NCBI RefSeq assembly: GCF_000730285.1
Contig: NZ_CP007174.1
Coordinates: 2,852,001-2,916,000 of the forward strand
Length of the DNA: 64,000 bases
From: Candidatus Nitrososphaera evergladensis SR1
GTDB lineage: Archaea; Thermoproteota; Nitrososphaeria; Nitrososphaerales; Nitrososphaeraceae
Reading direction: 5' to 3'
The stretch's first letter is position 1; every line of letters begins with the position of its first letter. A program made the position numbers and the translations under genes. Positions 1-64,000 of this stretch are shown here, one piece after another. The notes beneath the pieces are model-generated. The model did no database searches. It was not told where the DNA came from and worked only from the letters and a program-made list of their open reading frames with translations.

Positions 1-387
<387 letters not shown>

Positions 388-428
388 AAGCATAGGTCAG
401 TGCGGAGGGCCAAGCTATAGCAAGGAGG

Positions 429-638
429 GTGAATAACACGCAATCTAGGATTAGCATTACCAAAAATAGTTCAAACAAACAAAGACATGCTTATTTCTTG
501 CTATGCGGCAACTGTTTCTGATTTGTATCAGTAATCAAGCCTAATGATAGATGGAGTACTGACTTCGCTGATGCCGTCTGCCCGGTATGCAATGATTATA
601 ATTTGAGAGCATTGCGAACGTCTATTGACACAGTCTAG
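429..638 (+). pseudogene. C-x2-C-F-W mini-protein, Trp codon changed to TGA
   Basis: Reading from GTG 429, one frame runs to TAG at 636-638 with a single interruption, TGA at 519-521. Around it the peptide reads YFLLCGNCF-stop-FVSV and further on DAVCPVCND. Three other genes here (7781, 48288, 56364 minus) have the same arrangement: hydrophobic residues, C-x2-C-F-W, a spacer, then C-P-x-C. The TGA falls exactly on the conserved Trp, so a single TGG to TGA change explains it. A purine-rich AAGGAGG overlaps the start. This is either a recent pseudogene or a site of readthrough; the sequence alone cannot decide. Confidence 0.55.
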
Positions 639-770
639 TTGCACGAAATAGGAAGGGGCAACCTAGCAAGTGGACGAAAAGGCAACTTCAAGAATCCTGG
701 CAGAGACTGATCAAGAAGGCTGCGTTTTGCGTACTCTTAATAATCATATTCGCAATGTACCTCCAACGCC

Positions 771-1910
771 ATGACACTACGTGAATTAAAAATAAAACAT
801 GTGCAAAAACCGCAATCCGAAACGGTTCTCGTCATGCAGGGCGGGGGCTCATTGGGTGCGTATGAATGTGGAGTGTACAAGGCGCTATCCAAACGCGACA
901 TAAAGTTTGACATAGTCGCGGGAACATCGATAGGAGCCGTCAATGCGGCAATAGTGGCAGGCTCAAAGAACGATAATCCGGAAGGAGATCTAGAGGATTT
1001 TTGGTTGGATGTCGCTGAAAGAGTAACTGGCTCTATTATTTCAGATAACCTTAGAGCGGTCATGTCCTCATGGTATGCGGCTCTGTACGGTAACGCCAAG
1101 ATTTTTTCTCCTGCCTGGTACACGACACCAAGCCTAAACTACACTCCTTTAGGCCATTTTACTTCCATACGGCCGCCGTATATGTACGACCTTGCCATCC
1201 TGAAAAGAACCTTGGAAAGATACGTTGATTTTTCAAAATTGAACAGCAACAATGTTCCTAGACTTATAGTTACAGCCACTGACATCAAGAACAGTAAAGC
1301 AGTATTGTTCGATAGTATGGCAACAAATATTGATGCTGATCACATACTGGCGTGTGCCAGTTATCCCTTTTACGGTATAGGCTGGACTGAGAAAGACGGT
1401 AAGTTCCTCTGGGATGGAGCACTGCTTAGCAACACCCCGCTGAGGGAAGTGATTGAAGCATCGCCAAAGCGCGACAAAAAAGTGTATATTGTAAATCTAT
1501 TTCCGCATGTTCAGGAGGAATTGCCGGAAAATATGTTTGACATCTGGCACAGAGCTAGAGATATTATGCACACGGACAAGACTGATAGCAATGTGAGACT
1601 ATCGAAGGCAATCTCTGGATATCTATTGCTACTTAGAGAAATGCATGATATCTTGAGCAACGCTCCACTCGATAAAGAACTGCATGAAAGATTCACCAAG
1701 ATAGAGCCCGAGTACCACAAGTTAGCTGATGCGAGAGGCGCAATAATTGATGAAATAACCAAGATTGAAAGGAGGGAAAAGGTGCATTTCCTTTTTGAAG
1801 ATGCGGATTTTTCCCTTGCTACTATAAAGAACCTGATAAAACAAGGAGAAGAAGACGCAGAGAAAGTTATAGTGGAAAAAGAAAAAGGAAAAGCAGACGA
1901 CAGAAACTAG
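771..1910 (+). CDS. Patatin-like phospholipase
   Basis: A 379-residue protein of the patatin family, predicted to hydrolyse acyl esters of lipids. Near residues 24-30 is the glycine-rich oxyanion loop GGGSLGAY; GTSIG near residues 52-56 holds the nucleophilic serine; the DG of WDGALLSN near residue 217 supplies the catalytic aspartate. All parts of the Ser-Asp dyad are present. The C-terminal 100 residues are charged and helical. A paralog lies at 18450 with the same motifs and a similar tail. The ATG at 771 is the only good start before the motif. No signal peptide or membrane span is seen, so it is probably cytoplasmic or peripheral. Confidence 0.9.
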   Translation: MTLRELKIKHVQKPQSETVLVMQGGGSLGAYECGVYKALSKRDIKFDIVAGTSIGAVNAAIVAGSKNDNPEGDLEDFWLDVAERVTGSIISDNLRAVMSSWYAALYGNAKIFSPAWYTTPSLNYTPLGHFTSIRPPYMYDLAILKRTLERYVDFSKLNSNNVPRLIVTATDIKNSKAVLFDSMATNIDADHILACASYPFYGIGWTEKDGKFLWDGALLSNTPLREVIEASPKRDKKVYIVNLFPHVQEELPENMFDIWHRARDIMHTDKTDSNVRLSKAISGYLLLLREMHDILSNAPLDKELHERFTKIEPEYHKLADARGAIIDEITKIERREKVHFLFEDADFSLATIKNLIKQGEEDAEKVIVEKEKGKADDRN

Positions 1911-1958
1911 AACTCAAGTTGATCTGATGCCATTCCAGTGAGAATCTCAGAGATCAGT

Positions 1959-3128
1959 CTAATAGCCAGTAAATGCCTCTGTCCTGATCCTGTCGCCGGA
2001 TACTCCGATTTCCTCTGACAATAGCTTTCGCATGGCATTCAACATTGCAGGAGGGCCACATGTGTAAAATATCGAATCCTTCAGTTCGTCAATGCTCAGA
2101 TGTCTTGCCAACATAGCTTTGTTTATCATCCCTTTTTCGTCGATCCATTCAGGTGTCGTCAATGACTGAGGAGTCTCTGGTTGTTCTTGCTCTCCGGTGA
2201 TTGTATAGATAATCTTCAAATTCTTGTTGAGATTTGCCCATCTATCAAATTCATCTTTGTACAGGACATTTGCACGGTTCCGATTAGAATCAAACATCGT
2301 TATCTTTAGTGCTAATTGCTTATCCGTAGCATACTTTATCATACTTCTAAAGGGGGTCACTCCGCCGCCCCCTGTCAGAAGCACTACTGGCGATGAGTTA
2401 TCCTCAGGAAGAGTAAATTTGCCTGCTGGAGCTGTAATTTTGACAGAAGCCCCAATATCGAGCTTTGATAGCTTTTGCTTGAAGGGAGTATCTCTTATTC
2501 TTGTACTAATAAGTATGCCTTCCTTTTCTGTTGGAGAAGAGGCTATCGTAAAAGACCGTGTCGGACCCTCGGGATCTTCCCTTGTACCAAGATCGACTAT
2601 AGAATACTGTCCTGCCTTGTAATTTAGGTAGTTTTCGCTGTCGCTACGAGAGAATCGAAATGACATGATATCCGTCCCTTTTTGCGAGACCTTCTCTAGC
2701 AACTTTAATTCAAATTTCAGCGGTCGTGCCGGCACATCGTCCACTGCAACTGCGTTTTCTTGTCGCGCGATACGTGGGCTACTCCCGCTATCGGAATGAG
2801 ATGCGCCAGAATCTGTATCTATCGCAATCAGTCCGCTTTTCTCTTCGACTTCAACTCTATAAGAGCGCAGGTCAGTAACCCAATCAGTTTCAGGCGATGC
2901 TTTAGCTGTTCGTATGTCAAAAATGCCCTGATGCCATGGGCAGATAAGAGAATATTCTTCGATGGATCCTTCCTCTAAGGGACCGCCTTCATGGGAGCAA
3001 ACTGCGTCCATCGCATAAATCTTACCCGATACCAAGGCTAGAACAATTGCTTTACCATCAATATCGACTCTGACTGGTTTGCGCTCTTGTAAATCCGCTT
3101 TTCTAAACGTCGTATTGTACCTTGTCAT
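1959..3128 (-). CDS. Rieske domain fused to FAD/NAD(P)H oxidoreductase
   Basis: A 389-residue fusion. Residues about 1-105 form a Rieske 2Fe-2S domain: CSHEGG and, 15 residues later, CPWHQG give the C-x-H and C-x2-H ligands. After an acidic linker (105-135), residues 140-389 are a ferredoxin-NADP reductase-like module with RSFTIASSP (flavin binding), GGGGVTPFRSM (pyridine nucleotide) and YTCGPPAML. The natural reading is a self-contained electron-transfer chain from NAD(P)H through flavin to the Rieske cluster, feeding an unknown oxygenase or acceptor; no oxygenase gene is adjacent. A TATA-like CTTAAAT lies about 27 nt before the ATG, consistent with a leaderless transcript. The domain order, Rieske first, is less usual than a C-terminal ferredoxin. 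Confidence 0.88.
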   Translation of the reverse strand: MTRYNTTFRKADLQERKPVRVDIDGKAIVLALVSGKIYAMDAVCSHEGGPLEEGSIEEYSLICPWHQGIFDIRTAKASPETDWVTDLRSYRVEVEEKSGLIAIDTDSGASHSDSGSSPRIARQENAVAVDDVPARPLKFELKLLEKVSQKGTDIMSFRFSRSDSENYLNYKAGQYSIVDLGTREDPEGPTRSFTIASSPTEKEGILISTRIRDTPFKQKLSKLDIGASVKITAPAGKFTLPEDNSSPVVLLTGGGGVTPFRSMIKYATDKQLALKITMFDSNRNRANVLYKDEFDRWANLNKNLKIIYTITGEQEQPETPQSLTTPEWIDEKGMINKAMLARHLSIDELKDSIFYTCGPPAMLNAMRKLLSEEIGVSGDRIRTEAFTGY

Positions 3129-3245
3129 GTATCATAATAATCCCTGACGGATTTAAGGCATTCCTCACGCGAATGAATCTGTAATAAAACTAAGATTTAC
3201 AATAATCGCTGCAGATTGATAAATGTAGTTAGAACGGTTGATAAT

Positions 3246-3584
3246 ATGGATGAATTCGTGCATTTTGAAGGCTATCGGTGCTGTGCATCCATACTATATA
3301 ACGTCAGTTCCAACTGCTATTAATTCCAAAAAAACAACTCACCTGACTTTGCACATGCCTGTTTTGGGTCAAAACTGACTGAAGAGATCATAGGCAATCA
3401 ACACTGTGGTAATGACAGCGCAAGATTTGTCGTTGTAAATGAACCATTGTCGATTCAACAACTCGGGATACCGAAACCTAAAGGTACTGGAATAGGGATT
3501 AGGATTTTATTTCCTCGCCTTTCCAATGACCAAAGCAGCATTTCCCTATGCATGTGCGAGAGCGCCGGAGAAACTTTGTTTTAG
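3246..3584 (+). pseudogene. Unrecognised 112-codon gene interrupted by one TAA
   Basis: From ATG 3246 (peptide MDEFVHFEGYRCCAS) the frame runs to TAG 3582-3584 with only one internal stop, TAA at 3321-3323 (codon 26). A TATA-like TTGATAAAT lies about 30 nt before the ATG, as for other leaderless genes here. The peptide contains several cysteines (RCC, HAC, QHCG, CMC) but no motif I can name. The long, nearly uninterrupted frame and the promoter-like spacing suggest a real gene with a nonsense mutation. A chance frame remains possible. Confidence 0.35.
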
Positions 3585-3634
3585 TCTGCTGTCATCCCCT
3601 TCGTGAAATCGAACGCCGTAACTAACAAGTTAAG

Positions 3635-3826
3635 TCAGAGCATCAGGAGCGCTCTTTCATAGCTCTTCTCTAACTTTATCGAACACTCATTCGTGGCGAT
3701 TTCTTCAGCATTTATCTTCCAACAACCTTCGGATCCATATCCGGAGCGCTTCTTTGATATTTCTACGAACATGCACAGTTTACAGGTTGGTCCATTTCCC
3801 CTTTTGTCAACAAAAAGAAGCTGCAA
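3635..3826 (-). CDS. Hypothetical small Cys-containing protein
   Basis: A 63-codon frame starting at TTG. It contains PTCKLCMFVE (C-x2-C) followed 20 residues on by GCW and later NECS, so metal binding is possible. It ends 18 bases after the end of the CBS gene at 3844 on the same strand and could be co-transcribed with it. No family is recognised, and the length is near what chance would allow. Confidence 0.3.
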   Translation of the reverse strand: MQLLFVDKRGNGPTCKLCMFVEISKKRSGYGSEGCWKINAEEIATNECSIKLEKSYERALLML

Positions 3827-3843
3827 CGCAGTATCCTGAGCTC

Positions 3844-4356
3844 TTACCTATTGCTTGACTGCGGATGCTGTAGGTCTGCAAGCATAAATTCTGAAAATCT
3901 CTGATAGACAGGTCGGTAATCGGCTGGCAGGCTTGCATCTATGAAGTTTGAGAGCAAAGCGGGACTCTTGAGTATCGCCCTAAAGATATCCTTGTCCGTT
4001 AGTATGCCTACCATTTTTCCATTGTGCATCACCGGTAGTCTCCGTATGTTTTTGTCCTGCATGGTATGAAGTGCGTCCTTCAGAGACATCATCGAATCCG
4101 CGGTAATCATCGGCTTCTTCATTACAGTAGATAAATGCACATTAAAGGAGATTTGAGAAGAACTGACGAGCTTGACAATATCTCGTTCTGTTATGATGCC
4201 CGAGGGAATACCGCCGCCATCTTCTTCGACGATAATGACTGCGCCAATGTTATTTCTATCCATTATTTCTGCAGCGGTCTTTATCGACTGATTTTCGTTA
4301 GCAGTTTTTACATTCTTTGTCATGATACTAGAGACAGGGATAGCATCTATCGTCAT
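3844..4356 (-). CDS. CBS-pair protein
   Basis: A 170-residue protein made of two CBS motifs (about residues 8-65 and 75-130), each with the typical start I-M-T/K-K-P/N, and internal GIITERDIV and GILTDKDIF strands. Stand-alone CBS pairs usually bind adenine nucleotides and regulate a partner. No enzymatic domain is attached. The C-terminal 40 residues are helical. Two more CBS proteins are present in this window (15026 and the TrkH fusion at 36044). The target of this one cannot be inferred from its neighbours. Confidence 0.88.
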   Translation of the reverse strand: MTIDAIPVSSIMTKNVKTANENQSIKTAAEIMDRNNIGAVIIVEEDGGGIPSGIITERDIVKLVSSSQISFNVHLSTVMKKPMITADSMMSLKDALHTMQDKNIRRLPVMHNGKMVGILTDKDIFRAILKSPALLSNFIDASLPADYRPVYQRFSEFMLADLQHPQSSNR

Positions 4357-5110
4357 ATGCTCTATTCTCTCTGAAAGTATTTACGCTTTAGGATCTTGAG
4401 AGGCAACATATGATGAAGGTATCCAAGAATCAATCAATGAAGAGGATTCGCGCAGCCAACACGACTATTACGAAGTACATCTATGTCTAATCGCATAGTA
4501 TCGTTCGCGGATAATTTTTATCAGTTACGTCGTTATTCCGGATTACTCTCGCAACTACGCTACAAATAACCAAGGCAGCATCGACATTACTTTGAACGTT
4601 TTATTTGCATCATTCTCAGCAGGGTAATCATCATCTAACTTGAAGGTTGTTGGCGTACCAAATATTCCGAGTTAAAAGTTGATAGTGTTTAACAAATCCG
4701 CCGGCGATCAATTGGTCATGTGAAATCGTAACAAAGAGATTTTCCAAGCAGTCAGTGCAGGGAAGATTTTAATGTGATTTCTGTGAAGATCGGTCGTGTC
4801 GGAAATAGAAACCACAAAGTGTGAATCGTTCGGGCACGACCTGTGCGATTGCGGATATTGCTGCGTCGACGGATAAACGCTTCGAAGAATTACACTGCTT
4901 ACCTGACTTAAGATCATATTGCCCCAAGGTATCCATAACGATACAATCGTTCTGATTCAGCTTGCAAGAGCCTGTCAACTATGGGAATGGGCTCCCTGAT
5001 GCAACTCGTCTCCAAATACTCGATGAAGCAGCAAAATATCCCTTTCCTCCTTTTTGAATACGCTGTGATCCCGTCTTATCTATTGGCCACTATACTTGCA
5101 ACTCTTAGCC
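4357..5110. other. Gene-poor intergenic region
   Basis: About 750 bases without a gene I can support. A 69-codon minus-strand frame (4769-4978, starting TTG, with scattered cysteines) and a 26-codon basic peptide beginning at the ATG ATG near 4411 are present, but neither shows a recognisable motif. No tRNA-like or hairpin-rich block was seen. Confidence 0.5.
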
Positions 5111-5153
5111 AACAAGATAACTCTATAAGTCAGTCCGGCCACTTTTAGATAGA
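5111..5153 (+). promoter_or_regulatory. Promoter of the HxlR gene, shared with the DUF1326 gene at 34973
   Basis: The bases before the HxlR start contain GATAA, a TATA-like CTCTATAAG, then TCAGTCCGG and TTAGATAGAT. The segment 34931-34972 before the DUF1326 gene lines up without gaps and is identical at about three quarters of positions, including the TATA box and the block TCA-C/G-TCCGG just after it. Because TATA boxes alone do not extend this far, the downstream block is a candidate operator. The coding regions themselves are unrelated. Confidence 0.55.
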
Positions 5154-5579
5154 TTGCAATCCACCGTTAGCTCTGAAGCTCTAAAGTTTGATCTAGAACT
5201 TGTTAAACTCTATGACGGGACAAAACAATGCCCCATTAACTTTACCTTAAAACTTATCGGTAACAAGTTTACTCTTTTAATTTTGAGAAACATGATTTAT
5301 TTTAAACAAAACAGGTTCAATCAATTCCTCAATTCTATTGAGGACATCAACACCAAGGCACTCACTAACAGACTGAAGGAAATGGAGCACGAGGGATTGA
5401 TTGAGCGCAGGATCTTCAACGAACATCCCGTGAAGATAGAATACTACCCTACAAAACAAGGTCTTGCACTCAAACCTCTTCTTGACTTGATGGCGTCATA
5501 CTCTCTGACATGCTTTAGCAAGGAAGTAAAGGACGGCAAAAAGAGGAGCCTTTCCCAAATAATAAAGAATGGAAAATAA
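5154..5579 (+). CDS. HxlR-family transcriptional regulator
   Basis: A 141-residue winged helix-turn-helix protein of the HxlR type. It has a Cys near the N-terminus (KQCPINFTLKLIGNKFTLLILR), the HxlR signature INTKALTNRLKEMEHEGLIERR near residues 62-85, and the wing PVKIEYYPTKQGLAL. The start is TTG at 5154, about 26 nt after the TATA box, which argues for a leaderless message. HxlR proteins are dimeric DNA binders that often sense electrophiles or oxidants through the N-terminal Cys. The near-identical promoter upstream of the DUF1326 gene at 34973 makes that gene a candidate target along with autoregulation. Confidence 0.88.
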   Translation: MQSTVSSEALKFDLELVKLYDGTKQCPINFTLKLIGNKFTLLILRNMIYFKQNRFNQFLNSIEDINTKALTNRLKEMEHEGLIERRIFNEHPVKIEYYPTKQGLALKPLLDLMASYSLTCFSKEVKDGKKRSLSQIIKNGK

Positions 5580-5809
5580 GGCTGGCAGGCTTCTAACGTT
5601 ACACACGCGCACATATTGGCTAGTCGAGTCTGTGTGTATGTTACAGAAACATTTTTTCTAATTTTCGATTTCTTACTGAATGCACTTCCAACTTGTTATC
5701 TATCCACTGCAGTCGACTCTGCTCCGACAGTATCGATATCGATATTCTGTTGCGACGCAAACCATTCGTTCTCATACTCTTCCAAGGCTAGTTCCATTTA
5801 GAGAAAAAT

Positions 5810-5854
5810 AGGAGTAGAAGCGAGATCATCAAATTGCTTCTTCTTCCTACTCCT
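5810..5854. terminator. Hairpin between convergent genes
   Basis: AGGAGTAG (5810-5817) pairs with CTACTCCT (5847-5854); the inner AAGC/GCTT pairs extend the stem with an asymmetric bulge. It lies between the HxlR gene (plus) and the small zinc-finger gene (minus), where a bidirectional terminator would be expected. No strong T-run follows. Confidence 0.3.
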
Positions 5855-5879
5855 AAACATCTGTGGATGGTAGGGAGTT

Positions 5880-6014
5880 TTAGTTGTCGTCTACATACTG
5901 CAGATTGCCTTCCTTAGTGTTGCATCCATCCACTTTGACATGTAATTCCAAATCTAGAGGGCCGGGAAAAGACTTGGAGCAGACGCCGCATGAATATGTT
6001 GGTCGCTTTATCAA
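5880..6014 (-). CDS. C2HC zinc-finger mini-protein
   Basis: A 44-codon frame with the finger Y-S-C-x2-C-x12-H-x5-C (YSCGVCSKSF ... LELHVKVDGC), i.e. a classical C2H2 fold with Cys as last ligand. The start is taken as TTG at 6014; no ATG is available in frame. It is one of three such single-finger mini-proteins in the window (also 22823 and 32009, both minus). These may be DNA- or RNA-binding, but no target is visible. It is convergent with the HxlR gene and divergent from amoC. Confidence 0.5.
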   Translation of the reverse strand: MIKRPTYSCGVCSKSFPGPLDLELHVKVDGCNTKEGNLQYVDDN

Positions 6015-6138
6015 TTCGATATGGATACTTATGCTTAGCGTAATTAATAACTTTCCATACGAGCGGGCCTTTCTTTTATGCGGGCACTTTCATTTCGAAA
6101 GTAATTAATATCCTCAATACTATGCAATACTGATCAAC

Positions 6139-6702
6139 ATGGCACAAATGCCATCACTGATACCAAAAGAAGTCGAAATCCAAAGGCTGAAGAAAGTGTA
6201 CATAATGGTGATAGCACTGGGTTCGATCGCAGCATCAGTAGAGGTTGATAATTTCATCGACGCTTCGCTGCATCAGACCGCCATTCGAGATTCTGCATTT
6301 ACGCCTGCTCACTGGTGGCTGTACAGCCACTTCGTGGCCCTTCCGCTAGGATGGGGAATGATAGCTTTCTATAGCAGAAAGACTCCAATCCTGAGAGGCC
6401 CAGGAAACTCTATTCCCACGGGTTTGAAGATAACTATCATTGGTTACCTGGCGACAATGTTTACAATTGGAGTAAATGAACTGTGGCACTTCTGGTTCGT
6501 AGAAGAAATCTTCTCTGTTCCAAACCATTGGATGTTCAATACTGGAATTGTTGTGGCCTTTATGGGTGCATTGGCCTTCGTAGTAAGGGTATATGCACGT
6601 CTGGTGGAGCTGGGTGCAGAAACACCGGCAAAGAACCCGTATGTAGCAGAACTGTACAAGCTAGCGCTTGAAGGCAAGCTGTACAGCAGGTCGATACCGT
6701 AA
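6139..6702 (+). CDS. amoC: Ammonia monooxygenase subunit C
   Basis: A full-length 187-residue archaeal AmoC, an integral membrane subunit of the copper enzyme that oxidizes ammonia to hydroxylamine outside the cytoplasmic membrane. Residues D41, H45 and H58 form D-x3-H-x12-H, the spacing of the copper site in the PmoC homologue. The conserved blocks AFTPAHWWLYSHFVALPLGW and GVNELWHFWFVEEIF are present, and the protein ends KLYSRSIP. No amoA, amoB or amoX lies within the window, so this is a stand-alone copy; extra amoC copies are known in Nitrososphaera genomes. The ATG at 6139 is preceded by AT-rich sequence. A hairpin plus T-tract follows at 6769. Confidence 0.97.
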   Translation: MAQMPSLIPKEVEIQRLKKVYIMVIALGSIAASVEVDNFIDASLHQTAIRDSAFTPAHWWLYSHFVALPLGWGMIAFYSRKTPILRGPGNSIPTGLKITIIGYLATMFTIGVNELWHFWFVEEIFSVPNHWMFNTGIVVAFMGALAFVVRVYARLVELGAETPAKNPYVAELYKLALEGKLYSRSIP

Positions 6703-6768
6703 TAATACACAAAACACGACCATCAAATACCCCAGTCCTTCAAAAGTGCAGATTCAATAGTAAAATGA

Positions 6769-6818
6769 CGAATGAAGACAAATTCCACTTCATTCGTTTC
6801 CGTTTCTCTTTTTTGTTA
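6769..6818 (+). terminator. Hairpin and T-tract downstream of amoC
   Basis: A perfect 9-bp stem, CGAATGAAG (6769-6777) with CTTCATTCG (6788-6796), has a 10-nt loop and is followed directly by a pyrimidine-rich tract ending in six Ts. It lies about 65 bases after the amoC stop and is the best terminator or 3'-end stabilizing structure in this part of the window. Confidence 0.55.
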
Positions 6819-7123
6819 GCGACGGCGTGTCAGTACAGGGCAATACACCGCAGAGTATTTCTGATTAATAATAGTTTTTGCACGCATATATTATTTTGAA
6901 CGATACTTTTGAGGAAAGTTGACACAGACACATATACGCAAACGCATACAGCTAGACGTGATACTGAGAAGCGATGTCCGCGATGCATCAAAACAAGTAA
7001 ATGAAATATGTCTGGAGATGACTCAGCTTGATAGAACGTGATATCTTACGAAAAGGTTCTTGTGCATTATTCTTAACAGCGTGACAGGATGCTTTAAAGC
7101 AATTAAGAGTGTATCAAATGTTA
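6819..7123. other. Intergenic region before the second zinc ferredoxin
   Basis: About 300 bases, AT-rich, with no gene, repeat or convincing RNA structure recognised. It includes the promoter region of the ferredoxin gene at 7124. Confidence 0.5.
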
Positions 7124-7624
7124 ATGCCAATTGATCCAGAGTTTCCCAAAAACCATCAAGTAATAGGTAAGCACAAACATGCGGATGGACAGCACTTTCA
7201 CTTTGTATGGGGCCCCGGAAGGGCAGCAGAAGCCTCTGAAAACGAAGAGGTAAAGAAGTCATATGAGGCAAGGGGAGAGCAAATTCTGCCGCTAGGTGTT
7301 CATGGAACCGCGGTGGCGGTAGACTGGGATTCTTGCATTTCCGACGGCGCCTGCATCGAGGCGTGCCCCGTACAGGTGTACCAGTGGTACAGGACAGAGC
7401 AGGACGTGCCTGCTATAGAAATGCAAAACGCAACCAGTGAAGGAAGTGGTGAAAATAGCCTGAGAGACGGGAGAAAGGACTATACTGACAAATCCGATCC
7501 CATAAGGGAGCACGACTGCATATGGTGCATGGCGTGCGTTTCAGTGTGTCCACCGCAGGCTATCAAGGTAGAGGAATCAAGCCTGAAATTTCATGAGCAG
7601 GCCGCAAGCTCCTTCAAAGGTTAA
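7124..7624 (+). CDS. Zinc-containing ferredoxin (complete)
   Basis: A 166-residue ferredoxin homologous to the zinc ferredoxin of Sulfolobus. The N-terminus MPIDPEFPKNHQVIGKHKH matches the zinc-binding extension, with several histidines (KHKHADGQHFHF), and GVHGT holds a further ligand. C-x2-D-x2-C-x3-CP ligates a 3Fe-4S cluster and C-x2-C-x2-C-x3-CP a 4Fe-4S cluster. It is a low-potential soluble electron carrier, likely serving 2-oxoacid oxidoreductases. ATG 7124 is preferred over GTG 7109 and ATG 7118 because homologues begin near the IDP motif. A diverged copy occupies the left edge of the window, so two zinc ferredoxins flank amoC at about 7 kb spacing. Confidence 0.93.
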   Translation: MPIDPEFPKNHQVIGKHKHADGQHFHFVWGPGRAAEASENEEVKKSYEARGEQILPLGVHGTAVAVDWDSCISDGACIEACPVQVYQWYRTEQDVPAIEMQNATSEGSGENSLRDGRKDYTDKSDPIREHDCIWCMACVSVCPPQAIKVEESSLKFHEQAASSFKG

Positions 7625-7780
7625 GCAATAATTACACGGTATGCAACAGTATCTACGCACACACGCACTCACAAACGCGTTGAGAAGAAACAAAAGAATA
7701 GCTCGGGTTCAAAGTACGTTAAGCAGTACTACTAAATGTATATCGATCATTAATATGCATAGAGAACGATCTATTAACTG

Positions 7781-7954
7781 ATGACAATGATGAAACTTTA
7801 CCCAACCCGTTATCAAGATGGTGTAAATATTGTTTTCCTATTCTGTCGTTTCTGCTTCTGGTGCGCCTCCCTTCTAGGAGCCTCTTGCAGGATCGTGGAA
7901 TGTCCTAGATGCCTCAATGAAGATATTGCAGCGATGCCGGTATCTGCGGCCTAG
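7781..7954 (+). CDS. C-x2-C-F-W-C mini-protein
   Basis: A 57-codon gene starting MTMMKLYPTR and reading FLFCRFCFWCASLL, a spacer, then CRIVECPRCLN. Four cysteines as C-x2-C and C-P-x-C make a probable zinc ribbon, with an aromatic, hydrophobic first knuckle. It is the shortest member of a family with copies at 429 (TGA-interrupted), 48288 and 56364 (minus). ATGs at 7781, 7787 and 7790 are alternatives. It is not clearly in an operon. The function is unknown. Confidence 0.55.
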   Translation: MTMMKLYPTRYQDGVNIVFLFCRFCFWCASLLGASCRIVECPRCLNEDIAAMPVSAA

Positions 7955-8085
7955 TTAGCCGATAGATCTGCTGTCCTGCCAGCAGCATTGAAGAATATCG
8001 AGTAACACCTTTTGATTTATTCAACCGGAGAGGCCACGACAACAGATGTAAAAATGCGGTCCTAACATCACTAAGGATTATCGGT

Positions 8086-8913
8086 TCAACTCTTGGAGAC
8101 TCCGATTATCTTACCCAAAAAGCCCATTAGGATATCGTACATCTCCTTTGGTTTTTCTATTATCACCCAATGATCGCTGCCTTCTATGACTTTTAGCTCC
8201 ATTTCCGGCATCATTTCTTTAGTCTCTTTTGATAGCCTTATAAAGGCAGAATCGTCGCTCCCTACTATCGCAAGCACTCTGCAGCCTGACATACGTAATT
8301 TTCTCGCAGCATCTTCTGGTATGGAATACAGAGCCACAGTCGCGGCTACAAATCCACCTACTGAGGTCTTTGTAAATACGTTCTTGAAAAAGTCAGAGTA
8401 TCGCTTCTCCTTGGCAAGGTCCTTGAATTCGTCAAAGCTCTTGAGTTTGTGTTCTGCCAATGCTTCAATGCCTCGGGTAATTGCAATGGCCCGTGTTTTA
8501 AAGTGCTTCTCCAAGTCGAAATCCTGAAATTTCTTGGGTGACGAATTAATCAAAACAAGGCCATCTACCTTTTCTGGATTCTGTGCTGCGTATATGGAAC
8601 CAATTATCCCGCCAATTGAATGCCCAATGATGGTGCATCTTCGAATGTCCAGATGAGTCAAGAGAGCACCCAGATCGTCTGCGAGGTCTTGCATGGCATA
8701 TGCATTGCTCTTGCCCATGTTCGTCCTATGATGTCCCCTGATCTCATACGCAATTATCCTAAATCCGTTCTTTAGAAGGAGCGATATTTCGTACTCCCAG
8801 ATTAGGACGTTGCCTCCGATAGGATGAATTAGAATGAGAGGATACGAATCGAGGTGACCATGATCTTCGTAGTACAAATTAATTGAGTGAGGAGCTATTT
8901 GCAGATAAGGCAT
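8086..8913 (-). CDS. Alpha/beta hydrolase
   Basis: A 275-residue alpha/beta-hydrolase fold protein. GHSIGG near residues 99-104 is the nucleophile elbow with the catalytic Ser; HPIGG near residue 30 forms the oxyanion loop; VGSDDSAF near 217 holds the acid; GSDHWVIIEKP near 248 holds the catalytic His. Sequence resembles carboxylesterase, 3-oxoadipate enol-lactonase and haloperoxidase-like members, so the substrate cannot be named. The gene stands alone, ending 40 bases after the nearest minor ORF and facing the UspA gene at 9071 head-to-head. Confidence 0.88.
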   Translation of the reverse strand: MPYLQIAPHSINLYYEDHGHLDSYPLILIHPIGGNVLIWEYEISLLLKNGFRIIAYEIRGHHRTNMGKSNAYAMQDLADDLGALLTHLDIRRCTIIGHSIGGIIGSIYAAQNPEKVDGLVLINSSPKKFQDFDLEKHFKTRAIAITRGIEALAEHKLKSFDEFKDLAKEKRYSDFFKNVFTKTSVGGFVAATVALYSIPEDAARKLRMSGCRVLAIVGSDDSAFIRLSKETKEMMPEMELKVIEGSDHWVIIEKPKEMYDILMGFLGKIIGVSKS

Positions 8914-9070
8914 GCCTTTAGAGTAAGACTCATTATGTCGCTACGCGCCTATTTAATAGTTCCAGTCGCTCCATCCACTATGTAAATAATTCGTGTACTA
9001 GCTCGCCATAGGCATTACCGACAGATACCTTCGAATTCTTAATACTCTCGGCCGAAAAATAAAATATAGT

Positions 9071-9541
9071 ATGACAAAAACAATCTTTGTTCCACATGAG
9101 GATAACGAGGCGTCAGCCAAGGCCATAAAGTATGCAATAGAAATTGCCAAGGGCTTGAATATGGAAATAAAATTGGTCAGAGTCGTGCCCGAAGTGCTCG
9201 ATTTTTCAACCATGTCTCACTGGAATGACGTGGAGAGAAAAAGGGTAAAGAAGGCATTAGATCGGTATAAGAAAAATGTTCGGGAGCAAGAAGCCGAAAA
9301 GCTTCAAAAGCATGTGTCCAAGATTAACTCCAAAGGCATCAAAGCCTCCGCAACGGTAGTCGAGGGCGTCAATGCCGCCGAAAAGATTGCCGATCTCGTA
9401 AGACAGGAAAGGCCATACCTAGTTGTTATCGCCAGTAAGAGGCTAAAACTAAGAGGCAGTCTTGCCAAGCTGCGGATGCTTGGAAGCGTTGCCAGAAGAA
9501 TATCAGAGGAATCGACAAGTCCTGTTTTGATAGTAAAATGA
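9071..9541 (+). CDS. Universal stress protein (UspA family), degenerate nucleotide site
   Basis: A 156-residue single-domain Usp protein with the N-terminal strand TKTIFVPHEDNEAS and the C-terminal end STSPVLIVK. The usual G-x2-G-x9-G-S/T loop for ATP is eroded (ASKRLKLRGSLAKLRMLGSVAR), so it may not bind ATP, unlike the Usp proteins at 14278, 24066 and 45508. The broken Usp gene at 42355 shares this same degenerate ending, so the two are closer relatives. It precedes the antiporter gene by 87 bases on the same strand, suggesting that the two are functionally linked; Usp domains often accompany cation antiporters. Confidence 0.88.
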   Translation: MTKTIFVPHEDNEASAKAIKYAIEIAKGLNMEIKLVRVVPEVLDFSTMSHWNDVERKRVKKALDRYKKNVREQEAEKLQKHVSKINSKGIKASATVVEGVNAAEKIADLVRQERPYLVVIASKRLKLRGSLAKLRMLGSVARRISEESTSPVLIVK

Positions 9542-9628
9542 CGCAATGACCTGCCACGGTAATAGCCCGCAGCGGTCTCGGTGGTTTTTTGCGATAAGCA
9601 ATATTTATGGCCGAAGAGTGAAGAAACA

Positions 9629-10873
9629 ATGATAGAGATAACACAAGATATGGCAGAAATCGCAGCCGCCCAAGTAATTCAGGATTTTGCGATCATAATG
9701 GTCGTCGCCTCTGTCATGGCACTAGTCTCGTACAAGTTGAAGCAGCCCATGGTAATCGGGTATATCGCTGCGGGGATGATAATTGGACCCCACACTCCTC
9801 CGTTCAGTCTAATACTGCATCCCGAGATTCTAAACTTGCTTGCCGAAATTGGCATAGTGCTTTTGCTGTTTGTAGTGGGCCTAGAATACCCAATTGCCAA
9901 GCTACGTGCCGTAGGCAAAAAGGCACTTGTCATTGCTTTTGCAGAAGCGTTTGGCACTTTTGGTATCGGAATTGCGGTTGGGCAGGCTATGGGAATGACG
10001 CTATTTGACAGCATGTTCATCGCTTTGGCAATCTCAGTGACAAGCACTGTGGTGCTTTCCCAAGTAATGAGGGAATTTGGAATCGCCAAGACTGATACTG
10101 CCTCACTCATCTTGGGAGTAACTGTAATCGAAGACATAATCATCGTCTCAACACTTGCAGTACTGCAGTCGGTTGCGTCGACTGGTAACCTTACCATAGT
10201 TGAGATTGGTACATCAGTAGGTCTTGTACTGGCTTTCATTGGCGGTGCCTTGTTCATCGGTTCAAAGACCGTGCCCAAGTTTGTCGACATGGTTGGCAAG
10301 ACTAATCACTTCGATGTGCTGCTTGTGGCAATATTGGGCGTAGCGTTTGGTCTAGCATTTATCGCAAACGAGCTTGGCATCTCTGTTGCAGCAGGCGCAT
10401 TCTTTGCAGGCGTGTTGGTGGCCGAGTCCAAAGGTCATGCTACTGCCCATGTCTTAACAACGCCACTCAAAGACATGTTTGCAGCTCTCTTTTTCGTATC
10501 GATTGGAGCGCTAATGGATATCTCCCAGCTTCCGTTGTTCATTGTGCCTGCGCTGATATTCATCGCCGTTTCCTTTGCATCCAAGTTTGCAACCGTATAC
10601 TTGTCTGCAAAATCCCAAGGACTGGACAAAAAGACAGCATTACAAGCGGCCTTTGGCTCATCTGCGTCAGGAGGAGAGCTGGCGCTCGTTACTGCAAAGG
10701 GAGGCGCGGACGTTGGCGCTACCAGCGGTTTTGTTCTTCCTATGGTGGGTGCAATGACGATAATTACCTCGTTTCTGTCGCCATACGTTGTCAAGTTTGG
10801 ATTCAAGATAGGCGAGAGAATCGCTCCATCGTCTGAAGTAAAAAAGGATGACAAAGAAGGAAAAGAGATATGA
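9629..10873 (+). CDS. CPA2-family cation/proton antiporter
   Basis: A 414-residue membrane protein with about 12 hydrophobic spans, of the KefB/NapA type. Features are the N-terminal span before KLKQPMVIGYIAAGMIIGPH, LLLFVVGLEYP in TM3, and the TM pair with SVTSTVVLSQ and GVTVIEDIIIVSTL, whose acidic residues transport the cation. It exchanges Na+ or K+ for protons. An in-frame GTG lies at 9581, but ATG 9629 sits about 27 nt after a TATA-like AATATTTATGG, and homologues start here. There is no TrkA-N domain at the C-terminus. The UspA gene just upstream is a likely partner. Confidence 0.92.
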   Translation: MIEITQDMAEIAAAQVIQDFAIIMVVASVMALVSYKLKQPMVIGYIAAGMIIGPHTPPFSLILHPEILNLLAEIGIVLLLFVVGLEYPIAKLRAVGKKALVIAFAEAFGTFGIGIAVGQAMGMTLFDSMFIALAISVTSTVVLSQVMREFGIAKTDTASLILGVTVIEDIIIVSTLAVLQSVASTGNLTIVEIGTSVGLVLAFIGGALFIGSKTVPKFVDMVGKTNHFDVLLVAILGVAFGLAFIANELGISVAAGAFFAGVLVAESKGHATAHVLTTPLKDMFAALFFVSIGALMDISQLPLFIVPALIFIAVSFASKFATVYLSAKSQGLDKKTALQAAFGSSASGGELALVTAKGGADVGATSGFVLPMVGAMTIITSFLSPYVVKFGFKIGERIAPSSEVKKDDKEGKEI

Positions 10874-11116
10874 TACGCAAAATAAGAGGGAGGCCGAGAT
10901 TAAGAAAGTGTGTATGCATGTGTGTACGATGCGTATCTATATGTACGTCTGACCCTGACGACACGCGAATAGGAAACTAATCTATAAAGAGATATCTTTT
11001 TGATCTTATAATTTACGGCAGTCGCAGTATTACATCCAGAAGATTGATAAGTGCTGAATTTGAAAAACAATAGAGCTGTCTGTCGTCGAACAAACCACAT
11101 CGATGACTGATCAAAA

Positions 11117-11452
11117 ATGTCTGATCGAAAGGAAAAATCATCTGAAGCCAATTCAAATCAAAGAGGCACAAAGAAATTCTCAAGCGAAAACACGCTAGAT
11201 GAAGGAGTTATTGCTTTTGGAGAATGGTTAATGTCTGCAGAAGATCTGAGCGCTCGATGCGGTCCACTCTCTTTAAGGAAGATGATAAACGATGATGAAA
11301 TTCTATTGTTTGATGCCATGCTTAATCAAGATGTCATCGTCAAAATGATTGGTGGAGTACCTGAGTGCGGCGCATGTCATAACGATACTGAGTGCATGCA
11401 TATTGGCTTTAGCATCTGTGTTGCGCAGATGAATAGGCGGAACGCAATCTAG
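11117..11452 (+). CDS. Conserved-looking hypothetical with C-terminal Cys cluster
   Basis: A 111-residue soluble protein. The first 30 residues are Ser/Lys/Asn-rich and disordered; the rest is acidic and helical. The C-terminus reads ECGACHNDTECMHIGFSIC, four Cys and two His that could bind metal or a cluster. ATG 11117 follows a tract of AT-rich sequence. No family is recognised and the neighbours, antiporter and glucose dehydrogenase, give no clue. Confidence 0.6.
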   Translation: MSDRKEKSSEANSNQRGTKKFSSENTLDEGVIAFGEWLMSAEDLSARCGPLSLRKMINDDEILLFDAMLNQDVIVKMIGGVPECGACHNDTECMHIGFSICVAQMNRRNAI

Positions 11453-11751
11453 GAGCCTGCGGGATCCTAAACGAATACAGATGTGTGTATTGTTAGATAA
11501 TTCGCTATGATGGACTGTGTGTATGTGTTAACATTTTCGTGCCTTCTTTCTGAATAAGGGATCTGTTTCTGCCTCTAAGAAGAGAATCGAGTCTCGTGCG
11601 CGATTTGATTCCAAAAAGTTTCTTGTTATTGAACATACCATTATAATATGCCGTAATCTCGAAGAATATATCAAAGAATTCTGCCTATTGATATCATAAT
11701 CATATTCTTCAAGCCTTAAATATCAAGAATACGGTTTTTTATGATGCAAAA

Positions 11752-13269
11752 ATGCCGAATTCTAAATTACGAACCGGCATGGCTGTTACATTTGGGTTAA
11801 TCGTCCTACTATCGCTGATGCCTACAATTCTCGGCACTTTTAGACCAACGGCGCTGGCGCAGCCTATTCCACCTCCAAGCGGAAGTAACCAGAATGCCAC
11901 TGATATGCAGGCTGGCGCCGGAGAGCCCAGACTTCCAACGCAAGATGGTTTTACAATACGCGTTTTAGCATCAAATTTTAGCGCGCCATACAACATCCTC
12001 TATGGGCCAGACGGCGCCCTGTGGATTACCGAGCGTACAGGCAAAAACATCACCCGCGTTGACCCCAACAATGGATTGAGGCTAAACAGCATGTCTGTTC
12101 CAGGTGTTTACCAGTCTGCAGGCCAAGATGGCCTCATGGGCATGGCTTTTGATCCTGAATTTAATAGTACACGTCACATTTTCGTAGCTTACACATATGC
12201 GAACGAAACCGCTGAAGAGGTTGACCGCCGTACAAAGATAACGCGCTTTACATATGATTCTGGAACTGGTACGATTAAAGACCCCGTGGATCTCATTCGA
12301 GGGCTCCCTGCCAGCATTGACCACAATTCTGGTCGCATGACGTTTGGTCCCGACGGCAAGCTCTACTATACAATAGGTGATCAGGGCAACAACCAGTTCA
12401 CTAGATATTGTCTTAATATTCGTGCGCAGGCGCTCCCAACTGCTGAGCAGGTTGCATCTCACGACTGGAGCACATATCAAGGTAAGGTACTAAGAATCAA
12501 CCCTGATGGCTCCATACCAGAGGATAATCCCCAGATAAACGGCGTCCGCAGCCACATCTTTACTTATGGCCACCGTAATGCTCAAGGCATAGCAGTGGGT
12601 CCAGACGGCGACCTCTATGCAGTCGAACACGGCCCTAACTCTGACGACGAGTTCAACCATCTTCGGGCGGGCGGAAACTTTGGGTGGCCGTACATAGCAG
12701 GGTTCCAGGACGACAAGGCGTACAGGTACATGAATTGGTCTGCGGCGGATAATTGCCAGGACCTCTCATGGACGCAGACTGGGCCTGCTCCGGAAGGCGT
12801 GCCTGTAATGAATGAGAGTGATTTTAAGGCAGAAAACCTAGTTGAGCCGATAGCCACCTTTTACACCGTAGAGACCGGATACAATTTTACAAACCCTGCT
12901 TGTGGCGAACTTAGGTCCGTCTGCTTCCCTACAGTAGCACCTTCTAGCCTGCACATGTATTCGTTCGACAAGATTCCAGACTGGAACGGCACATTCCTGA
13001 TGACAACTTTGAAGTCCGGCAGGATCTTCCACTTGGTGCTGAACGAGAATGGAACAGCGCTTGCAGGCGAACCTCAAGAGCTATTCAGATCGGAGAACCG
13101 CTACCGCGACCTTGCATTCGGTCCGGATGGACGCACGATATACGTCATCACAGACTCTTTCGGTTTTGCGCAAAACCTTGAAGGCGGCGCGACTACCAGC
13201 CTATGGACGCCTGGCGCGCTTATAGAGTTCAAGTACATAGGCCAGGGCAATGGCTCCCCGGGCAAGTAG
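11752..13269 (+). CDS. Secreted PQQ-dependent glucose/sorbosone dehydrogenase
   Basis: A 505-residue exported protein; residues 1-37 are a signal peptide ending PTALAQ. The rest is a six-bladed propeller related to the soluble glucose dehydrogenase of Acinetobacter. Shared blocks are DHNSGRMTFGPDGKLYYTIGDQG (catalytic His near residue 190), GKVLRINPDGSIP, GHRNAQGIA and EHGPNSDDEFN, with the PQQ- and Ca2+-binding residues. It oxidizes aldoses at the outer membrane face and passes electrons to an unknown acceptor. No PQQ synthesis gene is in the window, so the cofactor may be scavenged. TATA-like sequence TTAAATATC lies about 30 nt before the ATG. Confidence 0.9.
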   Translation: MPNSKLRTGMAVTFGLIVLLSLMPTILGTFRPTALAQPIPPPSGSNQNATDMQAGAGEPRLPTQDGFTIRVLASNFSAPYNILYGPDGALWITERTGKNITRVDPNNGLRLNSMSVPGVYQSAGQDGLMGMAFDPEFNSTRHIFVAYTYANETAEEVDRRTKITRFTYDSGTGTIKDPVDLIRGLPASIDHNSGRMTFGPDGKLYYTIGDQGNNQFTRYCLNIRAQALPTAEQVASHDWSTYQGKVLRINPDGSIPEDNPQINGVRSHIFTYGHRNAQGIAVGPDGDLYAVEHGPNSDDEFNHLRAGGNFGWPYIAGFQDDKAYRYMNWSAADNCQDLSWTQTGPAPEGVPVMNESDFKAENLVEPIATFYTVETGYNFTNPACGELRSVCFPTVAPSSLHMYSFDKIPDWNGTFLMTTLKSGRIFHLVLNENGTALAGEPQELFRSENRYRDLAFGPDGRTIYVITDSFGFAQNLEGGATTSLWTPGALIEFKYIGQGNGSPGK

Positions 13270-13564
13270 ACAGAGAGGTTGAATCTTCTCTTGAACGTCT
13301 GCAACTTACCGAAACGAATAACGTGCGCTCGAGAAATTGGATTCAATGACGACAATGATATTTATGACTCTTATCTACGTTCCCAGAACCATGCGGTCAA
13401 CACTACCAACTCAATATGTGAATATTGACACTTTCTTATACTCTGCAGCACTTTAACTCCCTTGGAGCAGTTTGTGAGAAGGGTCACCTTTCAATTTACA
13501 CAGGTAACAGAGAACGGCTGACAAGATTGGCACAACGGATGGATGACAGTAGGCAACAACACAA

Positions 13565-14126
13565 ATGCTAAAGGTGGCAATAATTCTAGGAAGCACCCGC
13601 CCCGGAAGAAACGGCGAAGCTGTGGCTAAATGGGTCTATGATATTGCAAAGAAGCGTACTGATGCCGAGTTCGAGTATGTAGACATCAAAGACTACAAAA
13701 TCTCCCGTTGTTGGATGAACCGATTCTGCCTTCGTAAAGGAAATACTCCAAAGACCATACCAAAGCTTGGTCGGCCAAGATTGATTCCTTTGACGCATTT
13801 GTGTTTGTGACGCTGGAATATAACCACAGAATACCTGGCGCATTAAAGAATGCCATCGACTTTCTGTTTAAGGGGTGGAACAACAAAGCCGCAGGATTTG
13901 TCGGTTATGGAAGTGCCGACAGCGTTCGCTCGACGGAGCAGTTGGGTTTGATGACGGCAGAGCTAATGGGAGCGACCGTTCGTGCTCAGGCGCAGCTTTC
14001 CCTCTTTACCGATTTTGAGAACTTTAGTGTTTTCAAGCCAGCTCCATACCAAGAAAAATCGGTTAACACTATATGCTGGACCAAGTTATTTCTTGGGCCG
14101 GTGCTATGAAGACTGTTCGGACATGA
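13565..14126 (+). pseudogene. Broken NAD(P)H-dependent FMN reductase
   Basis: The N-terminal part (MLKVAIILGSTRPGRNGEAV, flavodoxin-like FMN reductase) is intact to about 13700. There the frame slips, and LPLLDEPILPS, an in-frame TAA, and DHTKAWSAKIDSFDAFVFV continue in another frame. The 13801-14080 part (EYNHRIPGALKNAIDFL, GFVGYGSAD) is in that frame. A second slip near 14070 is needed to read MLDQVISWAGAMKTVRT to TGA at 14126. Two frameshifts plus one stop are too many for a simple sequencing error, so the gene is dead. Family members reduce flavins or quinones with NADPH. Confidence 0.85.
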
Positions 14127-14277
14127 CAGAAGAAAGGAGGAGCGGAAAAATTCACTAGTTTTCACAGATATTGAGGCGCATGACCGATTCTGTTCAGTCT
14201 ATTTCCAATGACATCTTTTTTCAAACTATGAACCTATGACCGGTTTATAGGACGATTTTAGCGTCTGGTCACTTCCA

Positions 14278-14718
14278 CTATCTTACAACAAGTACCGAGC
14301 ACTTGGCATGATGTACAACCTTATCCGATGTGCTGCCAAGCACAATGTCCTTTAGCTTGCTGTGTCCTTTGGCTCCCATTACTATCAGGTTAAAGTTACC
14401 TTTTTCGCAAAACCCAACAATGCTTTCGCCAGGACTAGTACCTACAAGAATGACAGTCTCTATGTCCAATGCTGCCCTCTCTTTGGCAGTGGCTTTACAC
14501 TCGTCAAGCAGTTTCGAAGCCTCGCTTCTGAGTTTTGCCTTTGCATCGTCTAGCACCTTTTGAGATCCTACGTTTACCGTCGGCATTGGCACAATAACAT
14601 GAATGGCAGTTACTACTACTGCGCCCGTACTGGCATTACCTTTGGCAATCGACAGCGCTTGTTCCAAGGCTCTTTTTGAATAATCAGAGCCGTCAACCGG
14701 CACTAGGATCTTCGACAT
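14278..14718 (-). CDS. Universal stress protein (UspA family), canonical
   Basis: A 146-residue Usp domain beginning MSKILVPVDGSDYSKRALE. It has the complete nucleotide loop GAKGHSKLKDIVLGSTSD (G-x2-G-x9-G-S) and the C-terminal strand KCSVLVVR, so it probably binds ATP. An in-frame TTG five codons upstream exists, but ATG 14718 is the family start and lies about 30 nt after a TATA-like GATAAAATAG. The hydrophobic MPMPTV region around residue 45 is normal for the family. Role: cytoplasmic stress or energy-state sensor. Confidence 0.9.
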   Translation of the reverse strand: MSKILVPVDGSDYSKRALEQALSIAKGNASTGAVVVTAIHVIVPMPTVNVGSQKVLDDAKAKLRSEASKLLDECKATAKERAALDIETVILVGTSPGESIVGFCEKGNFNLIVMGAKGHSKLKDIVLGSTSDKVVHHAKCSVLVVR

Positions 14719-15025
14719 AGCTTCTTGTTCCAATGCGTACTATTTTATCCGATGGTCTCTCAAAAAGCAATGTCGAGGACTTTTGGGATGCTAGAGCGAG
14801 GCAGACTGTTACATATCAGAGTTGCTCAGAGATGAAATCCTAAATAAGCATGTCATAAATCCAGAGAATTTGCAAGAACAAAGATACTTCATGCACGAGG
14901 TAAAGTTATGCCAACTTTCAGTTCGTACATAGAACTCATCTGCTAAATGAAAATAATATACAAGAAAATTCGAGAAGTCACTGCCTTTCAATATTATGAA
15001 TATTCTGATGGTAGAGGAGCCTATC

Positions 15026-15991
15026 TTATATACGCGATAGTGCCGTTACTACATCGGTCTTTGATATAATTCCAATGGGCTGGTTACGTTTTGTTTCACC
15101 TTCTAATGAATCGACAACCGGTAGCGCGCTGACGCGATGACTTGTGAGGATCTTTGCAGCTACTGCCAAATCCGCATCCTTTTCGATGGTTATAGGATCA
15201 GGCGTAAAGATGTCTCCTATCCTCACAAGAGATGGCTCTGAAAAAGCCTTAAAATTCTGCTTGGACGATGCAAAAATTGTACCAATGTATTCAGAAACAG
15301 ATCTCTGCGTCTTTGATTTGAGGGCGAGAGTAACACTAGAAATATCTTTTTCAGAAAGTATTCCAAGTATGCTTTTGGCAGTATCGTTTGACGTGACGGC
15401 CAGTTGCGAAATATTCTTCTCGACCATTAATTGTGCCGCAGTTGAGATTTTCTCATCTATTGAAATTGTGACAACTGGCTGCGACATGTACTCGCCGACT
15501 GATGATAAGCCAACGCAGTTTTCAGAGTAAAACCTCGAAAGGTCAGTTGATGTCACAATTCCAGATAATATTCTGCTACTCGCTGACGATTGCGTCTCTT
15601 TGGAAAAGCCAGAGTCTTCTCTGACAATTACCAACGAGCTGATATTGTGATTATCTTTAAGAATTCTTGCGCAATTCACAACCCGTTCGTCCGCATCCGC
15701 GGTTACCAGTTTGACAGTCATTGCTTCAGAAATTTTCATTTCATAAAGGGATCTATCTGTCTTATCGTTAAGTAAAAATTTCAACATGTCCTTTACTGTC
15801 ATTATCCCAATTGGAATTTTTCTAGCAATTTTTCCAGAAGAATTGGCAATGACTATTTTTTTAATTCTGTATCGCGACATTTCATTTTGCGCCCGTAACA
15901 AATTATCGTAAGGCTCCAAGGTCATGACCTGCTTGGTCATCAACTCCTTGACCGTACGTTCAAGTATATCCTTAGTCGTTTCACCTATCAT
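15026..15991 (-). CDS. Four-CBS-domain protein
   Basis: A 321-residue protein consisting of two CBS pairs. Motif starts are ELMTKQVMTLEP, KISEAMTVKLVT, EYMSQPVVTISI and DIFTPDPITIEK, and each repeat ends in a G-I-M/V/L-S/T-x-D strand. With no catalytic domain it is most likely an adenine-nucleotide sensor that acts on another protein. Such stand-alone quad-CBS proteins are numerous in Nitrososphaerales. The partner cannot be inferred. The nearest gene, the dicarboxylate transporter at 16478, is divergent. Confidence 0.88.
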   Translation of the reverse strand: MIGETTKDILERTVKELMTKQVMTLEPYDNLLRAQNEMSRYRIKKIVIANSSGKIARKIPIGIMTVKDMLKFLLNDKTDRSLYEMKISEAMTVKLVTADADERVVNCARILKDNHNISSLVIVREDSGFSKETQSSASSRILSGIVTSTDLSRFYSENCVGLSSVGEYMSQPVVTISIDEKISTAAQLMVEKNISQLAVTSNDTAKSILGILSEKDISSVTLALKSKTQRSVSEYIGTIFASSKQNFKAFSEPSLVRIGDIFTPDPITIEKDADLAVAAKILTSHRVSALPVVDSLEGETKRNQPIGIISKTDVVTALSRI

Positions 15992-16477
15992 TCACAATGT
16001 TGCCTCGATCCCGCGTACTGTAAAGGCCTGGTTCCTTTTATCTTCTCCTCGTCCTTTCGGACAAGATGCAGAAATCAGATATATCTCATTGGAATGCCGC
16101 GATATCTTGACCCGATAGGAAATAATTCTACAACCCGGAGTCAAGACAATGCACTGATCTGCCTTATTCCCCCTCTCCTTACCAAGTCACAGAACAACCT
16201 ATCTCCGGTAAATCTTCCCATCTTTCCAGTGGGCGACGGCAAGATCCTCATAAAGAATATTGCCAAAGCCTATGACATTGGAAGCAAGCAGGAAGGGGAA
16301 GAAGCAGTAGTCTAGTCCTTAGAACACAAGTCAGTGCGTCAAAGCCCATAACAACAAGATCGGAATCGGGTTTCTGCCGACATCGGCGAATCTCTCAGTT
16401 TTATTTGTTAAACTTCACATTACGCTTGTTCGTTCCAAAGAGTCTTTAATTTCCATTCCCACGAAATGAACATGTAA
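15992..16477. other. Intergenic region with one doubtful ORF
   Basis: Contains a 73-codon plus-strand frame (16094-16315, ATG start, peptide with FPVGDGKILIKNIAKAYDIG near its end) that I cannot assign. The protein-like C-terminal half suggests a gene remnant, but there is no motif to prove it. The promoters of the divergent CBS and transporter genes must lie here. Confidence 0.35.
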
Positions 16478-18190
16478 TTGAGTTTGGATATATTGGGAGG
16501 CCACAAGGCTTGGTTTGTCAAGAAAGAGAACATCGGCTTGATTCTTGGACCCCTGCTATTCATAGCCATTATTCTGATACCAGCGCCCCAAAGCATGGCC
16601 AAGGCAGCATCAGATAAATCACTTCCTGCGTTTGCACCACAGCTCGCGCTTGGAACCATGATTTGGATGGTCGTATGGTGGGTGACAGAATGTGCTCCGT
16701 TGGGCATTACAGGTCTAATTGCTCCTTTAGTTTTTGTAATCTCTGGCATACTAACAATACAGAACGCGGTCCAAAACTTTGCCGACCCGATCATCTGGAT
16801 CTTTATCGCAGGTTTTGTCTTGGCAGCGGCATTTCAGCGCTCAGGGCTTGATACAAGAATAGCTTATTCGCTGGCTCTTTTGTACCGTGGCAGCAACCCA
16901 AGAATTGCCACCTTCTTCGTCGCTTGTCTTCCGGTGTTTCTGCTGACTATGACAGGGTCAATAACGGCTTCAACTACCATCGTTTTTCCATTTCTTGTCG
17001 CATTTATGAATATCCTGAATATTCCAGTTAGGTCCAATGACGGTAGAAATAAGGGAGGTACGGATGACGATAATGATGCTGTTGATGCATCTCTGACTTC
17101 AGGTTCCTTACCCTCTAGTAGAGGAGAGTACAAACAACAAAAAAGAAGTAATTATGCTGAAGCAAGCTTCCTCTCCCTTGGCCAAGCCGCATCTGCCGGC
17201 GCAATGCTTCTCCTAATAAGCACGGCTCCAAATCTTATCGCAAAAGCCACCGTAGAAGAGTTTGTGTCGGCGGAAGGAGGCCAGACCATTTCATTTACTG
17301 ACTGGTTTGTGATAGGAACTCCTCATGCAATAATGGGTTTGCTTGTCTCATGGTTTATCATTTTTCTGATGATAAAGCCGGAGATCAAGTCCCTTCCAGC
17401 AACAAGAAGTCAGTTCAAGGCAAGGTTGAAGAGCATGGGCAAGATGCAGCGCCAAGAAAAAGCAGTACTTGCCATTCTGATAGCAGCAATGTTCCTATGG
17501 ACTGTGCCGTCGTTGCTGAGATCATCATCGGAGGCGTCTGCTTCACTCGCAGGCGATAGTGGTAGTGTGTTTTCTAACCTCGTCGCAGCATTTGCAAAAA
17601 ATATGACAGAAGCCGTTCCTGCGCTGATGATTATTGTGGCTGTTGCACTAGTCCGGGTGGGTAGAAACAGGCCTCCATTGCTGAAATGGGAAGAGATGAC
17701 AAAGGCTGTTGACTGGAATATCGTCCTGTTGTTTGGAGGTGGCCTTGCACTTGGAATGGGAATAGAAGCAAGCGGTCTTGCGGACTGGATAGGTCTGCAG
17801 CTTTCTTCATCGTCGCTCATAGCTGGAGATCCGGCAGCCGCCGCTGCTAACAACAACGTGCCTTGGATAGTATTTGCCATAAGCGCGATCATGGCTTTTG
17901 CCATTAGCTATGCCGCCTCAAACACCGCATCAGCAGTGATAACGTGTCCCATTGCTGCCACTCTTGCAATCGGAGCAGGAGTTAACCCCGTCCCGCCTAT
18001 TATTGCAGCAGGGCTAGCGTGCTCCATATCTACCGCAATTCCATCCACGACACCGCCCATGGCAATAATTTACTCATCTCGTGCTGTCCGCATTTCCGGT
18101 ATGCTCAAAACGGGCATAGTGTCTGACTTTGTCAGGCTTGTACTCTTGATATTGCTTGGACCGCCATTGATAAGCCTAGTGACAAGATAG
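16478..18190 (+). CDS. Sodium/dicarboxylate symporter (DASS, SLC13 family)
   Basis: A 570-residue membrane protein with about 12 spans. It has both DASS sodium-site signatures: TGSITASTTIVFP in the first half and NTASAVITCP in the second, plus ISTAPNLIAKA and STTPPMAIIYSS, equivalents of the S-N-T loops. VWWVTECAPLGITGLIAPL is typical of SLC13. It likely imports C4-dicarboxylates or related anions with Na+. A hydrophilic, Asp-rich insert (around residues 187-225) is unusual. Start choice is uncertain: TTG codons at 16478, 16484 and 16493 are possible and no upstream ATG is in frame. A homologue lies at 62955 (minus). Confidence 0.88.
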   Translation: MSLDILGGHKAWFVKKENIGLILGPLLFIAIILIPAPQSMAKAASDKSLPAFAPQLALGTMIWMVVWWVTECAPLGITGLIAPLVFVISGILTIQNAVQNFADPIIWIFIAGFVLAAAFQRSGLDTRIAYSLALLYRGSNPRIATFFVACLPVFLLTMTGSITASTTIVFPFLVAFMNILNIPVRSNDGRNKGGTDDDNDAVDASLTSGSLPSSRGEYKQQKRSNYAEASFLSLGQAASAGAMLLLISTAPNLIAKATVEEFVSAEGGQTISFTDWFVIGTPHAIMGLLVSWFIIFLMIKPEIKSLPATRSQFKARLKSMGKMQRQEKAVLAILIAAMFLWTVPSLLRSSSEASASLAGDSGSVFSNLVAAFAKNMTEAVPALMIIVAVALVRVGRNRPPLLKWEEMTKAVDWNIVLLFGGGLALGMGIEASGLADWIGLQLSSSSLIAGDPAAAAANNNVPWIVFAISAIMAFAISYAASNTASAVITCPIAATLAIGAGVNPVPPIIAAGLACSISTAIPSTTPPMAIIYSSRAVRISGMLKTGIVSDFVRLVLLILLGPPLISLVTR

Positions 18191-18449
18191 CTAGAGAGAA
18201 ATGCGAAGAAGAAACTCTTAGATGAACGGAAAAGGGCTAAATGAAATGGTTCTTTCTCTCTATATAAGCGACAGAGTAACGTAAGAACATGCTAGTTCCG
18301 AGCCCAATATGGGTTTTTACAGAGACTAAAAAGTTAGCATTAATAAAAGAAGAAGATCATCATTATCACAAGATACAGCGTTTTGGAATCCATCAAAGAT
18401 AGAATTGCCAGATTCTTGTATGACCAGTCGGCTGTAAATTATTATTATA

Positions 18450-19685
18450 ATGTCGAGCAAAGGCAGTGACAGAGCCGTGTCAAAAAAAAAGTTAGAAAAG
18501 GTGCTGATACTCCAAGGCGGAGGCTCGCTGGGTGCCTTTGGTTGCGGCGTGTTTAAGGCTCTTGCAAAGAGCAAAGAGCATAAGCAGCTGGACATCGTTG
18601 CCGGCACTTCCATAGGCGGCGTAAATGCTTCAATAATTGCAGGCAGCAAAGAAGACCATCCAGAAAAAGCGCTTGAACAGTTCTGGTTAGAACTCGCTGA
18701 AGAAAATAATGTCACATGCTTGAATTCGGACCACTTTAATTCAGAGAGTTTCCTAAGCAGTGGATGGTTGACAGAGCCTGTGATGGATCCATATTACGTT
18801 GCGTTGTCAAGCCTGCTGGCTATTATGACAGACGATCCCCGGCCAAAATCTTTGCTCTCCTTTATCCGCTCAGCAGTGTTTGGGAACAACAGGATGTTTA
18901 GTCCCAGGTGGTCTCCAGACTATATCTTCAAGGATCCCCAATTCTTTACACCCAAAAAGTGGACATATCTGTATGATCTCTTGCCGCTAGAGAAGACGCT
19001 TGCTGGCTATATCGATTACAACAAGCTAAGGCCAACAGGAAATCCAAACTCTCGCCTGATAATGACGGCAACAAACGTATTGACGGCAGAGCCCATCACC
19101 TTTGACAGCTCAAAACAGCAGATTACTTCCAAGCACATACTCGCCACATCTGCGTACCCGCTGTACTATTTTCCTTGGATGGAAGTCGAGAAGGGACTCT
19201 ACTGTTGGGATGGAGGGCTTTTGAGCAACACTCCCCTAAGAGAGGTCATAGACGCATCTCCGATTGTGGATAAAGAAATCTTTCTAGTTGAAAATTACCC
19301 AAAGCATATTGCCAGTCTTCCACAGAACCTGCCAGAGGCATTTCATAGGGCTCGTGACATCATTTTCAGCGACAAGACGCTGCACAACGTAAAAATGTCA
19401 AAGGTGATAACACAGTACCTTCGCTTCATCGACGAGCTATACCAGATCATTGAGGGTCACGTTGATAAGTCAAAGATGGACAAGGAAACGCTTGCAACAA
19501 TTAAGAGAAAGTACAAGAGAATCAAACAAGAGCGGGGCGCCGAAATTAAGCGGGTGTACTACATATCCAGAAAGGAAAAATATCCACACGTTTACGAAAA
19601 TGCAGATTTTACGATGGAAACTATTCGCACATCCATTCAAGAAGGCGAGCTAGCGGCAAAAGAAGCCTTGCAGAAAATAAAGTAA
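18450..19685 (+). CDS. Patatin-like phospholipase, second copy
   Basis: A 411-residue patatin with ILQGGGSLGAFGCGVF (oxyanion loop, residues about 20-35), GTSIGGVNAS (nucleophile Ser near 53) and WDGGLLSNTPL (Asp). It matches the gene at 771 along its length but has an extra segment around residues 90-130 (SGWLTEPVMDPYYVALSSLL), which the first copy lacks in part. The tail IRTSIQEGELAAKEALQKIK parallels the first copy. The ATG follows AT-rich TTATTATTATA. It is likely a cytoplasmic lipid acyl hydrolase. Confidence 0.9.
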   Translation: MSSKGSDRAVSKKKLEKVLILQGGGSLGAFGCGVFKALAKSKEHKQLDIVAGTSIGGVNASIIAGSKEDHPEKALEQFWLELAEENNVTCLNSDHFNSESFLSSGWLTEPVMDPYYVALSSLLAIMTDDPRPKSLLSFIRSAVFGNNRMFSPRWSPDYIFKDPQFFTPKKWTYLYDLLPLEKTLAGYIDYNKLRPTGNPNSRLIMTATNVLTAEPITFDSSKQQITSKHILATSAYPLYYFPWMEVEKGLYCWDGGLLSNTPLREVIDASPIVDKEIFLVENYPKHIASLPQNLPEAFHRARDIIFSDKTLHNVKMSKVITQYLRFIDELYQIIEGHVDKSKMDKETLATIKRKYKRIKQERGAEIKRVYYISRKEKYPHVYENADFTMETIRTSIQEGELAAKEALQKIK

Positions 19686-19774
19686 GAACGATGTCGACTA
19701 TTAATTGCGGTGCTAAAATATCCAAAGACATTTTTCCTACTTTATCCATAATTCTTCAAAGACTTTTTAGTAGA

Positions 19775-20069
19775 TTATTTACTAGTTAACACAGCTTCTC
19801 TTCTTTGTCTAGTTCCTATTTCATGAGCATCGGAGACATCCTTGACAAATATCATCCCATGTGCGTCACGTCCAGCATGCTGGCCAAGACTATTTGATAC
19901 ATCTTCAACAATCTGATTCACTGAGGAGTCAGATACAATTGTTTCAGCCTTTATCCTCTTTACATATTATGGAGTAATTGCTCTACCGGTCATGTATGCC
20001 CGTACCATTTCTGATACGGCCTCCCGTTTTGATCTACCTGCGCCATTTACTTCATAGAAGATCTATTCG
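19775..20069 (-). pseudogene. Relic of a PII signal-transduction protein (GlnB/GlnK type)
   Basis: In one minus-strand frame from about 20069 down to TAA at 19775-19777 the peptide reads FYEVNGAGRSKREAV, then a single in-frame TAA after GRAITP, then YVKRIKAETIVSDSSVNQIV, IFVKDVSDAHEIGTR and REAVL. This order matches the PII T-loop, the K-x-E-x-V-V-x-D strand, and the G-x-I-F-V-x-D-V ... I-x-T-x-x-R-G-E C-terminal part. A TAG stands where the first third should join (I-F-Y-E) and the first 35 residues are gone. PII proteins sense 2-oxoglutarate and ATP/ADP to control nitrogen uptake. Confidence 0.6.
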
Positions 20070-20184
20070 CCGTTATGATGCAGATAATGCGTACAAAACC
20101 GAGAGAGGTAAAAATGAATGTGATGAAGACGTAGTTTTTGTGTAGATATTCATAAAAAATAGTCTTGATAATATAATTGCACAT

Positions 20185-20595
20185 ATGTCGTTCAAGAAGA
20201 CCACACGTAGCAACAGAATAACGGTAAAAAAGCGGAGCGGCCGTCTAGAACCGTTTGACAGCAGGAAGATGGCCAGAGCTACGAGTAGAGCAGGTGTGCC
20301 TTACTCCATCGCCCTAGAGATAGCCAAACGGATAAAAAACAGTAAATCACTCTCTGAGAGAAGTCAGGTTAGTTCCACTACATTGCGCAAGATGGTGGCC
20401 GAAGAGCTGATCAAGCACAACCATGATACTGTTGCCAAGTCATACCTGGGATATAAGAAAATTGAGGGTGCAAGAAAAGAAAAGTTTGCCAGAAGTCTCA
20501 GACATAGGTCAAAGGTCGGAAAGTCAATTAAGACCCATACAAAGCAGGCAGTCAAGGACAAAGACATTTCTGGTGGCAGATCTACGCGGCAATAA
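20185..20595 (+). CDS. ATP-cone domain protein
   Basis: A 136-residue basic protein. Residues about 12-95 are an ATP-cone: ITVKKRSGRLEPFDSRKMARATSRAGVP, then KMVAEELIKHNHDTVAKSYLGYKK, the same module that senses ATP/dATP in ribonucleotide reductase and NrdR. There is no catalytic domain and no zinc ribbon, so it is not NrdR itself. The Arg/Lys-rich C-terminal tail suggests nucleic-acid contact. Free-standing ATP-cone proteins are common in thaumarchaea, with unknown role. Confidence 0.8.
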   Translation: MSFKKTTRSNRITVKKRSGRLEPFDSRKMARATSRAGVPYSIALEIAKRIKNSKSLSERSQVSSTTLRKMVAEELIKHNHDTVAKSYLGYKKIEGARKEKFARSLRHRSKVGKSIKTHTKQAVKDKDISGGRSTRQ

Positions 20596-21068
20596 AAAGA
20601 ACCGAGGGTAAGCAGCAAGTCTATGGCATATACGCGCTTTCGCCACGTGCATAAGGAGAAACCGACCGCAGAATAGGAGGCGACCCTGTTCGGCTACAGT
20701 CCGCCCTTAGGATTGAAGGGAGTTTCTTACAAACCTTCGTCAGCCCTCACACTCAGGTTAAGAAGGGTGACTATGCGGAATACTGGTCGATATGAACGCT
20801 GCGGAAGGGGCGCAGCACGGACTTATTTTTAGCATTTTGTATTGTAATGATTCTTCTTGACCTGAAGAATCATATAGTCGGCATGCTTTAAGACTCGTAG
20901 GCTCTTGCAGACAATCCTGAGAACCGTGCCAGTGGTATGATACTCGCAATCTTTCGTCAGATATGTTAGGTAGGCATCCGTGGTTAGGCAGATATCGCTT
21001 TAACTTAAGGAAGAAATCCTACCAAGGAAAAAGCTGCATTAAATACTCTCTTTACACATTATGATATT
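20596..21068. other. GC-richer intergenic block with hairpins, possible RNA
   Basis: No ORF is convincing here. The first half is visibly richer in G+C than its surroundings. GCTGCG (20798-20803) pairs with CGCAGC (20811-20816), and a perfect 10-bp hairpin ATGATTCTTC (20847-20856) with GAAGAATCAT (20864-20873) follows. The stretch GAATACTGG ... CGATATGAACGCTGCGGA (20778-20805) recurs in a longer form at 30703-30759. A structured non-coding RNA or the end of a decayed mobile element are both possible. Confidence 0.35.
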
Positions 21069-21629
21069 ATGACTTCAGGTCAATATTTCAACAAAGGAGT
21101 AAAGGCGCTTGATTCGCCTCACGTCGGACACGTGGTAAGAGAGACGGACGACAAGATAGTAGTGTTTGGAGGCGGTGATGACAGATACGATATTCCAAAA
21201 TCAGAAATCAAGTTTACTAGCGGCAATGTGCTGATTGATCTACCAATGTATGAAATTGCAAAAAAGTACAGAGTCAGCAGAGAAGAGCCGCTTCCAACTG
21301 GGAAGGCAACTAAAGACCCGTGGACACGGCCGGAAAACGTAGACCTGGCCTCATATGAGAGAGAGTATCCAAAATCACTTTTCAATAAGGGAGTAAGAAC
21401 AAACAATGCAGATCATGTCGGGCATGTTGTAAAGGAAACGGATGACAAGATAGTAGTGTTTGGCCACTTTGATTATAGGTTTGACATTCCAAAATCAGAG
21501 ATCGTCGCAGCTGGCAGAAATGTTATAGTCAAGCCAGATTTTCCTGAAATACTGAAGTATAGAGTAGACAGAAATGCTCCTCTACCGACAGGCGAGCCAA
21601 TTGACAAGTTGGCTGAAGAGGAAGTGTAA
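21069..21629 (+). CDS. Protein with two tandem VGHVV-ETDDKIVVFG domains
   Basis: A 186-residue protein built from two copies of an approximately 80-residue unit. Each has F-N-K-G-V-x(7)-HVGHVV, ETDDKIVVFG, YDIPKSEI/FDIPKSEI, and ends YRVxRxxPLPTG. The pattern of short beta strands resembles PRC-barrel or DUF2171-like folds, which act as adaptor domains, but I cannot make a firm family assignment. It is charged, has no signal peptide and no cysteine. The two repeats are about half identical, implying an old internal duplication. Confidence 0.75.
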   Translation: MTSGQYFNKGVKALDSPHVGHVVRETDDKIVVFGGGDDRYDIPKSEIKFTSGNVLIDLPMYEIAKKYRVSREEPLPTGKATKDPWTRPENVDLASYEREYPKSLFNKGVRTNNADHVGHVVKETDDKIVVFGHFDYRFDIPKSEIVAAGRNVIVKPDFPEILKYRVDRNAPLPTGEPIDKLAEEEV

Positions 21630-21792
21630 TGGTTCACTTCTCTTCTTTTAGTTACACTAGTCTCTATCAAATAGCTATCCTTTTTCAGTCAATAATCAGT
21701 TTAAATGATTTCTTTAGAAAATTGCATGCACGGACACACCAATAAATCCGATCTAGTCCGTCCACAAGTAAATCATAATAGTAAATGCGGAC

Positions 21793-21963
21793 ATGGGAAA
21801 AATCATCATTCGTTTTTTTGATATTTTTCTTTTGCTTGTAATGTGGTGCTCTCTCGTCGCCGGCGATAGAGTTAATTCTAAAATATGGCCAAGGATCTAC
21901 AAAAGAGAAGAAGTGGATGATAAAAGAAGGCATGGAAGCGTGGCAATACAGCGAAAACCGTAG
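21793..21963 (+). CDS. Small single-span membrane protein
   Basis: A 56-codon frame: MGKIIIRFFDIFLLLVMWCS gives a short positive N-terminus and one hydrophobic span, followed by a basic/acidic cytoplasmic tail (PRIYKREEVDDKRRHGS). An AT-rich CATAATAGTAAA lies about 25 nt before the ATG. The composition is that of a real small membrane protein, but no homologue is recognised. The opposite strand is also open, so the call is moderate. Confidence 0.4.
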   Translation: MGKIIIRFFDIFLLLVMWCSLVAGDRVNSKIWPRIYKREEVDDKRRHGSVAIQRKP

Positions 21964-22297
21964 AAGAATAATCGTCTGGTTGAAATAATGTACGATTTCT
22001 TGAAATATGTCAGGCGGAGGTCGCCGCACAGAAGGTGCTATTGGCTAATATTAGAGATGTCGTGTTGGAGATTGCTCAGGCATGAAAAAAATGCTGGCTC
22101 GCAATTTTAATACAATCATAAAGTTTTACCTTATTTGGTCTACCTCTACCCATTGTGATCGTGATTAGACGGTGAGCAGGGGTAGACTTGCTTTGGAGTA
22201 TGCCGATTTTTTACTTGCTCAGACACGGCTATGGTGGTTGTGCCTGATAGTACTCGATCATAACAGAATTGTCTAAGTTTTGCTCATTTACCGATAA

Positions 22298-22523
22298 GTG
22301 TACACTGTAACCATTAGCAACCGCCAGTTGCCAGTATTTGGTATTACTAACTTGATCTGTGAATATGAGATATGCAGGGCGTTGTCAATTTGCTTCTCGG
22401 GCTTTCAGGAGCCATGGTCGTTCCTGAGTTTCAGTTCGCAGTCTGATTATTGGTGCTATCTCTATGGCCGCGGTCATCGTTGTGTATAAAAAGTTGAATT
22501 GGATAGTACCAACGTCACGGTAG
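22298..22523 (+). pseudogene. Relic of a PEF-CTERM surface protein
   Basis: A short frame YTVTISNRQLP (typical of extracellular beta domains) is followed, in a second frame, by LLLGLSGAMVVPEFQFAV, then after another one-base slip by LIIGAISMAAVIVVYKKLN. Joined, the last two give V-P-E-F, a hydrophobic span and a basic end, i.e. the PEF-CTERM sorting tail found on thaumarchaeal surface proteins; an intact one is at 24668. The rest of the gene cannot be recognised upstream. About 300 further bases (22524-22822) hold nothing visible. Confidence 0.4.
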
Positions 22524-22822
22524 GCTGCTTTTCGCTTTAGCACAGGATCTTTGTATTAGAGGTCACCTACCCGCATCTATGCGAATCCCTCTGGGCTCGT
22601 ACTTTTTCGGTTCGAAATCTTTGTCCATTATCCTTATTATTGGATGAAATATGTCGCTGATTGTCTAATATGAGTATGCATGGCCTTTTTCTAAAGTCTT
22701 CCATAACTAGTGGCAGCCAATTCTAGATGCTTTAGAATCAGAACAAATCTCACCAAAACTGAAACCGTGCCCAAGAAATTACATCACAACATCAATGGTG
22801 GGCACAATCGAGAATATGCGAC

Positions 22823-22963
22823 CTACTGGACGCCGGAGGGCACCATGTGTTTTTTGTGCTCGATAATAATAATATGACTTTCTAAATATGTCTTGTTTGC
22901 AAAACGCAAATGACATACCTCGCATTCAAAACCTTCAAGCTTTTCTTTCCTTGATTTTTCCAT
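22823..22963 (-). CDS. C2H2 zinc-finger mini-protein
   Basis: A 46-codon gene: MEKSRKEKLEGF, then the finger F-E-C-x2-C-x12-H-x5-H (CEVCHLRFANKTYLESHIII), then KKHMVPSGVQ. All four zinc ligands and the hydrophobic core Phe and Leu of a classical finger are present. The ATG start is clear. It stands alone in a gene-poor stretch. Single C2H2 fingers of this size occur widely in Nitrososphaerales; DNA binding is likely but not shown. Confidence 0.65.
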   Translation of the reverse strand: MEKSRKEKLEGFECEVCHLRFANKTYLESHIIIIEHKKHMVPSGVQ

Positions 22964-23109
22964 TACCGAGTACGTCATATCCCTTTCCGAGCCTTGAGTT
23001 TAACTTAACTATGTTAGCCCGTTCTGCAACGAACGTGTGCTGTATAGGCATCGTGCTTTAATGTGGTACCTACTACATACGAGGGCAAAGAATACATCAC
23101 AAGATGCCG

Positions 23110-23592
23110 CTAATCATGCTCGGCTAAAACCGTAACCGTGCCTTTCATCCAAGGATGCGGTATGCAGTGATAATGATAGACTCCAGCCTCTGTAAAAGTA
23201 AAATTGTATGTTTGTCCAGACGGCATCAGTCCGATGGTGGCTGTAGAATCGAATTTTCCGCTTATCTTGTCTACATAGTCATTGTCACTGGTTACGCTGT
23301 GATACGTGTTGTCGTTGTTTTTCCATATGACTTTGTTGTTAGCGCCTAGACTAACACGAACATCGCTTGGAAAGAAGTTTTGCGCTTGAGACTCTAGCGA
23401 AGAACCCGGCAAAATCCCAACATTAGTAATGCTTGGAGGATTCAAAATGTCTTGAGAGACCTGGGGCTTTTTATTTATCGCAGGGATGTAGTAGAATTGA
23501 TAGTAAGCCAGACTGGCAGATACTGCCACTACAAATGCCATGATAGATATGCCTGCCGCCATCCTTTTTTGGTTTTTCTTCAAGAAAGCCAT
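23110..23592 (-). CDS. Membrane-anchored cupredoxin, amicyanin-like
   Basis: A 160-residue protein with an N-terminal membrane anchor (MAAGISIMAFVVAVSASLAYY) and an extracellular blue-copper domain. Ligands are H98 (NTYHSV) and the loop C143-x2-H146-x2-M149 (YHCIPHPWM), the short C-x2-H-x2-M spacing of amicyanin. Such proteins carry electrons outside the membrane in ammonia oxidizers, which lack haem cytochromes c. ATG 23592 is chosen over an in-frame upstream ATG at 23601. The Met-rich protein at 24668 lies nearby on the same strand, with a UspA gene between on the other. Confidence 0.92.
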   Translation of the reverse strand: MAFLKKNQKRMAAGISIMAFVVAVSASLAYYQFYYIPAINKKPQVSQDILNPPSITNVGILPGSSLESQAQNFFPSDVRVSLGANNKVIWKNNDNTYHSVTSDNDYVDKISGKFDSTATIGLMPSGQTYNFTFTEAGVYHYHCIPHPWMKGTVTVLAEHD

Positions 23593-24065
23593 ATACTGCA
23601 ATCACCATGATTCGTAATGATGCAAGCCGTCAGGTTTCCTTTAAAATTTCTTGAAGATAGCCATCTTAAACGTTGTTGTGGATCTCCCTGAGAAGCAAAG
23701 AAACATTCTTTTTGGTTTTCCTCTTTGCCTTTCCAATATGATGACACGGATGAGAAGTAGATGTAGCAGAAGAATGAGAGCATCGATGCTACATTCTTCT
23801 TACCAAAAGGGCGCGAAGCTTCTACTAAATGTAAACACCGAAGAGAATCCATGAAGCTGTGAGTTCAACTCCTTATGCAGCATATGTGTGTATAAAGATC
23901 CATTTCATTGTTGATAACACTTTTGCTGAGGTAGAAAAAAGCGGACTTCAGCACTACCTTCTCAGCCATTATTGTTAGATAATCTATCATATTTCATTTC
24001 TCGTTTTCTTCTATTTTTAACCCTTCGAGTTCCTTTTGAATTAGAACCGCGTAGTAAAATGACAG

Positions 24066-24557
24066 ATGAGGTATATGGAGACTAAGAAGAATGAGATTCA
24101 AAGAATACTAGTTCCGATTGACGGCTCTGAACCTGCCTTTGATGCTGCTTCACTTGCCATTACAATCGCAAGAAGGTTTGATGGAGCGCAATTGTACCTT
24201 TTGCATGTCGTACACATAGATCAGATTCTCCGTGCCTTAGGCATACATTCCACATCTGAATCATACTCCAAAGTAGTTGATGAACAGGTAACAAAAGCAA
24301 GAAAGGAGGCGGACAAATGGTTTGAAAGAATCAGCAAGGAAGCAGAGGCGCAAGAGGGTATGAAAATAACGAACATTGACGTCAAAGGTACGTCCCTTTC
24401 CATTGCCGGAGAAATTGTTGATTACGCAGAAAAGAACAACATTGACCTAATAGTCATTGGTACACGTGGGCTTGGTGGATTTACAAAGCTGCTTATGGGA
24501 AGCGTTGCCACAGGAGTTGTAAATTATGCTCCTTGCTCGGTACTTACTGTTCGATGA
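24066..24557 (+). CDS. Universal stress protein (UspA family), canonical
   Basis: A 163-residue Usp domain: IQRILVPIDGSEPAFDAAS at the N-terminus and GTRGLGGFTKLLMGSVATGV (full G-x2-G-x9-G-S ATP loop) near the C-terminus, ending CSVLTVR. It most resembles the copies at 14278 and 45508. A TATA-like TATTTTTAACCC lies upstream. It is transcribed between and opposite to the cupredoxin and Met-rich genes. Confidence 0.92.
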   Translation: MRYMETKKNEIQRILVPIDGSEPAFDAASLAITIARRFDGAQLYLLHVVHIDQILRALGIHSTSESYSKVVDEQVTKARKEADKWFERISKEAEAQEGMKITNIDVKGTSLSIAGEIVDYAEKNNIDLIVIGTRGLGGFTKLLMGSVATGVVNYAPCSVLTVR

Positions 24558-24667
24558 CGCAGGCTCTACGTTTGTGTTTGTGTATGCATATGTGTATGTG
24601 GTCAACCGATTGAGAATACTGAGAGGAAAGGGGGAGGAGGTAAGGAGCATAGGCAGGGCCCTTAACT

Positions 24668-25825
24668 CTACTGCTCCTTCGGGCTACCACCATTACCAGC
24701 AGCGCTGCCGCCATCACCGCCACTATTCTTAGCATTCATCCTAAACCTGCCGTAAAGAACAGCTGCGGCAAGTGCAGGAAGCGATATTAGGAGCGGTATC
24801 GGAAATTCTGGCACTACTTGCAGGTTGTATGCTGTCATCAGGTTGGGGTGAATCTGCAAATGCGCAATTGACATAATGTCCATCGCAGACGCTTTGCTTT
24901 CTATTGCACTGAGAAAAGCTGGGAAGGACTTGTCAAGTTTCTCTACAGAGTTTCCGGATCCTCCATCAGTGGCTTGCGGTTTGATTTGTTGGTATAGGCC
25001 CCATGCCTTTTGTGCAAACGCCTTGGCGCTCTGGTAGTTAGCTTCGCTTACTATGACGGCTTTGCTCATGCTCATGCCGCTACTACCACTACTACTACTA
25101 ATGTTACTACTGTTCATGCCTTGCGTGCTGCCGCTATTACTACTGCTACCGGTATTCATACTCATACTACTGCTTGTTGTGCTACTCTCGTTTCCTGACA
25201 TGCTGCTGGTCATGCCGGCCATGCTTGACATGTCAGTCATGTTGCCTTCGTATCCAATCGCTTCGCCATAATGCTCAAGCGCTTCATTTACCAGATTTGC
25301 TACTATGACTGCCTGAACGGTAGAGTTGGTCAGCTGAGATTTTTCAATGCGCACTTGCACTGTTTCATCTAGCAGATCACTTATTGTCTTCACATCCTGC
25401 TCTATCTGGCTTGCACTAACACCGGAGCTTATAGACATTCTTAGTTGTTCAATGGACGCAGGAAGATCCGTTGCAAGCCTCTGGTTTCTCTCTGCTATTT
25501 CTTTTAGCGTTGAATTGGTCAATGCTTCACTGGCATGTTCAATATGATCTATTGCAATGTCCTTGTCAGCGGAGCCAGTATTGTTGCCAGCAAGTGCGGT
25601 TTCCGTCTTTATCACCTGGACCATAGTTAGGAATTCCGCACTTTCCCCTCCTTGAAATGTGTGGGCGTAAGCGACGTTGAAAGGCCCGATAACTATAGTT
25701 GCACTAGATAAAATCAGCATCAGACAACACGCAATGACAGCAATAACTGCACCAGTATTTGTACTCAAAGAAAAAACACTTTTCCTCTTCCTCTTACCCG
25801 CACAAAAGACGATAGGTATTGTCAA
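24668..25825 (-). CDS. Met/Ser-rich exported protein with PEF-CTERM tail
   Basis: A 385-residue protein. Residues 20-55 are a hydrophobic signal segment ending AYAHTFQGG. Residues 60-195 are predicted helical. Residues about 200-260 are a low-complexity Met/Ser/Gly stretch with repeated M-x-M and G-M-S/N motifs (SMSGN, SMSMNTG, GMSMSK), of the sort that binds Cu(I). Near the end VPEFPIPLLISLPALAAAVLYGRFRM is a PEF-CTERM: sorting motif, span and basic residues, followed by an extra Gly-rich tail (NSGGDGGSAAGNGGSPKEQ), which is unusual. I infer an exported copper-handling protein anchored in the envelope; the copper role is not proven. Confidence 0.75.
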   Translation of the reverse strand: MTIPIVFCAGKRKRKSVFSLSTNTGAVIAVIACCLMLILSSATIVIGPFNVAYAHTFQGGESAEFLTMVQVIKTETALAGNNTGSADKDIAIDHIEHASEALTNSTLKEIAERNQRLATDLPASIEQLRMSISSGVSASQIEQDVKTISDLLDETVQVRIEKSQLTNSTVQAVIVANLVNEALEHYGEAIGYEGNMTDMSSMAGMTSSMSGNESSTTSSSMSMNTGSSSNSGSTQGMNSSNISSSSGSSGMSMSKAVIVSEANYQSAKAFAQKAWGLYQQIKPQATDGGSGNSVEKLDKSFPAFLSAIESKASAMDIMSIAHLQIHPNLMTAYNLQVVPEFPIPLLISLPALAAAVLYGRFRMNAKNSGGDGGSAAGNGGSPKEQ

Positions 25826-26063
25826 ATTAAAGTATTATAGTACAATCTTCGAACAAGGCGGCCCTTGGAAGGCCATAATTGGAGATATTACCTTGCAAGA
25901 GCAACACCTGTATGATTATAGCAGCATTAGCTTTCTCCCTCGCACACATTGTGGGAATAGCAACCATAAGTATGCTTCCAAGTTTCAGGTTTGAAGGTAA
26001 TAATGATAATCACATCACCTTCTTTTCTTCTTCAAATCAGCATATTCGAAAATTCGAATGGCA

Positions 26064-26327
26064 TTATACATCTTTACCTGGGATACTCGCTGGCGTAGAT
26101 GTTCGACTGATTCTAGTAATTCTTGCTACCTTGCTAGGTAGATGTAAATTGCGCGATCTTGTTCTCAATCGATTTCCACAGCAAGGACAGAGCCTGCCTT
26201 CGTATTTGAGAAATGCTTCGCACATGGTACATCTTTTTGAGCCATTGGCATAATACTTTCTGCAGAGATCTGCCTCGTATTGTTTGCATAGGTTTTTGCA
26301 AGGTCCGCCAGTACCTGCTTCTTCTAT
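26064..26327 (-). CDS. Zinc-finger protein of the thaumarchaeal CPCCG-RLRT type, possible ATA start
   Basis: One minus-strand frame encodes GPCKNLCKQYEADL, YYANGSKRCTMCEAFL, then YEGRLCPCCGNRLRTRSRN. The order C-x3-C, C-x2-C, C-P-C-C-G and R-L-R-T-R-x-R-N is that of a small zinc protein found in many copies in thaumarchaea. No ATG, GTG or TTG is available between the upstream TAG and the first motif. A codon ATA at 26325-26327 (ATA GAA GAA GCA) lies exactly where a leaderless start is expected, about 26 nt after the TATA box ATTATAAAAG, so either ATA is used or an ATG was lost. The C-terminal extension after RSRN is longer than usual. Three tandem promoter-hairpin units lie just upstream. Confidence 0.6.
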   Translation of the reverse strand: MEEAGTGGPCKNLCKQYEADLCRKYYANGSKRCTMCEAFLKYEGRLCPCCGNRLRTRSRNLHLPSKVARITRISRTSTPASIPGKDV

Positions 26328-26334
26328 TCTCTAT

Positions 26335-26777
26335 GTACAGAGAATTCTTTTATAATATTCACGTTTACTATGAATTGGCGGTTTCAACAACATAGCAGCC
26401 TCTCCGCCGGACAAAATCCATTGAGCTTGGGTTCTATCACGCCCGGCGGAGTATTGAATCGAGTCTATTTCCTTTTGCGTCTGTTTGCTATGTACACAAG
26501 AATCTTTTATTTTGGATTTTGTAATTTCGATTCACACACAGACAACTTTGTGTATCCTCCCTGCCGGTTGTTCTTCTCCCTTGGCTTGGGTTTATCACAC
26601 AGCCGGCGGGGTTTCAAATCAGTGTGTTCTTTTGCATGTATTTGTCACGTACATACGATGATTTTATCAAAGCAAGGGTCATTAATCATTATTTACACTC
26701 TCGTCTAGTCGTGGCAGAGGCTTCGCTGGTTGTTTTCTCTTAGGCTTGGGGTAAATGCATATACGTCCGGCGGGGCC
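26335..26777 (-). repeat. Three tandem ~158-bp promoter-and-hairpin units
   Basis: Three diverged units lie head-to-tail. On the minus strand each carries ATAAAA(G/T), an 8-nt gap and GTAC(A/G)T; these boxes end near 26338, 26493 and 26649. Each unit also has a GC-rich stem: 26402-26410 with 26443-26451 (CTCCGCCGG/CCGGCGGAG), 26559-26567 with 26603-26611, and 26719-26729 with 26767-26777. Stem bases differ among copies but stay paired through G-T wobbles, and the 32-37-nt loops share GGCTTGGG on the plus strand. The period is 157 and 160 bp. The first TATA box serves the zinc-finger gene at 26064, so these look like duplicated promoters with a structured leader, or tandem small RNAs. Confidence 0.7.
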
Positions 26778-27384
26778 ATCTTGTGCCTTTGTTGATAGGT
26801 TCACGATTAGAACGTAATGTAATTAACGCGACTTGATAGCAGCAAAAATGCCAATCCTGTATGTGTAAGAAGAATAGCAAGTACTGAACCTCGAATCGGA
26901 AATAATTCGGTTGTTGGCTGTCCGAATGCGGTCTGCAAAGTAGCATAGGCAGAGTGAGTTTGCCGTCTCTCCCTCCCTCTCTCCAGCTAGCGATGCAATA
27001 CCTCCAGCAATAAGTGCTACTTTGGCTTTAGCAAAAATTCACCAAGTTCGTGAAGCTATCCTGAGAACTTGTTATAAAACCTCCTTATTAACATCTTCGA
27101 GAGTCTATAATGGAGATATTCCATAACAGAATATAACATGATTTTTACATCTATGTCAGACCGGATTAAGAAGTTTTGGCTTGTACAAAAATAGTACATA
27201 TATTTGAATACAATAGTTTTTAAGTAATAAGACACATGTGCAATCAGTTCGAAAGGAAAAAGCCAGGATATATGTGGGCAGCCACAGATTCGCTGCACTG
27301 CTGCGTATCTCTCTATGTCCCTGGCCTCGAGCCGAGAAAAAGAACGTACGAAAAACATCTGTTGGGGTGAATATAAGCAAGAAA
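26778..27384. other. Intergenic region upstream of the AsnB-type gene
   Basis: About 600 bases. The frame of the amidotransferase is open upstream to 27238, but the conserved start is at 27385, so that stretch is not counted as coding. Nothing else is recognisable; both strands have only short AT-rich frames. Confidence 0.5.
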
Positions 27385-29382
27385 ATGTGTGGAATAGCCG
27401 GAGTACTTGGAAAAAGTGAAAATAAGAAACAGAAGAAAACCAATGTCGTCCCTCTGGTCAAGTCAATGTTGTCATGTATGGTTCACCGGGGACCTGATGG
27501 TGCAGGAATAGCAGCAGATGATGAAGTAATAATAAATACAAACTCGATAGCGAGTCTCGCTGCTTACAAGATAAGGGCCAGTAGCAGCGTAGTTGGCCAC
27601 AATAGACTTGCAATCGTTGGAGGCACTACCTGTGGCTCGCAGCCCTTTGTAAGCTGTGATAAAAGACTCGTGCTTGAGCATAATGGAGAGATATACAACT
27701 ACAAACTTCTTCGAAAGAAACTTGAAAACTGCCACAACTTTAAAACGCTCACAGATAGCGAGGTAATCGTCCATCTTTTGGAGGATAATTTGAAGACGAT
27801 CGAAGAGCAGAGTGAAGAAAAAGAAAGAGAAAGACGAGAGAAAAAAACATCGGAGAAGGAGGAAAATAGTAAAGCGAAAATACTTGAATTAGAAGCGACA
27901 GCATCAGAAGAAGCGGGCGCAATTCTCTTGAAGGCAATTCAGAAGACTATTGCCGAGCTTGACGGCGTGTACGCCCTTGTAATCAGAGACACAAAGACTG
28001 GCTACACTGCACTCGTGAGGGACAGACTGGGCGTGCGGCAGCTATATTACGCGCAGACTGACAAGTTTCTGGCATTTGCGTCAGAGCTGAAGGCACTGTG
28101 GAAGATAGGCATCAATGAACAGATTGAAAGAGTGATGCCCTGCACTGCCGTAATGATTTCCCCAGGTTGCGAAAAAATAGAGACTCACGCGGTTGCAAGT
28201 ATCATGTCCGATATTGTTCTCGTAGCCGCTGATGACAATAGACGATGGAAAGAACGACGAAAGAAAAAGAAGGTGGGAGGAGGACGGCGAAGTAATGATA
28301 ATAACAATAACTATTGGAAGCCACGCTATTACCGTACAATGCGCAAGTCTCTCAGAGAGTATCGCTTGGCACTCTTAAAATCAATGCAAAAGCGCACGCA
28401 AGACTTTGAAAGGATTGGCATTATTTTCTCCGGAGGCATTGACAGCGTCATGATTGCACACCTTGCAAAGCAAATGGTCCCTAACATCATCTGCTACACC
28501 GGTGGAATCAAGGGCTCTAGCGACATCGAATATGCCCGCCAAATAGCAAAGGAGCTGGACTTGGATCTTCGGGTAAATGAAATGACGCGGCAAGACATTG
28601 AAGAACTTGTGCCAGAGATCATAACTGTCATCGAGGATAACAATGCAGGCCAGGTGGAGGTGGCCTTGCCTGTGTATGCGGCCGTAGAACTCGCACATAA
28701 GGATGGCATAAGGGTGATGCTATCCGGCCAAGCAGCGGATGAGCTGTTTGGAGGCTACCCGTGGTACGCAAAGGTGGTAGAGCGAGAAGGCTATGACAAG
28801 CTACGCGAGCACATGACAGAAGACCTGTTTCTTTTGTACAAAGAAACACTGGAGCGCGAGGACAAGATTACGATGGCTCACAGCGTTGAACTGCGAGTGC
28901 CTTTTCTGGATCCTGAGGTTGTGAATGTGGCAATGAGGATCAATCCTTGCTTCAATGTAAAGGGCGGTGACGATATATTTGGCAAGCATGTGCACAGAGA
29001 ACTTGCAGTAGCCATGGGCATACCGCGGAATATTGCATATCGAGTCAAAGAAGCAGCTCAACATGGCTCTGGAACCCACGGTGCGCTTGATGCTATAGCC
29101 AGACGCAGTGGATTTGCTTCTTCTGATGTTCCGGATTCATATCTTGAAGAACTGCGCGGCAGGGAAAGGATTGGCAGCTCACAAAGGTATGGCTACTTAT
29201 TTGGAAACAAAAGAAGTTGGGTAGCGGAGCCACATGTCCAGATGTATCTGGACAAGATGGCAAGAACTGTGCTGCCAAACTTTGATACTCTCGTTCGGTC
29301 GTCAGTATCGTCATCATCAATGACGCCGCTGGCGCTTGTTAAGGAGAAAGCAGGAAGCAGGAATTCTGCAAAGTTTCCATAG
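27385..29382 (+). CDS. asnB: Glutamine-hydrolysing asparagine synthetase family protein
   Basis: A 665-residue class II amidotransferase. The start is ATG 27385 because Cys2 (MCGIAGV) must become the N-terminal nucleophile; in-frame codons upstream are not conserved. The glutaminase domain shows RGPDG, GHNRLAI, NGEIYN and TDSEV. The synthetase domain has the ATP pyrophosphatase loop SGGIDS near residue 350 and LSGQAADELFGGY. It is longer than usual because of two charged, low-complexity inserts: residues about 140-170 (Glu/Lys-rich, within the glutaminase domain) and about 285-310 (Arg/Lys then Asn-rich, in the linker). It makes asparagine or amidates a related substrate; the inserts make a strict AsnB role less certain. 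Confidence 0.85.
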   Translation: MCGIAGVLGKSENKKQKKTNVVPLVKSMLSCMVHRGPDGAGIAADDEVIINTNSIASLAAYKIRASSSVVGHNRLAIVGGTTCGSQPFVSCDKRLVLEHNGEIYNYKLLRKKLENCHNFKTLTDSEVIVHLLEDNLKTIEEQSEEKERERREKKTSEKEENSKAKILELEATASEEAGAILLKAIQKTIAELDGVYALVIRDTKTGYTALVRDRLGVRQLYYAQTDKFLAFASELKALWKIGINEQIERVMPCTAVMISPGCEKIETHAVASIMSDIVLVAADDNRRWKERRKKKKVGGGRRSNDNNNNYWKPRYYRTMRKSLREYRLALLKSMQKRTQDFERIGIIFSGGIDSVMIAHLAKQMVPNIICYTGGIKGSSDIEYARQIAKELDLDLRVNEMTRQDIEELVPEIITVIEDNNAGQVEVALPVYAAVELAHKDGIRVMLSGQAADELFGGYPWYAKVVEREGYDKLREHMTEDLFLLYKETLEREDKITMAHSVELRVPFLDPEVVNVAMRINPCFNVKGGDDIFGKHVHRELAVAMGIPRNIAYRVKEAAQHGSGTHGALDAIARRSGFASSDVPDSYLEELRGRERIGSSQRYGYLFGNKRSWVAEPHVQMYLDKMARTVLPNFDTLVRSSVSSSSMTPLALVKEKAGSRNSAKFP

Positions 29383-29601
29383 TGATGATTGCCTTGGTGT
29401 GACGGTGATGGAGCAGGCGGTCCTGATGACGATGAAGATGACATAAATGATGACCTTTTCCTTCTTATCATCATCCCCCTTCTAACCCCTCCCTCGGCAG
29501 ATGAATGCAGGATTCACCATTATATTGTCATCGTCGAAAGAGATATGTCTGACAGAAGAACGAAATTTTTAAAACCCTTTGCCCTATTGTTTCATGCAGC
29601 G

Positions 29602-29706
29602 ATGAGTCTTTCGTCAAAGGCGATTATCGCAAGTCTTGGAATAATAGTCGTATTGGCAGTAATGTTCTATTGGCAATTCCTCGCCTCTGGTGCCGCATCG
29701 CAGTAG
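29602..29706 (+). CDS. Small single-span membrane protein
   Basis: A 34-codon frame MSLSSKAIIASLGIIVVLAV ... AASQ consists almost wholly of one transmembrane helix with a basic residue before it. The ATG lies about 28 nt after the TATA-like AATTTTTAAAACC, the typical leaderless spacing. The same frame is open upstream to 29389, but that part is Asp-rich and out of keeping with a start. The partner is unknown. Confidence 0.5.
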   Translation: MSLSSKAIIASLGIIVVLAVMFYWQFLASGAASQ

Positions 29707-29821
29707 CACAATGACGACAGCACAAATCTAATTATGTATATCTCTTTCTAAGAGCTAAGATATATACCGACACAAGCTGGTTTACTAGCACAAAGTGGAG
29801 GAGGTAGTGGCCTGTCGACCT

Positions 29822-29944
29822 TTAGTTAATAATAGGTTCTGTGACACTTTGCCAACAGTCGATGCAAAAGTCTCCTTCAGCTTGGAATATCTGAGCTTCC
29901 TTTCCACAGCTATTACATTTCATTTCTGATTCGAGGATTTGCAT
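29822..29944 (-). CDS. Zinc-ribbon mini-protein
   Basis: A 40-codon gene, MQILESEMKCNSCGKEAQIF followed by DFCIDCWQSVTEPIIN. Two C-x2-C knuckles about 15 residues apart form a compact zinc ribbon. ATG 29944 or the internal ATG 29923 could be the start. It stands alone between the AsnB-type gene and a gene-poor stretch. Confidence 0.6.
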   Translation of the reverse strand: MQILESEMKCNSCGKEAQIFQAEGDFCIDCWQSVTEPIIN

Positions 29945-30953
29945 ATGCTTAATCAAGGCGCATCATACGAATTTCGCATTTAACACTACATGTTTCTAAT
30001 GCAATCGTGTGTAATTATTAGCACGATTTAGAACCTAGGTAATTGGTGATAATCGTAATCGTGGATAATTAAGTGGACAAGCATTTCGTAGATGCCAATC
30101 CACGTTGCAGGAATTGGTGTGTGTATTTACGACTTCTTGGTCTATCTGGTTTCTGGAGCCGAGTAGGTTCTCTACTTTGTCATTGCTCTAAGCGAAGGTC
30201 TAACAGCAAACACTTGCGCCAGAGCAGGAAAAGGCATGACGACGGCGACGTTTCACCATATGAGCATTTACCACAATAACAAGGTCGTCGAGATGTCGAG
30301 GCTAGGAACGCAACTTTAACTTTGCCATCATCAGCCGCGCTATCCCATCATCATCATTATTATTGTCCTGCTCTGGCTCTTTGCCCTATACGCGTTAGTA
30401 TAAAGCCATTCCTGTTTTCCGGTGGATTATATAGAAAGTAAAGCTAGAAGAATTGTTTCATTGGATAATAGTTGTGTTAGAACAGGCAACACCGACATCA
30501 CGACCAGCTACTGTGACTCATGCTTGGGACGGCGTGAGTATGCAACTCAATTTGAGCATATTTGTTGGGAGCTTGAGCAGGCAGATGTCGCGCCAAGCCG
30601 TACCCCCATGTGCCCTGTCATGACGCCAGAAGTTATCCTAGGAACTTTATAAAAAATCTGGAGAGTTCTTAGATTATTTCGTTGCTGAGAAAGTAGTTAC
30701 GAGAATACTGGCCCATCTCGGTCAACTCGAGTCACATATGCCGATATGAACGAAGCGGACAGAGATGGGCCAATGGCAAGTGGGTAGCTATGCCACATCC
30801 TTCAATCATGTGACTTTCATTAAAGCACGAGGTGTACAGTGCATGGCTTATTTGACTCGGTTCAAAGGCAGCAAGCGTATTGCGCCCCATTCTCACCGCT
30901 TATGTATTAGAATTACATAGAACAGATATAGGAGACGAGATACTACCCCATAA
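29945..30953. other. Gene-poor stretch with possible relics
   Basis: No intact gene. Between 30125 and 30320 one plus-strand frame reads IYDFLVYLVSGAE, a TAG, then VLYFVIALSEGLTANT and continues to TAA, which looks like a decayed membrane protein. A 76-codon frame at 30422-30652 contains YCDSCLGRREY but is otherwise featureless. An 11-bp inverted repeat is listed separately at 30709. Confidence 0.35.
30709..30772. repeat. 11-bp perfect inverted repeat with shared core
   Basis: TGGCCCATCTC (30709-30719) and its exact complement GAGATGGGCCA (30762-30772) enclose a 42-nt loop. Within the loop, CGATATGAACGAAGCGGA (30742-30759), and before the stem GAATACTGG, match 20778-20805, where the two blocks are adjacent. 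The element may be a small RNA or a mobile-element end present in two forms. Confidence 0.45.
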
Positions 30954-31333
30954 CGGCTGCTACGACATAATTACACGAATCAGCAATTGGTTGAAGAATA
31001 CTTCAAGCGTATTGCGCTTGATGCAGAAGGATCGCTCCAGCTGTTTGCTGATGGCGCTGTTGTTTATCAGCCATTTATTGCAGAAGAGGGCGGTCTTGGT
31101 CTTAGAGGCAAGGAGCAGATACGTTATTTCCGCAGGCAGCTCAAATGGCAAACAGTGGACCTGTAGAGTATTAATCTCGTCTTTCAGTGAAAAAGAGTGG
31201 AATCGAAGCACTTGTTCATTTTACACAAGAAGATACTATTGATGACAGGTTCCAATCCAAAACACGCAAAATACAAACGGAGAAAGGAACAGAAAAGAGA
31301 ATCAAGGAATTGAGAATTCGGTCCCTCAAATAA
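30954..31333 (+). pseudogene. Broken NTF2-like (SnoaL-type) protein
   Basis: After an upstream stop the frame reads NQQLVEEYFKRIALDAEGSL, LFADGAVVYQPF, GLGLRGKEQIRYFRRQL and ends at TAG. A TGA and a frameshift follow, and the third frame gives GIEALVHFTQEDTIDDRFQS and IKELRIRSLK to TAA at 31333. The first part matches the start of SnoaL/NTF2-like folds (L-V-x-x-Y-F, A-D-D-A-V-x-Y, G-K-E-x-I-R-x-Y-F) and the second the closing strands. At least two stops and one frameshift show it is dead. The original start is not visible. Confidence 0.55.
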
Positions 31334-31399
31334 ACCTGAGCTAGAGGAGGAGTTAAGTGTGTAGATTTCTACTTCAAGGTACGTGAAGAATCCATCCAT

Positions 31400-31566
31400 C
31401 TATTGTCTATAACCCTCCATATGCCTTAGCGTGTCGATTGCCTGCGCAAACTCTTCCTTGTAAGAAGTGCGGTATGCGGGCGTAATATGCTCACAAACAT
31501 AACGGAGGGTGGCTAGGAAAGTAAGAAAGTAAGCAAGTTGTTTGAGGGCAGGCGATACTAGAGGCT
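31400..31566 (-). pseudogene. Remnant of an unidentified gene
   Basis: A minus-strand frame without start codon reads LKQLAYFLTFLATLRYVCEH, ITPAYRTSYKEEFAQAIDTL and RHMEGYRQ to TAG. The amphipathic, protein-like composition suggests the C-terminal part of a real gene, but no family is recognised and a TAA precedes it. Confidence 0.3.
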
Positions 31567-31583
31567 TTTACTAATTCTCACTT

Positions 31584-31760
31584 TTAGCTATCCATGTTCT
31601 TTTTCATTTTGGGGTAGAGTAGTGCGCTTACCATCGCTGCTATTCGCTCATCATCGAGGGCTTGCAAAAGCCCGGGTTCTAGCCCAAATTCAATCAGCTT
31701 TTTACGATCACCGGCAGCAGAATCGTTTTCTTCTTCTGTGGTTATACCTGTAAAATTGTC
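31584..31760 (-). pseudogene. Small helical protein lacking a start codon
   Basis: The frame opens after TAG and reads NFTGITTEEENDSAAGDRKK, LIEFGLEPGLLQALDDERIA, AMVSALLYPKMKKNMDS, stop. It has no ATG, GTG or TTG before the conserved-looking region, although a TATA-like ATGTATAGATT lies upstream. It is either a gene using a rare start such as ATT or a gene whose start decayed. No family is recognised. Confidence 0.35.
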
Positions 31761-32008
31761 CTAGTTAGAATCTATACATATGAAGAGGCTGCTAACTCTA
31801 ACAGTTCAGACTAGAATTACCACATTCGCAAGCAAGTATGGTTTTATTCTCGCTCTTGGCGCAACAATAAACTAAAAAAGTTGAGAGTACATCGAGCCAA
31901 CTTTATTGCATTTCATAGAGCCGACCTTCAACAGTGGGATGATAAAAGATAGATATAGCATTCCGAGAAGGGGGGTGAGAAGAGAGGGAGAGGCGTTTAC
32001 TACTGTTA

Positions 32009-32194
32009 TTATTTCTGCGCCATATCTTTCTGCATTTTCTCACTCTCTATTCCCTTTGAGCCTGCATAAGGGCTATGCACATTGTCTGTGTGAGCGGCCA
32101 AAGCATCATAAGAGTCAAAGGAAGCATCACAAGCAGTGCAGTCATACTTGTGTCGCTCATCTCTTCTTTCTCCACTTGCAGTTGCTTCAGGCAT
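32009..32194 (-). CDS. C2H2 zinc-finger small protein
   Basis: A 61-residue protein with the finger YDCTACDASFDSYDALAAHT followed by DNVH: C-x2-C-x12-H-x4-H. The N-terminus is hydrophilic with several Arg and Glu, and the C-terminus is charged. It is the largest of the three single-finger proteins in the window. ATG 32194 is the only start. The next minus-strand gene upstream is the acidic mini-protein at 32260, 65 bases away, possibly co-transcribed. Confidence 0.75.
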   Translation of the reverse strand: MPEATASGERRDERHKYDCTACDASFDSYDALAAHTDNVHSPYAGSKGIESEKMQKDMAQK

Positions 32195-32259
32195 ATGCAG
32201 ATTATATCTTCTCCTGAAATAACTTCAGCAGAATAGCTTTAAACAGTTACAGAGTCTCA

Positions 32260-32415
32260 CTAGGTTTTCTTATCCTCTTCCTCGTCAGCTGCTTCTATCT
32301 CTTCAGGATCGTCTATTTTTACTCCAGTATTGGTACGTGGAGCCTCCTCTACCGGAGTATTGGAATCAATTTCCTTGACGGGTGGAGCTCTTTTGCCTTC
32401 TCTTTCTTGTGACAT
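32260..32415 (-). CDS. Acidic disordered mini-protein
   Basis: A 51-codon frame starting MSQEREGKRAPPVKEIDSNT and ending EIEAADEEEDKKT. Pro-, Glu- and Asp-rich with no hydrophobic core, so intrinsically disordered. An in-frame ATG two codons upstream (32421) is an alternative. A TATA-like TTATTTTC lies about 27 nt upstream. The composition and the clean frame support a real gene; the function is unknown. Confidence 0.5.
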   Translation of the reverse strand: MSQEREGKRAPPVKEIDSNTPVEEAPRTNTGVKIDDPEEIEAADEEEDKKT

Positions 32416-32421
32416 GTACAT

Positions 32422-32894
32422 GAAGAAAGGGCTCTAAGAAAATAAGCGAGTTAAGTTAATTCACAGGCTAACTAGATTAATCGCGTCTTTATGGCATAAA
32501 TATAGCGCCTGAATACAGAAACAACGACCATGCATGGTCGTCCTGTCTTCAGTGTTCTCACATTATCGTCCGAGGACAGGGCCATCAAACGTAACAGTAC
32601 ATAATTTTTATCGTATAGATATTGTTACTCGTTCATGCTATATCCTGTGCGATTAATGATAATGCATTTAAGTTATTTCTACTATTTATTAATGGAAAAA
32701 AATCTGCTCAGATATAGGTGACGTAAGGGTTGATCGCTGAAAAAGAACACGCGGTTCTAAACAGGCAGCGAGGTATTAACGATAGCGTGAGATGTAATCT
32801 ATAGAGAATAATACAATATGGCAATAATAGAAAGTCATTTAAGTTATTTCCTATAACTCGGCATCATGCGTCAAGTTCCAGACATGCCATCATC
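32422..32894. other. Intergenic region with a 15-bp direct repeat
   Basis: CATTTAAGTTATTTC occurs at 32665-32679 and again at 32836-32850, 171 bases apart, in the same orientation. TTTAAG and the following CTATAACT could be TATA elements, the second serving the small ORF and MscS gene. Otherwise AT-rich and featureless. Confidence 0.4.
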
Positions 32895-33044
32895 ATGACG
32901 GAGTATTCTGCAGTAGCCAACTATGACTATTATATGCAGCTTGGTGGGACAACAATGACAATAATGAGAAAAATTGTGGTGCCAAGGATAAGATTCGACG
33001 GTCTCTATACGAACCAGCGGATACTAGAGATTAAGAGTATATGA
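32895..33044 (+). CDS. Small protein translationally coupled to MscS
   Basis: A 49-codon frame, MTEYSAVANYDYYMQLGG ... RIRFDGLYTNQRILEIKSI, whose TGA overlaps the ATG of the MscS gene (ATGA at 33041-33044). The four-base overlap is the classic arrangement of coupled operon genes and is the main reason to believe this ORF. It is basic and soluble, with no recognised motif. It may act on, or regulate synthesis of, the channel. Confidence 0.5.
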   Translation: MTEYSAVANYDYYMQLGGTTMTIMRKIVVPRIRFDGLYTNQRILEIKSI

Positions 33045-33994
33045 CTATCGTAAGCACGTACCAACTGGCAGGAATTCCTAACACGATAAACGTGTTTGGA
33101 GCAGAAGTCGAAGTATTCAGAGTAATACTTACCATAATAGTCATAGTCGCAGGAGTTGGACTTGCATATTTTGCCAAGGCAGTCACTTCAAGGTACATTG
33201 GCACAAAGCTTCCGCCAGGCACCCGCAAAAACATGGGAAGGATGGTCTATTACGGAATAATTGCAATAGCTCTTCTATCTGCGCTTGGAATCTCGCATCT
33301 TGACCTATCAGGCATCTTTTTGGCAGGTGGAATAGCTGGAATTGTCATTGGGTTTGCAACACAGTCGCTGTTTTCAAACCTAATTTCCGGGATATTCTTG
33401 TACATCGACAAGCCGATGAAGGTAGGCGACCCTGTACTTGTTACTGGCAAGCTTCCAGATATTGCTGCTGTGGTGATAGAAGTTACCGCGCTTTCAACTC
33501 GTTTCAGGATGTTTGACGGCACGTACGTCAGGCTTCCAAACACAGAGGTGTTTTCATCAGAGATTCGCAACTTCTCCGGCGCTGCCGCAAGAAGAGTTGA
33601 AATACAGATAAGAGTTGGACTTCATGAAGACAAGGCAAAGGTATTGAGTATAATAAGAAATATTCTTGCAGACAATCCTCTTGTGCTTGTAGAGCCAGAG
33701 CCGGACGTGTACGTCGACAGTGTCGGCGACTCGGGAGTGAACATCAACATCTGGGCTTGGGCGCCCTTCACAGAATGGTTTCCAGTCAGAAAGCAATTGG
33801 TGGAGCAGGTGATGCTAGAGCTTGAGAAGAATCATGTAGAGGTGCCACTTCCGCAAAGGGTTGTGCATCTGGACATTAAAAGCAATAACAGCGACAGAGG
33901 CTTTCTTTCGCCTTTTAGAGGGAGGGAGATTAGGGAGGGAGAAGGAATTGATGATCAAAGGGACAGGAATGTTGATTTTTCTGGCACCAAGTGA
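33041..33994 (+). CDS. MscS-family mechanosensitive channel
   Basis: A 317-residue channel with three hydrophobic spans (residues about 25-47, 66-86, 90-120). The third, pore-lining, span GIFLAGGIAGIVIGFATQSL with NLISGIFLYIDKPMKVGDPV after it is the MscS signature. The beta domain follows (VRLPNTEVFSSEIRNFS) and the alpha/beta C-terminal domain to about residue 285; the last 30 residues are charged and disordered. It releases solutes on hypo-osmotic shock. It overlaps the small ORF upstream by four bases and runs into the convergent zinc-ribbon gene at its 3' end (about 40 bases). Confidence 0.93.
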   Translation: MTIVSTYQLAGIPNTINVFGAEVEVFRVILTIIVIVAGVGLAYFAKAVTSRYIGTKLPPGTRKNMGRMVYYGIIAIALLSALGISHLDLSGIFLAGGIAGIVIGFATQSLFSNLISGIFLYIDKPMKVGDPVLVTGKLPDIAAVVIEVTALSTRFRMFDGTYVRLPNTEVFSSEIRNFSGAAARRVEIQIRVGLHEDKAKVLSIIRNILADNPLVLVEPEPDVYVDSVGDSGVNINIWAWAPFTEWFPVRKQLVEQVMLELEKNHVEVPLPQRVVHLDIKSNNSDRGFLSPFRGREIREGEGIDDQRDRNVDFSGTK

Positions 33995-34254
33995 GAGAAG
34001 GCGGCCTTCTGTTTCTTGTCGTTGTCTTGTCTAGACGAGAGATTCAGTCCTTGAGCGCATGTCCAATGATAGCGCTTGCGACCGTTTCGCCTTTTTTGGG
34101 AATAATAACATTGTCCTACAGCAATAGTATTGCCGCAGCGTTTGCAGATAGGAGCCTTTCCTAGCATACTTGCGAGTTTCTTGTACGAGGTATCAGTCAT
34201 AATTTTCTGCAAAGGGGAGGTTTCGCTGCTTGAGGTAGTCGTATATCTCGGCAT
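33955..34254 (-). CDS. Small treble-clef zinc protein
   Basis: A 99-residue protein with ICKRCGNTIAVGQCYYSQKR, then YHWTCAQGLNL: C-x2-C-x8-C and H-x2-C, a probable zinc-binding treble clef. ATG 34254 lies about 28 nt after AATTAAAAGATT, with GTACAT between, a promoter layout resembling the zinc-finger gene at 26064. An internal ATG (34200) is an alternative. The 3' end overlaps MscS antisense. A CCGCCGG hairpin of the 26.4-kb type lies about 145 bases upstream. Confidence 0.65.
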   Translation of the reverse strand: MPRYTTTSSSETSPLQKIMTDTSYKKLASMLGKAPICKRCGNTIAVGQCYYSQKRRNGRKRYHWTCAQGLNLSSRQDNDKKQKAAFSHLVPEKSTFLSL

Positions 34255-34399
34255 CGCAACTTAATGTACCACCGACAAATCTTTTAATTTTCCTCTTTTT
34301 GATACTATGGCGGATGACTCGCCATTTACAGGAACTTACCAATAGGACATTGCTCGCAGGATCTCAATTACATACACGCCGGTCCTTGAAAGCTTGAGT

Positions 34400-34452
34400 G
34401 CTCCGCCGGATCAGAAAGCACATGAAGCGCAATTAAAGTGCTCTGGCGGAGC
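34400..34452. repeat. Dispersed member of the CCGCCGG hairpin family
   Basis: GCTCCGCCGG (34400-34409) pairs over 10 bp with CTGGCGGAGC (34443-34452), one G-T wobble, around a 33-nt loop. Stem bases and loop length match the three hairpins at 26402, 26559 and 26719. It lies upstream of the minus-strand zinc gene at 33955, as those lie upstream of the zinc gene at 26064. Confidence 0.55.
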
Positions 34453-34930
34453 TCTATGTTATGTCTTGCATTGATTACCTTACATAGGCTGTCATAAAAT
34501 GATCTTGTGTACACAGCAAACAAATGCAAAGCCAAAATAATGGATGTATTTCTGGATCAGAAGCATTATAGCTCGATCATCAGATGATATAACATGCATT
34601 TGAGCATTTCCGACTTCAAGCTTGATCGGCACGTTATGCACCACTAGGCATGTCCTTAGATACTTGCTTCTGCTGCTCGTCCTCTCATCCACCACTAATC
34701 AAATCCTCAGGCCGAGAGTCTTGCATGTTTCTTTTTCTGCGTCCCTAAACTGACGCTCGGGCAATCTAGGCATCCTGCGAAAGAAGTTTGCCGCCCCAAG
34801 CCCAAATACTAAGGGATGGTTTTTGCAGCCACGACGGCACACTGGAATATTGCCTTATTGACATAATTTACCGAATACTCCGTCACGTTGAGCCAATGAT
34901 TATTATTTTTACATTAGGAAAATATGCCAA
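34453..34930. other. Intergenic region
   Basis: About 480 bases with no gene, repeat or RNA structure I can support. Confidence 0.5.
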
Positions 34931-34972
34931 AAGTCGATAATCCTATAAATCACTCCGGTATTCATTAGATAT
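34931..34972 (+). promoter_or_regulatory. Promoter of the DUF1326 gene, shared with HxlR
   Basis: GATAA, TCCTATAAAT and TCACTCCGG end in TTAGATAT directly before ATG 34973. The TATA box lies about 26 nt before the start. The whole segment aligns without gaps to the HxlR promoter at 5111-5153; the shared TCAnTCCGG block after the TATA box is a candidate repressor site. Confidence 0.55.
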
Positions 34973-35611
34973 ATGGTAGATGTTCCCAAATGGAAAGTTT
35001 CTGGCGACTGGTTTGACGTCTGCAAGTGCAGTATTCCCTGTCCATGTATATTTGCCCAGACTCCAACGTATGGCGACTGCGAGGGAGTGCTTGCATATCA
35101 CATCAATAACGGCAACTATGGTGAAACGCCGCTTGATGGATTGAACGCACTTTTGGTAGGCGGCTTCAAAGGAAATATTTGGGCTGGCGAAGCAACTGAT
35201 TCCAAAATGGGTTTCTTTTTTGACGAGCGAGCAAATGAAAAGCAGCGAGAAGCCCTGCAGATGATATTCATGGGAAAAGCGGGCGGCTTTATGGCAGAAC
35301 TTGCCAAGCTCTTTGGAAAGGTTACAGGAGTAGACTTCGCCCCTATCAAGTTTGAGGTAGCAAAGGACTTGGCGCACTGGAGTGCAGAAATACCGGGCAA
35401 GGTTGTTGCAAAAGTCGAAGCTCTAACAGGCCCAATGACACCACTGGGAAAAAGGGTTCAGCTGTATAACGCTCCCGGGAGCGAGACTGGACCTGGCACA
35501 GTTGCGACATGGGGAAGGGCTTTGGCAAACGAGGTGGATGCCATGGGTTTCAAGTTTGACTGGAAAGGGAGGTCAAGCAAGCACATTCCATTTGACTGGA
35601 GCGGGCCATAG
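34973..35611 (+). CDS. DUF1326 family protein
   Basis: A 212-residue protein of the DUF1326 family. The signature is the N-terminal Cys cluster DVCKCSIPCPCIF (C-x-C-x3-C-x-C) followed by PTYGDCEG; the rest is a soluble mixed alpha/beta domain. The biochemical role is not established; the Cys cluster suggests metal binding, and the family often occurs beside DUF2182 membrane proteins. The second copy at 50846 has the DUF2182 partner; this copy is alone but shares its promoter with the HxlR gene at 5154. The leaderless start is clear. Confidence 0.85.
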   Translation: MVDVPKWKVSGDWFDVCKCSIPCPCIFAQTPTYGDCEGVLAYHINNGNYGETPLDGLNALLVGGFKGNIWAGEATDSKMGFFFDERANEKQREALQMIFMGKAGGFMAELAKLFGKVTGVDFAPIKFEVAKDLAHWSAEIPGKVVAKVEALTGPMTPLGKRVQLYNAPGSETGPGTVATWGRALANEVDAMGFKFDWKGRSSKHIPFDWSGP

Positions 35612-35714
35612 TAGTTGTTATCCGCAAGTAAGAATAATTGATTGTGGCAAAGGCTACTTTAGGTCATATCTCTTAATTGTCTCGATGCCGTGAAGCAACC
35701 CCGGACTCTTATCT

Positions 35715-35906
35715 TCAGAGGTTCCAACGTGCGTCCTTTTTCGTTACGCGTTGGTCTCTATCGAGTTGCCAGACCATGTAGCCCAGACCTCCAAAGATTA
35801 CTACAGAGTTTATGTACATTATGGGATGGCTAATCACTCCCGTATAGATCCCAGCAGATCCTATGGCTGCCAGGATGACAGCAAGCATGATAAAGTCGTG
35901 GTCCAT
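35715..35906 (-). CDS. Small two-span membrane protein
   Basis: A 63-residue protein, MDHDFIMLAVILAAIGSAGI, then ISHPIMYINSVVIFGGLGYM and a basic tail. Two hydrophobic spans are joined by the loop TGVISHPIMY. A paralog with the same M-D-x-D-F-I start and SHPIMYINS loop is at 46198. The strong conservation between copies shows it is a real gene family. A poly-A/TATA-like GATAAAG lies upstream. No known family is recognised. Confidence 0.7.
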   Translation of the reverse strand: MDHDFIMLAVILAAIGSAGIYTGVISHPIMYINSVVIFGGLGYMVWQLDRDQRVTKKDARWNL

Positions 35907-36043
35907 CCTATTCCTAGGAATTAGCGACTTTTTTTTCTTTATCTATGAAATTGCTATACTGGCAACTTTAGTTTCTGTTCGACTAGGAGACTTTCTGGCG
36001 TTATCAATAAGGATCACTTAGTACATACAAGATATCTTCCAAG

Positions 36044-38080
36044 CTATTTTCTAAAGTAGCTAAAGAAAATGTACAGCAACGCAATAATTTCAAATCTGCC
36101 GACAACCATATTGAGCGTAAGCATCAGTTTCGAAAATGAATCCAGATTAACCGATGTAACTCCAGCAGTCAAACCTGTTGTTGATATTGCAGACACTGAT
36201 TCAAACAAGCTATCTTCAAACTTTGACCCTGTGAAAAAACTTATGGCTAGACCAGTTAAAAAGGAAATACATACATACAGCGCAATAATGACTAGAATCT
36301 CTCTCACTACTTTTTTGCCAACGATAAGCCGTGTCTGTCTCAGGAGAGTTGTTGTTTTTTCTTGATCGTCAATTTTATCTTCAATTTGTCCTCTTTGATG
36401 ATCCTCGCGTATTCTTGTGATAAATTCAGAACTTCTGTAAGGATTGGCCGTCGAAGAGATGGAAGTGGATGTCGACGAACCTGCAACCGCCGCATTGCCC
36501 CCTACCTTTTCTCTTGCATGCTTGCGAAATTCTTGATAGAGGATTACGAATCTGCCCACCTTTATCCCACCTGCAGTAGAAAACGCCGTCCCACCCACAA
36601 GCATAATAACAATTAGAAATACCTTTGCAGTGGATGATGTGGAGTGGATATCTAGGTACTGAAAGCCGGTCGTGGTCGTACCGCTGATTACATGAAATGC
36701 AGCACTGTAAATGTCAACCTTTTCGCTCCTGTTGTCATCTCCAGTGATTGCAGATCCATTGTCCACAAAGCCGCCAGCCAACATAAAGAATATTGGAATT
36801 GACACTGCCATAAGGAGGAAAAATACTCCGACTTCCAGCGTTATCGTCTTTCTTGTCCTTAGCCCTGCCTTGCTAAATATGTAATAATGGAACGCAAAGG
36901 GCAGAGCTGAAAGTATCATCCCAACGCTTACAAACGCCATTCGTTCGGGGTGCTGAGGATTTATTATTCCAGAATCGGGGATAAACCCGCCACTTGTGAT
37001 TGTACTAAACACGAGCGAGGTTGCGTCCAACACATCTGTTTGACTGAAAAAGACTGTTGCAAAGATTAGCAGTACAGTATAAGCGGTAAAGATTACCACT
37101 ATCGTAACCAAAAGCTCCTTGACCCTTAGCATGCCTCCGCCAAGGACGCTCTTCATGGCACTCAATTTCCTTTCAGGGAAGAAGAGGATCATCACCAGAT
37201 ACACAAAGCTCAAACCCCCCACCCACTGAGTGTACGAGTGATAAAAGTCGAGGCTTTTTGGCAGAGACTCGGGATTGCTTATGAGGGAAAGGCCTGTCGT
37301 AGTAAAGCCGGACGCGCTTTCAAAAAAGCTATCCACAAACAATGAGGGCCAGTCCAAATTCCTCTGGAATGGGTCAAGGTACATGTAGGGAATTGAGCCA
37401 AATAAACTCAGCAAGACGAAACTGCTTACGATAAATATCGATGCTTGTTTCAGGTTCATCGGACTCTTCTCTCCCACGTGTGTCAAAAAGAATCCTGCAA
37501 AAGAAAGACCGATAACCGCAAAAAGGATGCCTACTATGCTGGTATTCTCTCCCAGTGCGGCTCCGAGAAACGCCGGAACTACTAGCAGTACTCCGGAGAA
37601 CTGCAGCAGAATCCCAAGGTTGCCAAGGATGGGCTTGTATTTTTCGGTGATCATGCTCCTGTAACGGCCAAAAGTTCTCTCAAGAACAGATGTCCTTACG
37701 GCATTTGCCAGGGCTACCTGGGTAACTATTCCAAGTACTTCCGTCCCGTTGACAACAACGGGAAGCCGCTTTACCTGGTTAATACGCATAAGCTGCAAGG
37801 CTTGCCTTACCGTTCCCTTTGGCGAGATAGTGACTAGCGGCTTTGACATTACGGTTTTAAGAAATACTTGATCAGAATCCTCGCCTTTCATCACCACTTG
37901 GTCAAGGATGTCACTGTCGGTGACTATGCCTGCAGGCCGGGCGTTGCTAGAAACAATAATCGTTTCGGCACTCTGCGAGTTCATCTGCTGGACAGCACGT
38001 GCGACATTTGTATTTTCATCAAGAGTTACGAATAGGCGGTGCATGTACGATGTGACTGGTCTTTCTAGTACATCCTGCAT
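36044..38080 (-). CDS. trkH: CBS-pair fused to TrkH-type potassium transporter
   Basis: A 678-residue fusion. Residues 1-125 are two CBS motifs (SYMHRLFVTLDE; VMSKPLVTISP); residues 150-678 are a Trk/Ktr potassium channel subunit with eight or more spans. Four pore loops are visible: SASGFTTTGLS, STITSGGFIP, SGTTTTGFQYL and SAISTTGLTAG, each carrying the filter glycine. A Ser-rich hydrophilic loop with an acidic/basic stretch interrupts the last repeat (around residues 535-590). It takes up K+. CBS control normally sits on a separate TrkA subunit; none is nearby, so the N-terminal pair probably gates the channel by adenine nucleotides. Confidence 0.93.
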   Translation of the reverse strand: MQDVLERPVTSYMHRLFVTLDENTNVARAVQQMNSQSAETIIVSSNARPAGIVTDSDILDQVVMKGEDSDQVFLKTVMSKPLVTISPKGTVRQALQLMRINQVKRLPVVVNGTEVLGIVTQVALANAVRTSVLERTFGRYRSMITEKYKPILGNLGILLQFSGVLLVVPAFLGAALGENTSIVGILFAVIGLSFAGFFLTHVGEKSPMNLKQASIFIVSSFVLLSLFGSIPYMYLDPFQRNLDWPSLFVDSFFESASGFTTTGLSLISNPESLPKSLDFYHSYTQWVGGLSFVYLVMILFFPERKLSAMKSVLGGGMLRVKELLVTIVVIFTAYTVLLIFATVFFSQTDVLDATSLVFSTITSGGFIPDSGIINPQHPERMAFVSVGMILSALPFAFHYYIFSKAGLRTRKTITLEVGVFFLLMAVSIPIFFMLAGGFVDNGSAITGDDNRSEKVDIYSAAFHVISGTTTTGFQYLDIHSTSSTAKVFLIVIMLVGGTAFSTAGGIKVGRFVILYQEFRKHAREKVGGNAAVAGSSTSTSISSTANPYRSSEFITRIREDHQRGQIEDKIDDQEKTTTLLRQTRLIVGKKVVREILVIIALYVCISFLTGLAISFFTGSKFEDSLFESVSAISTTGLTAGVTSVNLDSFSKLMLTLNMVVGRFEIIALLYIFFSYFRK

Positions 38081-38394
38081 GGAAGAAGCTTACTTCAGAT
38101 GGTTAGGGTTGTGCAATATTTTAATGCTCATTCAGATGCATTATTTGTTCTCTTTTTGCAAGCTGTTCGATCGCCCCCTATCTATCTTACGCTCTTGCTT
38201 CACAATGTCAAGACGACATGGCCTGTGGCAGCAATGCAGAGAGCAATAATAATTATTGAATTATTATGACGGTGAGGGTGGACTTAATAGATGCCGATGT
38301 GAATGTTCTTCTAATGAGAGAATCAATCAGAAAAGTCTTCTTTAGCAAAACCGGTAGGATGAATAGTTTTCATTCCAGAGTGAGAGTTTAGGAA
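38081..38394. other. Region upstream of the SPFH gene with a small ORF
   Basis: A 41-codon frame (38266-38391, ATG start, MTVRVDLIDADVNVLLMRES) ends three bases before the SPFH ATG. The tight spacing is suggestive of an upstream coupled ORF, but nothing else supports it. The rest of the stretch is featureless. Confidence 0.3.
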
Positions 38395-39492
38395 ATGGTC
38401 GAAGCAGGAACAATAGTGGCAATTGCAATCATTGTAATCGTGTTTGGAATCGGCGGATTCTTTGCGTTCAGGCGTATACAGCGAGCAAGGTTATTGAAGG
38501 GTCGATACGGTGGCAGCAGAACAAGAAGAACAACGCCGGACGGCGAGCCCCTGGAAGACCCACGCTCTTACACCGCTGGTAGTTCTGCCTTCAGGCGACT
38601 GCCCAAGATGATCATTTTGGTCGTCATCGGCTTGGTCGTGCTCACAACGATGCTCGCATCAAGCATCAAGCTGGTCGAAGCCGGTAATAGAGGTGTCCTC
38701 TTGCAATTTGGCGCTGTTGACACCAACGTATCGCTGCCAGAAGGGCTACACATCGTTACACCTTTCCGTGACAACGTGCTTCAGATGGATGTGAGGACCC
38801 AAAAAACAAGCGAAGTTGCAGCGTCTGCATCAAAGGACCTTCAAGATGTCAGGACAGAAGTTGCTCTCAACTACCATTTGAATCCAGATAGTGCCCAAAT
38901 AGTTTACCAGCAGCTTGGATTTGGCTACGCAGAGAGGGTCATAAGCCCTGCAATACAGGAATCAGTGAAACAGGTCACTGCTAGGTTCAACGCAGAAGAG
39001 CTCATTACAAAGAGAGAGACGGTCAAGACAGAGATAGAAGAGCAGATCAAGCAGAGGCTGGCCAAATACAACATTATCGTGGAGATAATATCCATCACAG
39101 AATTCAAGTTCTCAGAGCAATTCACAAAGGCAGTCGAGTCAAAAGTCGAGGCTGAGCAGCGCGCCCTTCAGGCGTCAAATGAACTTCGCAGAATCCAGAT
39201 TGAAGCTCAGCAGGCCGAAGCGAAGGCAATTGGTGAACAAAAGGCCAACATCGCCCATGCGGAGGGTGTAAGGCAGTCCAATGTGCTCCAAGCCGAGGGT
39301 GAGGCGCAGGCGATACAGATCATCGACCAGCGATTGAGGGAGAGTCCAAGCTACCTAGAGTGGCTCAAGACGCAAAGGTGGGATGGCAAGCTTCCGTTCG
39401 TAGTAGGCGGAGGAGATGGAGGAGCGACACCTTTCATACAAATACCTACAGGTGGGGAAGGAGCAGGACAAAATGCGACGAGAACGCAGTGA
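38395..39492 (+). CDS. SPFH/Band 7 (prohibitin-like) membrane protein
   Basis: A 365-residue protein with an N-terminal hydrophobic segment (residues 5-25), a basic loop, a second span (MIILVVIGLVVLTTMLASS, residues 64-85), then the SPFH domain beginning LVEAGNRGVLLQFGAVDTNV. A coiled-coil of Glu/Ala/Gln-rich heptads (KVEAEQRALQASNELRRIQ ...) follows, then a Gly-rich end. Prohibitin-like oligomers scaffold membrane proteases and microdomains. A second copy at 61742 lacks the membrane part. Between the two the SPFH domain is about 95 percent identical by eye. Confidence 0.93.
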   Translation: MVEAGTIVAIAIIVIVFGIGGFFAFRRIQRARLLKGRYGGSRTRRTTPDGEPLEDPRSYTAGSSAFRRLPKMIILVVIGLVVLTTMLASSIKLVEAGNRGVLLQFGAVDTNVSLPEGLHIVTPFRDNVLQMDVRTQKTSEVAASASKDLQDVRTEVALNYHLNPDSAQIVYQQLGFGYAERVISPAIQESVKQVTARFNAEELITKRETVKTEIEEQIKQRLAKYNIIVEIISITEFKFSEQFTKAVESKVEAEQRALQASNELRRIQIEAQQAEAKAIGEQKANIAHAEGVRQSNVLQAEGEAQAIQIIDQRLRESPSYLEWLKTQRWDGKLPFVVGGGDGGATPFIQIPTGGEGAGQNATRTQ

Positions 39493-39873
39493 CAAAATCT
39501 CCCTAGTATGAACGCGAACGAGGAGGGCGCAGACAGTATAGAGGAGTATCTTTACGATATCTTCTCTACTTCGCTGTTCCTCTTTCCGCTAAACCTAAAC
39601 AAACCTCTGAACCCTCATCCATGATAGAGGGACGGCAAGTGCGGTATTGAAAGAGTATCAAGCGCACCCCGATAGCATATTCCGCAGATCGGAAGATTTC
39701 CCAAAATTCTAAATTCATGATTCCTCTCCTGAATAGTGTTTTTGTACCGGGTCACTTGGAGCTAAGAATTAACGATTTTTGCGAAGCCTTATCTAGCAGA
39801 AAAATGCACATGCAAGGACCATAGTCGTTTCAGGGCCTCCCTACGTTAGGGGAGAAGGGGAACGAGAAGGTCC
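39493..39873. other. Intergenic region between convergent genes
   Basis: About 380 bases between the convergent SPFH and antiporter genes. A 38-codon frame beginning ATG 39508 (MNANEEGADSIEEYLYDIF) is open but unsupported. No clear terminator hairpin was identified. Confidence 0.4.
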
Positions 39874-41115
39874 TTATTCAACTTTTGTAGTATCTGAAAC
39901 AGCTGCGGGTTCATTTTTGTACGCTGCTTTAAGCCACAGTGGCGTTATGATTGTAGTCGCCGCAACCATGATGATAACAGAGGTGTACACATCGCTGGTT
40001 ATGGCTCCTGCAGATACGCCTACTCCTGCAACTATCAATCCTACTTCTCCTCTAGAAATCATGCCTATTCCAACTTTCATTGCCTTGCCCTTGTCTTTGT
40101 TAAGGAATAGGAGAGAAGGCAAGCCTGTGCCAACAAGTTTAGTTACAATGGCTACCGCAACTAGTATCGCAGAGAAATACAGTACATTGAGATTCACACC
40201 TCTCAAATCCACTTGAGCGCCTATGATGGCAAAGAAAAGAGGTGCAAAAATGATCTGCAGCTTGTCGACATACTCTTCCATCTGATGTATGACCTTAGTG
40301 CTTGCAACTGCCATACCTACGGCAAATGCGCCGACGATGGGTGACAATCCAACAAATGCTGCTAGTCCGGCAGCTCCAAAGAATGCAGCAGTGGCTACGC
40401 CTTCGATGCTGCCTTTTGACTTCCATAGTTTCTCTGTGTGAAGCAGCTTTGGAATGAGAAATATTGCGCCGATGAGGAGCGCTGCAAACAATCCCAATAT
40501 TTTCATAATGAGAAATGCTATCTCCATTATGTCCGGGGTGGTGTTGCCTGTCTGGACCATTGTAGTTACAACGGATAGGGCTGCGATTGCCAAAATGTCA
40601 TCAACTATGGCGGCTCCCAAAATAAGACGGGCTTCTTTTGAATGCATTCTTCCAAGTTCTGTTAACACTTGGATAGAGATCGCAATGCTTGTCGCCGTAA
40701 GTGCAGTTGCAATCAGCATAGACTCTAGAGCTGGAAGTCCAAATGCTTCGAATACATAGAAACCTACAAAGAAAGGTACAATCACTCCAAGCGAACCAAC
40801 AGTAAACGCAGCAGCGCCTCCTCTGAGAAACTCCCTTGGCGTAATTTCAAGGCCTGCAATAAACAGGATTACGATGGCAGAAATTTCGCCGATGTGCTTG
40901 ACAGTTTCATCCAATACTACCAAAGGTTCACCGTTGAAAATAGGAATTGCACCAAGTGCGAAAGGTCCGACAACTATTCCTGCAGTAAGCTCGCCAAGAA
41001 CTATTGGCAGCTTGAATCTGGCAAAGAGTTCCGCAAAGATTTTTGCAGCAAACAGAAGTACGCCAATCGTAATGATTACATGAATGAATGTTGTTGATGC
41101 TTCTTCCACTGCCAT
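39874..41115 (-). CDS. Cation/proton antiporter (CPA2), copy A
   Basis: A 413-residue, roughly 12-span antiporter with FKLPIVLGELTAGIVVGPFA, VILFIAGLEITPREFLRG, TALTATSIAISIQVLTELG and GAAIVDDILAIAALSV. The adjacent acidic residues in IVDDILA are the ion-binding pair. It exchanges Na+/K+ for H+. It is nearly identical to the copy at 54704 over 395 residues and differs mainly at the C-terminus, so the duplication is recent. It is more distant from the KefB-like gene at 9629. Confidence 0.95.
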   Translation of the reverse strand: MAVEEASTTFIHVIITIGVLLFAAKIFAELFARFKLPIVLGELTAGIVVGPFALGAIPIFNGEPLVVLDETVKHIGEISAIVILFIAGLEITPREFLRGGAAAFTVGSLGVIVPFFVGFYVFEAFGLPALESMLIATALTATSIAISIQVLTELGRMHSKEARLILGAAIVDDILAIAALSVVTTMVQTGNTTPDIMEIAFLIMKILGLFAALLIGAIFLIPKLLHTEKLWKSKGSIEGVATAAFFGAAGLAAFVGLSPIVGAFAVGMAVASTKVIHQMEEYVDKLQIIFAPLFFAIIGAQVDLRGVNLNVLYFSAILVAVAIVTKLVGTGLPSLLFLNKDKGKAMKVGIGMISRGEVGLIVAGVGVSAGAITSDVYTSVIIMVAATTIITPLWLKAAYKNEPAAVSDTTKVE

Positions 41116-41236
41116 TTTTTGCTAACCCTCACCAAGTACAGTATTTACAATTAAAGAGTGTATAGCCTCTGACAGTTTGCCAACGGACTTCTTTCTCAGT
41201 CTTGCTTTTGTATTCATCTTTCTGAAGATGCAAGTA

Positions 41237-42289
41237 TTATACTACTCTCAAGTCAAATGGCACCAATACTGCTAGTATGACACCGATAATTACAGGCATT
41301 AACTTGCGCATCTTTGCATTGACTTTTGCCGCCTGCTCTTCCTTCTTGTGATCCACCAGTCGCATCTGCAGCACCATGGAGACAAGGTTATTCAAAAAGA
41401 GCGCATAAGCAACTATCATCACTTTGTCCATTAAAGTCAAATAGCCTATTGGCGGGAGCTGACTTGCCGCAGCCAGATGCGCCGCCACGGCAGCCAATAA
41501 AGTTGATGCAGCAAGGCCAATGCGGGGAGGAAAGTTTGTGGGACTCATCCAGAAGGCAAGCATCGCTATGGTCGTAATTATGATGACAGGAAATATGGTC
41601 TTCAAAAACGCAGATAATGCGGCCCTCTGTATGTCAAATGAAAAGATGTACCTTGAATAGCTCTGGTCAGGGTATTGGTGGACTATAACACTCTGTTCGG
41701 TCTTTCCAAGATTCCATCCCGGCACGTTTACAAGACTATCGTATCCGCTTGATACAGTATCCGGGACAAACACGAGTTTGTCAACAGTTTCGAAGCCTTC
41801 AACTTCCACTGTGACCTCCTGAGTGTCGAATGGATAGTTCCTAAAGTCCATATTCTTTAGGAAAGTCCCCTTTACCCTGACTTCATAATAGTTAGGCTCA
41901 ATACGGCTTGGCTCTATCTTTGCATTCATAGAGTTCATGAAGTCAAATGTGGGTTTCTGTTTCGTAAAATCTACAGTGGAGTTTGATGCAGAAGCTAGCC
42001 AGAAGTAAAAATCCAAGTCGTAAGAGCCTGTTTGGAGATCGACTTTTCCTATGTTAAGGAGATAGACGCCTGCAGAAAGACGCTCCGGCTCTGCGGCAGA
42101 AGAAGCAATGCCGCCACTATTGCTATCATCCGGAGTAGTAGTTTGTCCATACGCTTCCTTTATGGAATGAAAAGGATTCAAAGGTACAAGGCCCATCAAC
42201 GATAATGAAGAAGATGACGATAGTACTAATCCTACCAATGTCAGAGATAACATCGCCAAAATCAGAGTTTTTAGTTGATGCTTATGCAA
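41237..42289 (-). CDS. Pentameric ligand-gated ion channel (Cys-loop family) homologue
   Basis: A 350-residue protein with a signal peptide, a beta-rich extracellular domain and four spans. The extracellular domain has NYPFDTQEVTVEVEG, matching the conserved F-P-F-D-x-Q stretch at the base of the Cys-loop. TM1 is AALSAFLKTIFPVIIITTIA, TM2 RIGLAASTLLAAVAAHLAAAS, then LPPIGYLTLMDKVMIVAYA (the L-P-x-x-x-Y-L-T link and TM3), and TM4 is the last 20 residues. It is a cation or anion channel gated by an unknown ligand. The frame is open to 42382, overlapping the antisense UspA gene; TTG 42289 follows a TATA-like TTAATATTATG by about 26 nt and is preferred. Confidence 0.82.
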   Translation of the reverse strand: MHKHQLKTLILAMLSLTLVGLVLSSSSSLSLMGLVPLNPFHSIKEAYGQTTTPDDSNSGGIASSAAEPERLSAGVYLLNIGKVDLQTGSYDLDFYFWLASASNSTVDFTKQKPTFDFMNSMNAKIEPSRIEPNYYEVRVKGTFLKNMDFRNYPFDTQEVTVEVEGFETVDKLVFVPDTVSSGYDSLVNVPGWNLGKTEQSVIVHQYPDQSYSRYIFSFDIQRAALSAFLKTIFPVIIITTIAMLAFWMSPTNFPPRIGLAASTLLAAVAAHLAAASQLPPIGYLTLMDKVMIVAYALFLNNLVSMVLQMRLVDHKKEEQAAKVNAKMRKLMPVIIGVILAVLVPFDLRVV

Positions 42290-42354
42290 CTTTCCTTCCT
42301 TGACGGTCCTTCTACATAATATTAATCTACGTTGGAACCTGAATATAGTTATAT

Positions 42355-42877
42355 GTGAAAACAGAATCAAAGGCAAAGACAATTCTACTGCCGTTTGACG
42401 GTTCTAGCGCTTCCAATCGGGCGATCGAGACTGTGACGGATATGGTTCTCGCTAGCAGTGAAAGAGAATACCGAATCATTATTTTACACGTAATTCCGCA
42501 AGTTGACACTACTCCTCTCCTTGAGGAGTTTATGAAGCGAGAAGCCGACACCACTGGTAATAACAGTGGATCGCCAAAAGCTGATGACTATTTGCAGACA
42601 ATGTACAAGCAGGAGTCAGATGCCGCCAAAAAAGAGCTAGAGCGCAAAAAAGGCGACTTGGCATGGAACTTAAAGAGCTCGAAAGGCTACAATAGAGACT
42701 TCGATCTTAATTGGCAATGCAGCTAATCAAATACTCAAGTGTGCCGCAAAGGAGCAGTCCGACGTTATTGTAATCGGCAGTAACAGTCGAAATATTGTTG
42801 ATAGAATTAGAGGGCTTGGCAGCGTGGCAAGAAAAGTAGCAGAGGATGCACCTTGTCAGGTTTTGATTGTTCGTTGA
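42355..42877 (+). pseudogene. Broken UspA gene
   Basis: The first part (KTILLPFDGSSASNRAIETV) is an intact Usp start. Near 42660 the frame fails; GMELKEL and then TSILIGNAANQILKCAAKEQ, VIVIGSNSRNIVDRIR and GLGSVARKVAEDAPCQVLIVR continue in other frames to TGA at 42877. Two frame changes are needed. The C-terminal part resembles the Usp at 9071, including the degenerate nucleotide loop. It overlaps the likely promoter region of the channel gene on the other strand. Confidence 0.8.
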
Positions 42878-43142
42878 GTTCAGGAGGAGGCAAGGTTTCT
42901 CTGTAATGTCAACGAGTATTCTAAAATTTGAGCATATGCATGTTTCATAGTTAAATTGGAAAACAGGCTCGGCAATGGATAGTCTTAATTAACTATGCTA
43001 AACCCGATGGCAGACCCCATCTTTATCTCTGTTGTGATGTTAGTGGACCCGACGAAATGCTGCGACTCATCTAAGAGTATTGCGCATCTCTTGAACTGAA
43101 ACGCAATAGGTTAAACTTTTCCTAGATATGCAGAATTTCTTT

Positions 43143-43292
43143 TCAACAAGCCTTGTCAATTTTCTCTATTACACATTGATATCCCATCGATATCCATCCT
43201 TCGATTACGATCTTTGTTACCTTGTACGACGACGGGTTGACTGCGTGGTTCATTAAATACACATAGCCATACTGGTTGTTGAACCACATCAT
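43143..43292 (-). CDS. Small hypothetical protein
   Basis: A 49-codon frame from ATG 43292, MMWFNNQYGYVYLMNHAVNP, then SSYKVTKIVIEGWISMGYQC and VIEKIDKAC. The same frame is open upstream with GCKFTLEQLTP just before the ATG, so the true gene could be longer with an undetected start. The alternating charged/hydrophobic pattern looks like a folded alpha/beta protein. No family is recognised. Confidence 0.4.
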   Translation of the reverse strand: MMWFNNQYGYVYLMNHAVNPSSYKVTKIVIEGWISMGYQCVIEKIDKAC

Positions 43293-43328
43293 TGGTGTAA
43301 GCTGCTCCAGAGTAAACTTGCAGCCCGC

Positions 43329-43769
43329 GTGCCTTGGTTCAGAGGAATCTTCGCACCACCACTTTTGAAACGCTTGGTGGCACTAAAAGCAAAAGAATAC
43401 GGAAACAGAGTCCTCTCCGATTCGGCCCACCCTGGACTCATCAGGAGCCTTATAGAGGAGCATCAAGTCAGCGCTCAACCAATCAGATTCAACGAACAAC
43501 TATCACAAATGACAGCCAAGAGCTCAAGAGCAATCAAGGAAGAACGAGTTAGAATACATCCAACATTCAAGGACCACCTGTTAGAGCAGCTAATGACAGC
43601 ATTCTACGATGGAAGAGGGCATACTGACAAAATAAAGGGCACCTTCGACCTTGGAGACGCTTTTCTAATGAGAATTAGTAATTTCAGAACCGGAGAGCTT
43701 GAGGTAATCAACAACCTCTGCAACTTCAAAGTCTCCAAGATTTCTTCTGTGCCATTAATTTTATCCTAG
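43329..43769 (+). pseudogene. Fragment of a phage terminase large subunit (nuclease part)
   Basis: The 146-codon frame reads ALKAKEYGNRVLSDSAHPGL, IRSLIEEHQVSAQPIRFNEQ, then HPTFKDHLLEQLMTAFYDGR and GTFDLGDAFLM. The D-S-A-x-P-G-L-I, the F-E-D/K-D-L-x-x-Q-L and the final D-L-x-D-A-F blocks match the RNase H-like nuclease domain at the C-terminus of tailed-virus terminases. The ATPase half with Walker A and B is missing, so this is a remnant of a provirus. The last 20 residues diverge. A winged-helix gene follows. Confidence 0.6.
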
Positions 43770-43834
43770 ACAGGACAATCATCTGCAACATAGATCTGCG
43801 AGACTCTTTTATCAAATTACCTCGAATATATCTC

Positions 43835-44179
43835 ATGAAAAATAGAAGTAGGCTGGATATTGCAGCTGCAGTCCTAGACATCGCTGAAAGCGGAGCTAGG
43901 AAAACAGAAATAATGTATCAAGCGTTCCTTTCGTTTCCACAACTAGAGGAATACTTGGAAATTCTGCAAAGTAGAGGGATGCTAGAATATACCGCGGGCA
44001 AGAAAAGATACAATACCACAAAAGAGGGAAAGAAGTTCTTGCAGGGCTACAAAGAAGTAGGCAGGTTTCTTATGCCACAGTCCAACAAGCTAACAACGCC
44101 GGAAATCAATGAGCTTAGGCAAAGAAAGGATATGGTGGGGCAATGGAAAGCTGGGGAAGAAGTTACAATCACAAAATAG
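43835..44179 (+). CDS. Winged helix-turn-helix protein
   Basis: A 114-residue protein of the thaumarchaeal single-wHTH type (HTH_45-like). RSRLDIAAAVLDIAESGARK is helix 1; TEIMYQAFLSFPQLEEYLEIL the recognition region; LEYTAGKKRYNTTKEGKKFL the wing and last helix. It likely regulates transcription. It lies 65 bases after the terminase fragment on the same strand and might be viral in origin, but the type is also a normal chromosomal one. Confidence 0.85.
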   Translation: MKNRSRLDIAAAVLDIAESGARKTEIMYQAFLSFPQLEEYLEILQSRGMLEYTAGKKRYNTTKEGKKFLQGYKEVGRFLMPQSNKLTTPEINELRQRKDMVGQWKAGEEVTITK

Positions 44180-44254
44180 TTCAGGATTAATCCTGTTATT
44201 TTTCATCTTAAATTTCCTACTAATGCTATTCCTCATTACCTCATATCCGGGTTC

Positions 44255-44392
44255 ATGAGACGCTATGCCATCGAAAAACGGTTGATAAATAGTCAGAAGA
44301 TTCTAGTCATATCCGCGCTGTTAACGCTCGCTGGTAGCATTTTTGCGACGTACAAAATAAAGAACTTGGAAAAGAGACGCGGTATCAGTTAA
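44255..44392 (+). CDS. Small single-span membrane protein
   Basis: A 45-codon frame, MRRYAIEKRLINSQKILVIS, then ALLTLAGSIFATYKIKNLEK and RRGIS. Basic N-terminus, one hydrophobic helix and a basic C-terminus, as in small membrane peptides. The start is ATG 44255; no TATA box is obvious. It follows the winged-helix gene by 75 bases. Confidence 0.45.
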   Translation: MRRYAIEKRLINSQKILVISALLTLAGSIFATYKIKNLEKRRGIS

Positions 44393-44696
44393 CAAAAATA
44401 TCATTCTAAGCAGTATCTGATCCTGTCCTGTTATTATATGCCGACGATGAGGAGAGACGGGGACGGTTTGCAGGTGTTGGCCAGGTTGTTCTCTGTATTC
44501 ATGATATAAGACGTTCGATTAACATAGTTATCTTGCACAAAAGATGCACATAATTTGATATAATATGTCAAATAATGCAGAAACTGTCGCATTTACGAAT
44601 CATTAGGTAAGGAGCTAAGCATAAGCACTAAAACCTGACTATGTTAATTCCTCTTCGTGAGGTTTTGGATTGAATATCATACCATTGGTGGGCGGC
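44393..44696. other. Intergenic region
   Basis: About 300 bases with no recognisable feature. Confidence 0.5.
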
Positions 44697-44970
44697 ATGA
44701 CTTCTCACGAGTGACTTTCAGGAGTTCAAGAAAGCGCACGAGTTAACTGGACTGCCTCAGGCTCTGTTCATTCTAAGTTGTCTGCATCGAGGATTACCAG
44801 AAAGAGAAATTATCGAGAGGTTGGATAATGACTCGCAGCTCGTAGAAATTTGGATAAAGTTTCTTTCGGATATGGGCTGGCTAATCAAAGTTAGGTCAAA
44901 TAACAGATGGTTACTTACAGACATGGGAAAGATTGAGCTAGCCGAGGAATGGACTCTTGTGGTAGCATAG
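44697..44970 (+). pseudogene. Winged-helix gene with a frameshift after the start
   Basis: ATG 44697 gives MTSHE and a stop. One base out of frame, DFQEFKKAHELTGLPQALF, ILSCLHRGLPEREIIERLDN and WIKFLSDMGWLIKVRSNNRW, LLTDMGKIELAEEW follow to TAG 44970. This is a winged-helix fold of about 90 residues with recognition helix and wing. The long frame has no usable start of its own, so a one-base indel near 44710 seems to have separated start and body. Confidence 0.5.
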
Positions 44971-45404
44971 CTTCATTACGTTAGTAGAATGTCGCTAGAT
45001 TAACCTGGTTACGGCACTACTCTTTTAGTTTCTGCAGTTCACTTACCAATGACTAATTCACTAGATTCGCCTCTAAAGGATTAGTCATGCAACCTGTTCA
45101 CAGGGGCCTGAAAGCTTGGGGTTAGAAAGCAAGTGAGTAATGCCTTTCTTTTTCACAAACTGAATTAGGAAACTGCCTGCGCTCCTGCTTAACATCATCG
45201 GAAGTTAGCAGAATGGATACACAACAGGGGCGCAGTAGATGTCCGGTATCCCCCTTGCTCTACTCTACATTTATTACTAATAAGATTATTGTATCTTGAT
45301 CTTGTCGCTCTTTACTTAAAACATTACATATATGCTGCGCCGATCATGCAATTTCTGGCATCTTTTGATATAGAGTATGTTAGCGATCGAGTGGATGCGC
45401 AGTG
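44971..45404. other. Intergenic region
   Basis: About 430 bases, AT-rich, with no gene or repeat I can support. Confidence 0.5.
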
Positions 45405-45491
45405 ATGTATCAATTCGTGAGGTGCAGAAGATGTGGAAAGAAGGATCTCTTAGGCATTAAACCAGGACAAAGCCTCGAGTGGTGGCGGTAG
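45405..45491 (+). CDS. Very small C-x2-C protein
   Basis: A 28-codon frame, MYQFVRCRRCGKKDLLGIKP then GQSLEWWR. One C-x2-C knuckle and a Trp-rich end resemble half of a zinc ribbon. It ends 16 bases before the convergent UspA gene. It could be a real micro-protein or the start of a decayed gene. Confidence 0.35.
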   Translation: MYQFVRCRRCGKKDLLGIKPGQSLEWWR

Positions 45492-45507
45492 TGCAAGAGA
45501 TATACTC

Positions 45508-45972
45508 TCACTTTACAATCAAAACGGGGCAAGATGCATGATTTGAGACTGCATGGGATACGCTTCCAAGCAGCAATTCCTTGACACCGCTGGTTCCGCT
45601 GCTTCCTACTATTATTAGGTCAGCATCACTCTGCTTTGCAGAAGTAATAATTACTTTGGCAGGGCTTCCTTCCTTTATCAAGTAATCGATTGTAATTGTC
45701 GTTGTCTCTCCAGCTCTGATTCCAAATTGCATTTCCACGCGAGATTTGAGCTGTGCAATCAAATGGTCCCCTTCCTTTCGCAAAGAGTCGGCCAACTGTG
45801 CGGCTGATACACCCTCTTCGCCTGCCACAGGAGGCGTAACCACGTGCAAGACCGAGATGTTTGCTCCTGTCACCATTGATAACCGCACTGCATAATCAAA
45901 GGCCCTAACAGCGTGCTCGGACTTGTCTACTGCGACTAGGATTTTTGTGAACGGTGCGACATTTCCTTCCAA
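45508..45972 (-). CDS. Universal stress protein (UspA family), canonical
   Basis: A 154-residue Usp domain: FTKILVAVDKSEHAVRAFDY at the N-terminus and GSSGTSGVKELLLGSVSHAV (full G-x2-G-x9-G-S loop), ending CPVLIVK. It should bind ATP. It is divergent from the two-span membrane protein at 46198. Confidence 0.92.
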   Translation of the reverse strand: MEGNVAPFTKILVAVDKSEHAVRAFDYAVRLSMVTGANISVLHVVTPPVAGEEGVSAAQLADSLRKEGDHLIAQLKSRVEMQFGIRAGETTTITIDYLIKEGSPAKVIITSAKQSDADLIIVGSSGTSGVKELLLGSVSHAVSNHASCPVLIVK

Positions 45973-46197
45973 GCCTCATCCTCATCCCATTGATTGTTCT
46001 TATATTCTGCATATGATGCACACCATATTAATTGCCTCTGCTGTCGCATCTTGCTTCCAAGGACCGGAGAAGCGCCTTACAGGCCAATGGGATGGCAGAG
46101 CAGTTGTCGGATGGTTTCTGCCAATTCCTTCACTTAAGTGGTCAGATTCATGAAAAAAGAGAAAAGGATCAAGCGTGCTAATTCCAGTGTATACAAA

Positions 46198-46395
46198 ATG
46201 GATCGTGACTTTATCATACTTGCTGCCATCCTTGTAGCCATTGGCCTTGCGGGCATCTATGCGGGATTGATTAGTCATCCAATAATGTACATAAACTCGG
46301 CAGTTCTCTTTGGATATGCAGGCTATGTGACTTGGCAAAGCTTTAGAGTTCGGAAAGCTGCAACAACAAGGAGAAGAAAAAAGGAAGTGATCTAG
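46198..46395 (+). CDS. Small two-span membrane protein, second copy
   Basis: A 65-residue protein, MDRDFIILAAILVAIGLAGI, then ISHPIMYINSAVLFGYAGYV, then a Lys/Arg-rich tail. It is a clear paralog of 35715, sharing the start, the SHPIMYINS loop and the span order. The frame is open upstream to 46138, but conservation begins at ATG 46198. It is convergent with the DUF202 gene. Confidence 0.7.
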   Translation: MDRDFIILAAILVAIGLAGIYAGLISHPIMYINSAVLFGYAGYVTWQSFRVRKAATTRRRKKEVI

Positions 46396-46413
46396 AACCT
46401 TATGAAGAAGACT

Positions 46414-46839
46414 TCAAGGCAAGGATACAATCAAGAGATAAACTATGGTAACGCCGCCAAAGATGGCTAGCAATACTGCGCCAGTATATACGACGCTCTT
46501 CTTTGGAACATACACACCGCTTTCAATCTGTCTATTGCCATCTCTGTAGCTTTTGAGCGCGTAAAATATCAATCCCACTCCAAGGGCAATCATCATGACT
46601 CCAAGAATGGAAGAAAAGGAGTGTTCTGGGAGTACAATGTTTGTAGTAGTAGTAGAAGCCGTTGCCGCAGCCTCTCGCTGAATAACTAACTGAAACTCAC
46701 GTAGGAAAAGGCCAAACCTTGCTACTACAAAACCGAGACCAATAAGAGCAATGGATGTCCTCAACCACGATAGAAAGGTTCTCTCATTTGCCAGGTATTG
46801 CTGTGTTAGGTCAATGGGTCTTCTTCCATCTTCCGGCAT
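46414..46839 (-). CDS. DUF202 (YidH-like) membrane protein
   Basis: A 141-residue protein of the DUF202 family. LANERTFLSWLRTSIALIGLG is the family signature at residues 16-36; two further spans follow (ILGVMMIALGVGLIFYAL and TGAVLLAIFGGVTIVYLLIV). The function is unknown. An Ala/Thr-rich extracellular loop (residues 57-72) is specific to this protein. It is transcribed away from UspA and the PepSY gene. Confidence 0.88.
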   Translation of the reverse strand: MPEDGRRPIDLTQQYLANERTFLSWLRTSIALIGLGFVVARFGLFLREFQLVIQREAAATASTTTTNIVLPEHSFSSILGVMMIALGVGLIFYALKSYRDGNRQIESGVYVPKKSVVYTGAVLLAIFGGVTIVYLLIVSLP

Positions 46840-47203
46840 ATCCTTAACTGTCCAATCTTCGTCTGCATTCCTTTAAAAACACGCCTTCCTTTCTCCTTCT
46901 CTTGTGCTTGAATGTTTTAAACAAAACTTCAAGCAGTAAAAGAGATAAAACTCCAATCATACGGGAATATCTTTGGAGGATTTTTACCGCCGTGTGCTCG
47001 ATTCTGCTGAATCCACGCCGTAATCGCCCGTATTGCCAGACACAAGCTGTGACCCACATATGTACGCTTATTCATTTTGGTATAGAACATACAGAACGGC
47101 TGAGGGCCTATGAATTATACCAAGTGAAGAGAAGAGGGAAGAGCAGATTAGAGCCTAGTCCCTCATGTCACACGTCAAGCTCTTCTCGCTCCCACCTTTG
47201 CTC
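46840..47203. other. Intergenic region
   Basis: About 360 bases between two minus-strand genes. No motif, repeat or RNA structure was recognised. Confidence 0.5.
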
Positions 47204-47992
47204 TCAGAAAACACCTCCGATTGCCAGGTTGCCCATGGGCATCATCTGAGGGGTAGAAACCGCGCTGGTGTTCGGGTCGACAGTCATCTTGTAGAGCGTC
47301 CCGCCGTTAACATCGGCGACTGTGATACTATAGACTACTCCTACATTTCCTCCCTCCGAGCCTTCAATTTCGCCTGCAATTGCTATGCCATTTGGAATCT
47401 GGTTTTCTGCTAGATTGGCAGCGTCAACCAAAGTTATAGTGAGGTTTCCAAAGGTCGTTACATTGCCCGCAGCAGCACCAAGCTCCACCAGGGGTCTACC
47501 TTCCGTAGACCTGGCAAGAACTCTTCCAGTACTAGGATCGACGTATACTTTGTAGGCTAGCTCGCTGTTCAGGTCGGCCACCGTTATGTTGTATACGAGC
47601 GAGTCCTGTACTGCATCCAAGCTGCCTGCAACCACCGTGCCATTAGTGACTTGTTCTTCTGCCAGGTCGGTCGCATCTACCAGCGTTGCATTGATGTGCT
47701 GATTCAAAAAGTCCTTCGCTGCTTGCTTGACGTTTATGGATCCATTCAGCTGCGGCATTGCAGTCGTCACATTGGAAGTATTAGAGTTAGTAGTATTATT
47801 ATTGTCACTTGTGATAGGACCAGCCTGTGCAAAAGCGCTCAAGGGAGTGACCGTCGTTGCAGTCGATGTTGTCATCCCCATCCCTACAGACGGGAGAGCA
47901 GCAATCACCAAACCAATAATGATGGCGACAGCTGCCCGGGACCGCATTGCGAAATGCAAGAATGTTTTACTTCTGTCTGGACTTGACATCAC
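47204..47992 (-). CDS. Secreted PepSY-domain protein
   Basis: A 262-residue exported protein with a signal peptide ending LSAFAQA, an Asn/Thr-rich linker, and two PepSY-like units. Each has A-x-D/N-L-A-E-x-Q-x-x-N-G, then V-Y-N/S-I-T-V-A-D and Y-K-V/M-x-V-D-P. The repeats begin about residues 90 and 185. PepSY domains are thought to inhibit proteases or sense ligands in the envelope. A second, broken gene with the same layout is at 60241. No further function can be stated. Confidence 0.82.
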   Translation of the reverse strand: MMSSPDRSKTFLHFAMRSRAAVAIIIGLVIAALPSVGMGMTTSTATTVTPLSAFAQAGPITSDNNNTTNSNTSNVTTAMPQLNGSINVKQAAKDFLNQHINATLVDATDLAEEQVTNGTVVAGSLDAVQDSLVYNITVADLNSELAYKVYVDPSTGRVLARSTEGRPLVELGAAAGNVTTFGNLTITLVDAANLAENQIPNGIAIAGEIEGSEGGNVGVVYSITVADVNGGTLYKMTVDPNTSAVSTPQMMPMGNLAIGGVF

Positions 47993-48287
47993 TTCATATT
48001 CTTACAGTTTGCCATCTTAAAACTTGGGTAACATATTTGAGTATCAAATCTATATGAAACGTTCATAGCATAATTTTCTTATGCTGTGGCTAGGATGTCT
48101 TCGCCACTGTAACACAATATATGCATCCTAACTTTTTAAAGTTTGACATTCACACCATATAGATGATGTGACTCCTCGTAATTTTGCAAAAACCAATTGT
48201 TCTTTGTCAGTAGTGGCCATATCTGCTCTACTATGTGATGCATTTCTTTCGCATAAAGACGTTTTCCAAAATACGACTACTACTGCT

Positions 48288-48629
48288 ATGGCAGTCGTCT
48301 ATCATAAGGCAGATGAAACAGCTGCTATGCCTACTAATGATAATGTTATTGTTCTCAATCCAAAGGACAGCGATGTCAGGTCACGCCTTTTCCGATCTAG
48401 AGAAAGGACGTCTGACGGTAAAAAGAAGAAGCGGCAGGTCAAATTTCTGATTTGCGACTCTTGTTTCTGGTGCGCGTCGGTGATCTCAATGGAATCTTCA
48501 CCCACGGCAGGAGAATCTCGGATCGTAAGCTGCCCTGTGTGCGATAGCAAACAAGTAGAATGGCTTCCCGTATCAACGGACAACTATCTTGATGATAACG
48601 ACGAACCTTGTGAATGGCGACATTTTTGA
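48288..48629 (+). CDS. C-x2-C-F-W-C protein, long form
   Basis: A 113-residue protein. The N-terminal 55 residues are hydrophilic and end with a basic DGKKKKRQ; then KFLICDSCFWCASVISMESS and SRIVSCPVCDSKQVEWL carry the C-x2-C-F-W-C and C-P-x-C knuckles. The last 20 residues are acidic. A frame from GTG 48168 is open too, but ATG 48288 lies about 32 nt after the TATA-like GCATAAAG and is preferred. It belongs with 429, 7781 and 56364. The cluster is likely a zinc site; its function is unknown. Confidence 0.65.
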   Translation: MAVVYHKADETAAMPTNDNVIVLNPKDSDVRSRLFRSRERTSDGKKKKRQVKFLICDSCFWCASVISMESSPTAGESRIVSCPVCDSKQVEWLPVSTDNYLDDNDEPCEWRHF

Positions 48630-48782
48630 AGCAGAGATAAAAGACCTCTAGACAAGATAAGGAACAAGGTACCTTTTGCGGACTAGGCAGAGGAGATTCA
48701 TATCATATATGCATGTACACGCACTGGTATCAGAATACAAAGAAAGAGAGCTATAAAGGACGCTTGATGGAATGAGTAATTG

Positions 48783-49331
48783 ATGGTTGAAAATGACAAG
48801 GCTGATGATTGTAATAATACTAATGATGATGCAATTGCAGCTGAATTAGATTCGATCTTGGACTCATATGCTGACGATGAAACAAGACCGCAGGACAATG
48901 TGCTTAATGAAGAGCAAGAACAAGAATTCTTGGCAAGATTCGAGCGGATAAAAGTCGAGGTAATCAAACCGACGATGGAGGAAATCGGAAAGTATCTTGA
49001 GAGAAAGGGACACTCTTATCAAATCAAGGACAATGCCAGCCCATACCATGACGAAAATCCAATAATAAAGATGGAGATCTATCCAAAAATCTCTGCTGCT
49101 GACGACGGCCGGCTACAGGAGCACGAGTTTCCCACCATCGCCTTCATAGCCGAGCCTGACATTGCAACAGTCGGAATAGAAGTCAGAGATGGCATGCCAA
49201 GACGGCCTGGGCTCACCAGAGGTCACACAACCAACCTTGAGTCCCTTACAAAGGAATACGTCCGAAACCAGATTATTACCGTGATAAAGATGAATTTTGT
49301 AAAGAGGCCTGCTCGCAAAAATAGTGACTAG
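48783..49331 (+). CDS. Hypothetical acidic protein
   Basis: A 182-residue soluble protein. Residues 1-40 are Asp/Asn-rich; then EEQEQEFLARFERIKVEVIK is a long helix, followed by a mixed alpha/beta part (MEIYPKISAADDG, FPTIAFIAEPDIATVGIEVR). ATG 48783 is about 30 nt after the TATA box GCTATAAAGG; TTG 48780 is also in frame. No family is recognised; the clean start and long frame make it a true gene. Confidence 0.7.
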   Translation: MVENDKADDCNNTNDDAIAAELDSILDSYADDETRPQDNVLNEEQEQEFLARFERIKVEVIKPTMEEIGKYLERKGHSYQIKDNASPYHDENPIIKMEIYPKISAADDGRLQEHEFPTIAFIAEPDIATVGIEVRDGMPRRPGLTRGHTTNLESLTKEYVRNQIITVIKMNFVKRPARKNSD

Positions 49332-49516
49332 GCCGACGAGACAGAATGCTGTTGTTGGAGAAACAGTTGACTATATCATCTATAAATTGTTTATCCGAAC
49401 AGTAGGGTTTTTTGTCATTTGATGTTGCTTGGGGTGGGGAACAAGTATTCTTGTCGATGCCAATGCGCTCATTCATGATTCTTCCTTCAATTAGGGGCCA
49501 AGCTCCCATTCACACT

Positions 49517-50602
49517 CTATTTTGATGCGGATGAGGGCATTTTCATTTCAGACATTGCATCAGAATTTACAGGTGAACTTACTACTGCCTCTGAATTATT
49601 TCCCATGTTATTAACTGGGTTTTGCATTTGCATAGAACCTTCCGAACTATTGTCGTTTGTCATTGATGATGTGCCTTCAACACCGCTCATCGCACCAATA
49701 CCACCATTGTCCATGACCATGCCATCACTACTCCCTCCACTGCCGCTCTCCCCACTCATCAAAGATGCCGCTGATGACAATACCAGTGATGGAAGCATCC
49801 CTGAAATGACTAGTATTCCAGTTATAACCAGGCCAATTCCAGCAGTTCTTGCAACCCATATTCCCCTTGACCACATCTTTTCTGCAAAAATAATCCCTGC
49901 AAACAGGCCCATCCAGAGCAGGTTCATCCAGCCAAGCGCCACCATAAGCAAAAAATACGGCCAGCAGCATCCAAGGCAGTACAGGCCATGCCAAAGTCCC
50001 ATTCTGACTGCGCCAGAGGTTCCGTCTTTCCACCTGCGCATGAAAAAGCTCAGCGGGGACTCACAATACCCTATGCACACTCGCTTTAATGGAGTGAATT
50101 GGTAGGCACCTGCTATTATCAAAAGGACTCCGTAGATGCTTGCAATAAGTTGAGAGTTATTACCTGCAGAAGCAGTGGTCGTCATCATTATGGTGTTGTT
50201 CATCACAAGCGACCATCCAAGAAGCAGAGCAATCCCAGTAAGAGCCCAGACTAAAAGATAGCAGCCGATAAAGAGTATGACCCTTAGTGAGTGAATAGAG
50301 GAAGAAGATCTTGGCTTCTCTCCTTCTTCCTCCTGAACAATGAGGGCGCTTTGATTCACCTCTTTGCCTTCTTTATTGCTATTGGCGACAAATCTGTTAT
50401 ACAAAAGAACCATTGGGGCAATAGCCGGAAACATCATTGCCGCCATTCCTGCTGTCCAGCTTGCTGTAAAAAGTGAGATAGCCAAAGGGTTGTATGTAGT
50501 CATGGCAACCATCATGTCAGGTTGCTCTATGGACGCGATCCAAGCAATAGCAGACGTGCCAATCAAAGAGGCAATTACTGCTTTTTGACTCTTGTTCACC
50601 AA
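49517..50602 (-). CDS. DUF2182 (PpoB2-like) membrane protein
   Basis: A 361-residue integral membrane protein. Six spans occupy residues 8-270; WTAGMAAMMFPAIAPMVLLY (with Met-rich face) and GYCESPLSFF, WHGLYCLGCCWPYFLLMVAL carry the Cys/Met residues typical of the family, described as metal-binding. The C-terminal 90 residues are a hydrophilic Met/Ser/Gly/Asn tail (SMQMQNPVNNMG, MSEMKMP), a putative copper-binding extension. It is divergent from the DUF1326 gene at 50846, with 243 bases between; the two families are repeatedly adjacent in genomes. A role in metal delivery is inference. Confidence 0.85.
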   Translation of the reverse strand: MVNKSQKAVIASLIGTSAIAWIASIEQPDMMVAMTTYNPLAISLFTASWTAGMAAMMFPAIAPMVLLYNRFVANSNKEGKEVNQSALIVQEEEGEKPRSSSSIHSLRVILFIGCYLLVWALTGIALLLGWSLVMNNTIMMTTTASAGNNSQLIASIYGVLLIIAGAYQFTPLKRVCIGYCESPLSFFMRRWKDGTSGAVRMGLWHGLYCLGCCWPYFLLMVALGWMNLLWMGLFAGIIFAEKMWSRGIWVARTAGIGLVITGILVISGMLPSLVLSSAASLMSGESGSGGSSDGMVMDNGGIGAMSGVEGTSSMTNDNSSEGSMQMQNPVNNMGNNSEAVVSSPVNSDAMSEMKMPSSASK

Positions 50603-50845
50603 AAGAGAAGAATGTGTTGTTTGCTTTAAAGTATTGCTTGGTCGGCAAAATATGATTTATTGATATAAGTTATAGAAGAAGCTGCTCTTGGCATTCTCAA
50701 AACTCTTTGAGCGGTGGTAGTAGCAGCAATAGCACTAACATCGTTTAAGCATGAGGGGTCCCTATGTGCTTCACTTATATCCGTAAATAATTCATCTCAC
50801 TCTCCAATAATCTTAAAAGGATCACAGTGATTGCATTCTGCATAT

Positions 50846-51508
50846 ATGTCGACAACAACATCACAGGCCGCCTCGCAATCCTCTGTCTCTGAAATTCCAA
50901 AATGGCAAATGAAAGCGAACTATGTTGAAGCATGCAACTGTGATCACGGCTGTCCGTGCAACTTCAACGGCTTTCCAACGTATGGATTTTGCAGGGCGCT
51001 TGTACTTTATGCAATCAAATCTGGAAGCTACTATGGAAACGTAAAGCTAGACGGAATAGACGTAGTTATGGCGGCATCTTGGCCAAAAGCCATCCATGAA
51101 GGCAATGGTACTGCACAGCTGTACATATCAAAAGACACAACGCAAGAACAAAGAGATGCCATCCTGAAGATATTCTCTGGCCAAGCAAAGGGCGAGGGTC
51201 CATTTACAATATTCGCCTCAACGTTCAAGTACCTTCTTGAGCCCCAGTTCGTAGATATCAAGAAGAACATCGATGGAAAAAAGAGTACTTTCTCTGTTCC
51301 TAGCGTATTGGATGTTCAAGTTGAAACGTTCAAAAATCCGGTAACTGGAGAGGAGCAAGATACGCAAATACACCTTCCAAAGGGGTTCATATGGAAGCTT
51401 GGGCACGCTGCCAAGTCAAAGCTGATGAAGATCTCTACTCCAAGCCTCAACTTTGACGATTCTGGACAGAATGTGATTGTTTCGGAAGTAGAATACAAGG
51501 GTCCCTGA
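50846..51508 (+). CDS. DUF1326 family protein, second copy
   Basis: A 220-residue protein with the N-terminal Cys cluster EACNCDHGCPCNFNGFPTYG (C-x-C-x3-C-x-C) and PTYGFCRAL, the DUF1326 hallmark. The body is a soluble alpha/beta domain. A TATA-like ATCTTAAAAGG lies about 30 nt before ATG 50846; an in-frame TTG at 50831 is less likely. The neighbour on the other strand is its typical partner, DUF2182. Against the copy at 34973 it is only distantly similar outside the Cys cluster. Confidence 0.85.
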   Translation: MSTTTSQAASQSSVSEIPKWQMKANYVEACNCDHGCPCNFNGFPTYGFCRALVLYAIKSGSYYGNVKLDGIDVVMAASWPKAIHEGNGTAQLYISKDTTQEQRDAILKIFSGQAKGEGPFTIFASTFKYLLEPQFVDIKKNIDGKKSTFSVPSVLDVQVETFKNPVTGEEQDTQIHLPKGFIWKLGHAAKSKLMKISTPSLNFDDSGQNVIVSEVEYKGP

Positions 51509-51734
51509 GTCCCTCCCTCTCTTCTTTCTCTTTTTCCTGTTTGCGAGCATAATAAGAGGACGTATATGCGCTAGCATCCCCACTTGGGTGTGCGAAGCCC
51601 ACAAGAGAGTTTATTGTAGTACTGTTTAGGGCATCTAGTTTCCGTCATTACTGCCGTTCTGCGTACTAACGTCTTTTTCAAACGGCCAAAAAGCGCCACA
51701 AAGTTGAGCCTGAAAAAGGAGAGAGCATCTCATG

Positions 51735-52540
51735 CTATCTTGATTCCGGGACGGAACCGCGTACAGCCCAGACCTGGCCGCGAAGGATAAACGGAGCTGT
51801 TTCATCTCGAAGTCTCAACTGCCTCTTTACTTCTTCACGGAGGATTGGTAGGTGGTCGTGGCCGATATGTTTCAGATACGCGCCGGCCGGGCCTTGACCC
51901 ATCAGGAAAGGCTCCCAATAGTCCGGAAAAGATTTGAAATTCATCTCGACTTCCAGTGACTGTTCTCGTGTATATTATCAAGTGCAGCAGACTTGCATAG
52001 CTCAGAGAGCTCACCGGCGCGGCACAGCGGCATGTGCCTTTCATCTAGCCTGCTAGCGGTCGAGTCCACAGCTACTGCGGCATCCCAAAACACTCGCAGC
52101 ATCTCCATGACGCCACCATAATCCCATACCGCCGCGACAACCTGCCCTCCGGGTTTTGTTACCCTCTTCATTTCAGAGAGCGCCCGGGGTGCATTTGGGA
52201 TGAAGTTGAGCACGAGCATGGAAAGGCTATTGTCAAATGCCGCATCCGGAAAGGCAAGGTTCTGTACGTCACCGATTTCAAAGTGAACCCTGTCAGAGTA
52301 ATTGTTGCGAGATTCGGCGTAGCTGACGTATTCCTTTGAAGTGTCTATGCCCACTACATGGCAGAGGGGCCTGAATTCGGCGATGGCGAAAGCCAGAGCA
52401 CCTACGCCACAACCAGCATCAAGGATCTTGCCGCCACTATTGGGAATCTCTGCAAATTGTGCCAAGCATGGCGCAAGCAGGCGGCTCCACCTACCCATGA
52501 ATTGATCATAGGCATAGGCGTTGGTAAACATGTGCGCCAC
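51735..52540 (-). pseudogene. Frameshifted class I SAM methyltransferase
   Basis: The first 195 residues (ILDAGCGVGALAFAIAEFRP, motif I; GIDTSKEYV; VLNFIPNAPRALSEMKRVTK, motif post-I; PGGQVVAAVWD) form a type-11 methyltransferase. At about 51948 the frame changes, and LEVEMNFKSFPDYWEPFLMG, QGPAGAYLKHIGHDHLPILR and RQLRLRDETAPFILRGQVWA continue to the stop at 51735. Joined, they give about 265 residues, normal for the family. A single shift could also be a sequencing error. Confidence 0.75.
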
Positions 52541-52974
52541 TTCTGTTCACGGAGTAAAGCGCAAGGTAGATAGAAATAGCTATCATTGATCTTCAGGCAG
52601 CGTTTCCGGACTAGAGCTATCCTTCTGTTATGCGTACATCCTATCTCTCTTGCTAAATGAATGGCGGTTAACCGTAACATTTCGTGCGTATCAATACGTA
52701 TTACTTCGCGCGATTCCTTAAGTTCTGTAACATTAGCATTTGATCTATTGTAAGATTGAAGGTGAATCTGTTTCAACAATCTGAGCTTGCTGTAACTAGC
52801 ACATAAAACGATAACACTTCAGTGCTTTTTTTGTTATCTCAGATTAAGAGAGAAACAAATCGTGTTAAGTGCTAAAGATAAATCCTTGGTATGCATGATA
52901 AATGTCTAGCATTAAAACATGCGTCTGCTTATTTGAGCGCATCAAAAAAAAGAAGGGAAGGCTACAATAAATCA
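52541..52974. other. Intergenic region
   Basis: About 430 bases, AT-rich. No gene, repeat or structure recognised. Confidence 0.5.
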
Positions 52975-53628
52975 CTAGCCGTCGTCGTCATTCTCTTTGT
53001 CATCTTCTTCATCGTCGTGTTTGTTGTTGTGCTCCTTACCGTAGTGGTCATGATCACGGTCACGGTCTCCATGATAGCGGTCTTTGTCATTGTCATCCTC
53101 GGTATCACACCATTTGTCACCATCGTGTCTTTCCATGGTATTCTTCTTTTCGAATTCATACCTGTACGTGTGGTCACCCTTGTACTTCTCATAATCGCTT
53201 GAATCCTTGGAACCACTGCCACTAGAATAGTCGTATGATGACTTGTCCTTGTGGTCCTTTCCATTGTCATCATTTTTATCGTCATTACGGTTATTGTCGT
53301 AGCTAGCGTCCTTGTCTTTGTGGTAATGGCCGCCACTGTCTCTGTCGTTTTTGTCATCATCTTCAGACTTTTCATCACCTTCGTACGACTTGCCAAAGCC
53401 ACTTTCTTTTTCATTCTCTTTAGAGTCGTGCGATTTCTTTAGCTTGTATTCATAGTCGGTACTCTTCTCTGTCTCTTTCCAGTATCCGCAGTTCTTGTAG
53501 TAGTATTCGCTGCCCTTAGATGCGTGCGCTGAAGTCGGTGCGACGGCCAATGACATTATCGACGCGGCGCCAAGTACTATCAATACAAGGGTCACGATTC
53601 TTCTCCTTTTGAGAGTTTGTTTGGACAT
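52975..53628 (-). CDS. Exported Asp/Lys/His-rich low-complexity protein
   Basis: A 217-residue protein. Residues 1-36 are a signal peptide (VLIVLGAASIMSLAVAPTSA), followed by a short YYYKNCGYWKETE segment, then about 170 residues of Asp, Lys, Glu, His, Ser and Tyr with no hydrophobic core (e.g. DRDRDHDHYGKEHNNKHDDE). It is disordered and could bind cations such as Ca2+, Zn2+ or Cu2+. In other frames the same DNA gives Thr/Met- or Val/Ile-rich frames that are shadows. Codon use differs from neighbours only because of composition. Confidence 0.75.
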   Translation of the reverse strand: MSKQTLKRRRIVTLVLIVLGAASIMSLAVAPTSAHASKGSEYYYKNCGYWKETEKSTDYEYKLKKSHDSKENEKESGFGKSYEGDEKSEDDDKNDRDSGGHYHKDKDASYDNNRNDDKNDDNGKDHKDKSSYDYSSGSGSKDSSDYEKYKGDHTYRYEFEKKNTMERHDGDKWCDTEDDNDKDRYHGDRDRDHDHYGKEHNNKHDDEEDDKENDDDG

Positions 53629-53922
53629 AGGATATTATTTACCGGCAATGTCGCTATTATGCACACGAGGAGAAAAAACAGAAAAGGAGACGTGACAAGA
53701 TATTACTCATGAGGCACTAGCTAACCTGACACGGCAACACATCAATTAGGAGCGTGCTCATAAAATCACGATATGCGGACGAGATCCGAATCCTTGTATT
53801 TCAAGGATATCAATTTTTGTTAATGTGATGTGGTCACGATACTGGTAACAGATCACTGGAATTTCTTTGCTAAAATATACCCATATGAGCTTTAATCTTC
53901 GAGAACCTAAATTGAAGAAGTC

Positions 53923-54351
53923 ATGATGCAAGCCGTCCGCAGTTTTGAAATCAGAACAACGTCCGCAGTGCCGTCATCAAAGATCGTCCACAGAACAAAT
54001 TTCGCGATCGCAATAATAGGATTCTTAGCATCGACGCTTCCAGGGTACTTTATCGCGGCGAACACGACAAGCGCATCACAGGAAGAGGGACGACCTCCCA
54101 ACCTTGTAAGGGAAGGCTTTGTCTTGCTGACAACAGGGCGCTGCAAGATATCAAAGAATGATGATTGTTATTACAATGATTTCGCTGTAGTACGACATCT
54201 TGCAATTCAGAAACACAAGAGGGCTCCAATCTGCACGCGCTGCCGCGATAAAGCATCGTTCGAAGTCCTCCATGAAACAGAGGCTTGCTATCTTATGCGT
54301 CGTTTTTGTACCCGTTGCCTGGCGGGAGCTGGGTATGATTTGCCCGAATAG
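53923..54351 (+). CDS. Zinc-ribbon protein with N-terminal hydrophobic segment
   Basis: A 142-residue protein. The C-terminal half is the informative part: RAPICTRCRDKASFEVLHET, then ACYLMRRFCTRCLAGAGYDL, two C-x2-C knuckles of a zinc ribbon. The N-terminal half has one hydrophobic stretch (NFAIAIIGFLASTLPGYFIA) that may be a membrane anchor or may be upstream of the true start. A degraded plus-strand copy at 62585 matches from KRA to YELPK. The following antiporter is convergent. Confidence 0.55.
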   Translation: MMQAVRSFEIRTTSAVPSSKIVHRTNFAIAIIGFLASTLPGYFIAANTTSASQEEGRPPNLVREGFVLLTTGRCKISKNDDCYYNDFAVVRHLAIQKHKRAPICTRCRDKASFEVLHETEACYLMRRFCTRCLAGAGYDLPE

Positions 54352-54703
54352 TGTATAATTCCTGATACCGCTATGTTGTAGTGAGCTGCTCTTTGTAACG
54401 GATTCCTCAGATCGGTCGGATGTTCTGCGTCAAGCGCGCCTTGGTGGCACCTGTAGTTCCAGTGGATGCCAAGGGTTTGGGCGGTAAGTGCACTCTAGTC
54501 CATAAGGTAATTAATTTTACGAGAGGTCATCCCATCTTTGTCGGCTCCTGACTTTGCCCCTGCAATGACCTGCAAATCCAAGAATGCGTTTTCTTTCTTG
54601 TGTCAGGATTCTCAATTTTCTGTCGATCGGTCCAAAGACTACTTCATTCATTCTACTTCAATATCCTATACGTCACCTCGAGGAGCAGCTTGGTACATGT
54701 ACT
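54352..54703. other. Intergenic region
   Basis: About 350 bases between convergent genes with no supported feature. Confidence 0.5.
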
Positions 54704-55966
54704 CTAAGGGCTAGGAGCGTCATCCTTGGTGGCGGTCTTCGCGGAAGATGGCGCTTTTTCTGGCGGTACTTTCTTGTAGGCTGCCTTTAGCCACAGTGGC
54801 GTTATGATGGTGGTAGCTGCTACCATGATGATGACTGAAGTATATACGTCGCCTGTTATGGCTCCTGCTGACACACCAACACCCGCAACTATCAAACCCA
54901 CTTCTCCCCTAGATATCATGCCAATTCCAACTCTCATTGCCTTGCTTCTGTCCTTCTTGAGGAATAGAATGGACGGCAGGCCGGTGCCAACAAGTTTTGT
55001 AATTATGGCCACCGCAACTAGAATTGCAGACAGATACAACACGTTAACGTTTGCTCCCCTTAAATCGACTTGGGCGCCAATAATTGCAAAGAAAAGTGGA
55101 GCGAAAATGATCTGAAGCTTGTCCACATACTCTTCCATTCGGTGGATTACTCTGGTACTTGCAACTGCCATTCCAACTGCAAACGCGCCAACGATAGGCG
55201 ACAACCCAACAAATGCGGCAAGTCCAGCGGCTCCAAAGAATGCGGCAGTGGTTACGCCTTCGATGCTTCCCTTTGACTTCCATAGCCTCTCTGTGTGAAG
55301 CAGCTTTGGGATGAGAAATATCGCACCTATGAGAAGGGCGGCAAACAATCCCAGAATCTTCATTATCAGGAGCGCAATCTCTACTATGTCAGGAGTGGTG
55401 TTGCCCGTCTGCACCATCGTAGTCACCACTGATAGTGTTGCGATCGCTAGAATATCGTCGACTATGGCCGCGCCTAGTATCAACCGGGCCTCTTTTGATC
55501 GCATCCTTCCCAATTCCGTCAATACCTGAATAGTGATTGCAATGCTGGTAGCAGTGAGGGCAGTAGCTATAAGCATGGACTCTAGCGCTGATAGTCCATA
55601 CGCCTCAAAAACATAGAACCCCACAAAGAATGGCACAATCACACCAAGCGAGCCAACAGTAAATGCCGCAGCACCTCCTCTGAGAAACTCTCTTGGAGTT
55701 ATCTCTAGCCCCGCAATGAACAGGATTACAATGGCAGAAATCTCTCCAATATGCTTGACGGTTTCATCAAGAACTACCAGAGGCTCGCCATTAAAAACAG
55801 GAATTGCGCCCAAGGCAAAAGGGCCTACAATGATCCCAGCAGTCAGCTCGCCAAGAACTATTGGCAGCTTGAATCTGGCAAAGAGTTCTGCAAATATTTT
55901 TGCAGCAAACAGAAGTACGCCAATCGTGATAATCACATGAATAAACGCTGACCCCTCTGCTACCAT
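54704..55966 (-). CDS. Cation/proton antiporter (CPA2), copy B
   Basis: A 420-residue antiporter almost the same as 39874: VILFIAGLEITPREFLRGGA, TALTATSIAITIQVLTELGR, GAAIVDDILAIATLSVVTT. It differs at the N-terminus (MVAEGSAF instead of MAVEEASTTF) and has a longer Ala/Pro-rich tail. About one residue in twenty differs, mostly conservatively, so both copies are probably functional. No UspA or TrkA gene is adjacent. Confidence 0.95.
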   Translation of the reverse strand: MVAEGSAFIHVIITIGVLLFAAKIFAELFARFKLPIVLGELTAGIIVGPFALGAIPVFNGEPLVVLDETVKHIGEISAIVILFIAGLEITPREFLRGGAAAFTVGSLGVIVPFFVGFYVFEAYGLSALESMLIATALTATSIAITIQVLTELGRMRSKEARLILGAAIVDDILAIATLSVVTTMVQTGNTTPDIVEIALLIMKILGLFAALLIGAIFLIPKLLHTERLWKSKGSIEGVTTAAFFGAAGLAAFVGLSPIVGAFAVGMAVASTRVIHRMEEYVDKLQIIFAPLFFAIIGAQVDLRGANVNVLYLSAILVAVAIITKLVGTGLPSILFLKKDRSKAMRVGIGMISRGEVGLIVAGVGVSAGAITGDVYTSVIIMVAATTIITPLWLKAAYKKVPPEKAPSSAKTATKDDAPSP

Positions 55967-56125
55967 TGTCTACTCCTTTGAATTTCCATGAAGATCCGAA
56001 ACCAGCTATTAATAACCAGACCAATACTTGATCTTTTATACAGCTCTGAAGAAATTGTTCTGACCGAGGATGCCTGCCTCTTCTCCCATTGGATTTGTGG
56101 TTGCAATGACACGATGGTTAGCCTG

Positions 56126-56278
56126 CTATGTCAAAAGGTCTAGTACCATCTTTAATTCGGTTAATTCTTGCTCAATTGCATTCTTCTCGATTTCCGAGTT
56201 GTATCCGCATTTGAGAAGGAGGCTTTCACATGCTTTTATTTCCGCCAGTAGAATCTCCTTTTTGTCGACGGTCATCAT
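56126..56278 (-). CDS. Small helical protein
   Basis: A 50-codon gene, MMTVDKKEILLAEIKACESL, then LLKCGYNSEIEKNAIEQELT and ELKMVLDLLT: two helices with heptad leucines, probably a short coiled coil or helical hairpin. ATG 56278 or 56275 is the start; the longer open frame to 56410 lacks this character. The function is unknown. Confidence 0.5.
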   Translation of the reverse strand: MMTVDKKEILLAEIKACESLLLKCGYNSEIEKNAIEQELTELKMVLDLLT

Positions 56279-56363
56279 GAGATGCGTCTGGGGCAATATG
56301 TATGCCACCCGGCTTTTGTTCCTCCCACCACACGTCCTCGCTTCAAGAGGCAGGACTCCGATA

Positions 56364-56678
56364 TCAACGATGCCCACAGGATAGTAGCCTCCGGTTCGAA
56401 TTGATCTCATCAGTATCTAATGGAATTACGCTCAAGTTTGAATCACAAAGTGGACATTTATTGGGCCGATGACCGATGGAAGTGGCGCACCAAAAGCAGA
56501 AGTCGCATATCACGAATCGCAAAGGCAATTGCGATTTGTTTTCATATTTAACGGTCCGACCTTCATGCCGCATGGCTGTATGGCTTGAGAGCGGGCTAGT
56601 CTCTTTTGCGCCTGCCCCTTCGTGTGAGGCAGGATTTGGCCCGGGGCAGCAATCAATATCTGCTACATTACTCCTCAT
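56364..56678 (-). CDS. C-x2-C-F-W-C protein
   Basis: A 104-residue member of the C-F-W family. The last 55 residues hold LPLRFVICDFCFWCATSIGH and NKCPLCDSNLSVIPL, the C-x2-C-F-W-C and C-P-x-C knuckles. The first 35 residues are variable. ATG 56678 is chosen; ATG at 56573 (MRHEGRTVK) would give a shorter protein like the one at 7781. It lies between the small helical gene and the membrane winged-helix gene, all on the minus strand. Confidence 0.6.
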   Translation of the reverse strand: MRSNVADIDCCPGPNPASHEGAGAKETSPLSSHTAMRHEGRTVKYENKSQLPLRFVICDFCFWCATSIGHRPNKCPLCDSNLSVIPLDTDEINSNRRLLSCGHR

Positions 56679-56788
56679 GATCCATTCACTTTGAGAATGA
56701 CGGGGATGATGCTGCCGCTTGAACCACAGAAGCAATTCCCGAGGTGCGTAAGTTTATCAAAACTGCGTGGATCAAACCTGCTGCTGTC

Positions 56789-57376
56789 CTAACCGGTCGC
56801 GGCAATGTCGTCCGCGCCAGTATCAGCTGAAGCAGTTTGACTCTCTCCATCAGTAGTTTGCGCATCCGCAATGTTGTTATTGTCACCAGTTTTCTGTTCA
56901 CTACCTGCTATACTATCTTCAACCATCGCCGCTTCAGTGGGATTCATTGCCATCCCCATAAAGGACATCATTGACGCAAAGAGCGCTGCACTCATTATGC
57001 CGGAGAATATCATCGTAGGTATCCAAACACGGTTGTCGTCCATAAGTGACTCCATTGTCTTTCTGTCACTATTGTAATAGCATGCTCGCAGAGCCTTTGC
57101 CCCGAGATCAAGCTCATGCCTCTTTTTGTAAAGAAGCCTGCTTCCAATCTTGGTAATTCTTGTTTGAGTGCTCGTTCTCCTAAACAATTTCCTCCTTTCT
57201 GACAAGCTAACAAGTTGGTGCGCAAGGAGGTCGTTTACAATCAATTCTACGTCGGCCTTGTCAAATTTGGTTGCTTCTGCAATCCTGGCGACGTCTCTTA
57301 TGTCCTTTGAAATTGCATCAAGTACCATGAAGTGAATGAGACTATCAGTTTTCCTGATACTACTATTTGTCGACAT
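56789..57376 (-). CDS. Membrane-anchored winged-helix protein
   Basis: A 195-residue protein. Residues 8-90 are a winged helix (FMVLDAISKDIRDVARIAEA; LIVNDLLAHQLVSL; wing RRTSTQTRITKIGSRLLYK). Residues 115-142 are a hydrophobic span (VWIPTMIFSGIMSAALFASM), and the last 45 residues are an acidic, Thr/Asp-rich outside tail. A DNA-binding domain tethered to the membrane suggests direct signalling from envelope to chromosome. The start is ATG 57376. It follows the ribbon-helix-helix gene on the same strand by 88 bases. Confidence 0.8.
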   Translation of the reverse strand: MSTNSSIRKTDSLIHFMVLDAISKDIRDVARIAEATKFDKADVELIVNDLLAHQLVSLSERRKLFRRTSTQTRITKIGSRLLYKKRHELDLGAKALRACYYNSDRKTMESLMDDNRVWIPTMIFSGIMSAALFASMMSFMGMAMNPTEAAMVEDSIAGSEQKTGDNNNIADAQTTDGESQTASADTGADDIAATG

Positions 57377-57464
57377 ATGTATAACAGTCGATTGATTGTC
57401 TAATTAAGAAAGGAGTATACCTTGTCTTGCATTGTACTACAATGCGAGGACTGGACACAATGCA

Positions 57465-58025
57465 CTATGCTGAAAAGGTGAAGCATATAGTATCGCCGTC
57501 CATCATTCTAATGTCTGTCTGCTTGCCAAGCACATCTTGTGACAGTTCTGATATGAGTGTCTTGACATAAAGCGACCATTTGCTCCCCAGATTATGCTGA
57601 ATCTTGAAGTAGTATTTGCCATCCCTAAATTCGATATTTTGTTGTATCCATGATACGGTAAGCCAGGTTCGCATAATCTCCACAAAATCATCAATATTGG
57701 GGCTGTCGTTCATGAATGCTAATATTCTCTTGAACCTTTGCTTCTCTATCTTTTGGGCGAGGTTGACTATCTGCTCATCGGACAGCCTGATCAGTGCTTC
57801 GCCTAGGAAAGCCTCTGTCATGGGAAGGAGCCCAACCTTTCGCTCATATCTCTCCCACTGCACATGATTGACAAATATTCTTGCAACATAACTGTTGAGG
57901 GTGACCCCTTCTAGATCAGCATCCATTCTCAATTCATCAATAAGCACGGTCGGAAGCCTGAATGTAATAGTTTCAGTCTTGGCCTTTTTGACATCTGAGT
58001 CTTTACTATCGTTGTCCCACTGCAC
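57465..58025 (-). CDS. Ribbon-helix-helix regulator with C-terminal domain
   Basis: A 186-residue protein. Residues 18-65 form a CopG/MetJ-like ribbon-helix-helix: KTETITFRLPTVLIDELRMD, then EGVTLNSYVARIFVNHVQWE. The C-terminal 90 residues are a separate alpha/beta domain ending YYFKIQHNLGSKWSLYVKTL, SELSQDVLGKQTDIRMMDGD, which I cannot name but which looks like a ligand-sensing module. It probably dimerizes and represses; autoregulation is usual. The promoter lies in the 200 bases upstream. Confidence 0.72.
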   Translation of the reverse strand: MQWDNDSKDSDVKKAKTETITFRLPTVLIDELRMDADLEGVTLNSYVARIFVNHVQWERYERKVGLLPMTEAFLGEALIRLSDEQIVNLAQKIEKQRFKRILAFMNDSPNIDDFVEIMRTWLTVSWIQQNIEFRDGKYYFKIQHNLGSKWSLYVKTLISELSQDVLGKQTDIRMMDGDTICFTFSA

Positions 58026-58237
58026 GATGGATACACATAGCTTCTGATAGCATGCGCTTGAATTAAAACTTGTTATGGCCGTCTAGTGACAGAAATTTAT
58101 GTCCATAAATTTGGATCCTGGGAGCCGGTTATATTGGTTCATTTTGCCGTCGGCGGTACATGCATTGCGTCACTTCTTGCCAAGAATTACTCTACTGTGC
58201 ATTAATAGACAAATAGCTTATTATGAAATGAAAGTAA

Positions 58238-58786
58238 ATGATTCACGCAAGAAAGAAAACGAATGCATTAGAGACCTTTCAGAATAAAGTAAATAGTTTC
58301 TTAATTTGTCTCTGCACAGCGCTATCTGCAACCCTGGTCGTGTCGACAGATGGATCCTTGATAAATGAATCGTTTTCGGCCGTACAGGTGCCTTCAGAAT
58401 CCTCATCCCCACCCTCAACTTCCTCTCCCTTGATTCAAAATTCAACACGGGACACGACAAAACCTTTTGGAGCAATTATTTCACCAGCGCCATTGGATGT
58501 CGTTCCTTTGAATGTACCCTTTATTGTGAATGGGACCGCATCTGACAATGTTGAGATATCGACGGTAGAAGTAAGAGCAGTAAACTTGGCGGATACGAAT
58601 GGGACAACGTATGCTTTGGCGACATCCTCGGACAGGTACGCGCACTGGACCTTCACGTTGACAATACCCGACGAGACTTTCGAGAACATAACGGTCAGGA
58701 TAACTGATACTTCAGGCAACATGAAATGGATGACTCACCGTGTCAACATTACTAATATAGCAGCCACAACTCTGCCACAACAATAA
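58238..58786 (+). CDS. Exported Ig-like domain protein
   Basis: A 182-residue secreted protein. Hydrophobic residues 18-35 form a signal peptide (FLICLCTALSATLVVST). A Ser/Pro-rich linker is followed by one Ig-like domain with the pattern FGAIISPAPLDVVPLNVPFI, VNGTASDNVEISTVEVRAVN and TFTLTIPDETFENITVRITD. Numerous N-x-T/S sites fit archaeal N-glycosylation. It is a small surface domain of unknown partner. Start: ATG 58238 is tentative. Confidence 0.65.
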   Translation: MIHARKKTNALETFQNKVNSFLICLCTALSATLVVSTDGSLINESFSAVQVPSESSSPPSTSSPLIQNSTRDTTKPFGAIISPAPLDVVPLNVPFIVNGTASDNVEISTVEVRAVNLADTNGTTYALATSSDRYAHWTFTLTIPDETFENITVRITDTSGNMKWMTHRVNITNIAATTLPQQ

Positions 58787-59051
58787 GTGTTATAGTTGAG
58801 CACTGATCCGGCTATTTAAATAGAAAAACATATGGGCGCATAATCGTTACCATTAATTTTTTGGCTCTCCTAGACGTTCATATGATACTCCAACTTTTGA
58901 AAACCAAGGTCAATTGTATTCCTATTGATTCCTGCAATCGACTGATTATGCAATCCGACAGTGCGCAGAGTTTGTGGAAGATCCTAGCGCGGCCGTATAA
59001 GATGGTGTGCAAGAGTCAGTGTTTTACAAAACTGTAGCTATAGAAGCTAAC

Positions 59052-60116
59052 TCATCTTTTATTATCTTTGTCAGACTGTTGCTTATTTTTAAGAGCATTT
59101 TTGTCGCCAATCCTCGTTTTAGCAATTGACAATCCTACGGCAGAGCCAAGTATTGCAAATATCGCAGCCAAAGAGGCTTCGATTGGAATCTTGTAGAAAT
59201 CTGAGAACAGCATCTTTGCACCCACCAGAACTAGCAACGCAATGAGGGCCGGCTTTAGATAGTAAAACCTGTCCATAAGTCCGGCAAGCAGAAAATAGAG
59301 ACTTCTCAAGCCAAGTATTGCAAATATGTTTGAGGTTATCACTATGAATGGATCGGTAGTAATAGCCAGGACTGCAGGAATAGAATCCATAGCAAATATT
59401 AGGTCGGTTAGCTCGACAACTACGAGAGCCACAAGCATCGGAGTCGCATAGAGGACGCCCCGCGTCGAGCGAAAAAGAAATTTGTCCTCCCGTAGTGTCG
59501 AGGTTATGGGCACTAGTCTCCTCAGGAGCCTTACCGCAACATTTCTCTTGATGTCAATTGTTTCCTTTTCTCTTCTCTGAAGCGCCATCCGCAACGCGGT
59601 GACGAGCAACAACCCACCAAACACGTACAACATCCAGTGAAAGTTTTCGAGCAAAGTTGTTCCTGCAAGAATGAGCGGAATTCTCATGGAGATGGCGCCA
59701 AGGATACCTAGAAAGAGCACTTTGTGCTGATATTTATGAGGTATTGCAAGAGAAGAAAATATAATTGCAAAGACAAACATGTTATCGACACTCAGTGACT
59801 TTTCAAGAGTGTATGCACTTACAAATTCGAGGAGACTACCATATCCTCTGCCGAGGTAGATGATCAGAGCAAATACTCCGGCAAGCGATATCCAAGCAAT
59901 TGTCCAATGCAAGGCCCGCCTGAAAGTAATATTTGTTCCAATTTCCTCTTGGACTGGACAATTCTCTTGGTCTGGAATTTTGGAAGAGGATGTTGACTCC
60001 TTTCTTCTGAACCGCATTTTGCTTATTACTCCAAGGTCTATAGCCAACGCTGCTCCAACGAAGAGGCCAAATACCAGCCAGAGAATGTAGTAATAGTAAT
60101 TGCCATCAGGAAGCAA
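59052..60116 (-). CDS. TerC/Alx family membrane protein
   Basis: A 354-residue protein with about nine spans. The TerC signatures are present: LEKSLSVDNMFVFAIIFSSL and VALVVVELTDLIFAMDSIPA with their conserved acidic residues. A hydrophilic, Ser/Lys-rich loop (residues 33-60) and a basic C-terminus surround them. TerC/Alx proteins handle metals, notably Mn2+ efflux, or assist membrane protein folding in other organisms; the role here is not established. It stands alone with the broken PepSY gene divergent upstream. Confidence 0.92.
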   Translation of the reverse strand: MLPDGNYYYYILWLVFGLFVGAALAIDLGVISKMRFRRKESTSSSKIPDQENCPVQEEIGTNITFRRALHWTIAWISLAGVFALIIYLGRGYGSLLEFVSAYTLEKSLSVDNMFVFAIIFSSLAIPHKYQHKVLFLGILGAISMRIPLILAGTTLLENFHWMLYVFGGLLLVTALRMALQRREKETIDIKRNVAVRLLRRLVPITSTLREDKFLFRSTRGVLYATPMLVALVVVELTDLIFAMDSIPAVLAITTDPFIVITSNIFAILGLRSLYFLLAGLMDRFYYLKPALIALLVLVGAKMLFSDFYKIPIEASLAAIFAILGSAVGLSIAKTRIGDKNALKNKQQSDKDNKR

Positions 60117-60240
60117 TCGGAATTCACACAGTCTCTTTACTCAGAAATTGGACTAATTCGTATTTGATGAAGGTGTTTACCTTGTGTTGCAGTGTGGACC
60201 TAATTCGTAAATACACACTAGATGCAGCAATATTCATAGA

Positions 60241-60969
60241 ATGACGAAAAGTCAAGCGTATTTTCATTCTCTTTCTTTTTCCTATTGTTTATGGCAGGCT
60301 TGAGCGCTGCCACCTGGAAAGAGACAATTATCAATACCACATCATCGAACGCATATGCGCAGATCGCAACAACCGAACCCGATGAAAAGCAAGCAGCCTC
60401 AAGTGCTGTGGCCACCGTATCTACTACAGGTTCTGTAAATGCCACCCAGGCGGCAATAGACTTTTTGAATGAAAATCTTAATCCAACACTTGTGGATGCA
60501 ACAGACTTAGCAGAAGATCAGGTTGTTAACGGTACAGTGATCGGAGGCCGGTTGGACGTAGTGCAGGGCCACTTGGTGTACAATGTCACGGTGGTCGACT
60601 CAGACAATGAAGTAATGTATGAGGTAGACATAGATCCAAACACCGGAAGAGTCCTTACTACTTCTGCCGTTGGAGCGCCTTTTGGAATTCTTTTTACGAC
60701 TGAAAATGATTTAATGATTGAATTTTTGAGCCAGAACTTAATGCAACCTGGTTGATGCTGCTAATACAGCAGAAAATCATTTTGTAAATGGATTTGCGAT
60801 AGCGGGCAGCTATGAAGTTATGCAAGGCAGTGGAGTATACACCATTACTGTGGCCGAAATAGACAGAGCCACACTGTACAAAGTAGTAGTAGACCCACGC
60901 AATGGGAACATCATATCTATCTCCGAAGCAGTCCCAATGGGGGAGCTGAGAATTGTAGGAGTCTTCTGA
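60241..60969 (+). pseudogene. Broken PepSY-domain secreted protein
   Basis: The layout copies 47204: a signal peptide ending NAYAQIA, then GSVNATQAAIDFLNENLNPT, LVDATDLAEDQVVNGTV (first PepSY unit), and TAENHFVNGFAIAGSYEVMQ, VYTITVAEIDRATLYKVVVD (second). The ATG 60241 leads only to MTKSQAYFHSLSF before a T-rich run (60262-60282) shifts the frame; near 60735 the frame fails again between LMIEFLSQ and LVDAANTAEN. The end GELRIVGVF matches GNLAIGGVF of the intact gene. At least two shifts show it is inactive. Confidence 0.8.
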
Positions 60970-61149
60970 GAATAAAGGACAGAGATGGTTCGTATCGCCC
61001 CCACCGGGCAGTGGCGAGCGCTCAAAGAAAGAGATCGACGAAATTGAGGACGTCGGTCCGCTCCGCCATGGCAAATGAAATCATCAAGATAGTGGTAGAA
61101 CAACGATAGAGTCTTTAACGGCACTGCCTTGATTGGGAGGATTTCATGA

Positions 61150-61428
61150 ATGAATCTCGTTGGTTCAGCGCCAATTGCAGGTTCTGTGAATGCTCCTAGA
61201 ATAGATCTTTTTGCGCTGATCGATCGATCATCCAATACCAAACAAACTTTTATGATTGAATTGAAGTCCATAGAAACAAGAAAAAGGAAACTCGCCTTCA
61301 CAGTTGTTGATCTGCGGACTTCCCGGTCCTCCGTGTTCATCTTAACCCTCGGACCGCAGGATTATTGGTTCCGTAATTTCTTGGGCGAGCTATCGGCACT
61401 GAATCACCACACTACGGACAGTGTGTAA
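61150..61428 (+). CDS. Doubtful hypothetical ORF
   Basis: A 92-codon frame with a Shine-Dalgarno-like GGGAGGATTT just before ATG. The peptide (IDLFALIDRSSNTKQTFMIE, IETRKRKLAFTVVDLRTSRS) has folded-protein character but matches nothing I know. The ATG at 61146 in another frame opens a short peptide with NCRFCEC. Low support. Confidence 0.3.
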   Translation: MNLVGSAPIAGSVNAPRIDLFALIDRSSNTKQTFMIELKSIETRKRKLAFTVVDLRTSRSSVFILTLGPQDYWFRNFLGELSALNHHTTDSV

Positions 61429-61741
61429 AGAACTTTGAATTGCCATTGTACTGCCATACTCATTTGCAATTATTGCACCTTAGCTCAACCATGTATTTTA
61501 TAGGGATTTTCATCTTAAATGGTTAAGATGGCGCATGTGACCCAATTCCATCGGGCAAACAGATAGCATCTTATTGAGGAGTCCTTGGGGCTAGCACTTC
61601 GTTTCGGTGAAGACATTCAGAGCCCTTTCCAGCACGGTGCGGAGAACCAATACTGGAAAGAGGCTTTTGAAATCCCAAAAACAGCATACGGGCTTCTATT
61701 TGCGCTACTTCTCTTAAAGAATTGAAAAAAATACATTCTTG
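61429..61741. other. Intergenic region with a palindrome and a possible relic
   Basis: CATCTTAA (61511-61518) and TTAAGATG (61523-61530) form a perfect 8-bp palindrome with a 4-nt spacer, a possible operator. Between 61567 and 61725 one frame without start codon reads RFGEDIQSPFQHGAENQYWK and EAFEIPKTAYGLLFALLLLK, which looks like part of a membrane protein gene. Confidence 0.35.
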
Positions 61742-62554
61742 CTAAGATGTCCTCGTTGCGTTTTGTATTGCTCCTTCTCCTCCACCATCTTCATCTGTGG
61801 CGGAAGCGCTGCCGCCAGTTGGTATCTGGATGAAAGGCGTTGCTCCTCCATCTCCTCCTCCCACTACAAATGGCAGTTTACCGTCCCACTTTTGGGTCTT
61901 GAGCCATTCCAGGTAGCTTGGGCTCTCGCGTAATTTCTGGTCGATTATCTGTATTGCCTGTGACTCTCCCTCGGCATGAAGGATGTTTGACTGTCTTATG
62001 CCTTCTGCGCGAGCAACGTTGGCTTTTTGCTCGCCGATGGCCTTTGCCTCTGCCTGCTGGGCTTCTATCTGGATTCTACGCAGCTCGTTTGACGCCTGTA
62101 AAGCGCGCTGCTCAGCCTCGACTTTTGATTCTACGGCCTTTGTGAACTGCTCTGAGAACTTGAATTCTGTGATTGATATCGTTTCAACGACGATGTTGTA
62201 GATGGCCAGCCTCTGCTTGATCTGCTCTTCAATCTCAGTCTTGACAGTCTCCCTCTTTGTGATAAGTTCTTCTGCATTAAACCGGGCTGTAACCTGCTTG
62301 ACAGACTCTTGAATTGCAGGGCTTATGACTCGCTCTGCATAGCCAAATCCAAGCTGCTGGTAGACTATTTGTGCGCTATCTGGATTCAAGTGGTAGTTGA
62401 GAGCGACTTCAGTTCGGACATCTTGAAGATCCTTCGATGCCGAGGCTGCAACTTCGCTTGTTTTTTGAGTCCTTACATCCATCTGAAGGACGTTGTCCCG
62501 AAAGGGTGGGACAAGGTGCAGACCCACCTGCAGCGATACGTTGGTGTCGACAGC
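61742..62554 (-). pseudogene. Truncated second SPFH/Band 7 gene
   Basis: From the stop at 61742 back to about 62554 the protein is almost identical to 39492's SPFH domain and coiled coil, starting AVDTNVSLQVGLHLVPPFRD. Upstream of AVDTNV homology stops abruptly: the frame stays open but reads TSSYFLDTCQCP, unrelated to the membrane span and LVEAGNRG of the full copy. The first 105 residues, including both membrane segments, are missing. A GTG at 62527 could start a soluble 261-residue product. The cut lies within 35 bases of the zinc-ribbon relic on the other strand, so a rearrangement joined the two. Confidence 0.75.
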
Positions 62555-62584
62555 AGGGCACTGGCAAGTGTCAAGAAAGTATGA

Positions 62585-62776
62585 GGACGTGTAATACAGC
62601 GCCTCCCTGCTGAAAAATGGCGAAGGGCATCAATCCGTGCCTTTTGCCGGGACAAAGCCGTTTTTCAAGTATTGACCGAAACAGAGCATTGCTACTTGAT
62701 GCGCCCCTTTTGGATCCAATGTTTCCTGCAGGCGGGCTACGAACTGCCCAAAGATGCCCAGTGCGACCCTAACTAG
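62585..62776 (+). pseudogene. Decayed copy of the zinc-ribbon gene at 53923
   Basis: After a TGA the frame reads RRASIRAFCRDKAVFQVLTE, TEHCYLMRPFWIQCFLQAGY and ELPKDAQCDPN to TAG. It lines up with 53923 (KRAPICTRCRDKASFEVLHE ... CYLMRRFCTRCLAGAGYDLP), but the first knuckle CTRC has become RAFC and the second CTRC has become WIQC. Three of four zinc-knuckle positions are changed, and no start codon is available. Confidence 0.65.
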
Positions 62777-62954
62777 AGAGATAGATCTATGCGACAAAAT
62801 CAGGACCTTATAGGTTTACACCACAGCAGTCCTGCATCCGACAAAATGACAAATAAAAGTGCACAAGAAAGCCGTCACAACCTGAATCGTAGATGATGAG
62901 AAGTGGTGACGCCGATGCGCCCGATGGCTCCTGGTGTAACTCCATATTTTTTTC

Positions 62955-64000
62955 TCATTTTCCCCATGCGAGAGGCGCCAGCAAGCTCGTCATTACCGTA
63001 ACCAAGACTATCCCAATGACGTCAAGAGGAAGACCTGCCCGGGCCATCCTTTTGGCAGTAATATGCCCCGTTGCAAAGACAATTGCGTTTGGAGGAGTCC
63101 CAACTGGCATGACAAACCCATAACTTGTGGCAACCGCTACGGAAGCCATCAGCAGAATTGGGTCCATAGACAGCGACGAGGCAAGCGAAGCTGCCACAGG
63201 GATGATGAGCGCTGCTGATGCTGTATTGCTTATAAATTCACTCGAAAATATTGTTACCGCAACGATGACAAGGATTATCACGATATAGTTCATGCCACCC
63301 AGCGAGCCTAGTGATGTGGCTATCCTTACATCAAGTCCAGATTCTGAAAAGGCATGGGCAAGTGCAAGTCCGCCGCCAATCAGAATTAGAACACCCCATG
63401 GAATCTTGGCAGCAGACTCCCAGTCAAGGACTGCTACTGCTATTGCTCTTGAATGTTTTTTTGGATTAGGAGAGGCAGCAGCTGATGGTGAGGAAGTCGA
63501 AGATGGGGGAAGATGCATATTGCCATCGTTTGAATTTGCTTCTTCTTTCTTTTTTCGGTCACCTTGACTTGCCGCAGAGCAATTAGAAGAAGCAGCTGCA
63601 GGGATAAGGAACAAACTTACCGCAGCAGCGATGGCTATCATCGAATCATCTACCATCGGAACGAGGTCTTTCCATAATAATCCACGGCTGACCCATGCAA
63701 TTGCAGTGGCAAGAAAAACAGCTGCTACCATCTTTTCATCCCTGCTCATCTTGCCCAGCTCTGCCAGCTTTTTGGTTATCAGCGACTTTTCACCTGCAAT
63801 CGATGATGACGGCATGCTCTTTGCGTCAAGCTTGGTGCCAGCACCAAGATTGACAAGGTAAGCCCAGGCAACAAAGAGCGAGACGGCACTTACTGGCATC
63901 CCAACTACCATCCACTGGGAAAATGTCACGTCAGTATCGAGAATTGATTTTGAAAGGGATGCAAAAACAGCGTTTGGAGGCGTACCTACAAGGGTAGCCA
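62955..64000 (-). CDS. Sodium/dicarboxylate symporter (DASS), 5' end beyond window
   Basis: The frame is open past 64000; the first visible residues are TLVGTPPNAVFASLSKSI, the S/T-N-x loop of the first half of a DASS transporter, so a large N-terminal part lies outside. Visible are the middle spans, a Ser/Pro/Ala-rich hydrophilic insert (SSTSSPSAAASPNPKKH), then FSSEFISNTASAALIIPVAA and MPVGTPPNAIVFATGHI, the second Na+/substrate motif. It belongs with the transporter at 16478 but has clearer G-T-P-P-N loops. It imports dicarboxylates or related anions with Na+. Confidence 0.9.
   Translation of the reverse strand, partial: ATLVGTPPNAVFASLSKSILDTDVTFSQWMVVGMPVSAVSLFVAWAYLVNLGAGTKLDAKSMPSSSIAGEKSLITKKLAELGKMSRDEKMVAAVFLATAIAWVSRGLLWKDLVPMVDDSMIAIAAAVSLFLIPAAASSNCSAASQGDRKKKEEANSNDGNMHLPPSSTSSPSAAASPNPKKHSRAIAVAVLDWESAAKIPWGVLILIGGGLALAHAFSESGLDVRIATSLGSLGGMNYIVIILVIVAVTIFSSEFISNTASAALIIPVAASLASSLSMDPILLMASVAVATSYGFVMPVGTPPNAIVFATGHITAKRMARAGLPLDVIGIVLVTVMTSLLAPLAWGK

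Follow-up and report, generated by a model that had tools for sequence, protein, structure and literature searches.

A dispersed family of probable small RNA genes with its own promoter box in Nitrososphaera

In Methanosarcina mazei, the intergenic small RNA sRNA154 is transcribed from a promoter controlled by NrpR, and canonical promoters of leaderless mRNAs in archaea place the TATA element approx. 26-30 nt before the start. Both resemble a locus of Candidatus Nitrososphaera evergladensis SR1, studied here in a window of 64,000 nt (the whole stretch analysed; NZ_CP007174.1, positions 2,852,001 to 2,916,000). Like sRNA154, three repeats in this window would combine a dedicated promoter, in which a site of regulator type adjoins the TATA box, with a short structured intergenic RNA, but lineage and box are different, many copies occur per genome, stems are wholly divergent, tandem arrays exist, and both regulator and transcript are putative. 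Compared with canonical leaderless promoters, the distance from TATA to ATG behind the box is the same as in amoA promoters of this genus, whereas an extra conserved box is found directly upstream of the TATA element.

Like the archaeal families in Rfam (C/D and H/ACA sRNAs, riboswitches and others), the units would be short structured archaeal RNAs. At the gathering threshold, Rfam 15 returned no family for the units from the window or 16 unit loci, only tRNAs and one fluoride riboswitch (RF01734; L141 5410-5490, plus strand, contig 10 of genome G012), which is unrelated to the units; C/D box sRNA matches were absent from the same sequences. H/ACA sRNAs were considered and rejected, as an ACA directly 3' of the stem occurs in 1 of 27 cases and the tails begin with ATC, CTC, AAT etc. 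A literature search, with subscription journals mostly outside its scope, found no paper on small RNAs or the box in Nitrososphaera. These searches support an earlier note on this DNA, which knew of no described element of this kind. The units are probably a new small RNA family with a promoter class of its own, judging from their sequences.

The tandem array and its dispersed copies

The three direct copies reported by the earlier note are in register at 26314, 26471 and 26628; the repeat itself is confirmed, with a measured spacing of 157 bp instead of about 158 bp. Several of its other readings hold as well: each unit has ATAAAA(G/T), 8 nt and GTAC(A/G)T on the minus strand, ATAAAA being the reverse complement of plus-strand TTTTAT; the GC-rich stems, given as 9-11 bp, comprise 9, 9 (core, extendable to 13) and 11 bp in units 1, 2 and 3; and CTTGGG is the common core of all three loops (units 2 and 3 have GGCTTGGG, unit 1 has AGCTTGGG). 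Coordinates are listed in Table 1.

Table 1. Positions of the units and of associated genes (window coordinates unless a genome or locus is named)
Feature	Position	Strand	Remarks
Unit 1 promoter-like box, degenerate, CTTCTTCTATTCTCTATGTACAG	26318..26340	+	aligned with other boxes
Unit 1 TATA-like TTTTAT	26348..26353	+	alignment A4
Unit 1 predicted RNA start	~26375-26379	+	spacing as for leaderless genes preceded by this box
Unit 1 hairpin CTCCGCCGG...CCGGCGGAG	26402..26451	+	9 bp stem
Unit 2 box TTTTGCGTCTGTTTGCTATGTACAC	26473..26497	+	
Unit 2 TATA-like TTTTAT	26505..26510	+	predicted RNA start ~26532-26536
Unit 2 hairpin CCCTGCCGGTTGT...ACAGCCGGCGGGG	26559..26611	+	
Unit 3 box TTTTGCATGTATTTGTCACGTACAT	26630..26654	+	
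Unit 3 TATA-like TTTTAT	26662..26667	+	predicted RNA start ~26689-26693
Unit 3 hairpin GGCTTCGCTGG...CCGGCGGGGCC	26719..26777	+	11 bp; three G.U pairs on plus strand only
Further unit, hairpin, stem ATTGGCCCATCTCTGTC...GACCGAGATGGGCCAGT	30707..30774	-	
Same unit, box and TATA-like AAATAAGCCATGCACTGTACACCTCGTGCTTTAA	30820..30853	-	R3 match, E=0.0056
Further unit, hairpin	34397..34455	-	R1 match, E=1.9e-12
Same unit, box and TTTTAT TTTGCATTTGTTTGCTGTGTACACAAGATCATTTTAT	34494..34530	-	
Second amoA copies	G014:C15:158749-158973 (L222); G007:C152:1395-1619 (L223); G012:C3:29021-29245 (L224)		
Small cysteine-rich zinc-finger genes near boxes	26064-26327	-	
	L083 4913-5248	+	
	G000:C1 176907-177134, 152214-152393; G015:C1 2101103-2101315; G012:C3 28245-28636		
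A8 loci	L266 (G032:C8), L202, L206, L142, L214, L211		

The array is not the only occurrence, since two more units lie in the window and many elsewhere. When the complete array was compared with other DNA by similarity, a single true further copy emerged, in the same genome (G000); a match in G035 (L002) was discarded as chance similarity in AT-rich coding sequence. Pattern searches built from the copies located units at 301.6, 1752.5, 2886.5, 786.0 and 150.3 kb of G000. Two covariance models, R1 for the hairpin and R2 for the entire unit, added 2451.5 kb, and the search of relatives with such models, which the earlier note had proposed, yielded units in G015, G012, G007 and G014. Matches at L089, L090, L091 and L145 were dropped by eye, having no box or stem. 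In total, G000 has at least a dozen units, and more are present in related Nitrososphaera genomes. The box alone, detected by pattern or by a sequence model of it (R3, E<=2), occurs at 20 places in G000, 15 in G015, 14 in G014, 12 in G012 and 6 in G007, the weakest being unsure; neither method gave a convincing box in G011, and the pattern gave zero control matches in 101 genomes. An exact box scan of 84,980 species hit Nitrososphaera MAGs only, plus one record taken as chance, and seven exact box-core matches in viral contigs are about the chance level. Matches outside the genus, at family level, are borderline, with one convincing case in G032 (L266) before a leaderless gene of the A8 family (see below). 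Apparently, the units belong to a larger, undescribed family in these soil ammonia-oxidising archaea, and arrays like the present one would have arisen by tandem duplication.

Hairpin conservation and the transcribed strand

A strong hairpin is found downstream of 33 of 53 boxes, compared to upstream of 7 of 53 and in 11% of random windows. The fraction with a downstream hairpin is somewhat inflated, since some of the copies used to build the box model carry hairpins themselves, but new boxes found by the model alone (G000 755250 and 2882819, G014 157212) also bear hairpins. Strand-neutral stem finding detected 36 stems, 29 of which begin +36 to +58 nt from the box end; by sequence alone, the units thus have their own box and TATA promoter at a fixed distance before the hairpin. 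Stems comprise 9-17 bp and loops 13-37 nt, and the stem sequences form groups (CTCCGCCGG, CATCTCYGCCG, CCTGCYCC).

The earlier observation that stems differ yet stay paired is borne out by covariation in three groups, each beyond the slid controls. MAFFT misplaced the stems when long flanks were included; trimmed flanks were used. In these small alignments, 8 cells changed on both sides within group A4 (3/500 shuffles), cells changed on both sides gave 7/500 shuffles in A6 and A7, and slid-partner controls scored far below all three groups. Over the 36 stems, transition-type oppositions were scored in a strand-neutral way; read in the direction of the box, 33 are G.U and 10 are A.C (p=3e-4). 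Covariation and this asymmetry together support the selection on an RNA stem that had been suggested. Since G.U exceed A.C in box orientation, the RNA of units 1-3 is assigned to the plus strand of the window. The G-T wobbles described for the repeats are real in units 2 and 3, where the plus strand has T in the 5' arm and G in the 3' arm, but they can form only if the RNA is read from the plus strand; in the minus-strand reading of the earlier note, they become A.C mismatches. Its choice of strand is likewise not supported by the position of the TATA-like element as compared to leaderless genes or by the fixed order of box and hairpin, which indicate plus as the wobbles do.

Short motifs were also scored. 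Loops with CTTC, TTCTC or TTTCC number 13 of 27 (6.2 expected) and CAGWYA is enriched on the 5' side, both motifs having been chosen after looking; a loop Y-tract of 6 is not enriched. TTTT within 14 nt after the stem, as at an intrinsic terminator, is only weakly enriched (6/27 vs 3.0 expected, p=0.036).

The box, its leaderless genes and a candidate regulator

The box exists in two forms, TTGCAATGCAnTGTACAC and TTTGCATCTGTTTGCTGTGTAYAC, with the first half-site displaced by 5 bp between them. The half-sites, TGCA/TGTA, are separated by 5 bp or, in the other form, by 10 and 5 bp. Approx. 7-9 nt further on lies a TATA-like TTATA or TTTTAT. The box is a probable regulator site. Among boxes without a positioned hairpin, 8 of 26 have an ATG-started frame of at least 60 codons at +18 to +42, a distance found for 3.8% of random positions and for 0 of 27 hairpin boxes; this difference independently supports an RNA on the box strand. 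Products of genes at this distance include a CBS protein, a cysteine-rich protein and a small membrane protein (MGKINGENVAGAAF...) that recurs in three genomes; in G014, a second copy of amoA (Pfam Archaeal_AmoA) is also placed in this way. For this amoA copy, TATA and ATG are approx. 30 nt apart, as in canonical amoA promoters. The canonical amoA promoters lack the box, and a role as general amo promoter was therefore rejected. Three genomes have a second amoA beside the canonical one, each adjoining a box. This box is divergent in G012 and G007, where a remnant resembling the start of amoA (GTGGTTTGGCTAAGAC) is found within the reverse unit.

As the box stands beside TATA in approx. 10-20 units per genome, a single regulator seems likely. 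Genes of a conserved protein family, A8, for which Pfam has no match, are located behind the box in five genomes of two genera: G000, G015, G012 (two), G014 and G032. Its position makes A8 a candidate which could be the box regulator and regulate itself; Pfam and PDB sequence searches gave no support for DNA binding by A8.

Probable small RNA genes and alternative readings

Based on strand bias, covariation and conservation from box to hairpin end, we regard the three repeats as putative tandem genes for small non-coding RNAs, each with a dedicated box and TATA promoter (probability approx. 0.68), an option the earlier note had offered. The RNA would start approx. 25-30 nt after TTTTAT/TTATA on the plus strand of the window. 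The stem is located approx. 10-30 nt past this start according to the TATA-to-hairpin spacing, and the transcript would comprise approx. 60-95 nt: a short unpaired 5' segment, then a stable hairpin of 9-17 bp with a loop of 13-37 nt. Orthologous loci fit discrete RNAs of about this size: units at G015 2102.5 kb and G014 157.2 kb are conserved from the box to the stem end (CCCTCCA) and diverge after, and the same applies to G000 2451.5 kb and G015 2203.3 kb up to the hairpin end.

The hairpin might instead be part of the leader of the next same-strand gene, acting in cis as attenuator or stabiliser, and the same gene type does follow in two species at G015 2102466/G014 157212, G015 2203318/G000 2451506 and G000 758618/G015 343931. 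However, conservation stops at the hairpin in two of these three ortholog pairs, the genes after 758618/343931 and 2451506/2203318 have a TATA-like element of their own approx. 30 nt before the start codon, and units 1-3 have no coding frame between them. A cis-acting leader or riboswitch would always have a same-strand gene directly downstream, which the units do not: next genes are convergent or distant at c785, c1752, v1645 and c301, and a unit facing a convergent gene is therefore not the leader of that gene. Small RNA genes are preferred since conservation ends at the hairpin and some genes are convergent; a leader is an unlikely general explanation, although such a role is possible at some loci where a same-strand gene follows. 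Still less probable is a DNA element that makes no RNA, its palindrome serving protein binding or recombination (REP, an IS200/IS605-like end or a small mobile element). Multiple copies, clustering in places and the tandem array would suit it, as would the adjoining asnB copy being specific to G000, but the strand-specific G.U bias, wholly different stems which stay paired, use of the box by leaderless genes and retention of units at orthologous loci all speak against it. That gene (27385-29382, plus strand) encodes an asnB-like glutamine-dependent asparagine synthetase and is an extra paralog; among seven genomes checked, a close copy of it occurs in G000 only.

The other reading of the earlier note, in which a multiplied minus-strand promoter and a structured leader serve the zinc-finger frame at 26064, seems very improbable. 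ATAAAA and the upstream end of this frame are indeed separated by 26-27 nt, and zinc-finger genes are found within 2 kb of three of nine box loci in G000 (0.24 expected, p=0.0014). Against it, the wobbles pair on the other strand, some copies (c785, c150) have a changed ATAAAA or none, and most units have no zinc-finger gene nearby. Nor is it supported that unit 1 supplies the TATA box of this frame, as ATG, GTG and TTG are all absent from the expected place beside the unit. The frame belongs to a multi-copy family (13 members in G000), far wider in distribution than the box, and the proximity is a notable association, but not the promoter relation that was proposed; the frame at 26064 may still make a second, divergent use of the TATA-like sequence. 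The zinc-finger genes adjoining unit 1 and c785 may be truncated, for no normal start codon is found close to their domain.

Returning to the putative small RNAs, a few leaderless mRNAs would likewise be transcribed from promoters of the box class, one of them from the second amoA copy of a relative. Co-regulation of the RNAs with these genes is probable, as is an action in trans via the loop or the 5' segment. More tentatively, and with considerable doubt, one regulator binding the TGCA/TGTA box might activate approx. 5-12 hairpin sRNAs per genome together with a few leaderless mRNAs, among them the second amoA and its own gene (candidate A8), forming an undescribed regulon.

In putative RNA genes of this kind, promoter and fold are retained although the sequence of the stem changes entirely, and searches with a single sequence miss them. 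The shared, searchable box provides testable loci in the cultivated N. viennensis, linked to named genes, including the extra amoA in relatives. Much of the nitrification in soil is due to ammonia-oxidising archaea, and control by small RNAs is little known in them; if the proposed regulon exists, the RNAs would be the trans-acting arm of an ammonia or stress response in these organisms.
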